Shown here: positions 1 through 52,831 of the stretch, in pieces
Layout: the number at the start of each line of letters is the position of its first letter
How positions within the stretch are numbered: position 1 is the first letter of the stretch
The notes under the pieces: generated by a model
Told to the model about the DNA's origin: nothing
Databases searched by the model: none
Seen by the model: only the letters and a program-made list of their open reading frames with translations
Made by a program: the position numbers and the translations under genes
Source: Longimicrobiales bacterium
GTDB lineage: Bacteria; Gemmatimonadota; Gemmatimonadetes; Longimicrobiales; RSA9
Length of the DNA: 52,831 bases
Assembly (NCBI GenBank): GCA_035461765.1
Contig: DATHUY010000148.1
Span: 1-52,831, forward strand
Direction of reading: 5' to 3'

Positions 1-1029
1 GCGCGAGGCGGATTGGGACAGGATCTCGCGCGTGGCCGCCTCGGCGGCCTGCATGATGTCATCGGGGTAGCGGCGCAGCTGGGTGCCGCCGGCGACGAGC
101 CGCTGCAGGGCCTCGGGGTTCTTCATGTCGTAAATGGTCTGCGTCCCGTTTGCCGCGTAGACGGCGGCCACTTCGAACGCCTGCTGATAGGAGGGGGGCA
201 GCTGGTCCCACGCCTGGCGGTTGACCATGAACGACATGGACGGGCCGGGTTCCCACCAGCCCGGGTAATAGTAGAACTGAGCTGCATTGTGGAAGCCCAG
301 CTTCTCATCGTCGTACGGGCCCACCCACTCCGTCGCGTCGATCGCGCCGCGCTCGAGCGCCGGGTAGATCTCGCTCCCTCCCAGGTTCTGGACGGTGACA
401 CCGAGACGATTCATCACGGCGCCGCCCAAACCGGGAATGCGCATCTTGAGCCCTGGCAGATCCGCCATACTGCGGATCTCGCGCTTGAACCAGCCACCCA
501 TCTGCGTTCCTGTATTGCCCGCCGGGAACGTGGTGACGCCGAAGTCGGCGTATAGCTCGCGCATGAGGTCGAGGCCGCCGCCCTCGTAGAGCCACGCCGA
601 CTGCTGGCGCGACGTGAGGCCGAACGGCACGCATGTATCGAACGCGAGCGCCTCGTTCTTGCCGGTGTAGTAGTAGCCGGCGCTGTGGCCGACCTGCACG
701 GTGCCCTGCTGCGCGGCGTCGAGCACCTGGAACGGGGGGACGAGCTCGCCCGCGGCATAGGGCCGGATGCGGAATCGACCTTCCGTCAGCGACTCCAGCT
801 TCTCGGCGAGCCGCTCCGAGCTGCCGTAGAGCGCGTCGAGACCGCGCGGGAAGCTCGACGCGAGGCGCCAGACCACGTTGCGCGTCGTCTGGACGGCCGG
901 AGCGCCCTCGCCGGGTCCTGAACACGCGCTGGCTGCGCCGGCGGCCACTGCGGCCGCGCCGACGGCGGCCTTGCCGACGAAAGCGCGGCGGCCCAGCGTT
1001 TCACCACGAACGACATCGTCCCTGTCCAT
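1..1029 (-). CDS. TRAP transporter substrate-binding protein, TakP/DctP type (3' end cut by window)
   Basis: Periplasmic binding component of a tripartite ATP-independent transporter, probably for 2-oxo acids or other organic acids. The 343 visible codons start at ATG 1029 and run off the left edge, so the C-terminus is missing. The N-terminus has a twin-arginine signal (GRRAFVGK, residues 13-20), a hydrophobic stretch and a cysteine at 36 (ASAC), so it looks like a Tat-exported lipoprotein. GNTGTQMGGWFKREI and ATEWVGPYDDEKLGF closely follow the sodium- and 2-oxoacid-binding protein TakP of Rhodobacter, where the Trp and Glu lie in the ligand site (family knowledge). The DctQ and DctM membrane genes are not in the window and may lie to the left. 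It is transcribed away from metK. Family is certain; ligand is inferred. Confidence 0.93.
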   Translation of the reverse strand, partial: MDRDDVVRGETLGRRAFVGKAAVGAAAVAAGAASACSGPGEGAPAVQTTRNVVWRLASSFPRGLDALYGSSERLAEKLESLTEGRFRIRPYAAGELVPPFQVLDAAQQGTVQVGHSAGYYYTGKNEALAFDTCVPFGLTSRQQSAWLYEGGGLDLMRELYADFGVTTFPAGNTGTQMGGWFKREIRSMADLPGLKMRIPGLGGAVMNRLGVTVQNLGGSEIYPALERGAIDATEWVGPYDDEKLGFHNAAQFYYYPGWWEPGPSMSFMVNRQAWDQLPPSYQQAFEVAAVYAANGTQTIYDMKNPEALQRLVAGGTQLRRYPDDIMQAAEAATREILSQSASR

Positions 1030-1113
1030 TCGCTCGTCCGGTCAATTGGATTGGATGGTGGCGGAAGTCCGCCCACATTAGGCCGTGACCGCCGCACGGC
1101 ACAAGACGCCGCC

Positions 1114-1142
1114 TTGACGTATGAACGGTCGGTAGTCATAAT
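1114..1142 (+). promoter_or_regulatory. Sigma-70-type promoter for metK
   Basis: TTGACG at 1114-1119 and CATAAT at 1137-1142 are separated by exactly 17 bases. Each hexamer matches the vegetative consensus at five of six positions. Transcription would begin near 1149, giving a leader of about 207 nucleotides before the metK start at 1356. Confidence 0.72.
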
Positions 1143-1149
1143 TCCGTCA

Positions 1150-1270
1150 CGCGCGGCGATTTTTCACCCGACTTGACGGGCCGCGCGCACGGGCCGAAAT
1201 CCGGCCGACGTAGAAACCGTCTAAGTCGCGGCAATCAGCCTGCGACGAACAGAGAGTCGCGGGCTTTTTT
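1150..1270 (+). promoter_or_regulatory. Structured metK leader with intrinsic terminator (candidate attenuator)
   Basis: Several helices can form in order. CGCGCGGC (1150-1157) pairs with GCCGCGCG (1180-1187). GGCCG (1192-1196) pairs with CGGCC (1202-1206), and GACG (1207-1210) with CGTC (1218-1221). Then GCCTGCGAC (1238-1246) pairs with GTCGCGGGC (1256-1264), followed by six T (1265-1270), which is a textbook intrinsic terminator. GTCGCGG (1225-1231) can instead pair with CTGCGAC (1240-1246), the same bases the terminator needs, so the two structures exclude each other. The terminator lies between promoter and start codon, so it should control metK rather than end another gene. I do not recognise any of the named SAM riboswitch classes; the signal could be a metabolite, a protein or translation. 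Confidence 0.6.
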
Positions 1271-1355
1271 GTGGCCGGCGATCCGACGGAAAAATGTAAC
1301 CGCACGCGTGAGCGGCTCGTTCGGAGCCGTGGCGCGGGAAGCAGAGGAATCGCCC

Positions 1356-2537
1356 ATGCCCATGTCCGGCAACGCACTCCAGTACACGTTCACCTCCGAG
1401 TCAGTCTCCGAGGGCCATCCCGACAAGGTATCCGACTACGTCGCGGACTCCATCCTGGATGCACACCTCGCGCAGGACCCGCGCGCGCACGTCGCGTGCG
1501 AAGTCCTCGTGAAGGAGGGCGACCTGATTCTCGCGGGCGAGATCACGTCGAATGCGGACGTCGATGTCGCTGCGATCGCACGCAGCGCGGTCCAGGAGAT
1601 CGGATATACGAACGAGGACGAGGCATTCTGCGCTCCGCGCATCAGAATAACGGACCTGTTGAGCGAGCAGGCACCGGAGATCGGCAACAGTGTGCGTCGC
1701 TCTCCCGCGGAGGCGCTCGATCAGGGTGCCGGCGACCAGGGCATCATGTTCGGCTACGCGACGGACGAGACGCCGGAGCTGATGCCGCTGCCGATCCTGC
1801 TGGCCCACCGCCTCGCCCGCGTTCTCGCGCAGCATCGCAAAGCCGGCACGGTCGGCTGGCTCCGCCCCGATTCCAAGACTCAGGTTTCAGTGCTGTACGG
1901 CCCCGACGGCCCGATCGAGGTGACGGACGTCCTCGTCTCGACCCAGCACACCCGCGACGTGCAGCCGGACGCGATCCGGGCCTTCATCGCGGAGACGATC
2001 GTCCCCGGCGCGCTCGGCGATTGGAACAACGCCGCGATCCGCCTGGTCGTGAATCCGTCCGGCAGCTTCGTGCAGGGTGGCCCCAGCGCCGATGCAGGCG
2101 TCACCGGCCGCAAGATCATCGTCGACACGTATGGCGGCATGGGCCGGCACGGCGGCGGCGCGTTCAGTGGCAAGGATCCTTCGAAGGTCGACCGCAGCGG
2201 CGCGTACTTCTGTCGCTTCGTCGCCCGCGAGCTCGTGGCCGCCGGCTTCGCGCGCCGCGCCGAGATCCAGGTGGCGTATGCGATCGGCGTCGCCCAGCCG
2301 GTGTCGGTGAAGGTCGACACGTTCGGTACCGGTGATGAGCGTGCGGCCGCCGACTTCGTGCGCGGCTTCGACTTCCGCCCGGCCGCCATCATCGACCGTC
2401 TCCAGCTGCTGCGGCCGATCTATCGCGCCACAACAAACTACGGCCACTTCGGCAAGCCGAGCCTGCCGTGGGAAGCCGGCAACGGCGCCGCAGTCGAGAT
2501 CGAGTCGTCCGTGGCCGCCGCCATCGCGGCCAGCTGA
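1356..2537 (+). CDS. metK: S-adenosylmethionine synthetase
   Basis: Makes S-adenosylmethionine from methionine and ATP in the cytoplasm. The 393-residue length is normal. SEGHPDK (18-24, ATP-binding His21), GAGDQG (124-129), GGGAFSGKDPSKVDRS (267-281, P-loop-like phosphate site) and IGVAQP (near 310) are all intact. The open frame extends upstream to 1173, but the family's N-terminus and AGAGGA just ahead of ATG 1356 support the start used here; ATG 1362 is the alternative. It is a single-gene unit: its promoter is at 1114-1142, a terminator-bearing leader precedes it, and an intrinsic terminator follows at 2622-2661. Confidence 0.98.
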   Translation: MPMSGNALQYTFTSESVSEGHPDKVSDYVADSILDAHLAQDPRAHVACEVLVKEGDLILAGEITSNADVDVAAIARSAVQEIGYTNEDEAFCAPRIRITDLLSEQAPEIGNSVRRSPAEALDQGAGDQGIMFGYATDETPELMPLPILLAHRLARVLAQHRKAGTVGWLRPDSKTQVSVLYGPDGPIEVTDVLVSTQHTRDVQPDAIRAFIAETIVPGALGDWNNAAIRLVVNPSGSFVQGGPSADAGVTGRKIIVDTYGGMGRHGGGAFSGKDPSKVDRSGAYFCRFVARELVAAGFARRAEIQVAYAIGVAQPVSVKVDTFGTGDERAAADFVRGFDFRPAAIIDRLQLLRPIYRATTNYGHFGKPSLPWEAGNGAAVEIESSVAAAIAAS

Positions 2538-2621
2538 ATGACCACTCGCCGGCGCGGTGCCCGATCCGCGCCGGTAAAACGACCGGCCGTTTCGACATCG
2601 ACCCGCGCTCCGACGTCCCCG

Positions 2622-2661
2622 ACAGGCGCCGTCCTCAGAACTGTGGAGCGGCGCCTGTTTT
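2622..2661 (+). terminator. Intrinsic terminator after metK
   Basis: ACAGGCGCCG (2622-2631) and CGGCGCCTGT (2649-2658) form a perfect 10-bp stem with a 17-base loop. The run of four T at 2658-2661 completes it. Confidence 0.72.
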
Positions 2662-2968
2662 CTGCTCAGGATCCGTCATCTCGACGGCCGGCGCCCGATG
2701 GGGCGGCGCCACACCAGGCGCGCCGGCGCGGCGGGCGCGGCGCCACGGCTGCCGGCCGCAGTCGCATCGCCCGAGGCGTAACTCACGTTCCTGCAACACG
2801 CTGCCTCCGGCGCTGCCATGACTCTTTCGGCGGAACATACGCTGCGTTAACCTGTACATCCGGATCACGGCTCCGCGCAGGTGCGGACCGTGTCAGCCGG
2901 CGCGCGGCCCTCTGTGCGGCCAACACGTCCGGCGCCCTTCTTCGCAGTACTCCTTCGAACGGTTGACG
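2662..2968. other. Intergenic region metK-glgP, no gene seen
   Basis: About 300 bases between the metK terminator and glgP. The reading frames here have no family resemblance and look like by-products of high GC. The segment should hold the glgP promoter, but I see no convincing -35/-10 pair. Confidence 0.6.
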
Positions 2969-5161
2969 ATGACCGACTCTCCGGTGATGCATCTCCCTGG
3001 CTCCATTGCTGCGCTCCAGGCGCTCGCCCTCAACCTGCGCTGGAGCTGGAACCCGCCCACGCGCGATCTGTTCGCCCGTATCGACCCCGATCTCTGGCGC
3101 GCGACGGGTCACAATCCAGTTCGTCTGCTGACCGAGGTCGGTGCGGATCGGCTGGAGGAGCTGGCGGGTGATCCGGGGTTCGTGGGTGCAGTCGCGGAGG
3201 CCGCGGCGGATCTGGACGTGTACATGGCAGGCGAGGAGACCTGGTACCGGCGCCGCCACGGACCGGCGTCGGACAAGCTGGTCGCGTACTTCTCGGCCGA
3301 GTTCGGCATCACGGAGTGCCTGCGCATCTTCTCGGGCGGGCTCGGTGTGCTGGCGGGCGATCACCTGAAGAGCGCGAGCGATCTGGGCGTGCCCCTGGTC
3401 GGCGTCGGGCTGTTCTATTCAGAGGGCTATTTCACGCAGCACATCGACGCGCAGGGCAACCAGCGCGACACCTATCTGTCCGCGGATCCGCGATCCCTGC
3501 CGCTGCGCCCGGTGCTCGGCACGGACGGCGCGCCGCTGCTGGTGTCGTTCCCGTTCGGCGACCACGCGGCCCACGCGCGACTGTGGCGCGCGGATGTCGG
3601 GCGCGTTCCGCTCTATCTGCTCGACACCAACGTGCCGGAGAACCGCCCGGAAGACCGTCGCATCACGGACCGGCTGTACGGCGGCGACAACGAGCACCGG
3701 CTTCAGCAGGAGATCGTGCTCGGCATCGGCGGCATGCGCGCACTGCGCGCGATCGGCCGCGAGCCGGAGGTCATTCATCTCAACGAAGGGCACGCGGCGT
3801 TCGCAGCCTGTGAGCGCGCGGGTGGCCTGTTGCGCGACCAGGAGAGCTTCCGCGACGCGTCCGCACGCGTGGCAGGCGGTGTCGTCTTCACTACGCACAC
3901 GCCCGTTGCCGCCGGTCACGACTACTTCCCGGCCGCGCTGCTCGAGCGCTACCTGGGCGGGTACATGTGGGAGATGCGCGAGCCGTGGGATCGGTTCCTC
4001 GCACTCGGCCGGACGGCGCACGACGAGCGCTTCTGCATGACCGCCCTCGCCATCCGCCTCTCCACCATCCGCAACGGCGTCAGCCGACTGCACGGCGCAG
4101 TCAGCCGCACGATGTGGAACCAGGTGTGGCCCGAGCTGCCGGAACAGGACGTCCCGATCAGTCACGTCACCAACGGCGTTCACCTGCCGACCTGGGTCGG
4201 CGATGACATCGCCCACCTCTACGAAGACCGCATCGGCTCGCACTGGCAGGATGATGCGGACGAGCTGCACTGGCACCGCGCGGCCCACATCCCCATCGCG
4301 GAGCTCGCGCGCGCCCGCACCGCGCAGCGCACGCGCATGATCGAACGCGTTCGTCATCACCTCGCCGCCGAAGCGAAGCGGCGCGGCGAGGACGCAGCCT
4401 GGACAGCCGACGCACTCGATCCCGACGCGCTCACGATCGTCTTCGCCCGGCGCTTCGCCACCTACAAGCGCGCCACGCTCCTCTTCCTCCAGACCGAGCG
4501 TCTCGAGAAGCTCCTGCGCGACGAACGCCGCCCGATCCAGTTCATCTTCGCCGGGAAGGCTCACCCGAAGGATGTGCCCGGCCAGGCTCTGCTGAAGGAG
4601 ATCGCCCAGTTTGCGCGACGTCCCGAGTTCCGCGACCGGTTCGCGTTCCTCGAGGGCTACGACCTGGAACTGGGGCGCCACCTGGTGCAGGGTGCGGACG
4701 TCTGGCTCAATGTGCCGCTGCGGCCGTACGAGGCCAGCGGCACGAGCGGCATGAAGGCCGCCGCCAACGGTGCGCTGAACCTCAGCATCCCGGATGGCTG
4801 GTGGGCGGAGGCGTGGGAGGACCACAACCGGCTGCCGGAACCGATCGGCTGGAGCATCGTGGCAGGCGCGCAGGCCGATACGATCGATCTGGACGGTCCG
4901 GAGGCGGGCCGGCTGGAGCGGGATCGTGCGGACGCCGCCGCCCTTTACGACCTGCTCGAGCGGGAAGTGGTGCCGCTGTTCCATCAGCGTTCGGATGGTG
5001 TGAACCGGCAGTGGGCCGAGCGGTCGCGGGCTGCGATCCGCCAGCTGGGCGGGTACTTCAACACGCACCGGATGGTACGCGAGTACGTCGAGATCGCGTA
5101 CCTGCCTGCGGCAGCGCAGGAGAAGCTGACGGCGCCGGACCAGGTGGCGTCGCGGGCCTGA
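2969..5161 (+). CDS. glgP: Alpha-glucan (glycogen/maltodextrin) phosphorylase, DUF3417 type
   Basis: Cytoplasmic GT35 enzyme that releases glucose 1-phosphate from alpha-1,4-glucans by phosphorolysis. It has 730 residues, fitting the shorter bacterial/archaeal subfamily. An N-terminal DUF3417-like region (LRWSWNPPTRDLF, about 23-36) precedes the catalytic core: YFSAEFGI (about 107-114), GGLGVLAGDHLKSASDLGVP, HLNEGHAAF, FTTHTPVAAGHD and FARRFATYKR. EASGTSGMKAAANG contains the PLP-binding lysine, near residue 596. ATG 2969 was chosen; TTG 2963 and ATG 2987 are possible and no strong ribosome site separates them. It stands alone between two terminator-like elements, so no glycogen operon is visible. 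Confidence 0.96.
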   Translation: MTDSPVMHLPGSIAALQALALNLRWSWNPPTRDLFARIDPDLWRATGHNPVRLLTEVGADRLEELAGDPGFVGAVAEAAADLDVYMAGEETWYRRRHGPASDKLVAYFSAEFGITECLRIFSGGLGVLAGDHLKSASDLGVPLVGVGLFYSEGYFTQHIDAQGNQRDTYLSADPRSLPLRPVLGTDGAPLLVSFPFGDHAAHARLWRADVGRVPLYLLDTNVPENRPEDRRITDRLYGGDNEHRLQQEIVLGIGGMRALRAIGREPEVIHLNEGHAAFAACERAGGLLRDQESFRDASARVAGGVVFTTHTPVAAGHDYFPAALLERYLGGYMWEMREPWDRFLALGRTAHDERFCMTALAIRLSTIRNGVSRLHGAVSRTMWNQVWPELPEQDVPISHVTNGVHLPTWVGDDIAHLYEDRIGSHWQDDADELHWHRAAHIPIAELARARTAQRTRMIERVRHHLAAEAKRRGEDAAWTADALDPDALTIVFARRFATYKRATLLFLQTERLEKLLRDERRPIQFIFAGKAHPKDVPGQALLKEIAQFARRPEFRDRFAFLEGYDLELGRHLVQGADVWLNVPLRPYEASGTSGMKAAANGALNLSIPDGWWAEAWEDHNRLPEPIGWSIVAGAQADTIDLDGPEAGRLERDRADAAALYDLLEREVVPLFHQRSDGVNRQWAERSRAAIRQLGGYFNTHRMVREYVEIAYLPAAAQEKLTAPDQVASRA

Positions 5162-5164
5162 TTC

Positions 5165-5300
5165 AGCCGAACGAAATCGGGAGCGGGATCGGGAGCGTGT
5201 CCGGTTCGCGGGATCGGGACCGCGCGCCAACCGGTATCGCTGATATCTGTTCCCGATCCCGAACACGAACACGATCCCGATCCGGCTCCCGGATCGGGTC
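5165..5300. repeat. Intergenic GATCGGGAGC-type inverted repeat after glgP
   Basis: The segment is built from copies of CGGGATCGGGA and their reverse complements. The clearest dyad is CGGGATCGGGA (5209-5219) with TCCCGATCCCG (5251-5261). GGGATCGGGAGCGTGT near 5186-5200 is shared with the element at 13592-13667. It may act as a terminator for glgP, although it lacks a T run. Confidence 0.6.
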
Positions 5301-5436
5301 TTGAGTGCGGCCGCGGCTCTCGCGATTTTCCGAGACTGCGGCCGCATTCAACGTTTTGGGCGTCTCATGCGTCCTGTACTTATTCGGCGGCTTCGCGCCG
5401 GACGCCCGCGTGACACTCGAGGAGCTGAAAATAAGC

Positions 5437-6753
5437 ATGCTGTTGAAGGCCCCGGGCAGGACCGTGCGTCGCTCGCGTGCGGTCGCCCTCGTCGCATTTC
5501 TGCTGCTGCCGGGCGCGTCAGCCGCGCAGCAGGAACCGCGCGTGATGACGCTAGACCAGGTGGTGCGTCTGGCGGTTGAGCGGGACCCTGCGGCCGTGGC
5601 GGCGGAGGGTGCTCTGAGCAGCGCGCGCGCCGACCGTCTGCAGCAGACGGGTGCCTGGCTGCCCTCCCTGAACGTGAACAGTTTTTACAGCAATTCCAGC
5701 AACGAACGTTTCGATCAGGCGACCGGTCGGCTCCAGTCGGAGAGCTACTCGGCGCAGGTGCAGGGCGGCATGGACCTGTTCACCGGCGGCCGCCGGCTGC
5801 TGGCGCAACGCACTGTGAACGCGCAGGTCTCTGCGGCCGACGCGCAGTACGAATCGCAGCGCTTCAACACCATCCTGGCTGCGACCGAGGCGTTCTACGC
5901 GGCCGCGGCCGCACGGGACCTGGTGTCCGTGGCAGCACAGCGGCTGGAGCGGGCGCGTGGGCAGTTGTCCGTGGCGCAGACGCGCCTGGAGCTCGGCACG
6001 TCGACGCAGTCGGATGCGCTGCGTGCCGAAATCGAGGTCGGCAACGCGGAGGTCGCGCTGCTCGAAGCGGAGTCGGCGATGCGCAGCTCCACGCTCGAGC
6101 TCGGGCGTCGCGTGGGCATTGCGGGCCAGGTTCAACCTGCGGAAGCGGCTCTGCCCGACAGCGCGCCGGAGCTGCCTTCGCTCGACGTACTGGTGCAGCA
6201 GGCGACGAGCAGCTCTCCCTCCGTGACTGCTGCAGAAGCGACGCTGCGCTCGCGGCGCTCTGAGCGCCTGGCTTCATTCACTCCATATCTTCCCACGCTC
6301 CGCATGACGGGCGGCTACGACTGGAGCTCGTTCGACTTCCCGCCGCGCGATCGCAGCTGGAGCATGCGGCTGACGGCTTCACTGCCGGTGTTCAACGGGT
6401 TCCAGCGCGAGGCCGCGATCCAGCGGACGGCGGCGAATGAGCGCGTCGCGGAGGCGCGTGCGCGTGACGCGACGATCGCCGCGCGGGTCGCTGTCGAGTC
6501 CGCCGCAGCCGAGATCGCGTCGGCGGAGCGACGCGTGACGATCGCCGATCGCTCGGTCATGCTCGCGCGCGAAGACCTGCGTGTGCAGGAGGAGCGTTAC
6601 GAGATCGGCATGGCGACGATCCTGGAGCTGCAGACGTCGCAGGTCGCACTCTCCGACGCGGAGATCGCGGCGGTGCGCGCGCGTCAGGCACTGGGCACCG
6701 CAACGGCAAGACTGGAAGCGATTCTCGGACAGACACTGCGTGAGGATAGATGA
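5437..6753 (+). CDS. TolC-family outer-membrane efflux protein (system 1)
   Basis: Outer-membrane channel of a tripartite exporter. It has 438 residues. The start at ATG 5437 follows GAGGAG and gives a clear Sec signal (RRSRAVALVAFLLLPGASA) ending near residue 32, followed by MTLDQVVRLAVERDP, the usual opening of TolC-family repeats. Two long alpha-helical, Ala/Glu/Arg-rich repeats follow, the second ending in QERYEIGMATILELQTSQVALSDAE-like sequence, the standard hairpin motif. The frame is open upstream to 5305, but those residues do not resemble the family. Its stop overlaps the adaptor start (ATGA at 6750), so the two are translationally coupled. Substrate unknown. Confidence 0.93.
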   Translation: MLLKAPGRTVRRSRAVALVAFLLLPGASAAQQEPRVMTLDQVVRLAVERDPAAVAAEGALSSARADRLQQTGAWLPSLNVNSFYSNSSNERFDQATGRLQSESYSAQVQGGMDLFTGGRRLLAQRTVNAQVSAADAQYESQRFNTILAATEAFYAAAAARDLVSVAAQRLERARGQLSVAQTRLELGTSTQSDALRAEIEVGNAEVALLEAESAMRSSTLELGRRVGIAGQVQPAEAALPDSAPELPSLDVLVQQATSSSPSVTAAEATLRSRRSERLASFTPYLPTLRMTGGYDWSSFDFPPRDRSWSMRLTASLPVFNGFQREAAIQRTAANERVAEARARDATIAARVAVESAAAEIASAERRVTIADRSVMLAREDLRVQEERYEIGMATILELQTSQVALSDAEIAAVRARQALGTATARLEAILGQTLREDR

Positions 6754-7928
6754 CAGGTGTGATGAATAGAGCGGCGGCGTTCACCGTCGTGATGGCGCTC
6801 GCGGCGTGCGGCGGCGAGGATCCGCCGCAGACGGCGCAGATGGGACGGCCGGGAATGGGTGGGCCGGGCGGCCAGCGCACGCCGATCGTCGAGGTGTACG
6901 AGGTCGCGCGCGGCTCGATCGCACGTCAGGTAACGGTCACCGGCACGGTCGATCCGCTGCGCCTCATCGGTGTGAACGCGCAGATCGGCGGCGCGCTGAC
7001 GACGGTGAACGTGCAGGAAGGCGACATGGTGAGGCAGGGCGCGGTGCTGGCGCGCGTGGACGATCGCGAGATCGGTGCGCAGCTCGCCGCGGCCGAAGCT
7101 TCGTTCGACGTGGCGGAGGCTGCGTACGAGCGTGCGCGGCAGCTGCGTGAGCGCCGTGTTATCACACTGCCGGAGTACGAGCGCGACCGGACCGCCTACG
7201 CCGCCGCTCGGGCCCAGGTGGAGCAGCTTCGCACGCGCGTCGGCTACGCGACCGTCAATGCACCCGCGACGGGCGTGATCACGGAGAAGCTCGTGGAGAC
7301 GGGCGACGTTGTGGGCAACCAGACGCGGCTCTTCACCATCGCCGACATCTCCCAGCTCGTCGTGCGGCTCGGCGTATCGGAGCTCGACGTTGTGCAGCTG
7401 CAGCAGGGGGATCGGGTGGCCGTCACGCTCGATGCCATGCCCAACCGCCAGCTCGCCGGCCGTATCCGCCGCATCTTCCCTGTCGGCGATCCGACCACGC
7501 GTCTCGTCCCGGTCGAGGTGGTGCTCGATGCGGAGAGCGCACGGTTCGCACGTCCCGGCTTCCTCGCGCGCGTGACGTTCGATCTCACCACCAGCAACAA
7601 CGTCCTGCTCGTACCCGTCTCCGCTGTGCTCGGCGGCCAGGGCGCGCAGGCGGTATTCGTCGTCGAGAACAACACGGCGGTGCGTCGCACCGTCAGCACC
7701 GGCCTCACGTCACAGGGCCGGGTCGAAGTCATCTCCGGCCTGTCCGATGGTGAGCATGTCGTCGTGACGGGCCACAATGAGCTGCGCGACGGCATGACCG
7801 TGCGCGCCGTCGGCGGGAGCGGTGAGGTACCGCCGACCCAGTCGAGTGTCGGCGCGCCCGCAGCGGCGGAGATGCCGGCCGGCGAACAGACCGCTGCACC
7901 CGCGGCCGCCGTCACGGCGCCGCGTTGA
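6750..7928 (+). CDS. RND efflux periplasmic adaptor lipoprotein (HlyD/MFP family, system 1)
   Basis: Bridges the inner-membrane pump and the TolC-like channel in the periplasm. It has 392 residues. The lipobox LAAC (cysteine near 20) follows MNRAAAFTVVMA, so it is a lipoprotein. A Gly/Pro-rich linker precedes the membrane-proximal and lipoyl domains (GALTTVNVQEGDMVRQGAVLARVDD split around a coiled-coil hairpin, then VNAPATGVITEKLVETGDVV), then a beta-barrel domain (IRRIFPVGDPTTRLVPVEV). The Pro/Ala-rich tail is probably disordered. GAGGAT ahead of ATG 6750 favours that start over ATG 6762. Confidence 0.93.
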   Translation: MTGVMNRAAAFTVVMALAACGGEDPPQTAQMGRPGMGGPGGQRTPIVEVYEVARGSIARQVTVTGTVDPLRLIGVNAQIGGALTTVNVQEGDMVRQGAVLARVDDREIGAQLAAAEASFDVAEAAYERARQLRERRVITLPEYERDRTAYAAARAQVEQLRTRVGYATVNAPATGVITEKLVETGDVVGNQTRLFTIADISQLVVRLGVSELDVVQLQQGDRVAVTLDAMPNRQLAGRIRRIFPVGDPTTRLVPVEVVLDAESARFARPGFLARVTFDLTTSNNVLLVPVSAVLGGQGAQAVFVVENNTAVRRTVSTGLTSQGRVEVISGLSDGEHVVVTGHNELRDGMTVRAVGGSGEVPPTQSSVGAPAAAEMPAGEQTAAPAAAVTAPR

Positions 7929-7962
7929 TGCCGCGACCGAATGAGTCCAGGAGCCTCCGGCG

Positions 7963-11154
<3,192 letters not shown>

Positions 11155-11215
11155 CAGCCAGCGGCCCGGTTCCTGCCCCTGCCGCCGGAGACCTGGATTC
11201 AGCAGGAGCCGGAGC

Positions 11216-13576
11216 ATGCCACCACGGACCGCGCCATTGATGATACTGCTGTTCACGGCGCTGCTGCTCGCGTGCCGCACCGAGGACGCCGACGTGCCGG
11301 AGACGGTGCCCGGCGACGCGGCGGAGCAGGTGGCTGCCATCAGCACGTACGATCTGCCCACCCACGCCCGTGCCCTTCTCGACAGTGACCGTCCGTGGCG
11401 CGCCGCGATGGTCATGCGCCGCTACCTGCGCGAGGTGACCGATCCGCCGCCGGACCATCTGCTGCTGGCGGCGCGCGCGGAAGCGGGCTGGGACGCGTGG
11501 TCCGAAGCTCGTGCGCTGCTCGAATCGGTAGCCGGGCTGGATACCCATGAGAACGGCCTGGGCGTCTACCTGCTCGCGCGCGCACTGGATGGAACGGACG
11601 ATGCCGCGGGCGCCGTCGACGCGTATCGCTCCTTCCTGGCACTGTCACCACCGGCCGGTGAGCTGGAGGATGAGCGCGGTGCTGCGCGGCTGCGCCTGGG
11701 CCTCGCGCTGCTGCGCGCCGGTGATCGTGCGGGTGCACGGCGGGAGCTTCAGAGCGTGCAGGAAATCGCGGGTGATGCGACCGTCTGGCTCGATCTGATT
11801 CAGGCGGAGGCGCTCGCGGCGGCGGGCGACACTGCCGCGGTGCGGCGGATGGTGGAACCGCACGACGACGGCATGCCGGGTCTGCGCGCGTGGCGGGCGC
11901 GGATCGCCGGGGCGTACGCCGCCAATGACATCGCGGCGGCGCGTTCGCTGTCGAATCGTGCGCGTGCCTGGGCAGAGACGGATGCGACCCGTGCCGAGTT
12001 CTTCGTCTCGGCTGCCCGTGCGGCGATCGCGATGGGCGATGTTGCAGCGGGCCGCGACGCGCTTCGCGCCGCGATAGACCTGGGCGCGGCCGGAGGCCAT
12101 GCCCGTACCGCGGCTGCCCTGCTGCGCGACGGAGAGATGACCCCCGCTGACCACCTTGCGGTTGCCCGTGTACTGACGGCGCAGGGACTCCACGAGGAGG
12201 CGCTCGATGGGTACCGACGCTGGCTCGCGGATGGACGCGGCACGGCAGCAGAGCGGGACGTCGTGCAGATGGAGCTCGCGAACGCACTCTTCTATGCCAA
12301 CCGCTTCGACGATGTCCCCGCGGCGCTGCGGCCGATCGCCGACCAGCTGTCCGCACGCATGCTGCTCGCCCGCGCGGAGGAGCATCGCGGGAATGACGAC
12401 GTGGCGGCGCGGATCTACCTGGAGATCGCGGAAAAGCACGCGCGCGGCGGCACCGGCACGCAGGCGCTGCTGCTCGCAGCGGGTGTGCGGCACGCCGCAG
12501 GCGACACGCGCCGCGCCCGGCAGCTCTATCAGCGCGTCGTGAGCCGCTATCCCGGCAGCAGTCAGATGGGCCTGGCGATGATGAGGCTGGCGGGCATGTC
12601 CTTCGTCGAGGGTGACTATGCGGACGCAGCGCGTCTCTGGGATTCGTACCGCAGCCGCTACCCCCGCGGCCGGAACGTGCTCCAGGCTACGTACTGGGCC
12701 GGCCGCGCGCGTGAAGCGCTCGGCGATTCCGCCGGGGCTGCCACCCTGTATCGAAGTGTGCGTGATGCGGAACGCGATTCCTACTACGCGTTGCGCGCGA
12801 GCGAGCGACTCGGTGTCCCGTTCTGGCCGCTCCCGATGACCGCGGTTCCGGGCGACAGCCCCGGCGCCGCGCGCCGTGTCAGCGCGTGGATGCGGGGAAT
12901 CGACCTGCTCCGGAACGCCGGATTCCCGGACGAGGCATCGGCCGAGGCCGACCGCATCGTCGCGGATGCAGGATCCGACCGCCCGACACTCTACGGTCTG
13001 GCGGAGGCGCTCGCGGAGCGCGGCTACGCTCAGCGCGCCATCCGGCTGGCGCTCCGGCTCCAGGGAAGCGCTTCCCCGGACCGCCGGCTGCTCCGCATCC
13101 TCTTCCCGTTCCCGTATCGCATGATGATCACGGAGGAGGCGCGCGACCGCGGCCTCGATCCATTCACCGTCGCCGCGCTCATTCGCCAGGAATCCATGTT
13201 CGAGGCGCGCATCACTTCTCCCGCCGGTGCCCGCGGCCTGATGCAGATCATGCCGGCAACGGCGCGAACACTCGCCGATGCGGCCGACATCGAGGACTGG
13301 AACGGTGAGCTGCTTTACCACCCCGAGATCAATGTTCATCTCGGCACCCGCTACGTCGCGCAGCACACGGAGAACTACGAAGGCTCGCTGCCGTTGATCT
13401 TCTCCGCATACAACGCCGGCGCGCACCGCGTCGAGTGGTGGAGCGAGTTCCCGGAGTATGGGAATGATGAGTTGTTCACGGAGCGCATCCCGTACGCGGA
13501 GACGCGCGGCTATGTCCGGATTCTTACTCGTAACCGGGCAGTCTATGCGGGATTGTATGGCGGCGACGAAGACTGA
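11216..13576 (+). CDS. Lytic murein transglycosylase lipoprotein, Slt70-like with TPR-rich N-terminus
   Basis: Cuts the beta-1,4 bond between MurNAc and GlcNAc in peptidoglycan, leaving a 1,6-anhydro end. It has 786 residues. A lipoprotein signal ends at LLLAC (cysteine near 19). Residues about 40-620 are helical repeats (Ala/Arg/Leu-rich TPR-like units), like the Slt70 superhelix. The catalytic domain occupies about 640-780: LIRQESMFEARITSPAGARG carries Glu659 (acid/base), followed by LMQIMPATA, HLGTRYVAQ and FSAYNAGAHRV. It lies 61 bases after the RND gene on the same strand, so it may be co-transcribed, though the link with efflux is unclear. GGAG lies just upstream of the ATG. Confidence 0.94.
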   Translation: MPPRTAPLMILLFTALLLACRTEDADVPETVPGDAAEQVAAISTYDLPTHARALLDSDRPWRAAMVMRRYLREVTDPPPDHLLLAARAEAGWDAWSEARALLESVAGLDTHENGLGVYLLARALDGTDDAAGAVDAYRSFLALSPPAGELEDERGAARLRLGLALLRAGDRAGARRELQSVQEIAGDATVWLDLIQAEALAAAGDTAAVRRMVEPHDDGMPGLRAWRARIAGAYAANDIAAARSLSNRARAWAETDATRAEFFVSAARAAIAMGDVAAGRDALRAAIDLGAAGGHARTAAALLRDGEMTPADHLAVARVLTAQGLHEEALDGYRRWLADGRGTAAERDVVQMELANALFYANRFDDVPAALRPIADQLSARMLLARAEEHRGNDDVAARIYLEIAEKHARGGTGTQALLLAAGVRHAAGDTRRARQLYQRVVSRYPGSSQMGLAMMRLAGMSFVEGDYADAARLWDSYRSRYPRGRNVLQATYWAGRAREALGDSAGAATLYRSVRDAERDSYYALRASERLGVPFWPLPMTAVPGDSPGAARRVSAWMRGIDLLRNAGFPDEASAEADRIVADAGSDRPTLYGLAEALAERGYAQRAIRLALRLQGSASPDRRLLRILFPFPYRMMITEEARDRGLDPFTVAALIRQESMFEARITSPAGARGLMQIMPATARTLADAADIEDWNGELLYHPEINVHLGTRYVAQHTENYEGSLPLIFSAYNAGAHRVEWWSEFPEYGNDELFTERIPYAETRGYVRILTRNRAVYAGLYGGDED

Positions 13577-13591
13577 ACGATAAACGAACAC

Positions 13592-13667
13592 GGGATCGGG
13601 AGCGTGTTCGTGTCCGGGATCGGGGACGGTACGGCCCGATCACGCTCCCGAACACGCTCCCGATCCC
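13592..13667. terminator. Perfect 19-bp inverted repeat between convergent genes (likely two-way terminator)
   Basis: GGGATCGGGAGCGTGTTCG (13592-13610) is repeated exactly in reverse complement at 13649-13667. The 38-base centre contains a second GATCGGG/CCCGATC dyad. The slt gene ends at 13576 and the converging ppc gene ends at 13682, so a long hairpin here would stop transcription from both sides. It is related to the element at 5165-5300. Confidence 0.65.
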
Positions 13668-13681
13668 CCTCCCGAATTCGT

Positions 13682-16444
13682 CTACCCCGTGCTCTGCATT
13701 GCTGCGGCAATGCCATTGATGCTGAGAAACAGCAGCTGGCGGAGCGGCTCGCGCTGTTCCGCCGTCGCCGCGCGGTAGCGGCGCAGCAACTCGATCTGTA
13801 CGAGGTTCAGTACGTCCGTGTAGGGGTTGCGCAGCTCGATCGACCGTCGGATCACGGGACTGCCGTCCAGGAGCTCAGTCTGTCCGGTGATGCGCAGGAT
13901 GGCAGCGCGGGCGCGCTCGAAGTCATCGACGATCTTCGTGTGATATCCGGTTCCGTCGCTCGTATCATCCAGCCGCGCGTAGCGCTCGGCGATGTCGAGA
14001 CGGGCCCGCGCCATCTCCCGCTGGGCGTTGTTGACCACGGCGCCGAAGAACGGCCACTCGGCATACAGGCGCTCCAGCAGCTCCGGCATACCGTCGCGCC
14101 CCATTACGGCTGCGAGACCATGCCCGACGCCGTACCAGCCCGGGACGATGTAGCGAGTCTGCGTCCATGCGAAAACCCACGGGATTGCCCGCAGATCGTC
14201 GAACGCCACTTCCGCGGCATTCTTCCGCGACACCGGCCGCGATGCGATCGGCAGCCGGCTGATCTGCTCGATCGGCGTGGTCCGGATATACCAGTCCCAG
14301 AAATCGTCCGCGTCGATCAGCTCGCGGTAGGCGCGCATGGACGCGTCGGCGATATCATCCATTGCCGACCACGCCTGCTCATCGCGCACCTCTTCATCCT
14401 CGCCGCCGCGCGCGGTCGCGAGCAGCTGGGCGCTCACGAGCTGCTCCGTATGCCGGTGGGCCAGCCCCGCCAGTGCGTACCGGAACGAGATGACCTCGCC
14501 CTGCTCGGTCACGCGCAGCCGACCGTTGTGTGCGGCGCGCGGCATGGCCGCGATCGCCAGGTTCGCGCGGCCGCCGCCCCGCCCGACCGTGCCGCCACGG
14601 CCATGGAAGAGTCGGAAATCGATGTCGTGCTCGCGACATACCGCGCCCAGACTCTGCTGCGCCCGGTGCAGGGCCCAGTTCGCCATCCAGTAGCCGCCAT
14701 CCTTGTTGCTGTCCGAGTAACCGAGCATGATCTCCTGGAAGCGGCCGCGCGCTTCCAGCTGGCGGCGGTACGTTCCGCTTGCGAACAGCTCGCGCATGCG
14801 TGAATCGGCGGTGGCCAGGTCATCGATCGTCTCGAACAGCGGCACGTAGTCGAGTGCGCTCTCGCAGCCGTCGTCGGTCACGCGGAGCAGGCCGGCTTCC
14901 TTTGCGATCAGCATCGGCTCCAGCAGGTCACTGACGCTGTGCGTCATGCTGACGATGTAGCTGCCGATGGACCCCGGATCGCGCTGGATGGCGTCACGGA
15001 CCATACCGAACGTCGTGAGCATGTCGCGTGCGACGTCGGGGAGCTCGATTCCCGGGGGCAGCAGCGGACGGGGATTACAGAGCTCGCGCTCGAGCACGGC
15101 TACCCGTGCAGCTTCGTCCAGCGCGGCGTAGTCCGTTTCGACACCTGCGGCCGCAAACAGTGCAGCGACGGCCTCCTCGTGCACGCTGCTGTGCTGTCGC
15201 ACGTCGAGTGCGGCCATCGAGAAGCCGAACGTGCGTGCCAGCACGAGCATGCGGCCGAGACGCCCGTGCCGCGCCAGCTCACCGAAGCCGCCGGCCACCA
15301 GTGCGTCACGGATCAGCTCGAGATCTGCGATGTAGGCGGCAACGCCGTATGGGGCGGCAACGGCTTCGGTGCCGAGCTCCGCTTCCAGCCGGTGCTCGAT
15401 CGCGGCGATCAGTCGGCGATACGGCTCGTGACGATATGCGCGCGCATCATCGGGATCATCGTCCATTTCGTCCAGCCTGCCGGCAATCGCTGCGGGCGGA
15501 GTCGTCAGGCGATCGGAAATGCTCAGCTCTTCGCGGAGCTCGCGCAGCTCCTCCAGCTGCATCTCGAGCGCGGCGGTGCGGTGCCGGGCGAGGGCGTGGC
15601 GCGTCACGTCGGCTGTGACGTTGGGATTGCCATCGCGATCCGAGCCGATCCATGAACGCCAGCGCAGGAAGACGGGCACGTCGGCCGACTCGCCGTAATG
15701 CCGCTTCAGCGCGCGCTCGACATCGCGGTGGATGCGCGGTGCGACGTCGCGTATGCTCCCGCTCAGGAAATAAAGGCCCTGCTCGATCTCGTCGGCTACG
15801 CCCGGCGGTTCCACGCGGACATCATCGGTTGCGACGAGGAGTGCGATCTCGCTGTAAAGCGCATCGCCGATCACCTCCACCTCCTCGCGCGTGACATCCG
15901 GCCGCCGCAGCCGTTCCAGCAGATTCACTATGCGACGCTGCTTGTGCAGGATCGAATGGCGGCGCGCCTCGGTCGGGTGGGCAGTGAGCGTCGGCTGGAT
16001 GTCGAGCCGGCCGATGAGCGCCATGACTTCCTCCAGCGACCGGCCGTCGGCACGCAGTCGCGCGATCGCTTCATCGATCGACTCCGGCCGCGGCGCTGGC
16101 ACCCCATCGCGCGATCGCTCCCGGTTGATTCGAAGGATCTCGCGCTTCTCCGCCTGATTGACGAGATGGAAGAACGCGCTGAACGACTGGAGCAGCCAGC
16201 GCAGTGTCGATTCGTCCAGGTCGCGTATGCGGGAGGCCGCCTGCTGACGCAGTGCATCGTCGGACTCCTGCAATGCGCGGCGGCACAGCAGCCGCAGCTC
16301 TTCCACCAGGTCCAGCCGCTCGCGGCCGCCCTGCTCCTCGATGACCTGACCGAGCAGCGCTCCGAGCAGGTTCACGTTCTCGCTCAGCGGCCGGGAGATG
16401 CCCGTGCCCTCGGCCGCCGTATCGAGGCCGCGGATGTTCGCCAT
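13682..16444 (-). CDS. ppc: Phosphoenolpyruvate carboxylase
   Basis: Cytoplasmic enzyme that carboxylates phosphoenolpyruvate with bicarbonate to oxaloacetate, refilling the TCA cycle. The 920-residue length is usual. TLTAHPTEARR carries the catalytic His (156). GSDRDGNP is at 267-274, GYSDSNKDGGY lies in the middle and FHGRGGTVGRGGG (613-625) is the mobile glycine loop. QGEVI and RYIVPGWYGVG follow. The protein ends in STG, close to the conserved NTG C-terminus that contributes to activity in the family. AAGGAGGA eight bases before ATG 16444 fixes the start. It is divergent from the MscS gene and converges with slt across the 13592-13667 hairpin. Confidence 0.98.
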   Translation of the reverse strand: MANIRGLDTAAEGTGISRPLSENVNLLGALLGQVIEEQGGRERLDLVEELRLLCRRALQESDDALRQQAASRIRDLDESTLRWLLQSFSAFFHLVNQAEKREILRINRERSRDGVPAPRPESIDEAIARLRADGRSLEEVMALIGRLDIQPTLTAHPTEARRHSILHKQRRIVNLLERLRRPDVTREEVEVIGDALYSEIALLVATDDVRVEPPGVADEIEQGLYFLSGSIRDVAPRIHRDVERALKRHYGESADVPVFLRWRSWIGSDRDGNPNVTADVTRHALARHRTAALEMQLEELRELREELSISDRLTTPPAAIAGRLDEMDDDPDDARAYRHEPYRRLIAAIEHRLEAELGTEAVAAPYGVAAYIADLELIRDALVAGGFGELARHGRLGRMLVLARTFGFSMAALDVRQHSSVHEEAVAALFAAAGVETDYAALDEAARVAVLERELCNPRPLLPPGIELPDVARDMLTTFGMVRDAIQRDPGSIGSYIVSMTHSVSDLLEPMLIAKEAGLLRVTDDGCESALDYVPLFETIDDLATADSRMRELFASGTYRRQLEARGRFQEIMLGYSDSNKDGGYWMANWALHRAQQSLGAVCREHDIDFRLFHGRGGTVGRGGGRANLAIAAMPRAAHNGRLRVTEQGEVISFRYALAGLAHRHTEQLVSAQLLATARGGEDEEVRDEQAWSAMDDIADASMRAYRELIDADDFWDWYIRTTPIEQISRLPIASRPVSRKNAAEVAFDDLRAIPWVFAWTQTRYIVPGWYGVGHGLAAVMGRDGMPELLERLYAEWPFFGAVVNNAQREMARARLDIAERYARLDDTSDGTGYHTKIVDDFERARAAILRITGQTELLDGSPVIRRSIELRNPYTDVLNLVQIELLRRYRAATAEQREPLRQLLFLSINGIAAAMQSTG

Positions 16445-16488
16445 CAGATGAGTCCTCCTTCAAGGGGCGTATGTCGAGCTGAGCCTGT

Positions 16489-16518
16489 GATACATGGATG
16501 GTGCCGCCGCGCGGTCAA
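16489..16518 (-). promoter_or_regulatory. Possible ppc promoter
   Basis: On the minus strand TTGACC (16518-16513) and TGTATC (16494-16489) are 18 bases apart. The -35 is strong and the -10 is weak. It would give a leader of about 40 bases before ppc. Confidence 0.35.
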
Positions 16519-16547
16519 TGGCGTCGCGCCGTGCACTGCCGCATGTT

Positions 16548-19016
16548 ATGCGGATGGTTAGATCTATCGAGAGCACGCTTCGCGCCGCACTGCTGCTGAC
16601 GCTGGCCGCCGGCCTCATGACCGGCCGGGTGCGCGCGCAGGAACCGCCGGCCGCAGCGGATACGGCCGCGCCTGGATCACAGCCCCGGGAGGCGGAGCCG
16701 CTGCCGGGAGCGGTCGAGGTGGCCACGCAGTGGAGCCAGCTCGCCGATTCGGCGGCCATCGCCGAACAGCTCATCGAGCGGCTGGGTCGCACGGGAGAGC
16801 TGGCCGCGGACCTGAACGCTGCCGCTCGTCGCGAAGCAGATCTCCAGGCGCTGCTCGGGCCGGTGACGGATGGCGATTACGTGCGGCCCGAGCGCATCTC
16901 GCGGCTGCGGGACCAGGCCCTGCTCGAGGGGCAACGCCTCGAGGCGATCCGCGACCGGACGCTCGAACGGCTCGAACAGCTCGGAGAGCTGCGCTCGCAG
17001 TGGGTCGCGCGCCAGGCGTTCTGGGAACGGTGGGAAAACGAGCTGCGCGACGATCCGGATATCGCCGCCGTGGCACCGGACCTGACGCGCGCGGACGCAC
17101 GCATCGATTCCGTCCTCGCCCGGATATCCACCACGCTCAACGGTCTGCTCGAGCAGCAGCGTACGGTCGAGGCGCTGCGCACGCAGAATGATCAGCTCCT
17201 GGGTGTGCTCACCGCCATGGTCGAGCGCGGGCGCGCGGCACTCCTCGAGCGCGGACAGCCTGTGTTGTTCTCGGCGGCGCATCGGGCACAGCTCACGGAA
17301 GGCGGCTGGCGGGCCTGGCGGCCGGCGGCTGCGCTGCAGCCAGCCACATACGGCGCGTTCGTGCGGGACCATGCCGGGCTGCTGCTCTTCCACGTCCTCC
17401 TAGCCGCTGCACTCGGCCTCATCGCCCGCAAGCTGCGCACGGCTGCGCGCCGGGTCGGCGGCTGGTCCGGCCTGCTGGAGCATCCCTGGCTGCTCGGCAC
17501 ATTCGCCAGCGTGGTGGTCCTGCTCCAGCGCGTGCTCCTCGCGCCGCCGCTCTGGGACGTCCTCCTGTGGTCCATCTTCGCCGGGGCGGCGGCCGTGCTC
17601 GCGCGCAAGCTCTTCGCGGCCTACGCGCTGCGCCTCACCGTCTATCTCTTCGCGGGTTTCTATCCGATCTTCCTTCTGTTCGAGGCGCTCCGGCTACCCG
17701 AGCCCGTCTTCCGCACCGCACTCGCCGCCATTGCCGCCATGGCGCTGCCCGGCTTCGCACTCCTCGCCCGGGGCCGGACGGCGGCCGCGCGGGCGGAAGA
17801 AGTCAACGACCCGCGCCGGATATGGCCGCTCCGCATCGGCACACTGCTGTGGGCCGTCGTCCTCGCCGCAGTAGTCGCCGGCTACGACGCGCTCGGCCGC
17901 TGGATCGTGCATACGACCGTGACGAGCGCCGCGGTCATCCTGGTCGTCATCGTGCTGCTCGCGCTCGTGCGCGGCGCCGTGGCGAGTCTCGTCATCAGCG
18001 ATCCGGGGATCCGCCGTCATCTCGCGCTCCGCGTCGCGGTCCGTCTCGTACAGCGACTGATACTCGTCGTACAGGTCGTCACGATCATTGCCGCGGTGCT
18101 GGTACTGCTCGATGTATGGCAGCTTACCGGACCGCCGTTCGCCACATGGCAGCGTATCATCGACGCCGGATTCGATGTGGGGCCGATTCGCGTTACGGTC
18201 GGGAGCATCCTGCTCGGCATCCTCGTCGTCTACATCGCTGTCATCATCTCATGGCTCGTGCGCAATGTCGTGGAGTCGGAAGTCTATCGACGGTGGGACT
18301 TCGACCGCGGCGTCGGCGATTCCATCAACAAGCTGGTCCACTATCTCCTCATCACGATCGGCGTGATCGTCGCGCTTGCCGTGCTCGGTGTCGAGCTGCG
18401 CAACTTCGCAATCGTTGCAGGCGCGCTCGGCATCGGCATCGGATTCGGACTGCAGAACGTCGTCAGCAACTTCGCGAGCGGACTCATTCTGCTGTTCGAG
18501 CGGCCCGTCCGCGTCGGTGACACCGTCGTCGTCGGCGGCGAATGGGGCACGATCCAGAAAATCGGCCTGCGCTCGACGATCATGCTGACGTTCGATCAGT
18601 CGGAGATGATCGTGCCGAATGCCGATCTGGTATCGGAGAAGGTGATCAACTGGACGCTCTCCAATCCCACGGCGCGCTTCATCATCGAGGTCGGCGTGGC
18701 CTATGGCTCCGACGTCAGTGAAGTGCTGCGCGTCATGGACGAAGCCGGCGCCGCCAACGAGTTCTCGCTCAGCGATCCGCCTCCGCTCGCCCTGTTCGTC
18801 GGGTTCGGTGACAGCTCGCTCAATTTCGAGCTGCGCGTCTGGGTGAAGGAGATACAGAACCGCCTCCAGGTACGGAGCAGCATCCTCGCCGACATCGACC
18901 GGCGTTTCAGGGAGGCCGGCATCGAGATACCGTTCCCGCAGCGCGACCTGCACGTGCGTTCCGTGGACCGCGATGTCACGCGCGCATTCGAGCCGCCGGG
19001 CGAGGGAAGCAGCTGA
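16548..19016 (+). CDS. Large mechanosensitive channel, MscS family (MscK/MscM-like)
   Basis: Inner-membrane channel that opens under membrane tension to release osmolytes. It has 822 residues from ATG 16548 (ATG 16554 also fits; both give the signal peptide SIESTLRAALLLTLAAG ending at VRAQ). A Pro/Ala-rich linker and a periplasmic coiled-coil-rich domain fill about 35-260. Multiple hydrophobic helices follow (about 280-610). The MscS core is at about 610-800: GALGIGIGFGLQNVVSNFAS is the Gly/Ala-packed pore helix, then ERPVRVGDTVVVGGEWGTIQ of the beta domain and PNADLVSEKVINWT. The added N-terminal helices put it closer to MscK/YbdG-type channels than to the 286-residue MscS. No ribosome site stands out. 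Confidence 0.93.
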   Translation: MRMVRSIESTLRAALLLTLAAGLMTGRVRAQEPPAAADTAAPGSQPREAEPLPGAVEVATQWSQLADSAAIAEQLIERLGRTGELAADLNAAARREADLQALLGPVTDGDYVRPERISRLRDQALLEGQRLEAIRDRTLERLEQLGELRSQWVARQAFWERWENELRDDPDIAAVAPDLTRADARIDSVLARISTTLNGLLEQQRTVEALRTQNDQLLGVLTAMVERGRAALLERGQPVLFSAAHRAQLTEGGWRAWRPAAALQPATYGAFVRDHAGLLLFHVLLAAALGLIARKLRTAARRVGGWSGLLEHPWLLGTFASVVVLLQRVLLAPPLWDVLLWSIFAGAAAVLARKLFAAYALRLTVYLFAGFYPIFLLFEALRLPEPVFRTALAAIAAMALPGFALLARGRTAAARAEEVNDPRRIWPLRIGTLLWAVVLAAVVAGYDALGRWIVHTTVTSAAVILVVIVLLALVRGAVASLVISDPGIRRHLALRVAVRLVQRLILVVQVVTIIAAVLVLLDVWQLTGPPFATWQRIIDAGFDVGPIRVTVGSILLGILVVYIAVIISWLVRNVVESEVYRRWDFDRGVGDSINKLVHYLLITIGVIVALAVLGVELRNFAIVAGALGIGIGFGLQNVVSNFASGLILLFERPVRVGDTVVVGGEWGTIQKIGLRSTIMLTFDQSEMIVPNADLVSEKVINWTLSNPTARFIIEVGVAYGSDVSEVLRVMDEAGAANEFSLSDPPPLALFVGFGDSSLNFELRVWVKEIQNRLQVRSSILADIDRRFREAGIEIPFPQRDLHVRSVDRDVTRAFEPPGEGSS

Positions 19017-19118
19017 GAACCCGTCGGACAGCCGTCGCCTGTGTGGTGCCAATCTTGCGCCTCTGCCTTCCATTCATTGATGCTGGAGCACCAGTAATGC
19101 CGACGGAGGGCCACAGGT

Positions 19119-20900
19119 ATGCATATCTGCCGGGCCGTAATGATCCCATCAGCACGCCATCGTTCGATCGTCGTCGTGCTGGCGTGCCTGTTCGGCATGC
19201 CGGCGAACCCGGCACAGGCACAGTCGCAGTCGCGTCCGGACACGGAATCCTCCGGCAGCGGCATCCATGCGCTCATCGGCGGCTTCGTCGGCCGCTTCGA
19301 TATGCATGCGGCCGGGGAGACGGATCTGTTCGGCGCGCGGGCCGGTGTGGGCTTCCGCGAGCTCGTTCAGCTCACCGGCTTCTACTGGCGCGGGTTCGAT
19401 ACGTCGGGTGACAGCATCACGGCCGATCATGCGTGGGGCGGCGAGCTCCAGCTCAACCTGAATACGGGGTTCGGCATCACGCCCTTCGTGACCGGCGGCC
19501 TGGCGAGAGTGGACCAGGACGGGACCGCGGCCCAGACCGCTGCCATTGCGGGTGCAGGTCTCACGTTTCCGCTCGGTCCGGTTCTGCTGCATGCCGCTGC
19601 GCGTGACTACATGTTCGGCGTCAGCGGTCTGGAGGGTGACGCGAGCCCGGATGATGTGACCCACAACTGGCTCTACAGTGCGGGTGTGAAGTTCGCCCTG
19701 GGGTCGCGCCGGCCGTCGCGCACGATCGCCGTTGCGGCGCCGGCGGTGGATCAGCGCGCGCTGCGCGAGGCCACCGCCGAGCTCGCCGAGCTGCGCGATT
19801 CGCTTCGTATGACGGGCCCCGGACGCAGTGACGCAGCAGACACACTGACGGCAGCACGCAGCTTTCAGAGCGAACGGCAGATTGTCGTTCCGATTCCGAC
19901 CGAGGGCTCCATCACACTGCGCTACGGGCCTGAGCCGGCCGCCGTACCGCCGCCCGTAGTTGTCACCGTCCCCGGCGCGTCGCCTGCCGCCGGCATTGCT
20001 GCCGATCGACCCCGGTCCGCGCCGCCACTGACGGAGGGCGCGTCCCTGCAGGACCCGGAAACGAGGGCGTGGCTGCAGCAGATCGTAGCCGCAGAGGTCG
20101 CCGATCAACTGATGCGTCGTCCGGCCACGACGCCTGCGCTGACACCGTCCCAGGTCGACGCGCTGGCAGAGCGCGTGCTCGCCGGCGTGATTGCCGGCGT
20201 GCTGCCGCGACTGGATGCCGCGCAGGCACTGCGCATGAACGAGCTTCGTAATGACCTGCGGGCCGCATTGCTCGAGCCGCGCGAGACGCCGCCTGGCGAG
20301 CTCGCCCGCGCCCCCGTCGAAAGGACTCCGCCCGTCGCGCCGGATGTGGTGACCCCACCTCCAGCTGCTGCCCCACAGGTCGCCACTCCCGCGCCAGCTC
20401 CGGCTGAGCGGCAGGCCGGCGACGAGAGTGCCGCAGAGGCAGCCGCGGCCATCCGCCTCGAAGCCGCGCAACGCACGGCGCTCACAGCGGCCGCGTCCAT
20501 GCACTCGCGCTTCCTGTCGGCCAGCGAGACGGACCGCGGACCGGCGGCCGTGCTCGAGGACGCTGCTTTCGAAGCCGGGGCCGCGCTGGTGAGCCCCGGC
20601 GCACGAGCGGCTGTAGCGGCCGTGGCGGAAGTGCTTCGGGCGCATCCCGATCGGCGGGTCTACATCCAGGGCCATACCGATGATGTCGGGACGGAGCTGC
20701 AGAACCAGCGACTCTCGGAATTGCGAGCGGAAGCGGTGCGATCGCTGCTCGTACAGGACGGTGTCGCAGCGGACCGGCTCTTCGCCATCGGATACGGCCA
20801 GGGTCGACCCGTGGCGGACAATGCCACCGGGCAGGGCAGGGCCCTGAACCGACGCGTCGAGATCGTACTGGGTGAGAGCCGTACCATGGCGGCGAAATGA
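19119..20900 (+). CDS. OmpA-domain outer-membrane protein 1
   Basis: Probably ties the outer membrane to peptidoglycan. It has 593 residues. GGAGGG eight bases upstream supports ATG 19119. The signal peptide ends near NPAQAQ. Residues about 45-195 look like a small eight-strand beta-barrel (alternating Gly/aromatic strands, ending FALGSRR). A long Ala/Pro-rich and coiled-coil linker follows. The OmpA C-terminal peptidoglycan-binding domain is at about 480-590: YIQGHTDDVGTELQNQRLSE then RAEAVRSLLVQDGV, with the Asp and Arg that bind diaminopimelate in the family. The linker is far longer than in E. coli OmpA. It is the first of three same-strand genes and shares its domain plan with the protein at 21435. 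Confidence 0.9.
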   Translation: MHICRAVMIPSARHRSIVVVLACLFGMPANPAQAQSQSRPDTESSGSGIHALIGGFVGRFDMHAAGETDLFGARAGVGFRELVQLTGFYWRGFDTSGDSITADHAWGGELQLNLNTGFGITPFVTGGLARVDQDGTAAQTAAIAGAGLTFPLGPVLLHAAARDYMFGVSGLEGDASPDDVTHNWLYSAGVKFALGSRRPSRTIAVAAPAVDQRALREATAELAELRDSLRMTGPGRSDAADTLTAARSFQSERQIVVPIPTEGSITLRYGPEPAAVPPPVVVTVPGASPAAGIAADRPRSAPPLTEGASLQDPETRAWLQQIVAAEVADQLMRRPATTPALTPSQVDALAERVLAGVIAGVLPRLDAAQALRMNELRNDLRAALLEPRETPPGELARAPVERTPPVAPDVVTPPPAAAPQVATPAPAPAERQAGDESAAEAAAAIRLEAAQRTALTAAASMHSRFLSASETDRGPAAVLEDAAFEAGAALVSPGARAAVAAVAEVLRAHPDRRVYIQGHTDDVGTELQNQRLSELRAEAVRSLLVQDGVAADRLFAIGYGQGRPVADNATGQGRALNRRVEIVLGESRTMAAK

Positions 20901-20922
20901 TGAAGTACACGGAGGAGATGTG

Positions 20923-21423
20923 ATGCGACGCAATGGATTGATTCTGCCGGTGCTGCTGCTGTTCGCCTGCGGCGATGCGAGCGGCCCGTCCAGTTCGGAG
21001 TTCGTCGGAACGTACCTCGTCACCACACTCACATTCGACCCGCAGGGTGTACTCCCGGCTGTCGATATTCTGGCCCGCCTCGACGGCGACGTGCCACGGC
21101 TGGTGCTGGCGCCGGGCGGTGAGGCACAGCTGGTGTTCGAGGACCCGGCGACGGGACTCATCACGACGTCCAACGGCACCTACTCCACCCCGGAAACGGG
21201 CGTGCGTGTGGATTTCGGTTCGGGCACTGCGTTCCGTTCCGTGCTGCTTTCGCGGCGCATGACCTTCACTGCCCCCGACGCGACTACCCTCACGTTCGAT
21301 GCAGCGGCACCCGACGGCGTTGACCGCGAGCGATTGCTGCAGCTGGCTCCGGAGTTCGCCGGGGAACAGCTCCTCGATCCCGTGCCCGGGCAGCTCGCCA
21401 TCGTATTCACACGCAGTCCCTGA
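20923..21423 (+). CDS. Small predicted lipoprotein of unknown function
   Basis: It has 166 residues. GGAGGAG at 20911-20917 places the start at ATG 20923. The lipobox LFAC (cysteine near 16) follows MRRNGLILPVLLL. The rest is predicted beta-rich (alternating hydrophobic residues, few helices), of the small beta-sandwich or lipocalin-like kind often annotated as hypothetical lipoprotein. No catalytic motif is visible. It lies 22 bases after one OmpA-domain gene and 11 bases before another, so it is probably co-transcribed and acts in the envelope. Confidence 0.8.
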   Translation: MRRNGLILPVLLLFACGDASGPSSSEFVGTYLVTTLTFDPQGVLPAVDILARLDGDVPRLVLAPGGEAQLVFEDPATGLITTSNGTYSTPETGVRVDFGSGTAFRSVLLSRRMTFTAPDATTLTFDAAAPDGVDRERLLQLAPEFAGEQLLDPVPGQLAIVFTRSP

Positions 21424-21434
21424 AGGCGCACGCC

Positions 21435-22775
21435 ATGACGAAGCGCAGTGCACTCATTGCCATCCTCGCCTGCCTGGCTGTCGCCGGATGGGCGCCGCTG
21501 CCCGTCGCTGCGCAGGCCGCGCCCGCGTTCGGCGGTGCAGAAGTCAGGCTCGGCGTGGCGTTCCCCGAGGATGCCGTGGCCGGGCCGAGCATCATGGGTG
21601 AGGTGGATCTCGGATACGCATGGCGTCCCGCCCTGCGCGTGATTGCCGGGCTGAGTCATTTCCGAGCGAACATCGACCGCCTGCCGGGCGGCGATGAGGG
21701 TTCCTTCGCGGCCACCGGCCTCTGGCTGGGTGCCCGCTACGACCTCCTGACCGCCGGCACGACCGGGGCGTACGTCCGGGCCGGTGTGACCCTTCAGACG
21801 GTGAGCGCGGATGCCTGGGACAGGGATGTCGACGCGCTGCTGTCCGGTACCAATACGGGCGCCGCCGTCGCTGTCGGGGCGCGGCGCACGCTGGATGCGC
21901 GATCGAGGTTGAGCGGCACGATCGAGCTGCGTCGCACCGCTCTGAACAACATGGCGAACACCGCTGTGGAAATCGGAATGCGGCTCCAGCGGCGCGGCAC
22001 CGGCGCGTACACTGCCGAACCTGTGGCCCTTGCGCCGTTGCCGGGCCGGGACGCTTCGGAGCGAGCCGGCACGATACCGGTCGCGCGGCCAGCCGACCCC
22101 GCCATGCCGGTGCCAGCCGTGCGCGACACCGCCCTGGAGCGACGTGAAGACGAGGATCGACGTGCGATGGCAGAGGCCGAACAGCGAGCGAGAACGGCGG
22201 AGCTGGAAGAGAGGCGAGCGCGCGCCGCTGCGACCGACGAGCGCGTCGCGGCAGCTGCGGAGGAGCGCGCCGCGGCCGCGGAGGCCCTGCTGCGCCAGGG
22301 ACTCTCCCGAGCAGCCGCCGCCATGACCAGCGCCAGCGACATGAGCGAGACGGACTCCGCTTTCATGGTGCGACTGTCGGGCACTGCATTCGCCACCGGC
22401 TCCGCAACGCTGTCAGCCGCAGCCCGGGCCGAGCTGCGCGTCCTCGCCACTGTGCTTGCCGGATACCCCGGCCACATCATCAGCGTCGAGGGGCACACCG
22501 ATGCCGTCGGCGATGCAGGCGCCAACCACCGTCTCTCCCTGGAGCGGGCGAGCGCCGTGCGCGCCGCGCTCATCGTCGAGGGTGTCGACCCGCTGTGGAG
22601 CGGCGTGCGCGGCTTTGGCGCCGACCGGCCCGTCGCATCCAACACGACGCCAGCCGGCCGCGCCGTCAACCGCCGCGTCGATATTCACATTGCGAAAGCG
22701 CTCTGCCCGTCACCCCCAATTCCCGCAGCCGATGGCGGTCTGGTCTGTCCGACTCCGCGCGAGTTGCGCCCATAG
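21435..22775 (+). CDS. OmpA-domain outer-membrane protein 2
   Basis: It has 446 residues with a Sec signal ending at PVAAQ (near 27). Residues about 30-190 look like a beta-barrel. Residues about 225-300 are strongly charged, Glu/Arg/Ala-rich and almost certainly a coiled coil. The OmpA peptidoglycan-binding domain fills about 315-425: GTAFATGSATLSAAARAEL, ISVEGHTDAVGDAGANHRLS and RASAVRAALIVEGVD. A cysteine-containing tail follows (CPSPPIPAADGGLVCPTP), with two Cys that could form a disulphide. It is a paralogue in plan of the protein at 19119, but the barrels share little obvious sequence. Confidence 0.9.
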   Translation: MTKRSALIAILACLAVAGWAPLPVAAQAAPAFGGAEVRLGVAFPEDAVAGPSIMGEVDLGYAWRPALRVIAGLSHFRANIDRLPGGDEGSFAATGLWLGARYDLLTAGTTGAYVRAGVTLQTVSADAWDRDVDALLSGTNTGAAVAVGARRTLDARSRLSGTIELRRTALNNMANTAVEIGMRLQRRGTGAYTAEPVALAPLPGRDASERAGTIPVARPADPAMPVPAVRDTALERREDEDRRAMAEAEQRARTAELEERRARAAATDERVAAAAEERAAAAEALLRQGLSRAAAAMTSASDMSETDSAFMVRLSGTAFATGSATLSAAARAELRVLATVLAGYPGHIISVEGHTDAVGDAGANHRLSLERASAVRAALIVEGVDPLWSGVRGFGADRPVASNTTPAGRAVNRRVDIHIAKALCPSPPIPAADGGLVCPTPRELRP

Positions 22776-22820
22776 CTGACGCGGCGTTCCATCGCGGCTG
22801 TGCGCGGCATGACAGAACCC

Positions 22821-22849
22821 TTGCGTGGTGGCGGTCGCCGTCGTATTAT
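22821..22849 (+). promoter_or_regulatory. Promoter of the tetR gene
   Basis: TTGCGT (22821-22826) and TATTAT (22844-22849) with a 17-base spacer. Transcription would start near 22856, about 78 bases before the regulator gene. Confidence 0.6.
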
Positions 22850-22862
22850 GACTCCCGGTCAC
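22849..22862. promoter_or_regulatory. Predicted TetR operator 1
   Basis: TGACTCCCGGTCAC, a TGAC-N5-GTCA dyad, overlaps the last base of the -10 hexamer and the start region of the tetR promoter. The same ten outer bases (TGACT-N4-GTCAC) recur at 23823-23836 ahead of the efflux operon. This placement fits autorepression. Confidence 0.55.
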
Positions 22863-22933
22863 ATCGGGAAGTATAGTCACGCCATCGCTGCGCCCGGAAT
22901 ACGGCGCCGACCGGCACCCGGAAGGATTGAGTC

Positions 22934-23674
22934 ATGGGCGTTGCGGAACGGAAGGAACGGGAGTTCCTGCGTCGGGAGCGGGAGATCCTCGATGCGGCGC
23001 TGGAGCTCTTCGACAGCGAGGACTGGCAGGCCGTCACGGTCGAGCAGATCGCCGACCGCGCGGAGATCGGGAAGGGCACCGTATACAAGCACTTCGCCAG
23101 CAAGGACGAGATCTACGCTAGGCTGGCGGGCGATTTCCAGCGCGAAGCGGTGGAGCAGCTGGAACAGATCGATCCCTCACTGCCCGTCCTGCACCGGCTG
23201 CGGCAGATCATCTGCATTTTCTGGGAGAAGCACCTGCACGCGACATCCTACCAGCGTCTGGTGCAGTACTGCGAACGTGACGACTTCCGCAAGTCGCTGC
23301 CGCCGGAGTCGCAGGCGGCCATGGCCATGCTCGACGCGCGGTTCCAGGCGGCGATCGACGTGGTCCTGAGGGATGGCATCGCTCAGGGCATCCTCCCGAA
23401 CAAGTCGCGCGAGTCGCTGATCATCGGGCCCATGGCCGCGCTGCACGGCGCCACCCGCACGGCGTGCAGCTGCATGCCCCCGGGGACGACCTCACAGGAT
23501 TACCTGGACGAGCTGACGAACTTCATTCTCGCCGGGATGCTGTACCAGGAGTGGCTGGCGGAGGAAGGGCTGGACCAGGAATCGGCGGCACGGCGGGCGG
23601 AGGCCGAGCTCCATGAGGTCGAGGCGGAGCTGAACTCGGAGATGCCTGGCGAAGCCGGCCGCAATGCTTCGTAG
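22934..23674 (+). CDS. TetR/AcrR-family transcriptional regulator
   Basis: DNA-binding repressor, most likely of the efflux operon that follows and of itself. It has 246 residues. The helix-turn-helix is at about 17-62 (ILDAALELFDSEDWQAVTVE, then IADRAEIGKGTVYKHFASKD). The remainder is the helical ligand-binding and dimerisation domain, with CSCM in the last third. The C-terminal 30 residues are very acidic. GGAAGGA nine bases before ATG 22934 supports the start. The ligand cannot be read from sequence; substrates of the adjacent pump are the usual inducers in such pairs (family knowledge). Confidence 0.94.
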   Translation: MGVAERKEREFLRREREILDAALELFDSEDWQAVTVEQIADRAEIGKGTVYKHFASKDEIYARLAGDFQREAVEQLEQIDPSLPVLHRLRQIICIFWEKHLHATSYQRLVQYCERDDFRKSLPPESQAAMAMLDARFQAAIDVVLRDGIAQGILPNKSRESLIIGPMAALHGATRTACSCMPPGTTSQDYLDELTNFILAGMLYQEWLAEEGLDQESAARRAEAELHEVEAELNSEMPGEAGRNAS

Positions 23675-23737
23675 ATACCGCCCGCGACGGCTTTAAGCGT
23701 ATTCTAAGCAGGCCGCGATACCTTCAGTCGAGAGCAT

Positions 23738-23809
23738 GCGGGCGGTAACCCCGCCGCACAGATCGCCAGGACGGAAAGCAGGACGGGTCGCCCTCCGTGG
23801 CGACTTTTT
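23738..23809 (+). terminator. Structured element ending in an intrinsic terminator
   Basis: GTCGCC (23787-23792) and GGCGAC (23799-23804) form a perfect stem with a six-base loop, followed by five T (23805-23809). Just upstream GGCGG-TAACC-CCGCC forms a second hairpin (about 23741-23755), and TCGCC at 23763-23767 could compete for GGCGA of the terminator stem. The simplest reading is the end of the tetR transcript. If a promoter lies at about 23690-23720, this would be a regulatory leader of the efflux operon. Confidence 0.6.
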
Positions 23810-23821
23810 CAGACACAGGAC

Positions 23822-23836
23822 GTGACTGGAAGTCAC
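23822..23836. promoter_or_regulatory. Predicted TetR operator 2 (efflux operon)
   Basis: GTGACTGGAAGTCAC is a perfect 6-bp inverted repeat around a three-base centre, about 80 bases before the second TolC gene. It shares TGACT-N4-GTCAC with the site on the tetR promoter. Another perfect dyad, CTGAGGC-CGG-GCCTCAG, lies at about 23881-23897 but differs in sequence. Confidence 0.6.
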
Positions 23837-23918
23837 AAACCGGGCACTGGTCAGGCCGGGCACGGACACACCACTGAATCACTGAGGCCGGGCCTCAGCG
23901 CAGGACGGGGAGGGGTTG

Positions 23919-25370
23919 ATGATAGATCGATATGCTGGAGCACGGATGCACCCGCGGCGGGCGAGTCCGATCGAGATCAGGCTCGTGGTGATGGCGGTGA
24001 TCGTGGCGCTGCTGGCGGTTTTGCCAGCGGTGGCGGGTGCGCAGGACGTGCCGGGTCAGCCGGTGCGGTTGAGCCTGGGTGATGCGGTCGACCGCGCGAT
24101 GCGTGGCAGTGAGGCGGTGGATGTGGCGGAGGCGGGGCTGCTGCGTGCGCGCGGCGATCGCTATCAGGCACGGAGCGGATTCTTCCCGAAGGTCGGCGGC
24201 ACGGTCGGGTACACGCGGACGCTGTCGAGCGAGTTCGAGGCGTTGCGGGGCGCGCCGGTGGACAGCGGCGCGTCCGGTCCGTTCGATGGACTGGGCGACC
24301 TGCCGTTCGGTCAGGCGAACCGGTACGACATCGGGCTCCAGGCTTCCCAGACGGTATTCGCGGGCGGTCGCATTGTCGCGCGCAGCCGCGTGGCCGAAGC
24401 CGGGGTGCGGAGTGCGCAGGTGGGTGTGGCGAGCGCGCGTGCGGCGCTGGAGCTGGACGTGACGGAAGCGTACTGGGGTGCGGTGCTGTCGGACCGTCTC
24501 GTGGTGATCGCGGAAGCGTCGCTGGCGCAGGCGGAAGCGACGCTGTCGCAGGTGCGCGCTGCAGAGGGGGTGGGTGAGAGTGCGGAGTTCGACGTACTGC
24601 GTGCGCAGGTGGCGCGTGACAACCAGCGGCCGCAGGTGATCCAGCGGCGGGCGGACCGCGAGCTGGCGCACATGCGGCTCAAGCAGCTGCTGAACGTACC
24701 GATGGATGCGACGCTCGAGCTGACGACGGTGCTGCCGGTGAGCAACCTGGTGGCGGCGGCGAAGGGCTCGGCGGAAGGACCCGATGTCGAAATCGACGCG
24801 GACACATCGTCGGATATGCGGGCGGCTGTGCGGCAGGCGACTGAGCTGGTGACGGTACGCGAGCAGTTGCATCGCGCCACGCGCGCGGAGCGTCTGCCGT
24901 CGATCGCCATGACGTCACAGTGGGGCCGCGTCGCGTATCCGAAGCAGGGGGTGCCGGCGTGGGACGACATGCGGTCGAACTGGACGGTGGGTGTGCAGCT
25001 GGAGCTGCCGATCCTGACGGGCGGCGCGCAGCGCGGTGCGGAGTTGAAGGCACAGGCGGATGTGGTGGAGGCGCGCGCGCAGCTGGAGCAGACGCGTGAG
25101 CTGGCGGCGCTGGATGCGCGCTCCGCGCTGGAGCGTCTGGAGTCGGCGGAGGCCGCGTGGGAAGCGAGCATGGGCACGGTCGAGCAGGCGGAGCGAGCCT
25201 ACCGGATCGCGGAGATCCGGTTCCGCGAGGGCCTGTCCACGCAGGTCGAGCTGTCGGATGCGCGGCTGATGCTGCAGCAGGCGGAGATGAACCGCGCGGT
25301 CGCCGCGCGTGATGTGGAAGTAGCGAGAACGGTGATCCGGCTGATGCCGGACCTGCCGCTGGGTCGTTGA
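23919..25370 (+). CDS. TolC-family outer-membrane efflux protein (system 2)
   Basis: Outer-membrane channel of the TetR-linked exporter. It has 483 residues from ATG 23919, which follows GGGGAGGGG closely; TTG 23916 is in frame but less likely. The signal peptide has a long basic n-region, then LVVMAVIVALLAVLPAVAGAQ. Two helical repeats begin with RLSLGDAVDRAMRGSEAVDV and end with the typical AYRIAEIRFREGLSTQVELS hairpin motif and DARLMLQQAEMNRAVA. It is only distantly similar to the protein at 5437, so the two exporters are not a recent duplication. The adaptor gene starts 39 bases after its stop. Confidence 0.93.
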   Translation: MIDRYAGARMHPRRASPIEIRLVVMAVIVALLAVLPAVAGAQDVPGQPVRLSLGDAVDRAMRGSEAVDVAEAGLLRARGDRYQARSGFFPKVGGTVGYTRTLSSEFEALRGAPVDSGASGPFDGLGDLPFGQANRYDIGLQASQTVFAGGRIVARSRVAEAGVRSAQVGVASARAALELDVTEAYWGAVLSDRLVVIAEASLAQAEATLSQVRAAEGVGESAEFDVLRAQVARDNQRPQVIQRRADRELAHMRLKQLLNVPMDATLELTTVLPVSNLVAAAKGSAEGPDVEIDADTSSDMRAAVRQATELVTVREQLHRATRAERLPSIAMTSQWGRVAYPKQGVPAWDDMRSNWTVGVQLELPILTGGAQRGAELKAQADVVEARAQLEQTRELAALDARSALERLESAEAAWEASMGTVEQAERAYRIAEIRFREGLSTQVELSDARLMLQQAEMNRAVAARDVEVARTVIRLMPDLPLGR

Positions 25371-25409
25371 GCGAACGGGCGCGAGCGCCGAAGGGATAGA
25401 GGGGGACAC

Positions 25410-26615
25410 ATGAGTGGGAAGACGATCGGCAGCCGTATCCGCATTTACGCGATCGGCCTGGTGGTAATTAGCGGCGGTGTCGTGGCGGTTGTATCGGGCC
25501 GCACGCGCGCCGAGGCAGCCGCGCCGCAGGAAGCGCCGGCGGTGACGGTCGGACAGGAGAGCATCCACGTGGTGGGCTCCGGTGCCGTGAGCACGGGCCC
25601 CGTCATCTCGGGCTCGTTGCAGCCGGAGCGCAAGGCAACCGTGCGCGCGGAAGTGGCGGGCGCGGTGCTGAGCACGAGCGTGGATGTCGGCCAGACCGTC
25701 CGCCAGGGCCAGGTCGTCGCCCGCATCGATGACCTCGCGATCCGCGCCGGCTTCGAGTCGGCGCAGTCGGCGGTCCGTGCCGCGGATGGTGCGGCGCTGG
25801 TGGCACGTCGGAACGTGCAGCGCATGGAGACGCTGGTGGGCGAGGGCGCCGTTGCGGAGCGTGCGGTGGAGGATGCGCGCACGGCTGCGCTCGCGGCAGA
25901 GCGTCAGCTCGCCGATGCGCGCGCCGCGCTGGCGCAGGCGGAGACGCTGCTGAGCAAGACGGTGCTGCGCGCACCGATCAGCGGAGTCGTGGCCGAGCGT
26001 TCGGCGAACGCCGGCGACGTGGTTCAGCCGGGAATGGCGCTGCTCACGGTGGTCGATCCTTCGAGCATGCAGCTGGAGGCGTCGGTGCCGTCGGAGCAGC
26101 TCGCGTCCGTCCGCGTGGGCGCGCCGGTCGAGTTCCGCGTCAACGGTTACGCGCAGTCGTTCACCGGTACGGTCGATCGGGTGAGTCCGGTCGCGGATCC
26201 GGTGACGCGCCAGGTACGCGTGTTCATCTCGATACCGAACGCGCAGAATCGGCTCGTGGGCGGTCTGTTCGCCGAGGGCCGGATCCAGGCGGAGACCCGC
26301 GCGGGTCTGACCGCACCGGCGACGGCCGTGCAGACGATCGCCGGTGCTACGGATGGCCGCTCGGAAGTGCTGCGCATCCGCGGCGGTGTGGTCGAGCTGG
26401 TCGAGGTCGTCACAGGTCTGCGCGACGTGGAGTCGGAGACGATCGAGATCGCGTCCGGCGTCGGCGCGGGTGACACGCTGCTCATCGGTGCAGCACGCAC
26501 CGTAATGCCGGGCACGCCGGTCGTGGTTGCTGCTGGGCGCGCCGCTGCTGCAGCGGCTGTGTCGCCAGCACGCGCAGGCCCGGCGAGTACATCCTCAGCG
26601 GCCGCGCGGCACTAG
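25410..26615 (+). CDS. RND efflux periplasmic adaptor (HlyD/MFP family, system 2)
   Basis: Connects the pump at 26625 with the channel at 23919. It has 401 residues. The N-terminus has one hydrophobic segment (IYAIGLVVISGGVVAVVSG, about 11-29) that may be an anchor or uncleaved signal; unlike the system 1 adaptor there is no lipobox. Lipoyl half-motifs (ATVRAEVAGAVLSTSVDVGQ and LRAPISGVVAERSANAGDVV) flank an alpha-hairpin, followed by a beta-barrel (GTVDRVSPVADPVTRQVRVF) and a membrane-proximal domain. The Ala-rich tail is low complexity. AGGGGG lies upstream of the ATG. Only nine bases separate it from the pump gene. Confidence 0.93.
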   Translation: MSGKTIGSRIRIYAIGLVVISGGVVAVVSGRTRAEAAAPQEAPAVTVGQESIHVVGSGAVSTGPVISGSLQPERKATVRAEVAGAVLSTSVDVGQTVRQGQVVARIDDLAIRAGFESAQSAVRAADGAALVARRNVQRMETLVGEGAVAERAVEDARTAALAAERQLADARAALAQAETLLSKTVLRAPISGVVAERSANAGDVVQPGMALLTVVDPSSMQLEASVPSEQLASVRVGAPVEFRVNGYAQSFTGTVDRVSPVADPVTRQVRVFISIPNAQNRLVGGLFAEGRIQAETRAGLTAPATAVQTIAGATDGRSEVLRIRGGVVELVEVVTGLRDVESETIEIASGVGAGDTLLIGAARTVMPGTPVVVAAGRAAAAAAVSPARAGPASTSSAAARH

Positions 26616-26624
26616 GAGGCGATC

Positions 26625-29600
26625 ATGTTCATCAGCGATTTCTCCATCCGCCGGCCGCTCGTCACGGTTGTGCTGATGCTGATCATCGCCGGCGCCGGGC
26701 TGTTCGCGCTGGCCAATCTGAAGACGGACGAGTTCCCGGAGGTGTCGCCGCCCGTGATCGCCGTATCGGTGATCTACCCGGGCGCTTCGCCGCAGGGCGT
26801 GGAGCGCGAGCTGATCGATCCGCTCGAGGAGGCGATCGCCGGCATCAGCGGTGTGGACGAGATGCGGTCCATCTCGCAGGATGGGTTCGGCCAGATCGTC
26901 GTGATGTTCGACTTCGAGAAGGACCTGCAGGAGGCGTCGCAGGACATCCGCGACCAGATCTCGACAATCCGCGGCGACCTGCCGCCGGAGATGGAGGAGC
27001 CGATCCTGTCGCGGTTCGATCCGCAGGACGAGCCGATCCTGTCACTGACGCTGTCCTCGCCGACGCGCGATGCGGTGCAGCTCACGCGCATCGCCGATCC
27101 GGGCATCACGAAGGCGCTGCGCGGCGTGAGCGGCGTGGCATCGGTAAACGTGCGCGGCGGCATTGAGCGCGAGATGACGGTCCAGCTCGACCCGTACGCC
27201 ATGCAGTCGGCCGGCGTGAGCGTCGGACAGGTGGTGCAGGCGCTGTCGGCGCAGAACCTCGCGGCGCCCGTGGGCCGCGTGACCGGTGTCATGGACGAGC
27301 GGACGATCCGTCTGCGTGGCAGGCTCGAGACGCCGGCCGAGTTCGCGGCCATGGTGGTCGCGCATCGCGGCGACCAGATCGTTCGTCTCGGCCAGGTGGC
27401 CCGTGTGTTCGACGGCGCCGAGGAGCCGCGCTCGCTCGCCATGTTCGATGGCACCGAGGCCATCGGCATCGATGTCGTGAAGGCGCGGGGCTACAGCACG
27501 ACGGAAGTGAGCGAGGCCGTGCAGCACAAGCTGGAGGAAGTGCAGGCAGCACTGCCGGCAGACGCGAAGCTGAGCGTCGTCGTCGACAAGGGCGAGCGCG
27601 TCGAGCAGTCCGTGCACGACGTGCAGAAGGCACTCATCGAGGGTGCACTGCTCACGATCCTCGTGGTGTTCCTGTTCCTGAACTCGTGGCGCTCGACCGT
27701 CATCACCGGTCTCGCACTGCCCGTCAGCGTACTGGCGGCGTTCGCCGCGGTGTGGGCGTTCGGGTTCACGCTGAATACCATGTCGCTCATGGGACTTTCG
27801 CTCGCGATCGGCATTCTGATCGATGATGCGATCGTGGTGCGCGAGAACATCGTGCGGCACCTCGAGATGGGGAAGGATCATTATACCGCCGCGCGCGAGG
27901 GCACAGCTGAGATCGGACTCGCGGTCGCCGCCACCACGTTCTCGATCGTGGCCGTGTTCGTTCCGATCGCGTTCATGTACGGCATGGCCGGCCAGTGGTT
28001 CAAGCCGTTCGCGCTCACGATCGCGTCGTCCGTGCTCGTGTCACTGTTCGTATCGTTCTCGCTCGACCCGATGCTGTCCGCCTACTGGGCCGACCCGCAC
28101 CGCGAAGAGCACGAGAAGGGCTGGCTCACGAAGAAGCTCGACCGCTTCAATGCCTGGTTCGACGCGCAGGCCGAGGGCTACAAGCGACTCGTTGGCTGGG
28201 CACTCGATCATCGCGCCGCGATGGTGACGATCGCGACCGCATCGTTCTTCGGAGCGATCGTCCTCCAGGCGACGTTCGGCGGCGCCGGCTTCTTCGGCGA
28301 GAGCGACAGCGGCGAGATGACGATCGTGGTGGAAACACCGCCCGGCTCGAACCTCGAGTATACGCGGCTGAAGGCCGAGGAGGCCGTGCGCATCGCGCGC
28401 ACCCACGAGGAGGTCGCATACACGTACACCACGATCGGCGGGCAGTCGGGCGCGGTGGACAACGCGAGCATTTATGTCAGGCTGCATCCGAAGGCGGACC
28501 GTGAGCGCACGCTCCAGGACGTCGGCGCCGATGTGCGTGAGCAGGTGAACCGCGTCGGCGGCGCCACGTACTCGGTCTTCACCGGCTACATGAGCGGCAC
28601 GTTCAAGCAGATCCAACTGGAGCTGCGCGGCGCGGACGCCGGCGAGCTCACGCGCATCGCATCGCAGATGGCGGACGTGGTCAGGGCGGTCCCCGGCGCC
28701 GTCGACGTCGGTCTGTCGGCGCGTGGTGAAAAGCCGGAGGTCGTCGTCGAGATGAACCGCGGGCTCGCCGGTACCCTCGGCATCACGACGGCGCAGGTTG
28801 CACAGTCACTGCGTCCGGCGTTCGCCGGCATCGATGTCGGCGACTGGGTCGACCCGGACGGCGAAACGCGCGACGTCATGATCCGGCTCGCACCGGAAGC
28901 GCGGCAGCGTGCCAGTGACCTGAGCCAGCTGCCGATCACGACTGCCGGACCGGACGGCACCACCATGCTCCCGCTCGGCCAGATCGCCACCGTGCAGGAG
29001 GGCATCAGCCCGGCGCAGATCGATCATCTCGACCGCGAGCGCGTCGTGAGCATCCAGGCCAATGTCGCCGGTCGCCCGCTGAGCGAGGTGATGGCCGACA
29101 TCGACACGCGTCTCGCTGCGATCGAGCTGCCCGCCGGCTACCGTCTCACGAAGGGCGGCGAGTCGAAGGACCAGGCCGAGGTATTCGGTCACATCTTCAC
29201 CGCGCTCGGCATCGCCGTGCTGCTGATGTACCTGATCCTGGTCCTGCAGTTCGGATCGTTCCTGGATCCCATCGCGATCCTGCTGTCGCTGCCGCTCTCA
29301 CTGATCGGCGTCGTCCTGATGCTGCTTCTCACGGGCGATACGCTCAACATCATGAGCCTGATCGGCGTGATCCTGCTCATGGGCATCGTCGCAAAGAACG
29401 CGATCCTGCTGATCGACTTTGCGAAGTGGGGGATCGAGAAGGGCATGACGCGGCGTGAGGCGCTCGTCGAAGCAGGCCGCATACGTCTGCGCCCGATTCT
29501 CATGACGACGTTCGCACTGATCGCGGGCATGACCCCCATCGCGCTCGGCATCGGCGAGGGGGCGGACTGGAGGGCGCCGCTGGGCCGCGCCGTCATCGGC

Positions 29601-29756
29601 GGCACCATCACGTCCACGTTCCTCACGCTGCTCGTCATCCCGACAGCGTACGAGATTCTGGACGAGTGGCGCGAGAAGGCACGGGCGTGGGTCGGCGCGC
29701 GCACGGCGTCGCCGGCGACCGGGCTGACGACGGAGCCGGCGCTGAGCGGTGATTGA
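26625..29756 (+). CDS. RND efflux transporter, AcrB/HAE1-like (system 2)
   Basis: Proton-driven inner-membrane pump of 1043 residues, a full-length HAE1 protein. It starts [20 protein letters not shown]. Helix 4 reads [19 protein letters not shown] near 400, keeping both Asp of the proton relay, in contrast to the system 1 pump. The second half carries [19 protein letters not shown] and [26 protein letters not shown] seven bases before the ATG is an ideal ribosome site. The order TetR, TolC, adaptor, pump and the operator pair suggest an inducible toxic-compound exporter; the substrate is not known. Confidence 0.95.
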
Positions 29757-30076
29757 AGCCGGCGGCTCGGCGTCTGCCCGGTGGCCGCGCCCGGTTGCGG
29801 CGCAACTTCAGAAGGGCGGGCACGGGTGGTCACGCCGCGAATCTCGTTGCGCGGCAAGGAAGCGGGCCGAAAGGCGTTCTGCTGGCCGGGGCCGTTTTGC
29901 AGCGCGACGAGTCTCGCCGTTGATGGCGGCTCACACCCCGGATTCGCTGGCGCCGCAAACTAGTTGCGCCCGCCCGTCGATCGCCGTGAACCCCGGGGAG
30001 GTGTCCCACGTAGTACATACATGGACCGGCGCGAAGACGCCCGGCCCATTCATGATAGATAACGAGCGAGGTTTTG
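29757..30076. other. Intergenic region, no gene seen
   Basis: About 320 bases between the RND gene and the barrel gene. It contains GTTGC-GGC-GCAAC at about 29793-29805 and a GCCCG/CGGGC dyad around it, which could be a weak terminator without a T run. The AT-richer stretch CATGATAGATAACGAG at 30051-30066 may hold the -10 of the next gene, but no -35 partner is convincing. Confidence 0.5.
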
Positions 30077-30823
30077 ATGTTGAGGCGATTGGCCTGCGGC
30101 GCGGCGGCGGCGGTGACGCTTCTGACCGTGGCGCCCATGAACGTGAACGCACAGGACGCGGATTTTGCAACGGTCCCGCAGTTCTACTTCGGCATACAGG
30201 GACAATACGCGCGGCCGGTGGGTGAATTCCGGGATTACGTGAAGCATGGCGGCGGACTCAACGTCAACTTCGCCTGGCCGGTGCGGCGCGGCGGTCCGTT
30301 CGCGCTGCGTGCGGACGGGGGGTTCATCGTGTACGGCTCCGAGACGCGCGAAGTCTGCTTCAGCCAGACCGTCGGCTGCCGCATCCGGCTCGACCTGACG
30401 ACGACGAACAGCATCGGCTATCTGAACATCGGGCCACAGCTCATGCTGCCTGACGGACCGGTGCGCCCCTACATCAACGCCGCCATCGGTGGCTCCTACT
30501 TCGGTACGGCATCGAGCCTCGACGGTGTCGATGGCAATGATGAGGACTTCGCGAACACGACAAACTTCGACGACATCACTCTCGCGTGGGCCGGCGGCGG
30601 CGGCGTTCTCGTCAGCCTCTCCCGCGGTGCGACGCCCGTACTTCTCGATCTCGGCGTTCGCTACCACGGCAACGGCGAAGTCGAGTATCTGAAGAAGGGC
30701 GACATCCAGGACAACCCGGATGGCAGCATCACGATCACGCCGACGCGCAGCGAAGCGAATCTGCTGACGTTCCAGATCGGTGTGCAGATCGGCGCGAGCA
30801 CGAACCGGACGCAGATCCGCTGA
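30077..30823 (+). CDS. Outer-membrane beta-barrel protein (porin-like, unknown function)
   Basis: It has 248 residues from ATG 30077, after GAGCGAGG; TTG 30074 is also in frame. The signal peptide ends at VNAQ (near 26). The rest alternates polar and hydrophobic residues in about eight strands with Gly/aromatic girdles (FYFGIQGQYARPVGEF near the start, LLTFQIGVQIGAS near the end), as in the OMP_b-brl/OmpW-like group. Two cysteines in EVCFSQTVGCRI may form a disulphide in a loop, and an Asp/Asn-rich loop (DGVDGNDEDFANTTNFDD) may bind cations. It does not end in a terminal Phe/Trp, so assembly by BAM would use an internal signal. It is a separate unit from the four-gene cluster downstream. Confidence 0.85.
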   Translation: MLRRLACGAAAAVTLLTVAPMNVNAQDADFATVPQFYFGIQGQYARPVGEFRDYVKHGGGLNVNFAWPVRRGGPFALRADGGFIVYGSETREVCFSQTVGCRIRLDLTTTNSIGYLNIGPQLMLPDGPVRPYINAAIGGSYFGTASSLDGVDGNDEDFANTTNFDDITLAWAGGGGVLVSLSRGATPVLLDLGVRYHGNGEVEYLKKGDIQDNPDGSITITPTRSEANLLTFQIGVQIGASTNRTQIR

Positions 30824-30883
30824 CTGGTGCAGTGGTGCAACACAATCCGGTCTGCTGATGCATGACTGACGGGCCAATCGCGC

Positions 30884-30918
30884 GAGCCGCCGGCAGCAAT
30901 CTGGCTGTCCGGCGGCTC
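30884..30918 (+). terminator. Strong hairpin after the barrel gene
   Basis: GAGCCGCCGG (30884-30893) and CCGGCGGCTC (30909-30918) form a perfect 10-bp stem, extended inward by CAGC/GCTG with one bulged T. There is no T run, so it is either a weak terminator or an RNA-stabilising hairpin. A small GTTGG-GCTGTA-CCAAC hairpin follows. Confidence 0.5.
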
Positions 30919-30976
30919 ATGGCGTTGGGCTGTACCAACTTGGAGAGATCACCACAGATGTTTGGCATCCCGGGTT

Positions 30977-31005
30977 TTGCACGGCATGCCGGATGCACCT
31001 ATTCT
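30977..31005 (+). promoter_or_regulatory. Possible promoter of the four-gene surface cluster
   Basis: TTGCAC (30977-30982) and TATTCT (31000-31005) with a 17-base spacer. The hexamers are only fair. Transcription would start near 31012 and leave a leader of about 110 bases before gene A. Confidence 0.4.
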
Positions 31006-31047
31006 CACCCGCCTCATTTACACTCGCAGCTCCCGTTACGTCTCTCT

Positions 31048-31079
31048 CTGCTCGAATCCTGAGCAGTTTCTTTTCTGCT
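31048..31079 (+). terminator. Intrinsic terminator in the leader of gene A
   Basis: CTGCTC (31048-31053) pairs with GAGCAG (31061-31066) and is followed by TTTCTTTT (31067-31074). AGCAG can alternatively pair with CTGCT at 31075-31079. A GGCC/GGCC pairing at about 31101-31118 would enclose the GGGGGTG sequence ahead of ATG 31124. If the promoter at 30977-31005 is real this is an attenuator; otherwise it ends transcripts from upstream. Confidence 0.55.
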
Positions 31080-31123
31080 GATTTCCCAAATGCTCCTGCA
31101 GGCCGGGGGTGAAAGGCCCGCTT

Positions 31124-33529
31124 ATGGCTTCCACGCGGACGCGTGGAGTAGCAGCGGCATTCGGTGTGGCGATCCTCACGTTCGCTGCCGCCGACGTGCA
31201 GGCGCAGGGCACGTGGGACGCCATCCTCACGATCGACCCGTATCCATCGCCCTATTACAGCGACTGGGATGCGGATCCCAACATCTCATCACTGACCGTC
31301 ATCAACTCGACGGCATCGCCAGCCCGCGTGCGCATCCATTTCAATGTCATCGATCGTACGAATCGGATCGTCGTATCGGGGGCGAGCGAGCCGGAGCCCA
31401 TCGATGCCGGCGCGACGGTCATCTTTGATTCGCCGTACGAAGTTGCGGGCAGCACGACGCACGACACGGATCTGGAGGAGACTGCAGCGCGGACGGGTCG
31501 ACTGCCGGAGGGCGACTACACGGCGTGTGCGGTTGCCGCGGACGAAGCAGGATTCGTCCTGGCCGAGTCGTGTTCCATGTTCACGATCGTATATCCGGAT
31601 CCACCGCTGCTGCTCGGGCCGCTGGACGAAGAAGTCGTCGATCAGCCGGACCCGCTGTTCCTGTGGACACCGGTACAGGTGCCGATCGACTACCAGCTCA
31701 CATACGTCGTACGTGTGGCCGAGGTGCTGGAGGGCCAGACGCCGGCGGAAGCGCTGCGCTCCAACATTCCGCACTACCAGAGCCTGGACGCTCAGATGCC
31801 GAGCCTGCGCTATCCGATCGATGCGCGCCCGTTCGAGCAGGGGAAGAGGTACGCGTGGACGGTGCAGGCGCTCGATCAGAACGGATACAGCGCTGCGGCG
31901 AACGATGGTCGCAGCGAGATCTGGTCGTTCCGGTACGGGGACAGCACATCGCCTCTGCTGCCGGCAGACATCACGATTCCGGTGAGCGTCAGCAATCACA
32001 TCGGCAGCCCGGGTGCATCGCCTCCCTCCATCGGGTTCCCGGAGATCTGCGATCAGTGGGAGACGAACGGGCCCATTGAGCGCATCGTGTATCCCGTGGC
32101 GAATCATTTTTCCTTCCCGAGCGAGCTGAGCGTCCCAGGCACACTCGTGCGTGACGTGCTGCCCGACAGCGATGGTCGACGCAGGTGGGTCCTGTACGGG
32201 ACCAACGATACGCACATGGTGATGTTTGCAGGTGACTGCGGTGTCTTCAATCAGAATACGGCACTGCGCTGGGTGGGCATCCGCACGGCCGGAGACGCGA
32301 ACGAGCTGCGCGACTGGGTTGCAACAGACGTCAGCACGACCGCGACTGATGCAGCTGGTGCGAAGCTGAAGTTCGGCGTCGCCATCCTATCGGCGTTCGA
32401 GGCAACGCTCGGAGAAGAGGGGAGCAGCCTCGCCCCCGTGCGGACCTTCCTGGAAGGTCACGAGGTCGATGTGAAGCCCGGGTTCAATCTCATTGGCGTG
32501 CTGGACGCGCGCCAGTTGAGTATGTGGCCGCTCTTCGAGGCGCTGGGGCACGATGCAGCCACGTCGGAGATCGAGCTTCAGGGATACATCGGTCTCAACA
32601 CGACGGCAGCGGTCGAGATGAGAGGCGGCAGCGACGAGATCTCGGGCGGTTTCGGCATGACGCACGAGTATCTGACGGTGAGCGCGATGTTGCCCGAACG
32701 GGAATTGAGCTCCGGCCCCATCAGGACGATCCGCACCGGCCTGGAGTTGTCCTTCGGCGATTCCATGGGCGTGGGTGGCAAGCGCGACCGCACGGTTGGC
32801 GATACGGCGTTCTCCGCCGACACCGACTTTTCGCTGCATCCGCTGGTCAAGGTCATCGTCGAGATGGAGACGCAGCGGGGCATCACGTGGGAGGGTGCCC
32901 TGGAGATCGACTTCGGCTACGACTTCGAAGAGTGGGATACGAAGCCGACACTGCGTCTGACGACCGATCACGCATGGCAGCCGTGGGACGCGGTGGATCT
33001 GAAGCTGGGCAACCCGGAGGCGGCACTCGCCATCAACGATGGGCTGTTCAAGGCGATCACGGAGCGTGACCAGCGGCAGCTCGACCTCGATCTTACGCTG
33101 CGCGGCTCACTGATCCTCTACGGCGAGGACGTAGCTCGCGGGGCCATCACATTCGGCCGACACGCGGTCAACAAAGAGAGCATGGAGCGTACGGAGGCCT
33201 ACCTCAAAGCGTCCAGGACGCTGGCATCGATGGCCTGGGACGACAGGAATCGCGCACTCGCGCGCGGTGACTCCGCTGCAGCCGCCGCCTTCGACAGGAA
33301 GCACACGGATCTTCTGCGCGACATCGCCGAGGACGAGATCAGATTGCGGGCCGATTCGGCTGCAATCGCGGCCGCGCGCGGCGGGGGTGATGCGCCGGCG
33401 GCCGCGAAGTCCGATGGCGGTCTGTACTGGAAGGCGTCGTTCACGCTCGGCAACATGTCGCTGCTCAACCTGATCGATCTTGCGGGTAACGTCACCCGGG
33501 CGATTACTGCTGCGCGGGAGGACGACTGA
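31124..33529 (+). CDS. Large secreted protein with Fn3/TANFOR-like domain (cluster gene A)
   Basis: Function unknown. It has 801 residues from ATG 31124 (GTG 31109 is in frame). The signal peptide ends near AAADVQAQ (28). Residues about 30-157 form a beta-sandwich with LPEGDYTACAVAADEAG and SCSMFTIVYPDPP. Residues about 158-272 resemble the Fn3-like TANFOR-type modules of Bacteroidota secreted proteins: PPLLLGPLDEEVVDQPDP, FLWTPVQVP, EGQTPAEAL, RPFEQGKRYAWTVQALDQNG, SEIWSFRYG. Residues about 415-530 contain a module shared with gene B (VKPGFNLIGVL then EIELQGYIG). The middle is beta-rich and the C-terminus (about 690-770) is helical. Its TGA overlaps the ATG of gene B. Location is periplasm or cell surface. 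Confidence 0.82.
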   Translation: MASTRTRGVAAAFGVAILTFAAADVQAQGTWDAILTIDPYPSPYYSDWDADPNISSLTVINSTASPARVRIHFNVIDRTNRIVVSGASEPEPIDAGATVIFDSPYEVAGSTTHDTDLEETAARTGRLPEGDYTACAVAADEAGFVLAESCSMFTIVYPDPPLLLGPLDEEVVDQPDPLFLWTPVQVPIDYQLTYVVRVAEVLEGQTPAEALRSNIPHYQSLDAQMPSLRYPIDARPFEQGKRYAWTVQALDQNGYSAAANDGRSEIWSFRYGDSTSPLLPADITIPVSVSNHIGSPGASPPSIGFPEICDQWETNGPIERIVYPVANHFSFPSELSVPGTLVRDVLPDSDGRRRWVLYGTNDTHMVMFAGDCGVFNQNTALRWVGIRTAGDANELRDWVATDVSTTATDAAGAKLKFGVAILSAFEATLGEEGSSLAPVRTFLEGHEVDVKPGFNLIGVLDARQLSMWPLFEALGHDAATSEIELQGYIGLNTTAAVEMRGGSDEISGGFGMTHEYLTVSAMLPERELSSGPIRTIRTGLELSFGDSMGVGGKRDRTVGDTAFSADTDFSLHPLVKVIVEMETQRGITWEGALEIDFGYDFEEWDTKPTLRLTTDHAWQPWDAVDLKLGNPEAALAINDGLFKAITERDQRQLDLDLTLRGSLILYGEDVARGAITFGRHAVNKESMERTEAYLKASRTLASMAWDDRNRALARGDSAAAAAFDRKHTDLLRDIAEDEIRLRADSAAIAAARGGGDAPAAAKSDGGLYWKASFTLGNMSLLNLIDLAGNVTRAITAAREDD

Positions 33530-35910
33530 TGAGAATCCGCTCGTTCCTCCCGGTATTCATTCTGCTGATGCTGACGGCGGCGGGACTAAAGGCGCAGACG
33601 CCAGTCGGATTCAACCTCGAGTCGCTGAATCCGCCGGCGGGTTTCCTCGACATGTCTGACGTCCGGATCGTGACGGACGCGGACGGTGTGCTGACGGCAA
33701 CGGCCACGACGCGGCTGGGCAATGCCGAGGCGCACGTGCTGATCTCTGCGCGGCCCGTCGACGGTGGCAGGCGCGCGATGACGATCGGCCTGAAGCCGAC
33801 CGGCTGGTCGCTGACGGAAGCGATACCGGCGCTGTCGAACCCCGTGCTCGATGGTCTCACGTTCTCGAATGTCGCGCTCGTGATCACTGACGAGGATGTG
33901 GACCGTACTGCGGGCGCGATGGACGACGAGGAGTATGCCTTCTACCGCGAGGTCTACAAGGCGGACGAATTCCGGCTCGTCCTCAAGCCCGGAATCAATC
34001 TGATCGCAGCGATTCCCGCCGCGGAGCTGGGACCGGACCATCCGCTGGTAACGGTGATGGCCGCACTGGGGATCGACGAAGGTTCGATCCTGCTCCAGGG
34101 CACGCTCGGCAGGAGCCTGTCGCTGATCGGCGCCCCCGGCGCCGGCGGACTGGACGTCATCAGGGATCTGTACCTGCGCGCGGAGCTGCCCCCGATGCGG
34201 CCGCCCGGCTCGCCGGAGTGGTTTGGCTCCGGACAGCTGGCGCTCGAGCTGACCGGCGACCCGTCCGTGCGGCTGGTGGGCGAGGTCAACATCCTGATGG
34301 ATGAGGAAGAGCTGCAATTCTTTCTCGCCGCATCGCTCGCGAGATCCGGCATGTCACTGGCCGGCGGGCTCGCCGCCGTAGACGGGTGGCAGCGGCCATT
34401 CGGTATCGAGTGGCTGATACTGAACGATGTGATCCTCGCGCTCGGCATCACCCCGACTGGCAGCATCCAGCCGGGCTTCGCCGCGAGCATGGTCATCGGT
34501 GAGAAGGACATCGATGTGGCGATATCGCTCGCCATCAGTCCCGCCGGCGTCCCCACGAGCTTCATGATCAAGGGCGAGAGCGAGGCCGGGTTCGGAATGG
34601 GCGATCTCCTGGATCTCCAGTCGCGTATGGCAGCCGCGCGGGATGCGGCCGTGGCGGTGGCAGGCGGCGGTGGCGCTGCATCACCCGCCATCCCTCTCGA
34701 CGCACTGCCCACTGTGGATTTCCGCGGCGTCGGACTCCAGTTCGCGCCGAAGGACGCGCCGGAGCTGAACGTCGAGCGCGGCATGAAGATCAGGGGCGAG
34801 ATGTGGCTGCCGCTCGGCGCCAATGGTGCGATGACGAACTTCGCCGGCGTCGATGTATCGGTGACCGAGGACGGTTTCTGGGCGCGCGGCCAGCTGAGCG
34901 CATTCACCGCCGGACCGCTCGTCTGGGAGGATGCCGAAATCGACCTGACTGCGACCCGGGACGCGCAGCACCTGATCGTGAAGGGTGACGCCACGCTCTT
35001 CGGTGCGCGACAGGCGGTCGACCTCACGCTCACCCGGGAGCTGCTGTCCTTCCGCACCGAGACGGATCTGTACGACATGTTCAGCGCCGACATTCGCGCG
35101 ACCGGCGCGTTCAACCTCACGCAGCCGGACTTCCAGGTCGACGCCGTCGTGGGCGCCGATTTCGGCGACGCGATCGGGCCGGTCGTGCAGCAGGGGGTCG
35201 TCGCATTCGCCGCCGCGGGCGCAGACGTCCTTGCCACCGCTACTGCCGCCAGCCATGCGGCGGAGCAGGCGCTCGCGATTCCGCAGGCGACGGTGGACCA
35301 GCTGCGGCAGGTGCTGGAGACACAGCGCGCCACCGCGGCGAACGCGGTGGCCGCTGCGACAGCAACGGCCACTCAGCGTCGCGGCGCGATGAACTCGGCG
35401 CTGGCCGCGCGCAACCGTGCACTGAGTACCTATCGCAACACCGCGTGGTATCCCGCAGCACGGAAGGCCGAGACATTGTCGCTGTACCAGCGTGCACACG
35501 CGACGTATGTGTCACGCGCGATCGCCTACAACGGGAGTATGGCCGTTCTGGCGGCGACGCAGCGCGTCTACAACGCCATTCCTCCCGTGGACCAGAACAT
35601 CCAGCTCATGCGTGCGGATGCAGCTCTCGCCGAGCTGCGCGCGCAGCTGCGCACGCTCCAGCAGAACCTCGCCGAGCTGGAGAACCGGTATGCCCTGATC
35701 AACGCCGCCATCGCGCGCGGTGAACAGGTCCTCGTCATCCAGCGTGCCGAGTTCCATGGCGGTCTGCAGTCCGCGATGAACGGCGATCCGGTCCGCTGGG
35801 ACATTCTCGGTGAGTTCGTCGGCGAGCCGTTCGAGGTTCACGAGACACTGGACTTCACGAACATGGGGGAGGGCGCCGCGCAGCTGCTGCAGGCGCTGAT
35901 CGGCCGATGA
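33529..35910 (+). CDS. Large secreted protein with C-terminal coiled coil (cluster gene B)
   Basis: Function unknown. It has 793 residues, a signal peptide ending at GLKAQ (near 22), and GGGAGG just ahead of its ATG, which overlaps the stop of gene A (TGATG). Residues about 110-222 match the module of gene A: LKPGINLIAAI, a short helix ending MAALGID, ILLQGTLG and LYLRAELPPM. Residues up to about 560 are repeated amphipathic beta strands (GSGQLALELTGDPSVRL, IRGEMWLPLG, FWARGQLSAF) that suggest a long beta-helix or beta-solenoid. Residues about 575-770 are Ala/Arg/Gln/Leu-rich and helical, probably a coiled coil. No enzyme motif is visible. Confidence 0.8.
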   Translation: MRIRSFLPVFILLMLTAAGLKAQTPVGFNLESLNPPAGFLDMSDVRIVTDADGVLTATATTRLGNAEAHVLISARPVDGGRRAMTIGLKPTGWSLTEAIPALSNPVLDGLTFSNVALVITDEDVDRTAGAMDDEEYAFYREVYKADEFRLVLKPGINLIAAIPAAELGPDHPLVTVMAALGIDEGSILLQGTLGRSLSLIGAPGAGGLDVIRDLYLRAELPPMRPPGSPEWFGSGQLALELTGDPSVRLVGEVNILMDEEELQFFLAASLARSGMSLAGGLAAVDGWQRPFGIEWLILNDVILALGITPTGSIQPGFAASMVIGEKDIDVAISLAISPAGVPTSFMIKGESEAGFGMGDLLDLQSRMAAARDAAVAVAGGGGAASPAIPLDALPTVDFRGVGLQFAPKDAPELNVERGMKIRGEMWLPLGANGAMTNFAGVDVSVTEDGFWARGQLSAFTAGPLVWEDAEIDLTATRDAQHLIVKGDATLFGARQAVDLTLTRELLSFRTETDLYDMFSADIRATGAFNLTQPDFQVDAVVGADFGDAIGPVVQQGVVAFAAAGADVLATATAASHAAEQALAIPQATVDQLRQVLETQRATAANAVAAATATATQRRGAMNSALAARNRALSTYRNTAWYPAARKAETLSLYQRAHATYVSRAIAYNGSMAVLAATQRVYNAIPPVDQNIQLMRADAALAELRAQLRTLQQNLAELENRYALINAAIARGEQVLVIQRAEFHGGLQSAMNGDPVRWDILGEFVGEPFEVHETLDFTNMGEGAAQLLQALIGR

Positions 35911-37748
35911 GGCCGCATTACCGGGGGGTCGGTTTCGACGACGGGACGCAGCAGAAGCCCGGGATCGTCGGTGGGAGTCGGCGGATTGATTTCGTGCGTC
36001 GCCTGCTGCTGACACCGCTTACCATTGCCGCGACGGTCGCGGCCTTTCCGGCCGATGCCCGGGCACAGGCCGGCATCAGTGACCGCCTGTCGAATCCCGT
36101 GCAGTTCACGGGCGAGATCGGATCCCTGGGCGAGCTCTATACCGTGTCGGGCCGCGAGCAGCGCCGTCCATCGTCGACCGGGCGTCTGTATCTCCGCTCG
36201 CGCCTGGAGCTGTTCGGTACGGTGAGCGTCAACCTGGATCTGCTCTATTCGACCGAGTCGAGCTCGGACGTGATGCTGGGCAGCACGGGACGCCAGTCCC
36301 TCAACCAGATCGGTGTCGCTCCGGAGTGGAGCTGGGGGCGCGGATACCTCGGTACATTCAGCGACTCGTACTCGACGCTGACGTTCGACGGAATGCGTCT
36401 GCGTGGTGCCGGATTCAATGTGCACCCCGGACCGTTGCGCCTCGCCGCATTCACCGGCCGATCGCAGAGCGCCGTCGCAGGCGGAGCCATCGATGGTGCG
36501 TATCGACGCAGCATGGCCGGCGGCCGCATCGGTTACGGCCGCAGGACCGAGGGTGGCCAGGATGGCGCGTTCATCGATCTCGTGTTCCTGCGTACGGCGG
36601 ACGATCCCTCATCACTGCCCCCCGCCGGGTCGGTGGATGGTTCTGTGGGAGGAGACGCTACGGTCAATGCGTACGCCGTAACACCGGAAGAAAACGTAGT
36701 GGCAGCCGCGGTGACGCGATTACCGATCTGGCAGGATCAGGTCGTAGTCACGGGTGAGGTTGCAGCGAGCCTGCATTCCCGCGACCGGCGCGCACCTGTG
36801 TTGACCGATGAGTCGCTCGACGAGTACGTCGGTCTGCTGCGCTCCTTCATTACGCCGCGCGCGAGCACCTACGGCGATATCGCGCACAAGGCGCAGGTCG
36901 AGCTGCGGCGGCTCACGCTGCCGGGCTCGACGACCGAGTCACCTCGATCGCTGACGGCCGCCCTCGGCTACAGGTACATAGGTGCCGGCTACGTGTCGCT
37001 CGGCCTGGCATCGATGCCGGCGGATCAGCGAGCGCTCGACGGACGGGTCGCGGTGCGCTTCCGCGCGTGGAACGCGTCGCTGCAGGGTATGCGACAGAAC
37101 GACAACCTGCTGGGGCAGAAGCTCGCCACCACCACGCGCAACCGATTGGCTGCGACCGCGGCCTTCCGACCGTCACGCGTCACGAGCACGTCCGTCCGGG
37201 CTGCGATCAACACGGTCGGCAGCGACACCGACGACGCGGAGCGCCGCGTGGATTTCACGAGCCTCACACTCGGCGCCACACAGACATTCATGTTCGTGCA
37301 GCGCCGCTTCCCCAGGGCCATGGCCATCAGCTACGGCTACCAGGAAGCCGGTGACGCGAGCCCGTTGCGTGCGGCGTCTGCCATTCGCGCGCACGACATC
37401 AGCGTGCGGAGCACGCTCGAGGTGGCCAGCCGGATGAGCGTCGTGCCAGCCGTCGGCCTGGCATTCTCGAATGTCGGCGAGGCCGGCTGGGATCTCCGGC
37501 ATACCTACAGCCTCGCCGGCCAGTATCGCGCAAGCGGCGGACGGTGGTCGTCGAGCGCGTCGCTCTCCAACTCGCGGCTTCACGCCGGCGGTGCCATTCA
37601 GGCCGCGCTGTCCGCGCGATACCGCGTGACGGACTCCGACATGCTCACCGTGTCGGCGCGGACCAACCGCGTGAGTGGCCTGGAAACCGCCGCCGGCGGC
37701 TTCCAGGAGCACACGCTGTCGGTCCGCTGGCAACGGAGCATCCGGTGA
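35907..37748 (+). CDS. Outer-membrane beta-barrel protein (cluster gene C)
   Basis: It has 613 residues if started at the ATGA overlap with gene B. GTG 35994 (residue 30) gives a much more standard signal peptide (RRLLLTPLTIAATVAAF, cleavage near ADARA) and may be the true start. The mature part is rich in alternating strands typical of a barrel of 16 or more strands, from RLYLRSRLELFGTVSVNLDL to TLSVRWQRSIR at the C-terminus. The segment WSWGRGYLG then LRGAGFNVHPGPLRLAAFTG resembles unnamed barrel proteins found beside TANFOR-type proteins in Bacteroidota and Ignavibacteria (recalled, not searched). It may be the outer-membrane anchor or secretion pore for A, B or D. Confidence 0.8.
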   Translation: MRPHYRGVGFDDGTQQKPGIVGGSRRIDFVRRLLLTPLTIAATVAAFPADARAQAGISDRLSNPVQFTGEIGSLGELYTVSGREQRRPSSTGRLYLRSRLELFGTVSVNLDLLYSTESSSDVMLGSTGRQSLNQIGVAPEWSWGRGYLGTFSDSYSTLTFDGMRLRGAGFNVHPGPLRLAAFTGRSQSAVAGGAIDGAYRRSMAGGRIGYGRRTEGGQDGAFIDLVFLRTADDPSSLPPAGSVDGSVGGDATVNAYAVTPEENVVAAAVTRLPIWQDQVVVTGEVAASLHSRDRRAPVLTDESLDEYVGLLRSFITPRASTYGDIAHKAQVELRRLTLPGSTTESPRSLTAALGYRYIGAGYVSLGLASMPADQRALDGRVAVRFRAWNASLQGMRQNDNLLGQKLATTTRNRLAATAAFRPSRVTSTSVRAAINTVGSDTDDAERRVDFTSLTLGATQTFMFVQRRFPRAMAISYGYQEAGDASPLRAASAIRAHDISVRSTLEVASRMSVVPAVGLAFSNVGEAGWDLRHTYSLAGQYRASGGRWSSSASLSNSRLHAGGAIQAALSARYRVTDSDMLTVSARTNRVSGLETAAGGFQEHTLSVRWQRSIR

Positions 37749-40273
37749 GTGACGTACGGGTTCGCATCCGTCCCGGTCGTAGCCGACTCCGCAGCGCGGT
37801 CCTCGGCACGATCCTCGTCACTGCCTGTCTGACTCCCACGGACGGCGGCACGCGGTTTGGCAAGCTGCACATCCGTCCCGCGTTTCCCGCCGGTGGCGAC
37901 CCCACCGAGATGGGGATAGACATTGACAACGTGCGGACGCTCATCCAGCGGTCCGGTGCAGGGGACTCGCCTGTAGTCGATACGGTCATGCCGTTCAACG
38001 GCACCGGTGAGCAGTCGTGGGTGGTGGAGCTCCGTTCGGTCGCCGATGAGATGGACGTTGTCTTCGAGCTTGACTCGGGAAGTGAAACAGTCTATCGCGG
38101 AACGCGCACGATCACCGTGTCCGATGGCTCGATCAGTCATGCCGAGCTGGAGATCGTGGATGTGGCGTACGTCGGCCCGACGCGCGCCCACCGCGTCGAG
38201 ATCGATCCAGCGCATGTCGTGTTCAGCTCGATCGGTGACGTCCGCCAGCTGAGCGCCACCGTGTACGACGTGAACGGTGCGGTTCTGAACAGACCGGTGG
38301 AGTGGAGTTCCTCCGATCCATCGGTAGCTATTGTGGATGCAGCGGGCGCAGTCACGTCTGCAGGGGTGGGGGAGGCGTCCGTCACGGCCATGGTGGACGG
38401 TATGAGCGGTGCCGCGGCGGTCTCCGTGGACACACTGCTCGCGCGAACGGCATCGATCACCGCATCGCCCTCATTGCTTTCTGCCGACGGAACGTCGATG
38501 TCTCAGGTCACGGTCGTGATCCGTGATGCAGGCGGAGCTGAGATCGGTGCAAGCGCCGGCACGGTAGTGCTGAATGCACCGACCCTGGGCATGCTCGATT
38601 CCGTCACGGACCACGACGATGGCACTTACACCGCCACATTCACAGCGGGTACGACTGTGGGTACCTCCGTCATCACCGGCACGCTGGACGGTACAGCGAT
38701 CGCGGATTCCGCGATCATCGTGCTGGAGGCGGGCACCGCGGATCCGAGCACGGCCTCGATCGCTGCGGACTCGAGCTCACTGATCGCTGATGGCGTCTCG
38801 ACTTCGCTCGTGACCGTTACAGTCACGGACGGGAACGGCAATCCGGTCACGGGCGCGAACGTGGTGTTCGATCCGCCGAACCTCGGTGTGCTCGGTGGCA
38901 TCACGGATCAGGGCGACGGAACTTACACAGCCACATTCACGGCCGGCACGGTCACAGGCACTGCCGTGATCACCGGCACTCTGAACGGTGCAGCGATCGC
39001 GGATTCCGCGATCATCGTAGTGGAAGCAGGCACCGCGGATCCGAACAGCTCGATGATCGACGCGGATTCGAGCTCGCTGGTGGCCGACGGCGCGTCGACA
39101 TCGCTCGTGACCGTGACGGTCACGGACGGGAACGGCAATCCGGTCACGGGTGCGAGCGTCGCGTTCGATCCTCCGAACCTGGGTGCGCTCGGCGGCATCA
39201 CGGATCGGGGCGACGGGACTTACACCGCCATGTTCACGGCCGGCACGGTCACAGGCACTGCGGTGATCACCGGCACGCTGAACGGTGCAGCGATCGCGGA
39301 TTCCGCGATTATCGTGCTGGAGGCGGGCACTGCGGATCCGAAGACGGCCACGATCGCTGCGGACTCGAGCTCGCTGATCGCTGATGGCGTCTCGACGTCA
39401 CTCGTGACCGTGACGGTGACGGACGGAAACGGCAATCCGGTCACGGGCGCGAGCGTCGCGTTCGATCCTCCGAACCTGGGTGCGCTCGGCGGCATCACGG
39501 ATCGGGGCGATGGCACCTACACCGCCGCATTCACCGCCGGCACGGTCACAGGCACTGCGGTGATCGCCGGCACGCTGAACGGTGCAGCGATCGCGGATTC
39601 CGCGATCATCGTGCTTGAGGCGGGACCGATCGATTACATGACGACGACGATCTCAGCCGACTCGACGACAATTGCGGCAAACGGCGTATCGTACGCGGTC
39701 ATCACGACGGCCGCGAGGGATTCCCACGGCAACATCACAGGCGTCAGCGCGGGCACTCTCGCACTCCAGACGACACTGGGGCTCCTGATGCACGAGACTG
39801 ACCATGGTGACGGTACGTACTCGGCGCGCCTCATGGCCGACACGACGGCCGGTGGGGTCCCGCTCCAGCTGCCGGACACGGCCGTCATCACGGGCACGCT
39901 GAACGGCGTGGCCATCGCGGATTCCGCGCGAGTCGAGCTCCGTCATGAGTCGGGCAGCGTCTTGACGACGACGATCGAAGCGGACTCGGCGTCGCTACTG
40001 GCGGGTATCTCGCAGACGAGGATCACCGTGACTGTCCGTGATGCTGCCGGGAATCGCGTCTGGACGAGTGCCGGCGCGGTGACGCTGAGCAGCACGCTCG
40101 GGTCCATGACTGCCATCATCGACAATGGTGACGGCACCTACACGGCCCGGCTGGAGTCTGGGCCGGAACAGGGAACCGCCGTCATCACCGGAACGCTGAA
40201 TGGCGCCGCAATCGCCGATACGGCTCACGTCGAGTTCCGGGAGGAATCCGGCGGCTCGGGAGGCGAGCCGTAG
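37745..40273 (+). CDS. Surface lipoprotein with BIG2 and six invasin-like Ig repeats (cluster gene D)
   Basis: Probable cell-surface stalk or adhesin of 842 residues. Start GTG 37745 overlaps the stop of gene C (GTGA); the longer frame to 37544 lies inside gene C and is rejected. A lipobox VTAC puts the lipidated cysteine at 28. Residues about 30-147 form an N-terminal beta domain. Residues about 148-230 are a BIG2 fold (LSATVYDVNGAVLNRPVEWS, SVAIVDAAGAVTSAGVGEAS). Residues 235-842 are six Big_1/invasin-type domains with DGTYTATFTAG and VITGTLNGAAIADSA. Repeats 2-4 are almost identical. There is no C-terminal enzyme or binding domain, so the tip would be the last Ig domain. Very low in Cys, Trp and Lys. 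Confidence 0.88.
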   Translation: MSDVRVRIRPGRSRLRSAVLGTILVTACLTPTDGGTRFGKLHIRPAFPAGGDPTEMGIDIDNVRTLIQRSGAGDSPVVDTVMPFNGTGEQSWVVELRSVADEMDVVFELDSGSETVYRGTRTITVSDGSISHAELEIVDVAYVGPTRAHRVEIDPAHVVFSSIGDVRQLSATVYDVNGAVLNRPVEWSSSDPSVAIVDAAGAVTSAGVGEASVTAMVDGMSGAAAVSVDTLLARTASITASPSLLSADGTSMSQVTVVIRDAGGAEIGASAGTVVLNAPTLGMLDSVTDHDDGTYTATFTAGTTVGTSVITGTLDGTAIADSAIIVLEAGTADPSTASIAADSSSLIADGVSTSLVTVTVTDGNGNPVTGANVVFDPPNLGVLGGITDQGDGTYTATFTAGTVTGTAVITGTLNGAAIADSAIIVVEAGTADPNSSMIDADSSSLVADGASTSLVTVTVTDGNGNPVTGASVAFDPPNLGALGGITDRGDGTYTAMFTAGTVTGTAVITGTLNGAAIADSAIIVLEAGTADPKTATIAADSSSLIADGVSTSLVTVTVTDGNGNPVTGASVAFDPPNLGALGGITDRGDGTYTAAFTAGTVTGTAVIAGTLNGAAIADSAIIVLEAGPIDYMTTTISADSTTIAANGVSYAVITTAARDSHGNITGVSAGTLALQTTLGLLMHETDHGDGTYSARLMADTTAGGVPLQLPDTAVITGTLNGVAIADSARVELRHESGSVLTTTIEADSASLLAGISQTRITVTVRDAAGNRVWTSAGAVTLSSTLGSMTAIIDNGDGTYTARLESGPEQGTAVITGTLNGAAIADTAHVEFREESGGSGGEP
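38447..40270 (+). repeat. Six tandem Ig-domain repeats in gene D
   Basis: Unit starts are 38447, 38750, 39047, 39344, 39641 and 39965. Units 2, 3 and 4 are exactly 297 bases (99 codons) each and very similar in DNA as well as protein, with stretches of more than 50 identical bases between units 3 and 4. Units 1 (303 bases), 5 (324 bases, with an insertion around GGVPLQLPD) and 6 are more diverged. Such a core could gain or lose units by recombination. Confidence 0.92.
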
Positions 40274-40599
40274 GACTCGCCCGATCCAGCCACGGATGGA
40301 TCACCGGCGGGACGTGGACCGGCTCCGCAGAGACCATCCAGACAGCACGCGCCAGTCGCTGAGCTCACCAGTGGCGTGGCTGAGTACCTCCGCGCGGCGT
40401 CGGTCGCAGCGGCCCACGTACCGCAGAGGCAGCGCCTCGCGCCAGCCACGTACCGCCAACGCACCGCCGCTCGCGCCGGACTGTGCCCGGAGGCCTGAGC
40501 CCGCCCGAGCCAGGCGGTGTGGCCCGGCCCTCTCCTTGCATGAATCCGGCATGACGGCGCCACGTGCGGTTGCGCCGCACGGTCCGTACAATCCTGCTC
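40274..40599. other. Intergenic region before the chemosensory operon, no gene seen
   Basis: About 325 bases. GATCCA (40283-40288) and TGGATC (40297-40302) form a small hairpin after gene D, without a T run. CCACGTACCGC occurs twice, about 35 bases apart, near 40414 and 40448. GTGCGG-TTGCG-CCGCAC (40564-40580) is a dyad just upstream of TACAAT (40587-40592). The open frames here resemble no family. Confidence 0.5.
40587..40592 (+). promoter_or_regulatory. Possible -10 element giving a leaderless cheW transcript
   Basis: TACAAT matches the -10 consensus at five of six positions and ends seven bases before the ATG at 40600, so the transcript would begin at or next to the start codon. No Shine-Dalgarno sequence is present. 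The -35 is poor (GTGCGG at a 17-base spacing), within a GTGCGG/CCGCAC dyad that could bind a regulator. Confidence 0.35.
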
Positions 40600-41088
40600 A
40601 TGGATCAAACGTCCGCCGAAGACCTGGAGCTACTCGTTTTCGAGCTGGCCGGCACGCGGTACGCGCTCGAGCTGCGCTCCGTGCGCGAGGTAGTGCGCGC
40701 GGTGCTCATCGCGCCCCTGCCTGACGCGCCAGCGGTCATCGAGGGGATCGTTGACGTACGCGGCGAGCTGGTGCCTGTGTATGATCTGCGTGCGCGCTTC
40801 GGCCTCGGGGCGCGCGCTCTGGATCCGGACGAGCGCCTGGTCGTCGCCTGGACCGGCAGCCGTCTGGCGGCGTTCCGGTGCGACCGCACCGAGTGGGTCG
40901 AGCACGTCGATCCGGCATCGATCGAGCCGGCTGATTCGGTTCCCGGCACGGGACGTCACATCGCCGGCGTGGCGCGGCTTCCCGAGGGACTGGTGCTGAT
41001 CCAGCAGCTCGATGCGTTCCTGGAGGACGCCGAGGCTGCGGTTCTCGACGACGCGCTGTCGGCGCACAGCGATCGGGCTGCCGAATGA
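40600..41088 (+). CDS. CheW-like coupling protein (WspB-like position)
   Basis: Cytoplasmic adaptor that links a chemoreceptor to the CheA kinase. It has 162 residues, a single CheW domain: LLVFELAGTRYALELRSVRE, PDAPAVIEGIVDVRGELVPVYDLRARFGL and the C-terminal IAGVARLPEGLVLIQQLDAFL. The frame is open to 40564, but ATG 40600 gives the normal CheW beginning. Its stop overlaps the next start (ATGA at 41085), so it is coupled to CheR. It is the first of seven same-strand signalling genes. Confidence 0.92.
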   Translation: MDQTSAEDLELLVFELAGTRYALELRSVREVVRAVLIAPLPDAPAVIEGIVDVRGELVPVYDLRARFGLGARALDPDERLVVAWTGSRLAAFRCDRTEWVEHVDPASIEPADSVPGTGRHIAGVARLPEGLVLIQQLDAFLEDAEAAVLDDALSAHSDRAAE

Positions 41089-42713
41089 AGGGCTGGAGCA
41101 CCACGGCGTTCGCGGATGTTGCAGCGCTGGTGCGCGAGCGGACGGGTCTGGTGTTTCCGGATTCGCGCCTGCAGGACGTGGAAGCAACGATCCGCCGCAC
41201 GATGGCGCGTCTCCGCATCGAGGACAGCGACGCGTTGCTCACGCTCCTGCGTGACGATGCCGGTGCACGCGAGTCGTTCGTAGCCGACCTGACCATCGGT
41301 GAATCGTACTTCCAGCGTGATCCCGCGCAATTCGACCTGCTTCGCTGGCGCATCCTGCCGGCGCTGCTGGCATCGCGCCCGGCGGATCGCGCGATCCGCG
41401 TCTGGAGTGCGGGGTGCGCAGCCGGTGAAGAGCCCTATACGATTGCGATGCTGTTCGAGGAGATGAATGCAGCTGACCGTTCCGACATTGTCGGTACGGA
41501 CATCGCCCGCGGCCGTCTCGCCGATGCGCAGCGCGGCCTGTATTCGAAGTGGCAGCTGCGCAACACACCGGATACGGTCCGACGCCGCTACTTCGCCGAG
41601 CATGGCAGGTTCTTCGAGCTGACACCGCGCATCCGCCAGCGGGTCGATTTCCGATACCTGAACCTCGCGGAGGACTCGTTCCCGTCGCTGGCCAATGGCA
41701 TCTGGGGCATGGATGTCATCGTGTGCCGCAACGTCCTCATCTATTTCGACGCACCGACCGTCGAGCGCGTCGCACAGCGGCTCATCGCGTCGCTCAGTGA
41801 GGATGGCTGGCTGCTCCTGGGCGCTTCCGATCCTGCGATATCGGATCTCGTGGACTGCGACGTAGTTCTGACGGAGGCAGGTCTCGTGTATCGCCGTCGT
41901 GGCGCCGCCGGCGCCGACGACATCCGCGCTGCGTCTGCTGCGACGCGAGAGCCGCTGCACCGCGATGGTGCGCCAGCCGGGGGCCGCAGCTCGGACATGA
42001 CTGCGAATGTCGACCACTCGCCCGTGACAACGCGCGCTTCAGGAGGGGCCACGGCTGATGCAGCCGCTGCAGCGTCGGACAGCGCTCCACCGGACGCCGT
42101 CCGCACCCGCCCGTCCGCGCCGGCGGCCAGCGAGGAGCGTCCGTCCGCCTCGACCGCCGACGCCACCCACGGGTCCGCCTTCGCCGCGGACGCCATCCTT
42201 GATGCCTACACACGCCGCGACTTCCGGCAGGTGCACGAGCTGGCAGCTGTGGCCGAGCGGTCGGCGTCGCTGAGCACGGCCGCGTGGACGACGTGGGTCC
42301 GCGCGCTGGCCAACGAGGGCAGGCATGACGAAGCGGCTGACACAGTGATGCGCGCAATCGACCACGTGGGTGCGACCGCCGAGCTGCTGTACCTGCACGC
42401 AGTACTGCTCCTGCAGTGTGGCAGGCCTGCGGACGCTGCCGCGGCGGCGCGCCGCGCCCTGTATATGGACAGAAATCTGATTGTGGCGCATCTCACGCTT
42501 GGGGAGGCGCATCGCCGCGGTGGCAATATTGACGGAGCACGCCGCGCATTGCGCAACGCGGCGTCACTGCTGACGGATCTCGACCCGGCGGCGATGGTCC
42601 CGGCGTCCGATGGTGAGAGCGCCGGTCGGCTGGCGGAGCTGGTGCGCGTGAAGGTGTCGCTGCTCGGCAGCGCGCCGGACGCATCGTCGCGACCGGAGGA
42701 GGACAATGAGTGA
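41085..42713 (+). CDS. CheR methyltransferase with C-terminal TPR domain (WspC-like)
   Basis: Methylates glutamates of the chemoreceptor with S-adenosylmethionine. It has 542 residues, about twice a plain CheR. The helical N-domain (about 1-75) and methyltransferase domain (about 76-285) carry ESYFQRDPAQF, VWSAGCAAGEEPYTIAM (SAM loop), GTDIA and VIVCRNVLIYF. A low-complexity Ala/Ser/Pro/Asp linker runs about 290-365. Helical repeats follow (about 366-500), including LLLQCGRPADAAAAARRALY and AHLTLGEAHRRGGNIDGARR, clear TPR units. CheR-TPR fusions are typical of Wsp and other alternative-function systems (family knowledge). It overlaps the next cheW by eight bases. Confidence 0.95.
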   Translation: MKGWSTTAFADVAALVRERTGLVFPDSRLQDVEATIRRTMARLRIEDSDALLTLLRDDAGARESFVADLTIGESYFQRDPAQFDLLRWRILPALLASRPADRAIRVWSAGCAAGEEPYTIAMLFEEMNAADRSDIVGTDIARGRLADAQRGLYSKWQLRNTPDTVRRRYFAEHGRFFELTPRIRQRVDFRYLNLAEDSFPSLANGIWGMDVIVCRNVLIYFDAPTVERVAQRLIASLSEDGWLLLGASDPAISDLVDCDVVLTEAGLVYRRRGAAGADDIRAASAATREPLHRDGAPAGGRSSDMTANVDHSPVTTRASGGATADAAAAASDSAPPDAVRTRPSAPAASEERPSASTADATHGSAFAADAILDAYTRRDFRQVHELAAVAERSASLSTAAWTTWVRALANEGRHDEAADTVMRAIDHVGATAELLYLHAVLLLQCGRPADAAAAARRALYMDRNLIVAHLTLGEAHRRGGNIDGARRALRNAASLLTDLDPAAMVPASDGESAGRLAELVRVKVSLLGSAPDASSRPEEDNE

Positions 42714-43263
42714 ATCGTTGAAGGCGGCGCGGCTGGCCGTTCCGGGACATGTGGATGTTCTGCGCAAGCGTGCCGAAGAGCTGGCCCGGGTGCCCGCGGC
42801 CGATCGGACGTCGGAAGCGATTCCTGCCGTCATCTTCGAGCTTGCCGACGAGCGTTACGCGATCGATGCCAGGATCGTGCTCCAGGTGCATGTGCTCCGT
42901 GAGCTGACTCCACTGGCAGGCGCTCGGCCGCCGCTGTTCGGCATCACCCACTGGCGCGGGATGGTGCTGACCATCCTCGATCTGCGCGCGGAGCTCGGCG
43001 TCAGCTCGAAGGGCATAACGGATCTCAGCCGCGTGCTCGTGATCGATGGCGGTCGCCAGCCGTTTGGCATCCTCGCGGATGCAGCGCGCGATTTCATCGA
43101 TCTGGCACAGAGGACGGTGCGGCCTCTCGGCGCCGAGGAGGTATCCGCGCGCACATTGCTGCGCGGCATTACGGACGATGCGGTACTGGTCATGGATCCG
43201 GACGCCGTGCTGGCGGCCGGGCGTGCGGTCGCGGCATCCGACGACCTGGGACGAGGAGGATGA
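42706..43263 (+). CDS. CheW-like coupling protein (WspD-like position)
   Basis: Second coupling protein, 185 residues. A helical N-terminal extension of about 38 residues ([20 protein letters not shown]) precedes the CheW domain: [40 protein letters not shown] and [20 protein letters not shown]. WspD also has an N-terminal extension. GGAGGAGGAC just before ATG 42706 is an ideal ribosome site inside the end of cheR. The MCP start follows only two bases after its stop. Confidence 0.92.
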
Positions 43264-43264
43264 G

Positions 43265-44728
43265 TTGAACTGGACAATCAGCCGGCGCATCATAGCGGGA
43301 TTCGCATTCGGCGCAGTGCTGGTGACAATCATCGCGCTGACCGGTATCTGGGCGCAGCGCCAGACGGCCGGCACCTATTCGAACGCGGTCGAGGAGGAGC
43401 GCTCGATTCTGCTGCGCTCGATCGACGCGCGCCGGCATCTCGGAAATGCGAACGTCGCGTACCTGCGGGTACTGGTGCGCGAGATCGGTGCGACGCCCGC
43501 CAGTCGCGACAGTGCGCTGACCGAGTCACGTGCGCGTCTCAACGAACTGCGCGCGGCGGCAGACGGCGATGAGGAGCTGGTCTGGACCGAGGCCCTGCGC
43601 CTGCTCGACCAGTGGGATGACGCGACGGCGCGCGTCCTCGCGTTGTGGGAAGCCGGTAACCCCGAGGCCGCCGTCCCGATCCGGCAGCAGGAGGTCGTCC
43701 CCACGCGCACGCGGCTCGAGGCGCTCCTCCAGCAGCACGTCGATGATTCACTCGCCGACGGTGATAGCCTACGGGCCGATGCAGCGCGTCGAGCGAAGGC
43801 GTCGGAAACGGCGATTCTGGCTGCGCTCGCCCTCGCCCTCGTGATCTTCATTGTCACGGCGTACCTCCTGAACCGAGCAGTGTCGAGACCGCTGCAGGAG
43901 ACGTCCAACGTTCTTGCCACTAGCGCGGCCGAGATCCTGTCCACGACCACGCAGCAGGCGAGCGGTGCGACCGAATCGCTGGCGGCGGTGACGCAGACGG
44001 CGGCCACGGTCGACCAGGTCGTACAGACAGCGGATCAATCCTCCGAGCGCGCCCGCAGCGTCGCCGCCTCCGCACAGCGTGCGGCCGAGATCGGTCGCCA
44101 GGGCCGGGACGCGATAGAAACGACAGTGGCGGGCATCAACGACGTGCGCGAGCATGTCGGTACCATCCAGGAGCGGATGGTCGAGATGACGGAGCAGGCT
44201 CAGGCCATTGGCGAGATCATAGCCACCGTCAGCGATCTCGCGGAGCAGACCAATCTGCTCGCGCTGAACGCCGCGATCGAGGCTGCGCGTGCGGGCGAAC
44301 AGGGCCGCGGGTTCGCGGTGGTCGCCGGCGAGGTGAAGAACCTGGCGGAGCAGTCCAAGGCCGGCACGGTGCGTGTGCGGCAGATCCTGGAACAGGTGCA
44401 GCGTGCGACAACCGCCGCCGTAGCCGTGACGGAACAGGGTAACCGCAAGGTGAATGACGTGTCGCGCCAGGTCAGTGAGGCTGGCGAGACCATCCGTCAG
44501 CTCGCGGCAGCGGTGAGCGATGCGTCGCAGGCCGCGGCACAGATCTCCGCGTCGGCCGGCCAGCAGTCGACCGGCATGTCGCAGATCAAGCAGGCGATCG
44601 GCAACATCCAGCAGGCCGCGCAGCAGAATCTGGCGGCTACCCGTCAGGCGGAAGGCGCGGCGCAGGAGCTCAACCGGCTCGGATCGCGGCTCATCAATCT
44701 CGTCGGCGTGGATGCAGTGAGGCGCTGA
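43265..44728 (+). CDS. Methyl-accepting chemotaxis protein with 4-helix-bundle sensor
   Basis: Membrane receptor of the pathway, 487 residues. The start is TTG 43265, backed by GAGGAGGA at 43253-43260; it directly begins [15 protein letters not shown], the normal receptor N-terminus, and no ATG fits. Transmembrane helix 1 is at about 9-29 and helix 2 at about 183-204 ([20 protein letters not shown]). The periplasmic part between them is a helical 4HB_MCP-type sensor. The HAMP region after helix 2 is short or degenerate ([14 protein letters not shown]). The signalling tip [20 protein letters not shown], then [16 protein letters not shown], is fully conserved. There is no C-terminal CheR-docking pentapeptide. 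Confidence 0.95.
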
Positions 44729-44754
44729 GTCGTGCCACATTCAGCGCTTGAGCC

Positions 44755-46929
44755 ATGAACGACGACGACCTGAACGACCGCCTGCGGGCGACGTTCGTGC
44801 AGGAGCTCGAGGAGCAGGTACGCGAGCTGAACCGCGGACTGCTCGCGCTCGAGCAGCGGCCGTCCGACCATGATCATGTGCGTGCGCTGTTCCGCTCCGC
44901 GCACACGATCAAGGGGGCGGCGCGCGTGGCAGGCGTGCCCGTCGTCGAGCGCGTCTGTCACGCGATGGAATCCGTGTTCGCGAACCTTCGGGATGGCACG
45001 CAGAGTCTGAGCGGCGCGGACTTCTCTCTGCTTTTTGCCACGTGCGACGGCCTCCAGGATGCGGCGGCGCGGTTGCGTGCCGCCGAACCGCTGGTTGGCT
45101 CGGTCGCGGATGCCCTGCTGCCTCAGGTCGAGGCACTGGCCGATCGTGCAGCGCCCTCCGACGCACGCACGCCAGCCGCGCGCGCGCCGACATCCCGCGC
45201 GGATCGCTCGTCGCCGTCTGCGCCGTCCCGGCCGGGTGCCACCGCGTCCGCGCCCCCCGAAAGCGAACCCGTGGAGTCGCGCGGGCAGCACCGCGAGGCT
45301 GAAGCGGAGCCGGAACCGCAGGATGCCGCCGCGGCCGATGGCGCGCCTGCCGATGTAACTGTGCAGGACGTGGAGCCCGCCGACGAGCTGGTCCGCGTCA
45401 GTGCCGAACGACTCGACACGCTGATGTCGGCGGTAGGAGAGCTGATCATTGCGACCGGTCGCATTGTGGACCGCAGCGACAGAAGCGACGAGGATGCGCG
45501 ACGGCTGGATGGTGCCACCGATCACGTCGCCGATGTCGTGCGCCGGCTGCGCCTGCGGCCGTTCGGCGATGTGTGTGTGAGCCTGCCGCGCGCCGTCCGC
45601 GATGTCGCTGCTGCCGAAGAGAAGGAAGTGGAGCTCGTGATCGAAGGCGAGGATACGGAAGCGGATCGCATGGTGATCGATGCCCTCCGTGATCCGCTCC
45701 TTCATCTCGTGCGCAACGCCGTGGATCACGGCATTGAGAAGCCGGCGGAGCGCGAGCGTGCGGGGAAGCCGCGCCAGGGTACGGTGCGGATCTCCGCCGA
45801 GCTGAGCGGGGGGCGGCTGACCGTTTCGGTAAGCGACGACGGTGCCGGGCTGGACGAGGATTCCATCCGCAGGACGCTGCGCGACACCAACCGTCCGGTG
45901 CCGAAGAGTGCCGAGGATCTGGCAGACGCGCTGCTGGCAGGCGGCTTCTCGACCCGCACGTACACGACGGAGATTTCCGGCCGTGGTGTCGGTCTGGACA
46001 TTGTCAGATCGGCTCTCGAGCGCATCGGCGGTACCGTCGATGTCGAATGGACGGAAGGCGCCGGTACCACTTTTCTCCTGGAATGTCCTCCCACGCCGGC
46101 GACGCTCCGGGCCGTGCTGGTCCGTCTCGGGTCCTTCATCTATGCACTGCCGACGACGCATGTCGATCGGTTGCGGCGCGTGCGTACGCGTGATCTCCGC
46201 AGCGTCACGGGGGGCACGGTGCTGCCGACCTCGCGCGGGCCGATCCGGGTCCTGTCGCTCGCCCGGTTGCTCGGCCCGCCGCTCGAGCCTCGTCCGCTGG
46301 AGGATACGGCGCTCGTAGCCATTGTGAGCGCCGGGTCACGGCGCGCGGCTCTCATCGTGGACGACGTGCTGGACGAGGACGAGATCGTCATGCGCCCGCT
46401 CGCCGTGGGTGAGCGGGCGGTGGCTCATACCGCCGGTGCCGCCATTCTGCCCTCGGGCAGTGTGGCTCTGGTACTCGCCGTGTCGTCGCTGCTGGCGGCT
46501 GGACTCCGACCGGGCACGGCGATTGCCCCGCCCGCGAGGCAGGATACCGAACGCCGTCGCCAGCGCATCCTGGTCGCCGACGACTCCATCACAACGCGCA
46601 CGCTGGAGCAGAGCGTTCTGGAATCGGCAGGCTACCAGGTGCTCACCGCCGTGAATGGCGAGGACGCCTGGGAGACGCTGGAACGTGAGGGTGCCGATGC
46701 GCTCGTGGCGGACGTCGAAATGCCGCGCATGGACGGCTTTGCCCTGTGCCGCCGCGTGCGCGCGAGCGAGCGTTTCCGCGAACTGCCGATCGTGCTCGTG
46801 ACGGGACTGGAGTCACCCGAGGACCGGGCGCGGGGACTGGAGGCCGGTGCGGACGCCTACATCGTCAAGTCGGGCTTCAATCAGGCGACACTTCTGGAAG
46901 CGGTCCATCAGCTGATCGGAGATACATGA
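44755..46929 (+). CDS. CheA histidine kinase fused to a receiver (WspE-like)
   Basis: Central kinase, 724 residues. Domains: HPt (about 1-110, phospho-His50 in RSAHTIKGAARVAG), a Pro/Ala/Glu-rich linker (about 125-205), dimerisation (about 215-285, starting LVRVSAERLDTLMSAVGELI), ATPase (about 290-440, with LVRNAVDHGIEKP, SDDGAGLD and GRGVGLDIVRSA), CheW-like (about 445-590) and receiver (about 600-724, ILVADDSITTRTLEQ, acceptor Asp653 in VADVEMPRMDG, lysine in YIVKSG). The CheA-REC arrangement with HPt, as in WspE and FrzE, means phosphate may go to its own receiver as well as to CheB. Its stop overlaps the cheB start (ATGA). Confidence 0.95.
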   Translation: MNDDDLNDRLRATFVQELEEQVRELNRGLLALEQRPSDHDHVRALFRSAHTIKGAARVAGVPVVERVCHAMESVFANLRDGTQSLSGADFSLLFATCDGLQDAAARLRAAEPLVGSVADALLPQVEALADRAAPSDARTPAARAPTSRADRSSPSAPSRPGATASAPPESEPVESRGQHREAEAEPEPQDAAAADGAPADVTVQDVEPADELVRVSAERLDTLMSAVGELIIATGRIVDRSDRSDEDARRLDGATDHVADVVRRLRLRPFGDVCVSLPRAVRDVAAAEEKEVELVIEGEDTEADRMVIDALRDPLLHLVRNAVDHGIEKPAERERAGKPRQGTVRISAELSGGRLTVSVSDDGAGLDEDSIRRTLRDTNRPVPKSAEDLADALLAGGFSTRTYTTEISGRGVGLDIVRSALERIGGTVDVEWTEGAGTTFLLECPPTPATLRAVLVRLGSFIYALPTTHVDRLRRVRTRDLRSVTGGTVLPTSRGPIRVLSLARLLGPPLEPRPLEDTALVAIVSAGSRRAALIVDDVLDEDEIVMRPLAVGERAVAHTAGAAILPSGSVALVLAVSSLLAAGLRPGTAIAPPARQDTERRRQRILVADDSITTRTLEQSVLESAGYQVLTAVNGEDAWETLEREGADALVADVEMPRMDGFALCRRVRASERFRELPIVLVTGLESPEDRARGLEAGADAYIVKSGFNQATLLEAVHQLIGDT

Positions 46930-47975
46930 TCCGCGTCGTCGTAGCGGACGATTCCGCCACCGCCAGGTTCCTGCTTCGCGCCGTGCTCGAAGCGGAAGGG
47001 GACCTGCGTGTGGTGGCCGAGGCGCATGACGGCGCAGAAGCGGTGGACCTGGTCGAGCGACACAAGCCGGACCTGGTCATCATGGACGTGCACATGCCCG
47101 TCCTGGACGGTCTCGAGGCGACGAAACAGATCATGGTCCGCGCGCCGACACCGATCATCATCGTGTCCGCGGTGACGCGCCGGGACGTTGATCTGTCGCT
47201 CAGTGCGACGCAGGCCGGCGCGCTGCTGGCGCTGCCGAAGCCGGAGAACGTCGGTGGCAGCAGCTTCGAAGAGCGAGCTGCAGAGCTGCGTGCCATGGCT
47301 CGTGCGATGGCTCACGTAAAGGTCGTGCGCCACTGGTCATCGCACGTGAATCCCGTATCTCAGCCGGTACCCCGGCCGCGCCGCCAGGCCATGGAGGCGC
47401 CGCAGGTCATCGCGATCGCTGCGTCCACCGGAGGCCCCCCGGCGCTGCGTCGCATGCTGATGGACCTGCCGCGTACGCTGCCGCTGCCGGTCCTCGTGGT
47501 GCAGCACATTGCGCGTGACTTTTCGGCCGGCTTCGCCGAATGGCTGGCCGCTAGCTGCGCCCTGCGCGTGAAGCTGGCCGAGGATCGCGAGCGCCTGAGT
47601 GAAGGCGTGGTGTACATCGCACCTGATGATGCACACCTCGGCGTCACGCGAGAGGGCCGCGTCGCTCTTTCCAGAGACCCGCCGATCGCCGGCTTCCGTC
47701 CATCCGCGACGTACATGTTCGCGAGCGCAGGCAGGGCGTATGGTCGCCATCTGCTCGCCGTCGTGCTCACCGGTATGGGGTCGGACGGGGCGGTCGGCCT
47801 GGAGGAGGCGCATGCAGCGGGCGCATACGTCATCGCTCAGAATGAGACATCATCGGTCGTGTACGGCATGGCAGCCGAAGCGGTGCGTCGGGGTGCTGTG
47901 GATATCGAGCTCCCCATCGAGCGAATCGCCGAACGGGTGCTGGAAATCGTGAGCGGGGGTGCGCATGCCGGGTGA
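46926..47975 (+). CDS. cheB: CheB protein-glutamate methylesterase (WspF-like)
   Basis: Removes receptor methyl groups when phosphorylated, closing the adaptation loop with CheR-TPR. It has 349 residues. The receiver domain (about 1-125) has DDS at 8-10 and Asp54 in IMDVHMPVLDG. The esterase domain (about 157-345) has the catalytic triad Ser167 (AIAASTGGPPAL), His194 (VVQHIARDFSAGF) and Asp287 (LTGMGSDGA). The frame is open upstream to 46746 inside cheA, but ATG 46926, overlapping the cheA stop, gives the family's N-terminus. Confidence 0.96.
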   Translation: MIRVVVADDSATARFLLRAVLEAEGDLRVVAEAHDGAEAVDLVERHKPDLVIMDVHMPVLDGLEATKQIMVRAPTPIIIVSAVTRRDVDLSLSATQAGALLALPKPENVGGSSFEERAAELRAMARAMAHVKVVRHWSSHVNPVSQPVPRPRRQAMEAPQVIAIAASTGGPPALRRMLMDLPRTLPLPVLVVQHIARDFSAGFAEWLAASCALRVKLAEDRERLSEGVVYIAPDDAHLGVTREGRVALSRDPPIAGFRPSATYMFASAGRAYGRHLLAVVLTGMGSDGAVGLEEAHAAGAYVIAQNETSSVVYGMAAEAVRRGAVDIELPIERIAERVLEIVSGGAHAG

Positions 47976-49167
47976 GCGGGTACTCGTGGTGGACGACAGC
48001 GCGACGCAACTGGAGGCGACGCGTTCACTGCTCATGCAGAACGGCTACGATGTGACGACCGCCCGTTCCGGCGAGGAGGGGCTCGGCCTGGCGCGCGACG
48101 GCCACTTCGACCTGGTGCTCAGCGACGTGGTGATGCCGGGCATGAGCGGCTACGAGATGTGTGCAAGCATCAAGAGGGAGATCCCCGACCCGCCGGCGCT
48201 CGTCCTGCTCACGACGCTCGCTGACCCGCGTGACATCGTGCGCGGTGTGGAGTGCGGTGCGGACAATTACATCACGAAGCCTTACGAGGGAGAGCATCTG
48301 CTGGCCCGCATGGCGCAGGTGATCGAGAATCAGCAGCTCAGACGTGACCGCCAGCCGGGTGACCCGGCGCAGATCAGCTTCCTCGGCGAGACATACACGA
48401 TCACATCCGATCCCGCGCAGGTGCTCGGCCTGCTGCTGTCCAGCTTCGAGGAGCTGATTCGCACCAACGAGGAGCTGCAGAAGAGCAAGCAGCGCGCGGA
48501 GGCCGCCACCCGTGCACGGGATGAAGTGCTTGCGACCGTATCCCACGACCTCAAGAACCCGGTCGGTACCATCTACACGAGCGCCACGCTCCTGCTCGAC
48601 ATCCCGCTGCCGCCCGATGCGCAGGAGCGGCAGATCGATATCATCCGACGCACGGCCCAGCGCATGGACCGGCTGATCATGGATCTGCTCGATGTTTCCA
48701 GCATGGAGGCCGGCCGCTTCTCCGTCGAGCCGCGCCCGGAGAGCATGCGTTCGCTCGTGCACGAAGCGCGCGAGCTGTTTGCCGCCGTCGCCGCGGCACA
48801 GGAAGTCGAGCTGCGCACGGACATCCCGGATGAAGATGTGATGGTCCAGGCGGACCGCGGCCGCGTGCTTCAGGTCCTGTCGAACCTCATCGGCAATGCC
48901 GTCAAGTTCACTCCGGGCGGCGGCAGTGTCACCGTCATTGCACGCCGGGAAGATGGTCACGCACGGTTCACTGTCAGCGATACCGGCAGCGGGATCGCAG
49001 AGGAGAATCTGTCGCGCATATTCGACCGGTTCTGGCACTCGGGGAAGGCCGGCGGCTCCGGTCTCGGTCTGGCGATCGCACAGGGAATCGTGCAGGCGCA
49101 TGACGGCAGGATCTGGGTCGAGAGCGGAGCGGCGGGGACATCGTTCCATTTCACGCTGCCCGCCTGA
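47965..49167 (+). CDS. Receiver-histidine kinase hybrid (output kinase of the chemosensory operon)
   Basis: Cytoplasmic two-component protein of 400 residues in the place where Wsp operons have the diguanylate cyclase WspR. The N-terminal receiver (about 1-122) has DDS at 10-12, Asp54 in LVLSDVVMPGMSG and TKPYEG. The segment FLGETYTITSDPAQVLGLLL and a coiled coil (about 140-187) lead to HisKA with phospho-His194 (TVSHDLKNPVG). The ATPase has LIGNAVKFTPGGGSV, DTGSGIAEENLSRIFDRFW and GSGLGLAIAQGIVQAHDG. There is no membrane segment and no output domain, so it presumably passes phosphate to an unlinked regulator. ATG 47965 follows GCGGGGGT; GTG 47959 is the alternative. It overlaps cheB by eleven bases. 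Confidence 0.92.
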   Translation: MPGERVLVVDDSATQLEATRSLLMQNGYDVTTARSGEEGLGLARDGHFDLVLSDVVMPGMSGYEMCASIKREIPDPPALVLLTTLADPRDIVRGVECGADNYITKPYEGEHLLARMAQVIENQQLRRDRQPGDPAQISFLGETYTITSDPAQVLGLLLSSFEELIRTNEELQKSKQRAEAATRARDEVLATVSHDLKNPVGTIYTSATLLLDIPLPPDAQERQIDIIRRTAQRMDRLIMDLLDVSSMEAGRFSVEPRPESMRSLVHEARELFAAVAAAQEVELRTDIPDEDVMVQADRGRVLQVLSNLIGNAVKFTPGGGSVTVIARREDGHARFTVSDTGSGIAEENLSRIFDRFWHSGKAGGSGLGLAIAQGIVQAHDGRIWVESGAAGTSFHFTLPA

Positions 49168-49169
49168 AC

Positions 49170-49341
49170 CGCCCCGGACCCGGCTTCACTTTACGTTTGT
49201 GGCTCCGTCAGCAATGCGAATGGCCGTTCTATCGGCCGAAAATGGCGACCTTCCGCCAACTTCCCGCCGATCCTGCCCGATTGTGAGCCATTCCCATGAC
49301 TGGATGGAGAATTTCCTCAAAGTGAAGCCGGGTCCGGGGCG
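49170..49341. repeat. Perfect 23-bp inverted repeat at a convergent gene junction
   Basis: The arm at 49170-49192 (starts CGCCCCGGACC, ends TTCACTTT) is repeated exactly in reverse complement at 49319-49341. The left arm begins just after the stop of the kinase gene and the right arm covers the last codons of the converging binding-protein gene. The 126-base centre holds GGCCG-TTCTAT-CGGCC and no gene. The right arm is followed by TTTT on the plus strand. Confidence 0.85.
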
Positions 49342-50999
49342 TTTTGCCCGTCCAGCCACCACTGTCCGATCGTGCCCAGCGGACCCCGCGGGTCACCCGC
49401 CGGCACGCCGTTCAGCCGTTCGTGCACGCCGTTGATGCCGATTGCGTAGAACAGCAGAATCAGAGGCGACTCGTCCGTCAGCGCGTGCTGGTATGCGCGC
49501 CACAGCGGCGCGGCCCGATCGGGCTCGGTCTCGGTCGCCAGTGCGTCCAGCAGCGAGTCGAGCCGCGGGCTGTTAAAGCCGGTCCACTGTCTGGCACCAT
49601 CGCGGTGCCGTGAGTGCAGCAGCTGGGAGTCGTCCTTCCGCAGCAGGTTATCCGTCCAGTTGCCGATCGCGGCATCGAAATCACGCACCCGTCCCTGGTC
49701 GGTCTCGCGGCCCTGCACGTGGGCGAGGAACGTGTTGAACTCCACGACCTCGGGCTGCGCGGCGACGCCCACGCGCGCGAGCTGCGCCTGCACCGCCTCC
49801 GCCAGCTCGCGGTAGGAGCCTGCGCCCTGCCAGACCTTGAGCCGGAAACGGAGCGGCCTGCCCGCGGCGTCCTCGCGCACGCCATCGCCGTCGCGATCGC
49901 GCCAGCCTGCGCGCTCTAACAGGAGGCGCGCGGAGTCCGGGTCGAACCGGACGGCTGAGGTCGGGTCGAACGCCCGGTGCACCGGTGTCACGGTCGATGC
50001 GCCCGTGATGTTCAACCCGCCCATGATGCCATCGACGAGCTCATTTCGGTCGATCGCCATCGCGATCGCACGGCGCTCAGCGCGCTCATCGAACCAGGGC
50101 AGTCGCGTGTTGAGGGCCAGGAACACCCAGTTCGGTACGGGGAACGTGATCACCCGCGCGTTGTCGGCGTCGGCGATGCGCTCCATCTGCAATGGTCGGA
50201 TCGACACGGCAATGTCCAGTCGTCCGGTCAGCAGCTCCGTGATCAGCGTGGTCTGTTCGGGGATGGTGCGATACACGATGCGGTCGAGGGGTGGCCGCCC
50301 GCCCAGCTCTGCCGGGAAGTCCGGATTCGCCTCGAACACCCACTCCTGCGCCGAGCGCCGCACGAACCGGAACGGGCCGTTCCCGACCGGGGTGGTGCCC
50401 AGCGGGTGGCGCGCGGCGTCGGCAGCCGTGACATCGCCGAGGACATGCGACGGCAGCGGCGGCAGCAGGAAGAACGCCTCGAGGAAATCCGGATGCCGCA
50501 CGAGGCGGAACCGGATCGTGAACGAATCGATCACCTCCGCCTCGGGCGCGTACGGCATCAGCGCCGCGGCATCCACGTAGGCCGCAGCCGGATCGCGTGC
50601 GATGCGGAACGTGTGCGCGACGTCGTGCGCCGTCGTGGGCCGACCGTCCTGCCACGGGACATCACGGCGGAGCCGGAACGTCAGCGCCAGCGAGTCGGTG
50701 CCGACCGCCGCCGTGTCCCAAGCCTCGGCGAGCCACGGCTGCGGGACCAGGGCGGAGTCCAGCATGACGAGCGGCGCATACAGCGCGTAGCGTTCGATCG
50801 CCTTGTTCAGGTCAGTGATCGTGGCGAGCGGGTTCATGGTGCGGATGTCGACGTATCCGCCGATCACGGCAGTGCCGCCGGTGCGGACGGAACGATCGCC
50901 TGAGCGGTCGCGGTCGGAAATGTCGCACGCCGTGGCGAGGAGGATAATCGCCAACGCGTGCAGCGGCACGCGTCGAACCGCCAGCCGGACCGCACTCAT
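49317..50999 (-). CDS. Solute-binding lipoprotein, peptide/nickel ABC transporter family 5
   Basis: Predicted periplasmic binding lipoprotein for oligopeptides or similar ligands, 560 residues from ATG 50999. The signal peptide HALAIILLATAC gives a lipid-modified cysteine near 25. The family is shown by LVMLDSALVPQPWLAEAWDT, LTFRLRRDVPWQDGRPTTAHDV, GNGPFRFVR, AIAMAIDRNELVDGIMGG and ARLLLERAGWRDRDGDGVRE (the latter common in SBP_bac_5 proteins). No permease or ATPase gene is nearby. The start is ambiguous: a 27-bp tandem duplication repeats both the ATG and its upstream GGAACGGACG, so ATG 51026 is equally placed. The last codons are part of the 23-bp inverted repeat shared with the convergent kinase gene end. 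Confidence 0.92.
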   Translation of the reverse strand: MSAVRLAVRRVPLHALAIILLATACDISDRDRSGDRSVRTGGTAVIGGYVDIRTMNPLATITDLNKAIERYALYAPLVMLDSALVPQPWLAEAWDTAAVGTDSLALTFRLRRDVPWQDGRPTTAHDVAHTFRIARDPAAAYVDAAALMPYAPEAEVIDSFTIRFRLVRHPDFLEAFFLLPPLPSHVLGDVTAADAARHPLGTTPVGNGPFRFVRRSAQEWVFEANPDFPAELGGRPPLDRIVYRTIPEQTTLITELLTGRLDIAVSIRPLQMERIADADNARVITFPVPNWVFLALNTRLPWFDERAERRAIAMAIDRNELVDGIMGGLNITGASTVTPVHRAFDPTSAVRFDPDSARLLLERAGWRDRDGDGVREDAAGRPLRFRLKVWQGAGSYRELAEAVQAQLARVGVAAQPEVVEFNTFLAHVQGRETDQGRVRDFDAAIGNWTDNLLRKDDSQLLHSRHRDGARQWTGFNSPRLDSLLDALATETEPDRAAPLWRAYQHALTDESPLILLFYAIGINGVHERLNGVPAGDPRGPLGTIGQWWLDGQNAPDPASL

Positions 51000-51040
51000 C
51001 ACGCGTCCGTTCCGGACCGCACTCATCACGCGTCCGTTCC
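50987..51040. repeat. 27-bp tandem duplication over the binding-protein start
   Basis: Two identical units, 50987-51013 and 51014-51040. The unit is 27 bases, a multiple of three, so the frame is kept and residues NGRVMSAVR appear twice. Each copy holds a candidate ribosome site and ATG on the minus strand. Confidence 0.95.
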
Positions 51041-51108
51041 GGACATCACGTTGCGCCGCCCGCTCCACGCGCTCCGCACGTTAACCCGCTGCCGCGCAAG
51101 AGGCCTCG

Positions 51109-51948
51109 CTACGTTGGACGGACAAGCGCGCGATAGCCGTTGAAGTGGCGGATGGCAGCGCGCCTGTCGCCGCGCTGTTCGTAGAGGCGTGCAAGATTGT
51201 AATGCGCCTCCGCGAGTGATGGGTCGGCGGCAATGGCGCGCGCATACGCCTTGATGGCGTCGACATCGCGGCTCATGTCCTCGAGCAGCACGCCCAGGTT
51301 GTACGCAGCGAGCGCGTGCTCGTGCGTGGCGAGTACCTGGCGGTACTGCGCTTCCGCTGCCGCGCGGTCCCCGGCCTCGTGCAGCAGACGCCCGAGGTTG
51401 ACACGCGCCGCATGCAGCTCGGGATCGAGGCGCACTGCGTGTTCGTATGCCTCGCGCGCATCCTCGGGTGCGACCGCCTCCAGGTCGACCGCAGCCTCGA
51501 ACCACTCGGCCGCCGACCGTTCCTCCGTCTCCGCAGCGTCCGGCGCGGCGCGCGCGAGCGGCGCAACGCGCGAGGCCAGCTCGCCGACGTCGAACTCGAT
51601 GTGGAACTGTCCGGACTCCGGGTTCCATGGCGGCTCGCTGCTGTCGCGCACCACCACCTCGCTGCCGGACGCGTGGATACGCAGCTCACTCAATGAGCGG
51701 TCCTGCGGGAGCTGCTCCTTGAGTCGGGCGAGCGCCTCGTGGATGCGACGTTCCGGCACGTTGGCGCGCGACAGCTCGGCGGCCGCACGCAGCAGTACCA
51801 GATCCTGGAAGGAAAAGAGATATTCGTTGCGGGGTCCGCGTGCGGGCGTGATCAGGCCCGCACGCGCGTACGAGCGGATGCGACGTTCCGGCATATTCAG
51901 CAGACTGGCCACGTCACGGGTGCTGTAACCCATCATTCGACCGGGCAC
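51109..51948 (-). CDS. MerR-type DNA-binding domain fused to TPR repeats
   Basis: Probable transcription regulator, 279 residues from GTG 51948 (ATG 51936 and 51933 also fit). The MerR winged helix-turn-helix lies at about 7-75: YSTRDVASLLNMPERRIRSY, ARAGLITPARGPRNEYLFSF and QDLVLLRAAAELSRANVPER. A beta segment (about 88-125) is followed by TPR units at about 145-275, such as ALAAYNLGVLLEDMSRDVDA and AEAHYNLARLYEQRGDRRAA. No ligand-binding cysteines of metal-sensing MerR proteins are present, so the TPR part probably binds a protein. The gene starts nine bases after the Ku stop and is likely co-transcribed with it. Similar MerR-TPR genes occur next to Ku in related phyla (recalled, not checked). 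Confidence 0.88.
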   Translation of the reverse strand: MPGRMMGYSTRDVASLLNMPERRIRSYARAGLITPARGPRNEYLFSFQDLVLLRAAAELSRANVPERRIHEALARLKEQLPQDRSLSELRIHASGSEVVVRDSSEPPWNPESGQFHIEFDVGELASRVAPLARAAPDAAETEERSAAEWFEAAVDLEAVAPEDAREAYEHAVRLDPELHAARVNLGRLLHEAGDRAAAEAQYRQVLATHEHALAAYNLGVLLEDMSRDVDAIKAYARAIAADPSLAEAHYNLARLYEQRGDRRAAIRHFNGYRALVRPT

Positions 51949-51957
51949 CAGTTGCTG

Positions 51958-52831
51958 CTACTGACCTCCCGCCGCTCTCTTGCGCGGCGCACGCCGCGTC
52001 GTCTTCGTCGATGCGGCGCTCTTTGCCGGCTTGCGCGACGATTCACCGTCCTCGCCCGCTCCGCCCTCCGAGCGCGCCAGGCTCGCCTTCAACGCCTCCA
52101 TCAGGTCGATGATCTGCGTCTGCGGCGCTTCCACCGGCGATGCCGTGATGTCCTCGCCTTCGATCTTGCGCTGGATCAGCTCCAGCACGCGCTCGCGCAC
52201 TTCGTCGCGGTACGCGTCCGGCTTGAAGTCGTCCGTCGCGATCTGTTTGATCAGCTGCACGGCCAGCTCCAGCTCCTTCTCCTTCACCTCGGCGGAGCCG
52301 ATCGGCACGTCCGCGAACGACCGCACCTCGTGCGAGTAGCGCAGCTGCTCCATCAGGATCCCGTCGTCCTGCGGCGTCAGCAGCACCAGGTACTGCTTGC
52401 CGCGTGCCGCGTAACGGCCGAGCGCGGACAGGCCCGTCGCCCGCATGGCCGCGCCGAGCAGGCGATACGCCCGGTCTCCACCCTTGTCCGGTCCCAGATA
52501 GTACGGCTTGTCGACGTAGACCCGGTCGACCTTCTCGAACGGCACGAACTCCACGATCTCGATCGTGTTGTCCGCCTTCTGCTCGAGGGCCTTCAGCTCT
52601 TCCGTAGAAAACAGGACATACTGCTCGCGCGCGAACTCGTACCCCTTCACCATGTCGCTTTTCTCGACAACGGTGCCTTCCGTCGCGCAGATGTACTGCT
52701 GCTTCAGTCGTGATCCGCAGTCCTTGTGGATCCAGTTGAAGCTCACCGCGGCCGTCGTGTCGCCCGTCGAGTAAAGCTTGACGGGGACGGACACCAGGCC
52801 GAACGATACCGTGGCCGTGCCAATCGCTCTT
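51958..52831 (-). CDS. ku: Non-homologous end-joining protein Ku (5' end cut by window)
   Basis: Binds DNA double-strand ends as a homodimer and recruits the ligase LigD. The reading frame continues to the right edge: bases 52795-52830 encode RAIGTATVSFGL, the standard Ku N-terminus, so only a few residues are missing and GTG 52794 is not the real start. SVPVKLYSTGD, CATEGTVVEKSDMVKGYEF, YVLFSTEELKAL, KPYYLGPDKGGDRAYRLLGA and QYLVLLTPQDDGILMEQLRY cover the Ku core. The C-terminal 40 residues are Lys/Arg/Ser/Ala-rich, like the basic tails that help bacterial Ku bind DNA. LigD is not in the window but could lie to the right. Confidence 0.97.
   Translation of the reverse strand, partial: RAIGTATVSFGLVSVPVKLYSTGDTTAAVSFNWIHKDCGSRLKQQYICATEGTVVEKSDMVKGYEFAREQYVLFSTEELKALEQKADNTIEIVEFVPFEKVDRVYVDKPYYLGPDKGGDRAYRLLGAAMRATGLSALGRYAARGKQYLVLLTPQDDGILMEQLRYSHEVRSFADVPIGSAEVKEKELELAVQLIKQIATDDFKPDAYRDEVRERVLELIQRKIEGEDITASPVEAPQTQIIDLMEALKASLARSEGGAGEDGESSRKPAKSAASTKTTRRAPRKRAAGGQ

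Follow-up and report, generated by a model that had tools for sequence, protein, structure and literature searches.

The window, the whole 52,831-nucleotide stretch analysed here, is contig C148 of a 4.68 Mb Longimicrobiales genome and carries that genome's one copy of metK. (Many relatives in families f1 and f3 have two metK genes, with approximately 60-80% and 55% identity to the window protein.) The gene is preceded by a leader in which a sigma-70-type promoter, a pseudoknot, an antiterminator and an intrinsic terminator follow one another closely (Table 1). An earlier note on this sequence had listed this promoter, stacked hairpins, a terminator with nine paired bases and six T, and a competing GTCGCGG/CTGCGAC pairing, all placed before the metK start, and each of these is borne out. 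The promoter is the sole promoter-like site between 900 and 1500, where 0.1 would be expected from shuffles. The minimum free energy fold of 1147-1271 reaches -53 kcal/mol (z -2.5; 1 of 200 shuffles folds as well), and the terminator stem has 10 bp in that fold, the nine described plus an A-U pair. The competing pairing is the fold predicted for an RNA that stops short of the 3' arm of the terminator. Inspection of the sequence finds neither ATG nor GTG in the stretch from promoter to terminator, and an ordinary leader peptide was therefore rejected as an explanation.

Table 1. Features of the metK leader and its gene (window positions), with the SAM-I-like aptamers found 3' of the variant in other contigs (positions of those contigs).
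Feature	Position	Strand	Remarks
Promoter, sigma-70 type, TTGACG-17-CATAAT	1114-1142	+	-10 box ends 7 nt before P1
P1 5' strand, CGCGCGGC	1150-1157	+	partner 1180-1187
L1, GAUUUUUCACC	1158-1168	+	expected major-groove third strand, a role suggested by SAM-V and SAM-II structures (PMC6061858, PMC3764141); UUU invariant in 50/50
P2 (pseudoknot) 5' strand, CGACUUGACGG, CGACUU-GACGG	1169-1179	+	partner 1217-1228
P1 3' strand, GCCGCGCG	1180-1187	+	abuts P2, without L2
Loop L3	1188-1216	+	contains P3
P3 hairpin, GGCCG-AAAUC-CGGCC	1192-1206	+	within L3; predicted fold
P2 3' strand, CCGUC-U-AAGUCG	1217-1228	+	bulged U1222, equivalent of SAM-II U44 and SAM-V U47
G1225, at the SAM-II A47 / SAM-V A50 position	1225	+	faces C1172; G in 50/50
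Antiterminator, 1225-1231/1240-1246	1225-1246	+	5' strand overlaps P2
Intrinsic terminator, 1237-1246/1256-1265	1237-1270	+	10 bp in fold, six T (T1265-T1270)
metK, methionine adenosyltransferase	1356-2537	+	TIGR01034, 478.7 bits
Divergent SAM-I (S-box) aptamer, L070	1328-1433	-	below Rfam cut-off
Divergent SAM-I (S-box) aptamer, L081	1657-1783		below Rfam cut-off
Divergent SAM-I (S-box) aptamer, L092	1654-1781		below Rfam cut-off
Divergent SAM-I (S-box) aptamer, L062	3296-3380		below Rfam cut-off
Divergent SAM-I (S-box) aptamer, G225:C4	32919-33040		below Rfam cut-off

Nested folding was rejected as a complete picture of this leader because it hides P2. Setting the metK leaders of relatives side by side reveals an H-type pseudoknot, in which P1 is joined by a P2 of 11 bp with one bulged U, and which carries the core elements of the SAM-II and SAM-V riboswitches: the L1 "UUU," the "UUG," and the "C-[U]-AA." About 50 members, nearly all of them single copy in their genomes, were collected with a covariance model (R1) built from four family-level leaders, by scanning GTDB contigs with a sequence pattern, and by searching 394 genomes belonging to the class. 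The contig scan gave 26 matches, 13 of them real Gemmatimonadota sites and the rest coding or chance; class placement of the relatives rests on its named contigs. The pattern CTTGRCGGG..CCGYCTAAG, run over 154 genomes of the order, gave four real sites and three chance-like ones. Two candidates (L114 and L115) were dropped as false positives because their P2 is broken.

Covariation was tested on a plain MAFFT alignment (A4) of 50 relatives, all from one class of Gemmatimonadota. Cells of P1 and P2 are paired in 97.7% of cases (99.1% for P2), compared with at most 46% for structures slid along the alignment. Two-sided changes occur in 10 pairs, comprising all eight of P1 and two of P2 (C-G to U-A or A-U; A-U to G-C or U-A), against 3.2 in shuffles, with none of 500 shuffles as high; the independent changes are fewer than the number of sequences, since most members come from a few related families. 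This conserved, covarying structure is what the earlier note had proposed to look for among relatives. The P3 hairpin is present in L3 of 48 of the 50 (mean z -3.1), a terminator lies just 3' of the aptamer in 44, and in 34 a promoter matching 8/12 or more stops 5-7 nt short of P1 (3.6% of shuffles). A second model (R2), built from all 50 members, matches 60 of 395 genomes in a sample of the phylum at E<=1e-4, every one within the same class. Its E-values in independent genomes go down to 1e-17, and the window genome holds a single copy.

That the leader matches no known SAM class model also holds. A search with all 4227 families of Rfam 15 gives no match at the locus at gathering score, and at E<=10 with permissive filters it gives only chance matches to miRNA, sRNA and viral families. 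The models for SAM-I/SAM-IV, SAM-III, SAM-VI and SAH have no match at the locus, nor do the two SAM-II models, RF00521 and RF01726 (the latter run over the whole genome). SAM-V (RF01826) has none at E<=10 in the whole window genome, and SAM/SAH (RF01727) has only chance-level matches elsewhere in the genome. Among relatives, the variant goes without an Rfam match at gathering score in all 18 searched and at E<=1 in all six searched.

In SAM-II, the fully conserved pocket consists of U10 U11 U12, U20 U21 G22 C23, and G42 C43 U44 A45 A46 A47; U44 pairs with the SAM adenine, the sulfonium lies opposite U11 and U21, and the contacts to the amino and carboxylate groups come from A47 (PMC3764141). 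The SAM-V pocket is arranged likewise, with U47 and an A50:A18 pair (PMC6061858). When numbering is transferred between classes by aligning the UUG and CUAA core, the equivalents of U10-U12, U20 U21 G22, and C43 U44 A45 A46 are invariant in 50 of 50 relatives. The A47/A50 position is G in every one, opposite C in 25 and U in 25. All 31 canonical-type SAM-II elements that were checked from these lineages keep an adenine there. Fifteen canonical elements that are tandem partners of the variant show A/A (14) or C/A (1) at the two positions, and A/A is also seen in the 16 elements that come first ahead of metK in f3 and its neighbours. (The equivalent of the SAM-II C23-G42 pair, whose G42 takes part in a base triple, is variable here: A-U, G-C, G-U or U-A in alignment columns 30 and 79.) The replaced base beside retained UUU, UUG and C-U-AA suggests a pocket rebuilt at its methionine end and preserved at its adenine and sulfonium end, and the variant would then either sense SAM in a new manner or detect a close SAM relative.

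The resemblance to SAM-II (RF00521, SAM_alpha; RF01726, long loops) takes in the H-type pseudoknot, a P1 beside the promoter, an L1 of GAUUU, a P2 with UUG / C-U-AA and a bulged U, a downstream terminator, and an association with met genes. Unlike SAM-II, the variant has an inner P2 of 5 bp instead of GC/GC, a P3 hairpin in L3, and G in place of A47, with C or U as its partner. With SAM-V (RF01826) it shares the pocket layout, a P3 in L3 (PMC6061858), an inner P2 longer than that of SAM-II, and occurrence in tandem with SAM-II (PMC9481103). It differs from SAM-V in replacing A50:A18 by G at 50 with C or U at 18, in acting on a terminator rather than on the ribosome site (in the window the metK start comes 125 nt after the aptamer), and in being found in Gemmatimonadota rather than marine alphaproteobacteria. 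The SAM/SAH riboswitch (RF01727) is likewise a small H-type pseudoknot before metK, but it holds its ligand between P1 and PK, lacks the UUU/CUAA pocket, and is translational (PMC7367207). We do not file the variant under SAM-II or SAM-V, because it lacks the A47/A50 adenine of those classes and the Rfam models do not recognise it; it is best read, from its sequence, as an unmodelled variant of the SAM-II/SAM-V superfamily. The earlier suggestion of a regulatory RNA, possibly of a new SAM- or SAH-responsive class, stands in part: an RNA controlling metK is strongly supported, but the fold, with its SAM-II/SAM-V layout, is not wholly new, and what appears to be new is the altered methionine-tail pocket and the added P3. 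We found no earlier description of the variant in the literature searched, and an unlabelled earlier report is possible.

The earlier note was right that terminator and antiterminator are mutually exclusive, as both use 1240-1246, but it missed P2, which shares 1225-1228 with the antiterminator; there are therefore three mutually exclusive pairings and not two. Their energies are -12.9 kcal/mol for the antiterminator hairpin, -14.5 for the P2 duplex, and -18.1 for the terminator hairpin. Of the 44 terminator-bearing relatives, 24 have an aptamer end able to pair over 6 bp or more with the 5' arm of the terminator, compared with 14% of shuffled arms; some relatives show a short or interrupted antiterminator overlap.

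What the analysis establishes directly is the promoter, the terminator, which bases of the pocket are kept, and the pairings together with their conservation. From these we infer the ligand binding, switch direction and triplex geometry of an OFF riboswitch that acts on transcription and has a pseudoknot like that of SAM-II and SAM-V, a reading to which we give a probability of about 0.83. Transcription would start beside P1, P1 and P3 would fold, and CGACUUGACGG would become able to pair with CCGUC-U-AAGUCG. The ligand, most likely SAM, would place its adenine at bulged U1222; its sulfonium would be flanked by the L1 UUU on one side and by the pairs U1173-A1224 and U1174-A1223 on the other. 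Bound ligand would lock P2, which would occupy 1225-1228 and block the antiterminator, so that the terminator would form and metK would not be transcribed; when ligand is scarce, the antiterminator should prevail and metK be read. An OFF switch of this kind has been proposed for SAM-II (PMC1273637). Within the OFF-switch reading, the ligand is probably SAM itself, and a close adenosyl relative takes up most of the remaining likelihood. The OFF-switch reading is favoured by the covariation, the invariant UUU, UUG and C-U-AA, the conserved switch overlap, the metK and metX/metY contexts with their neighbouring SAM-II and SAM-I aptamers, and the SAM-II elements before metK in family f3. Counting against it, several variant copies precede genes without a known tie to SAM, the C23-G42 equivalent is variable, the SAM-II and SAM-V models of Rfam give no score at the locus, and some relatives have the short or interrupted antiterminator overlap.

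Twelve of the 50 members precede metK, with no second aptamer noticed there, and about 18 precede metX or metY. Where the gene is metX or metY, the terminator of the variant is followed by a canonical SAM-II, which scores 38-45 bits with RF00521 in G359, G248, G215, G302 and G329. At least five members have a divergent SAM-I aptamer within about 150 nt downstream (RF00162, 22-42 bits), which is the best SAM-I match of its genome wherever the whole genome was searched; the scores are sub-threshold, yet the same spot in independent genomes favours the SAM-I assignment. (Similar downstream sequence, judged by eye only, occurs in further members.) The window genome also contains a single canonical SAM-II (46.2 bits), which lies upstream of a homoserine dehydrogenase-like gene.

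Family f3 relatives have a canonical-type SAM-II before the orthologous metK, often plus a second, long-P2 element with A at the key position. Nine of these leaders (L006, L008, L009, L010, L011, L012, L014, L016, L018) show the two SAM-II-type elements with a terminator-like hairpin after each, and Rfam reports neither element at gathering score. The second elements share with the window type a P2 of UUGGCGG / CCGCC-U-AA, a terminator, and metK, but they have A at A47/A50, a three-by-three internal loop (AGC/AGC), and a short L3 with no evident P3, where the window type has P3. They score weakly or not at all with R2. Relative to them, the window type is without three bases per strand at the place of AGC/AGC. 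In seven leaders (L005, L008, L009, L012, L016, L019, L020) the L1 of the first, canonical-type metK element reads GAGUU rather than GAUUU, with G as the first base of the UUU third strand.

The f3 comparison bears on a different reading, in which a SAM-II-derived switch has kept the adenosyl and sulfonium half of its pocket, has lost its recognition of the methionine tail of SAM, and instead reports a related metabolite (SAH, 5'-methylthioadenosine or decarboxylated SAM), making a two-input gate with adjacent canonical SAM aptamers. In its favour, both partners have changed in concert, to G at A47/A50 in all 50 members and to C or U opposite, the canonical elements of those leaders retain A/A, the AGC/AGC internal loop is missing from both strands in the window lineage, and tandems form with two other types of SAM aptamer. 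Against this, metK, metX and metY are classic SAM targets, and the groove edge of a G-C pair could still provide a binding contact for the SAM tail. There is precedent for a SAM aptamer variant with another ligand in the spermidine riboswitch (PMC10853860), but same-ligand tandems of SAM-II with SAM-V or with SAM-I/IV are also known (PMC9481103), and we consider the changed ligand improbable. Stated as an origin, the idea would be that a separate Gemmatimonadota class arose from the SAM-II/SAM-V pseudoknot by concerted replacement of the tail bases and now senses a different adenosyl metabolite, serving metK by itself and, at metX and metY, supplying the first input to a gate built from two aptamers; we regard this as speculative and rather doubtful.

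An attenuator that is constitutive, or whose termination answers to a protein or some other signal with no small-molecule ligand, would fit evidence that consists of structure and the lack of a match among Rfam models. An unpaired L1 UUU and a bulged U that are invariant in 50 of 50 relatives form a pattern expected of a small-molecule pocket, however, and the SAM-II/SAM-V layout and repeated tandems with SAM aptamers also make such an attenuator very unlikely. Chance hairpins in GC-rich DNA deserve mention in that 0.5 terminator-like sites are expected by chance in the region and the z-score of the fold is by itself modest. They are refuted by the covariation test and are further opposed by the R2 E-values in independent genomes.

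With this variant the SAM-II/SAM-V superfamily gains a branch that has had no model until now and that extends across a class of Gemmatimonadota. The branch amounts to a natural experiment on the A47/A50 contact with the methionine tail, with the base swapped in every member and the adenine and sulfonium side kept. Its tandems with canonical SAM-II and with SAM-I-like aptamers, which share a leader with it, may reflect either same-ligand redundancy or a two-metabolite gate.

The remaining members precede genes for a peroxiredoxin, an OsmC-like protein, or uncharacterised proteins, the last with no Pfam match among those tested. Seven loci (L051, L054, L058, L062, L093, L105, L108) have tandem or single copies before uncharacterised genes with no evident SAM link; the open reading frame downstream in L093 resembles an SNF2-type helicase. 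The genes immediately downstream of the variant in L075 and L095 encode an AhpC/TSA peroxiredoxin and an OsmC-like protein, contexts that may hint at a redox or sulphur link.
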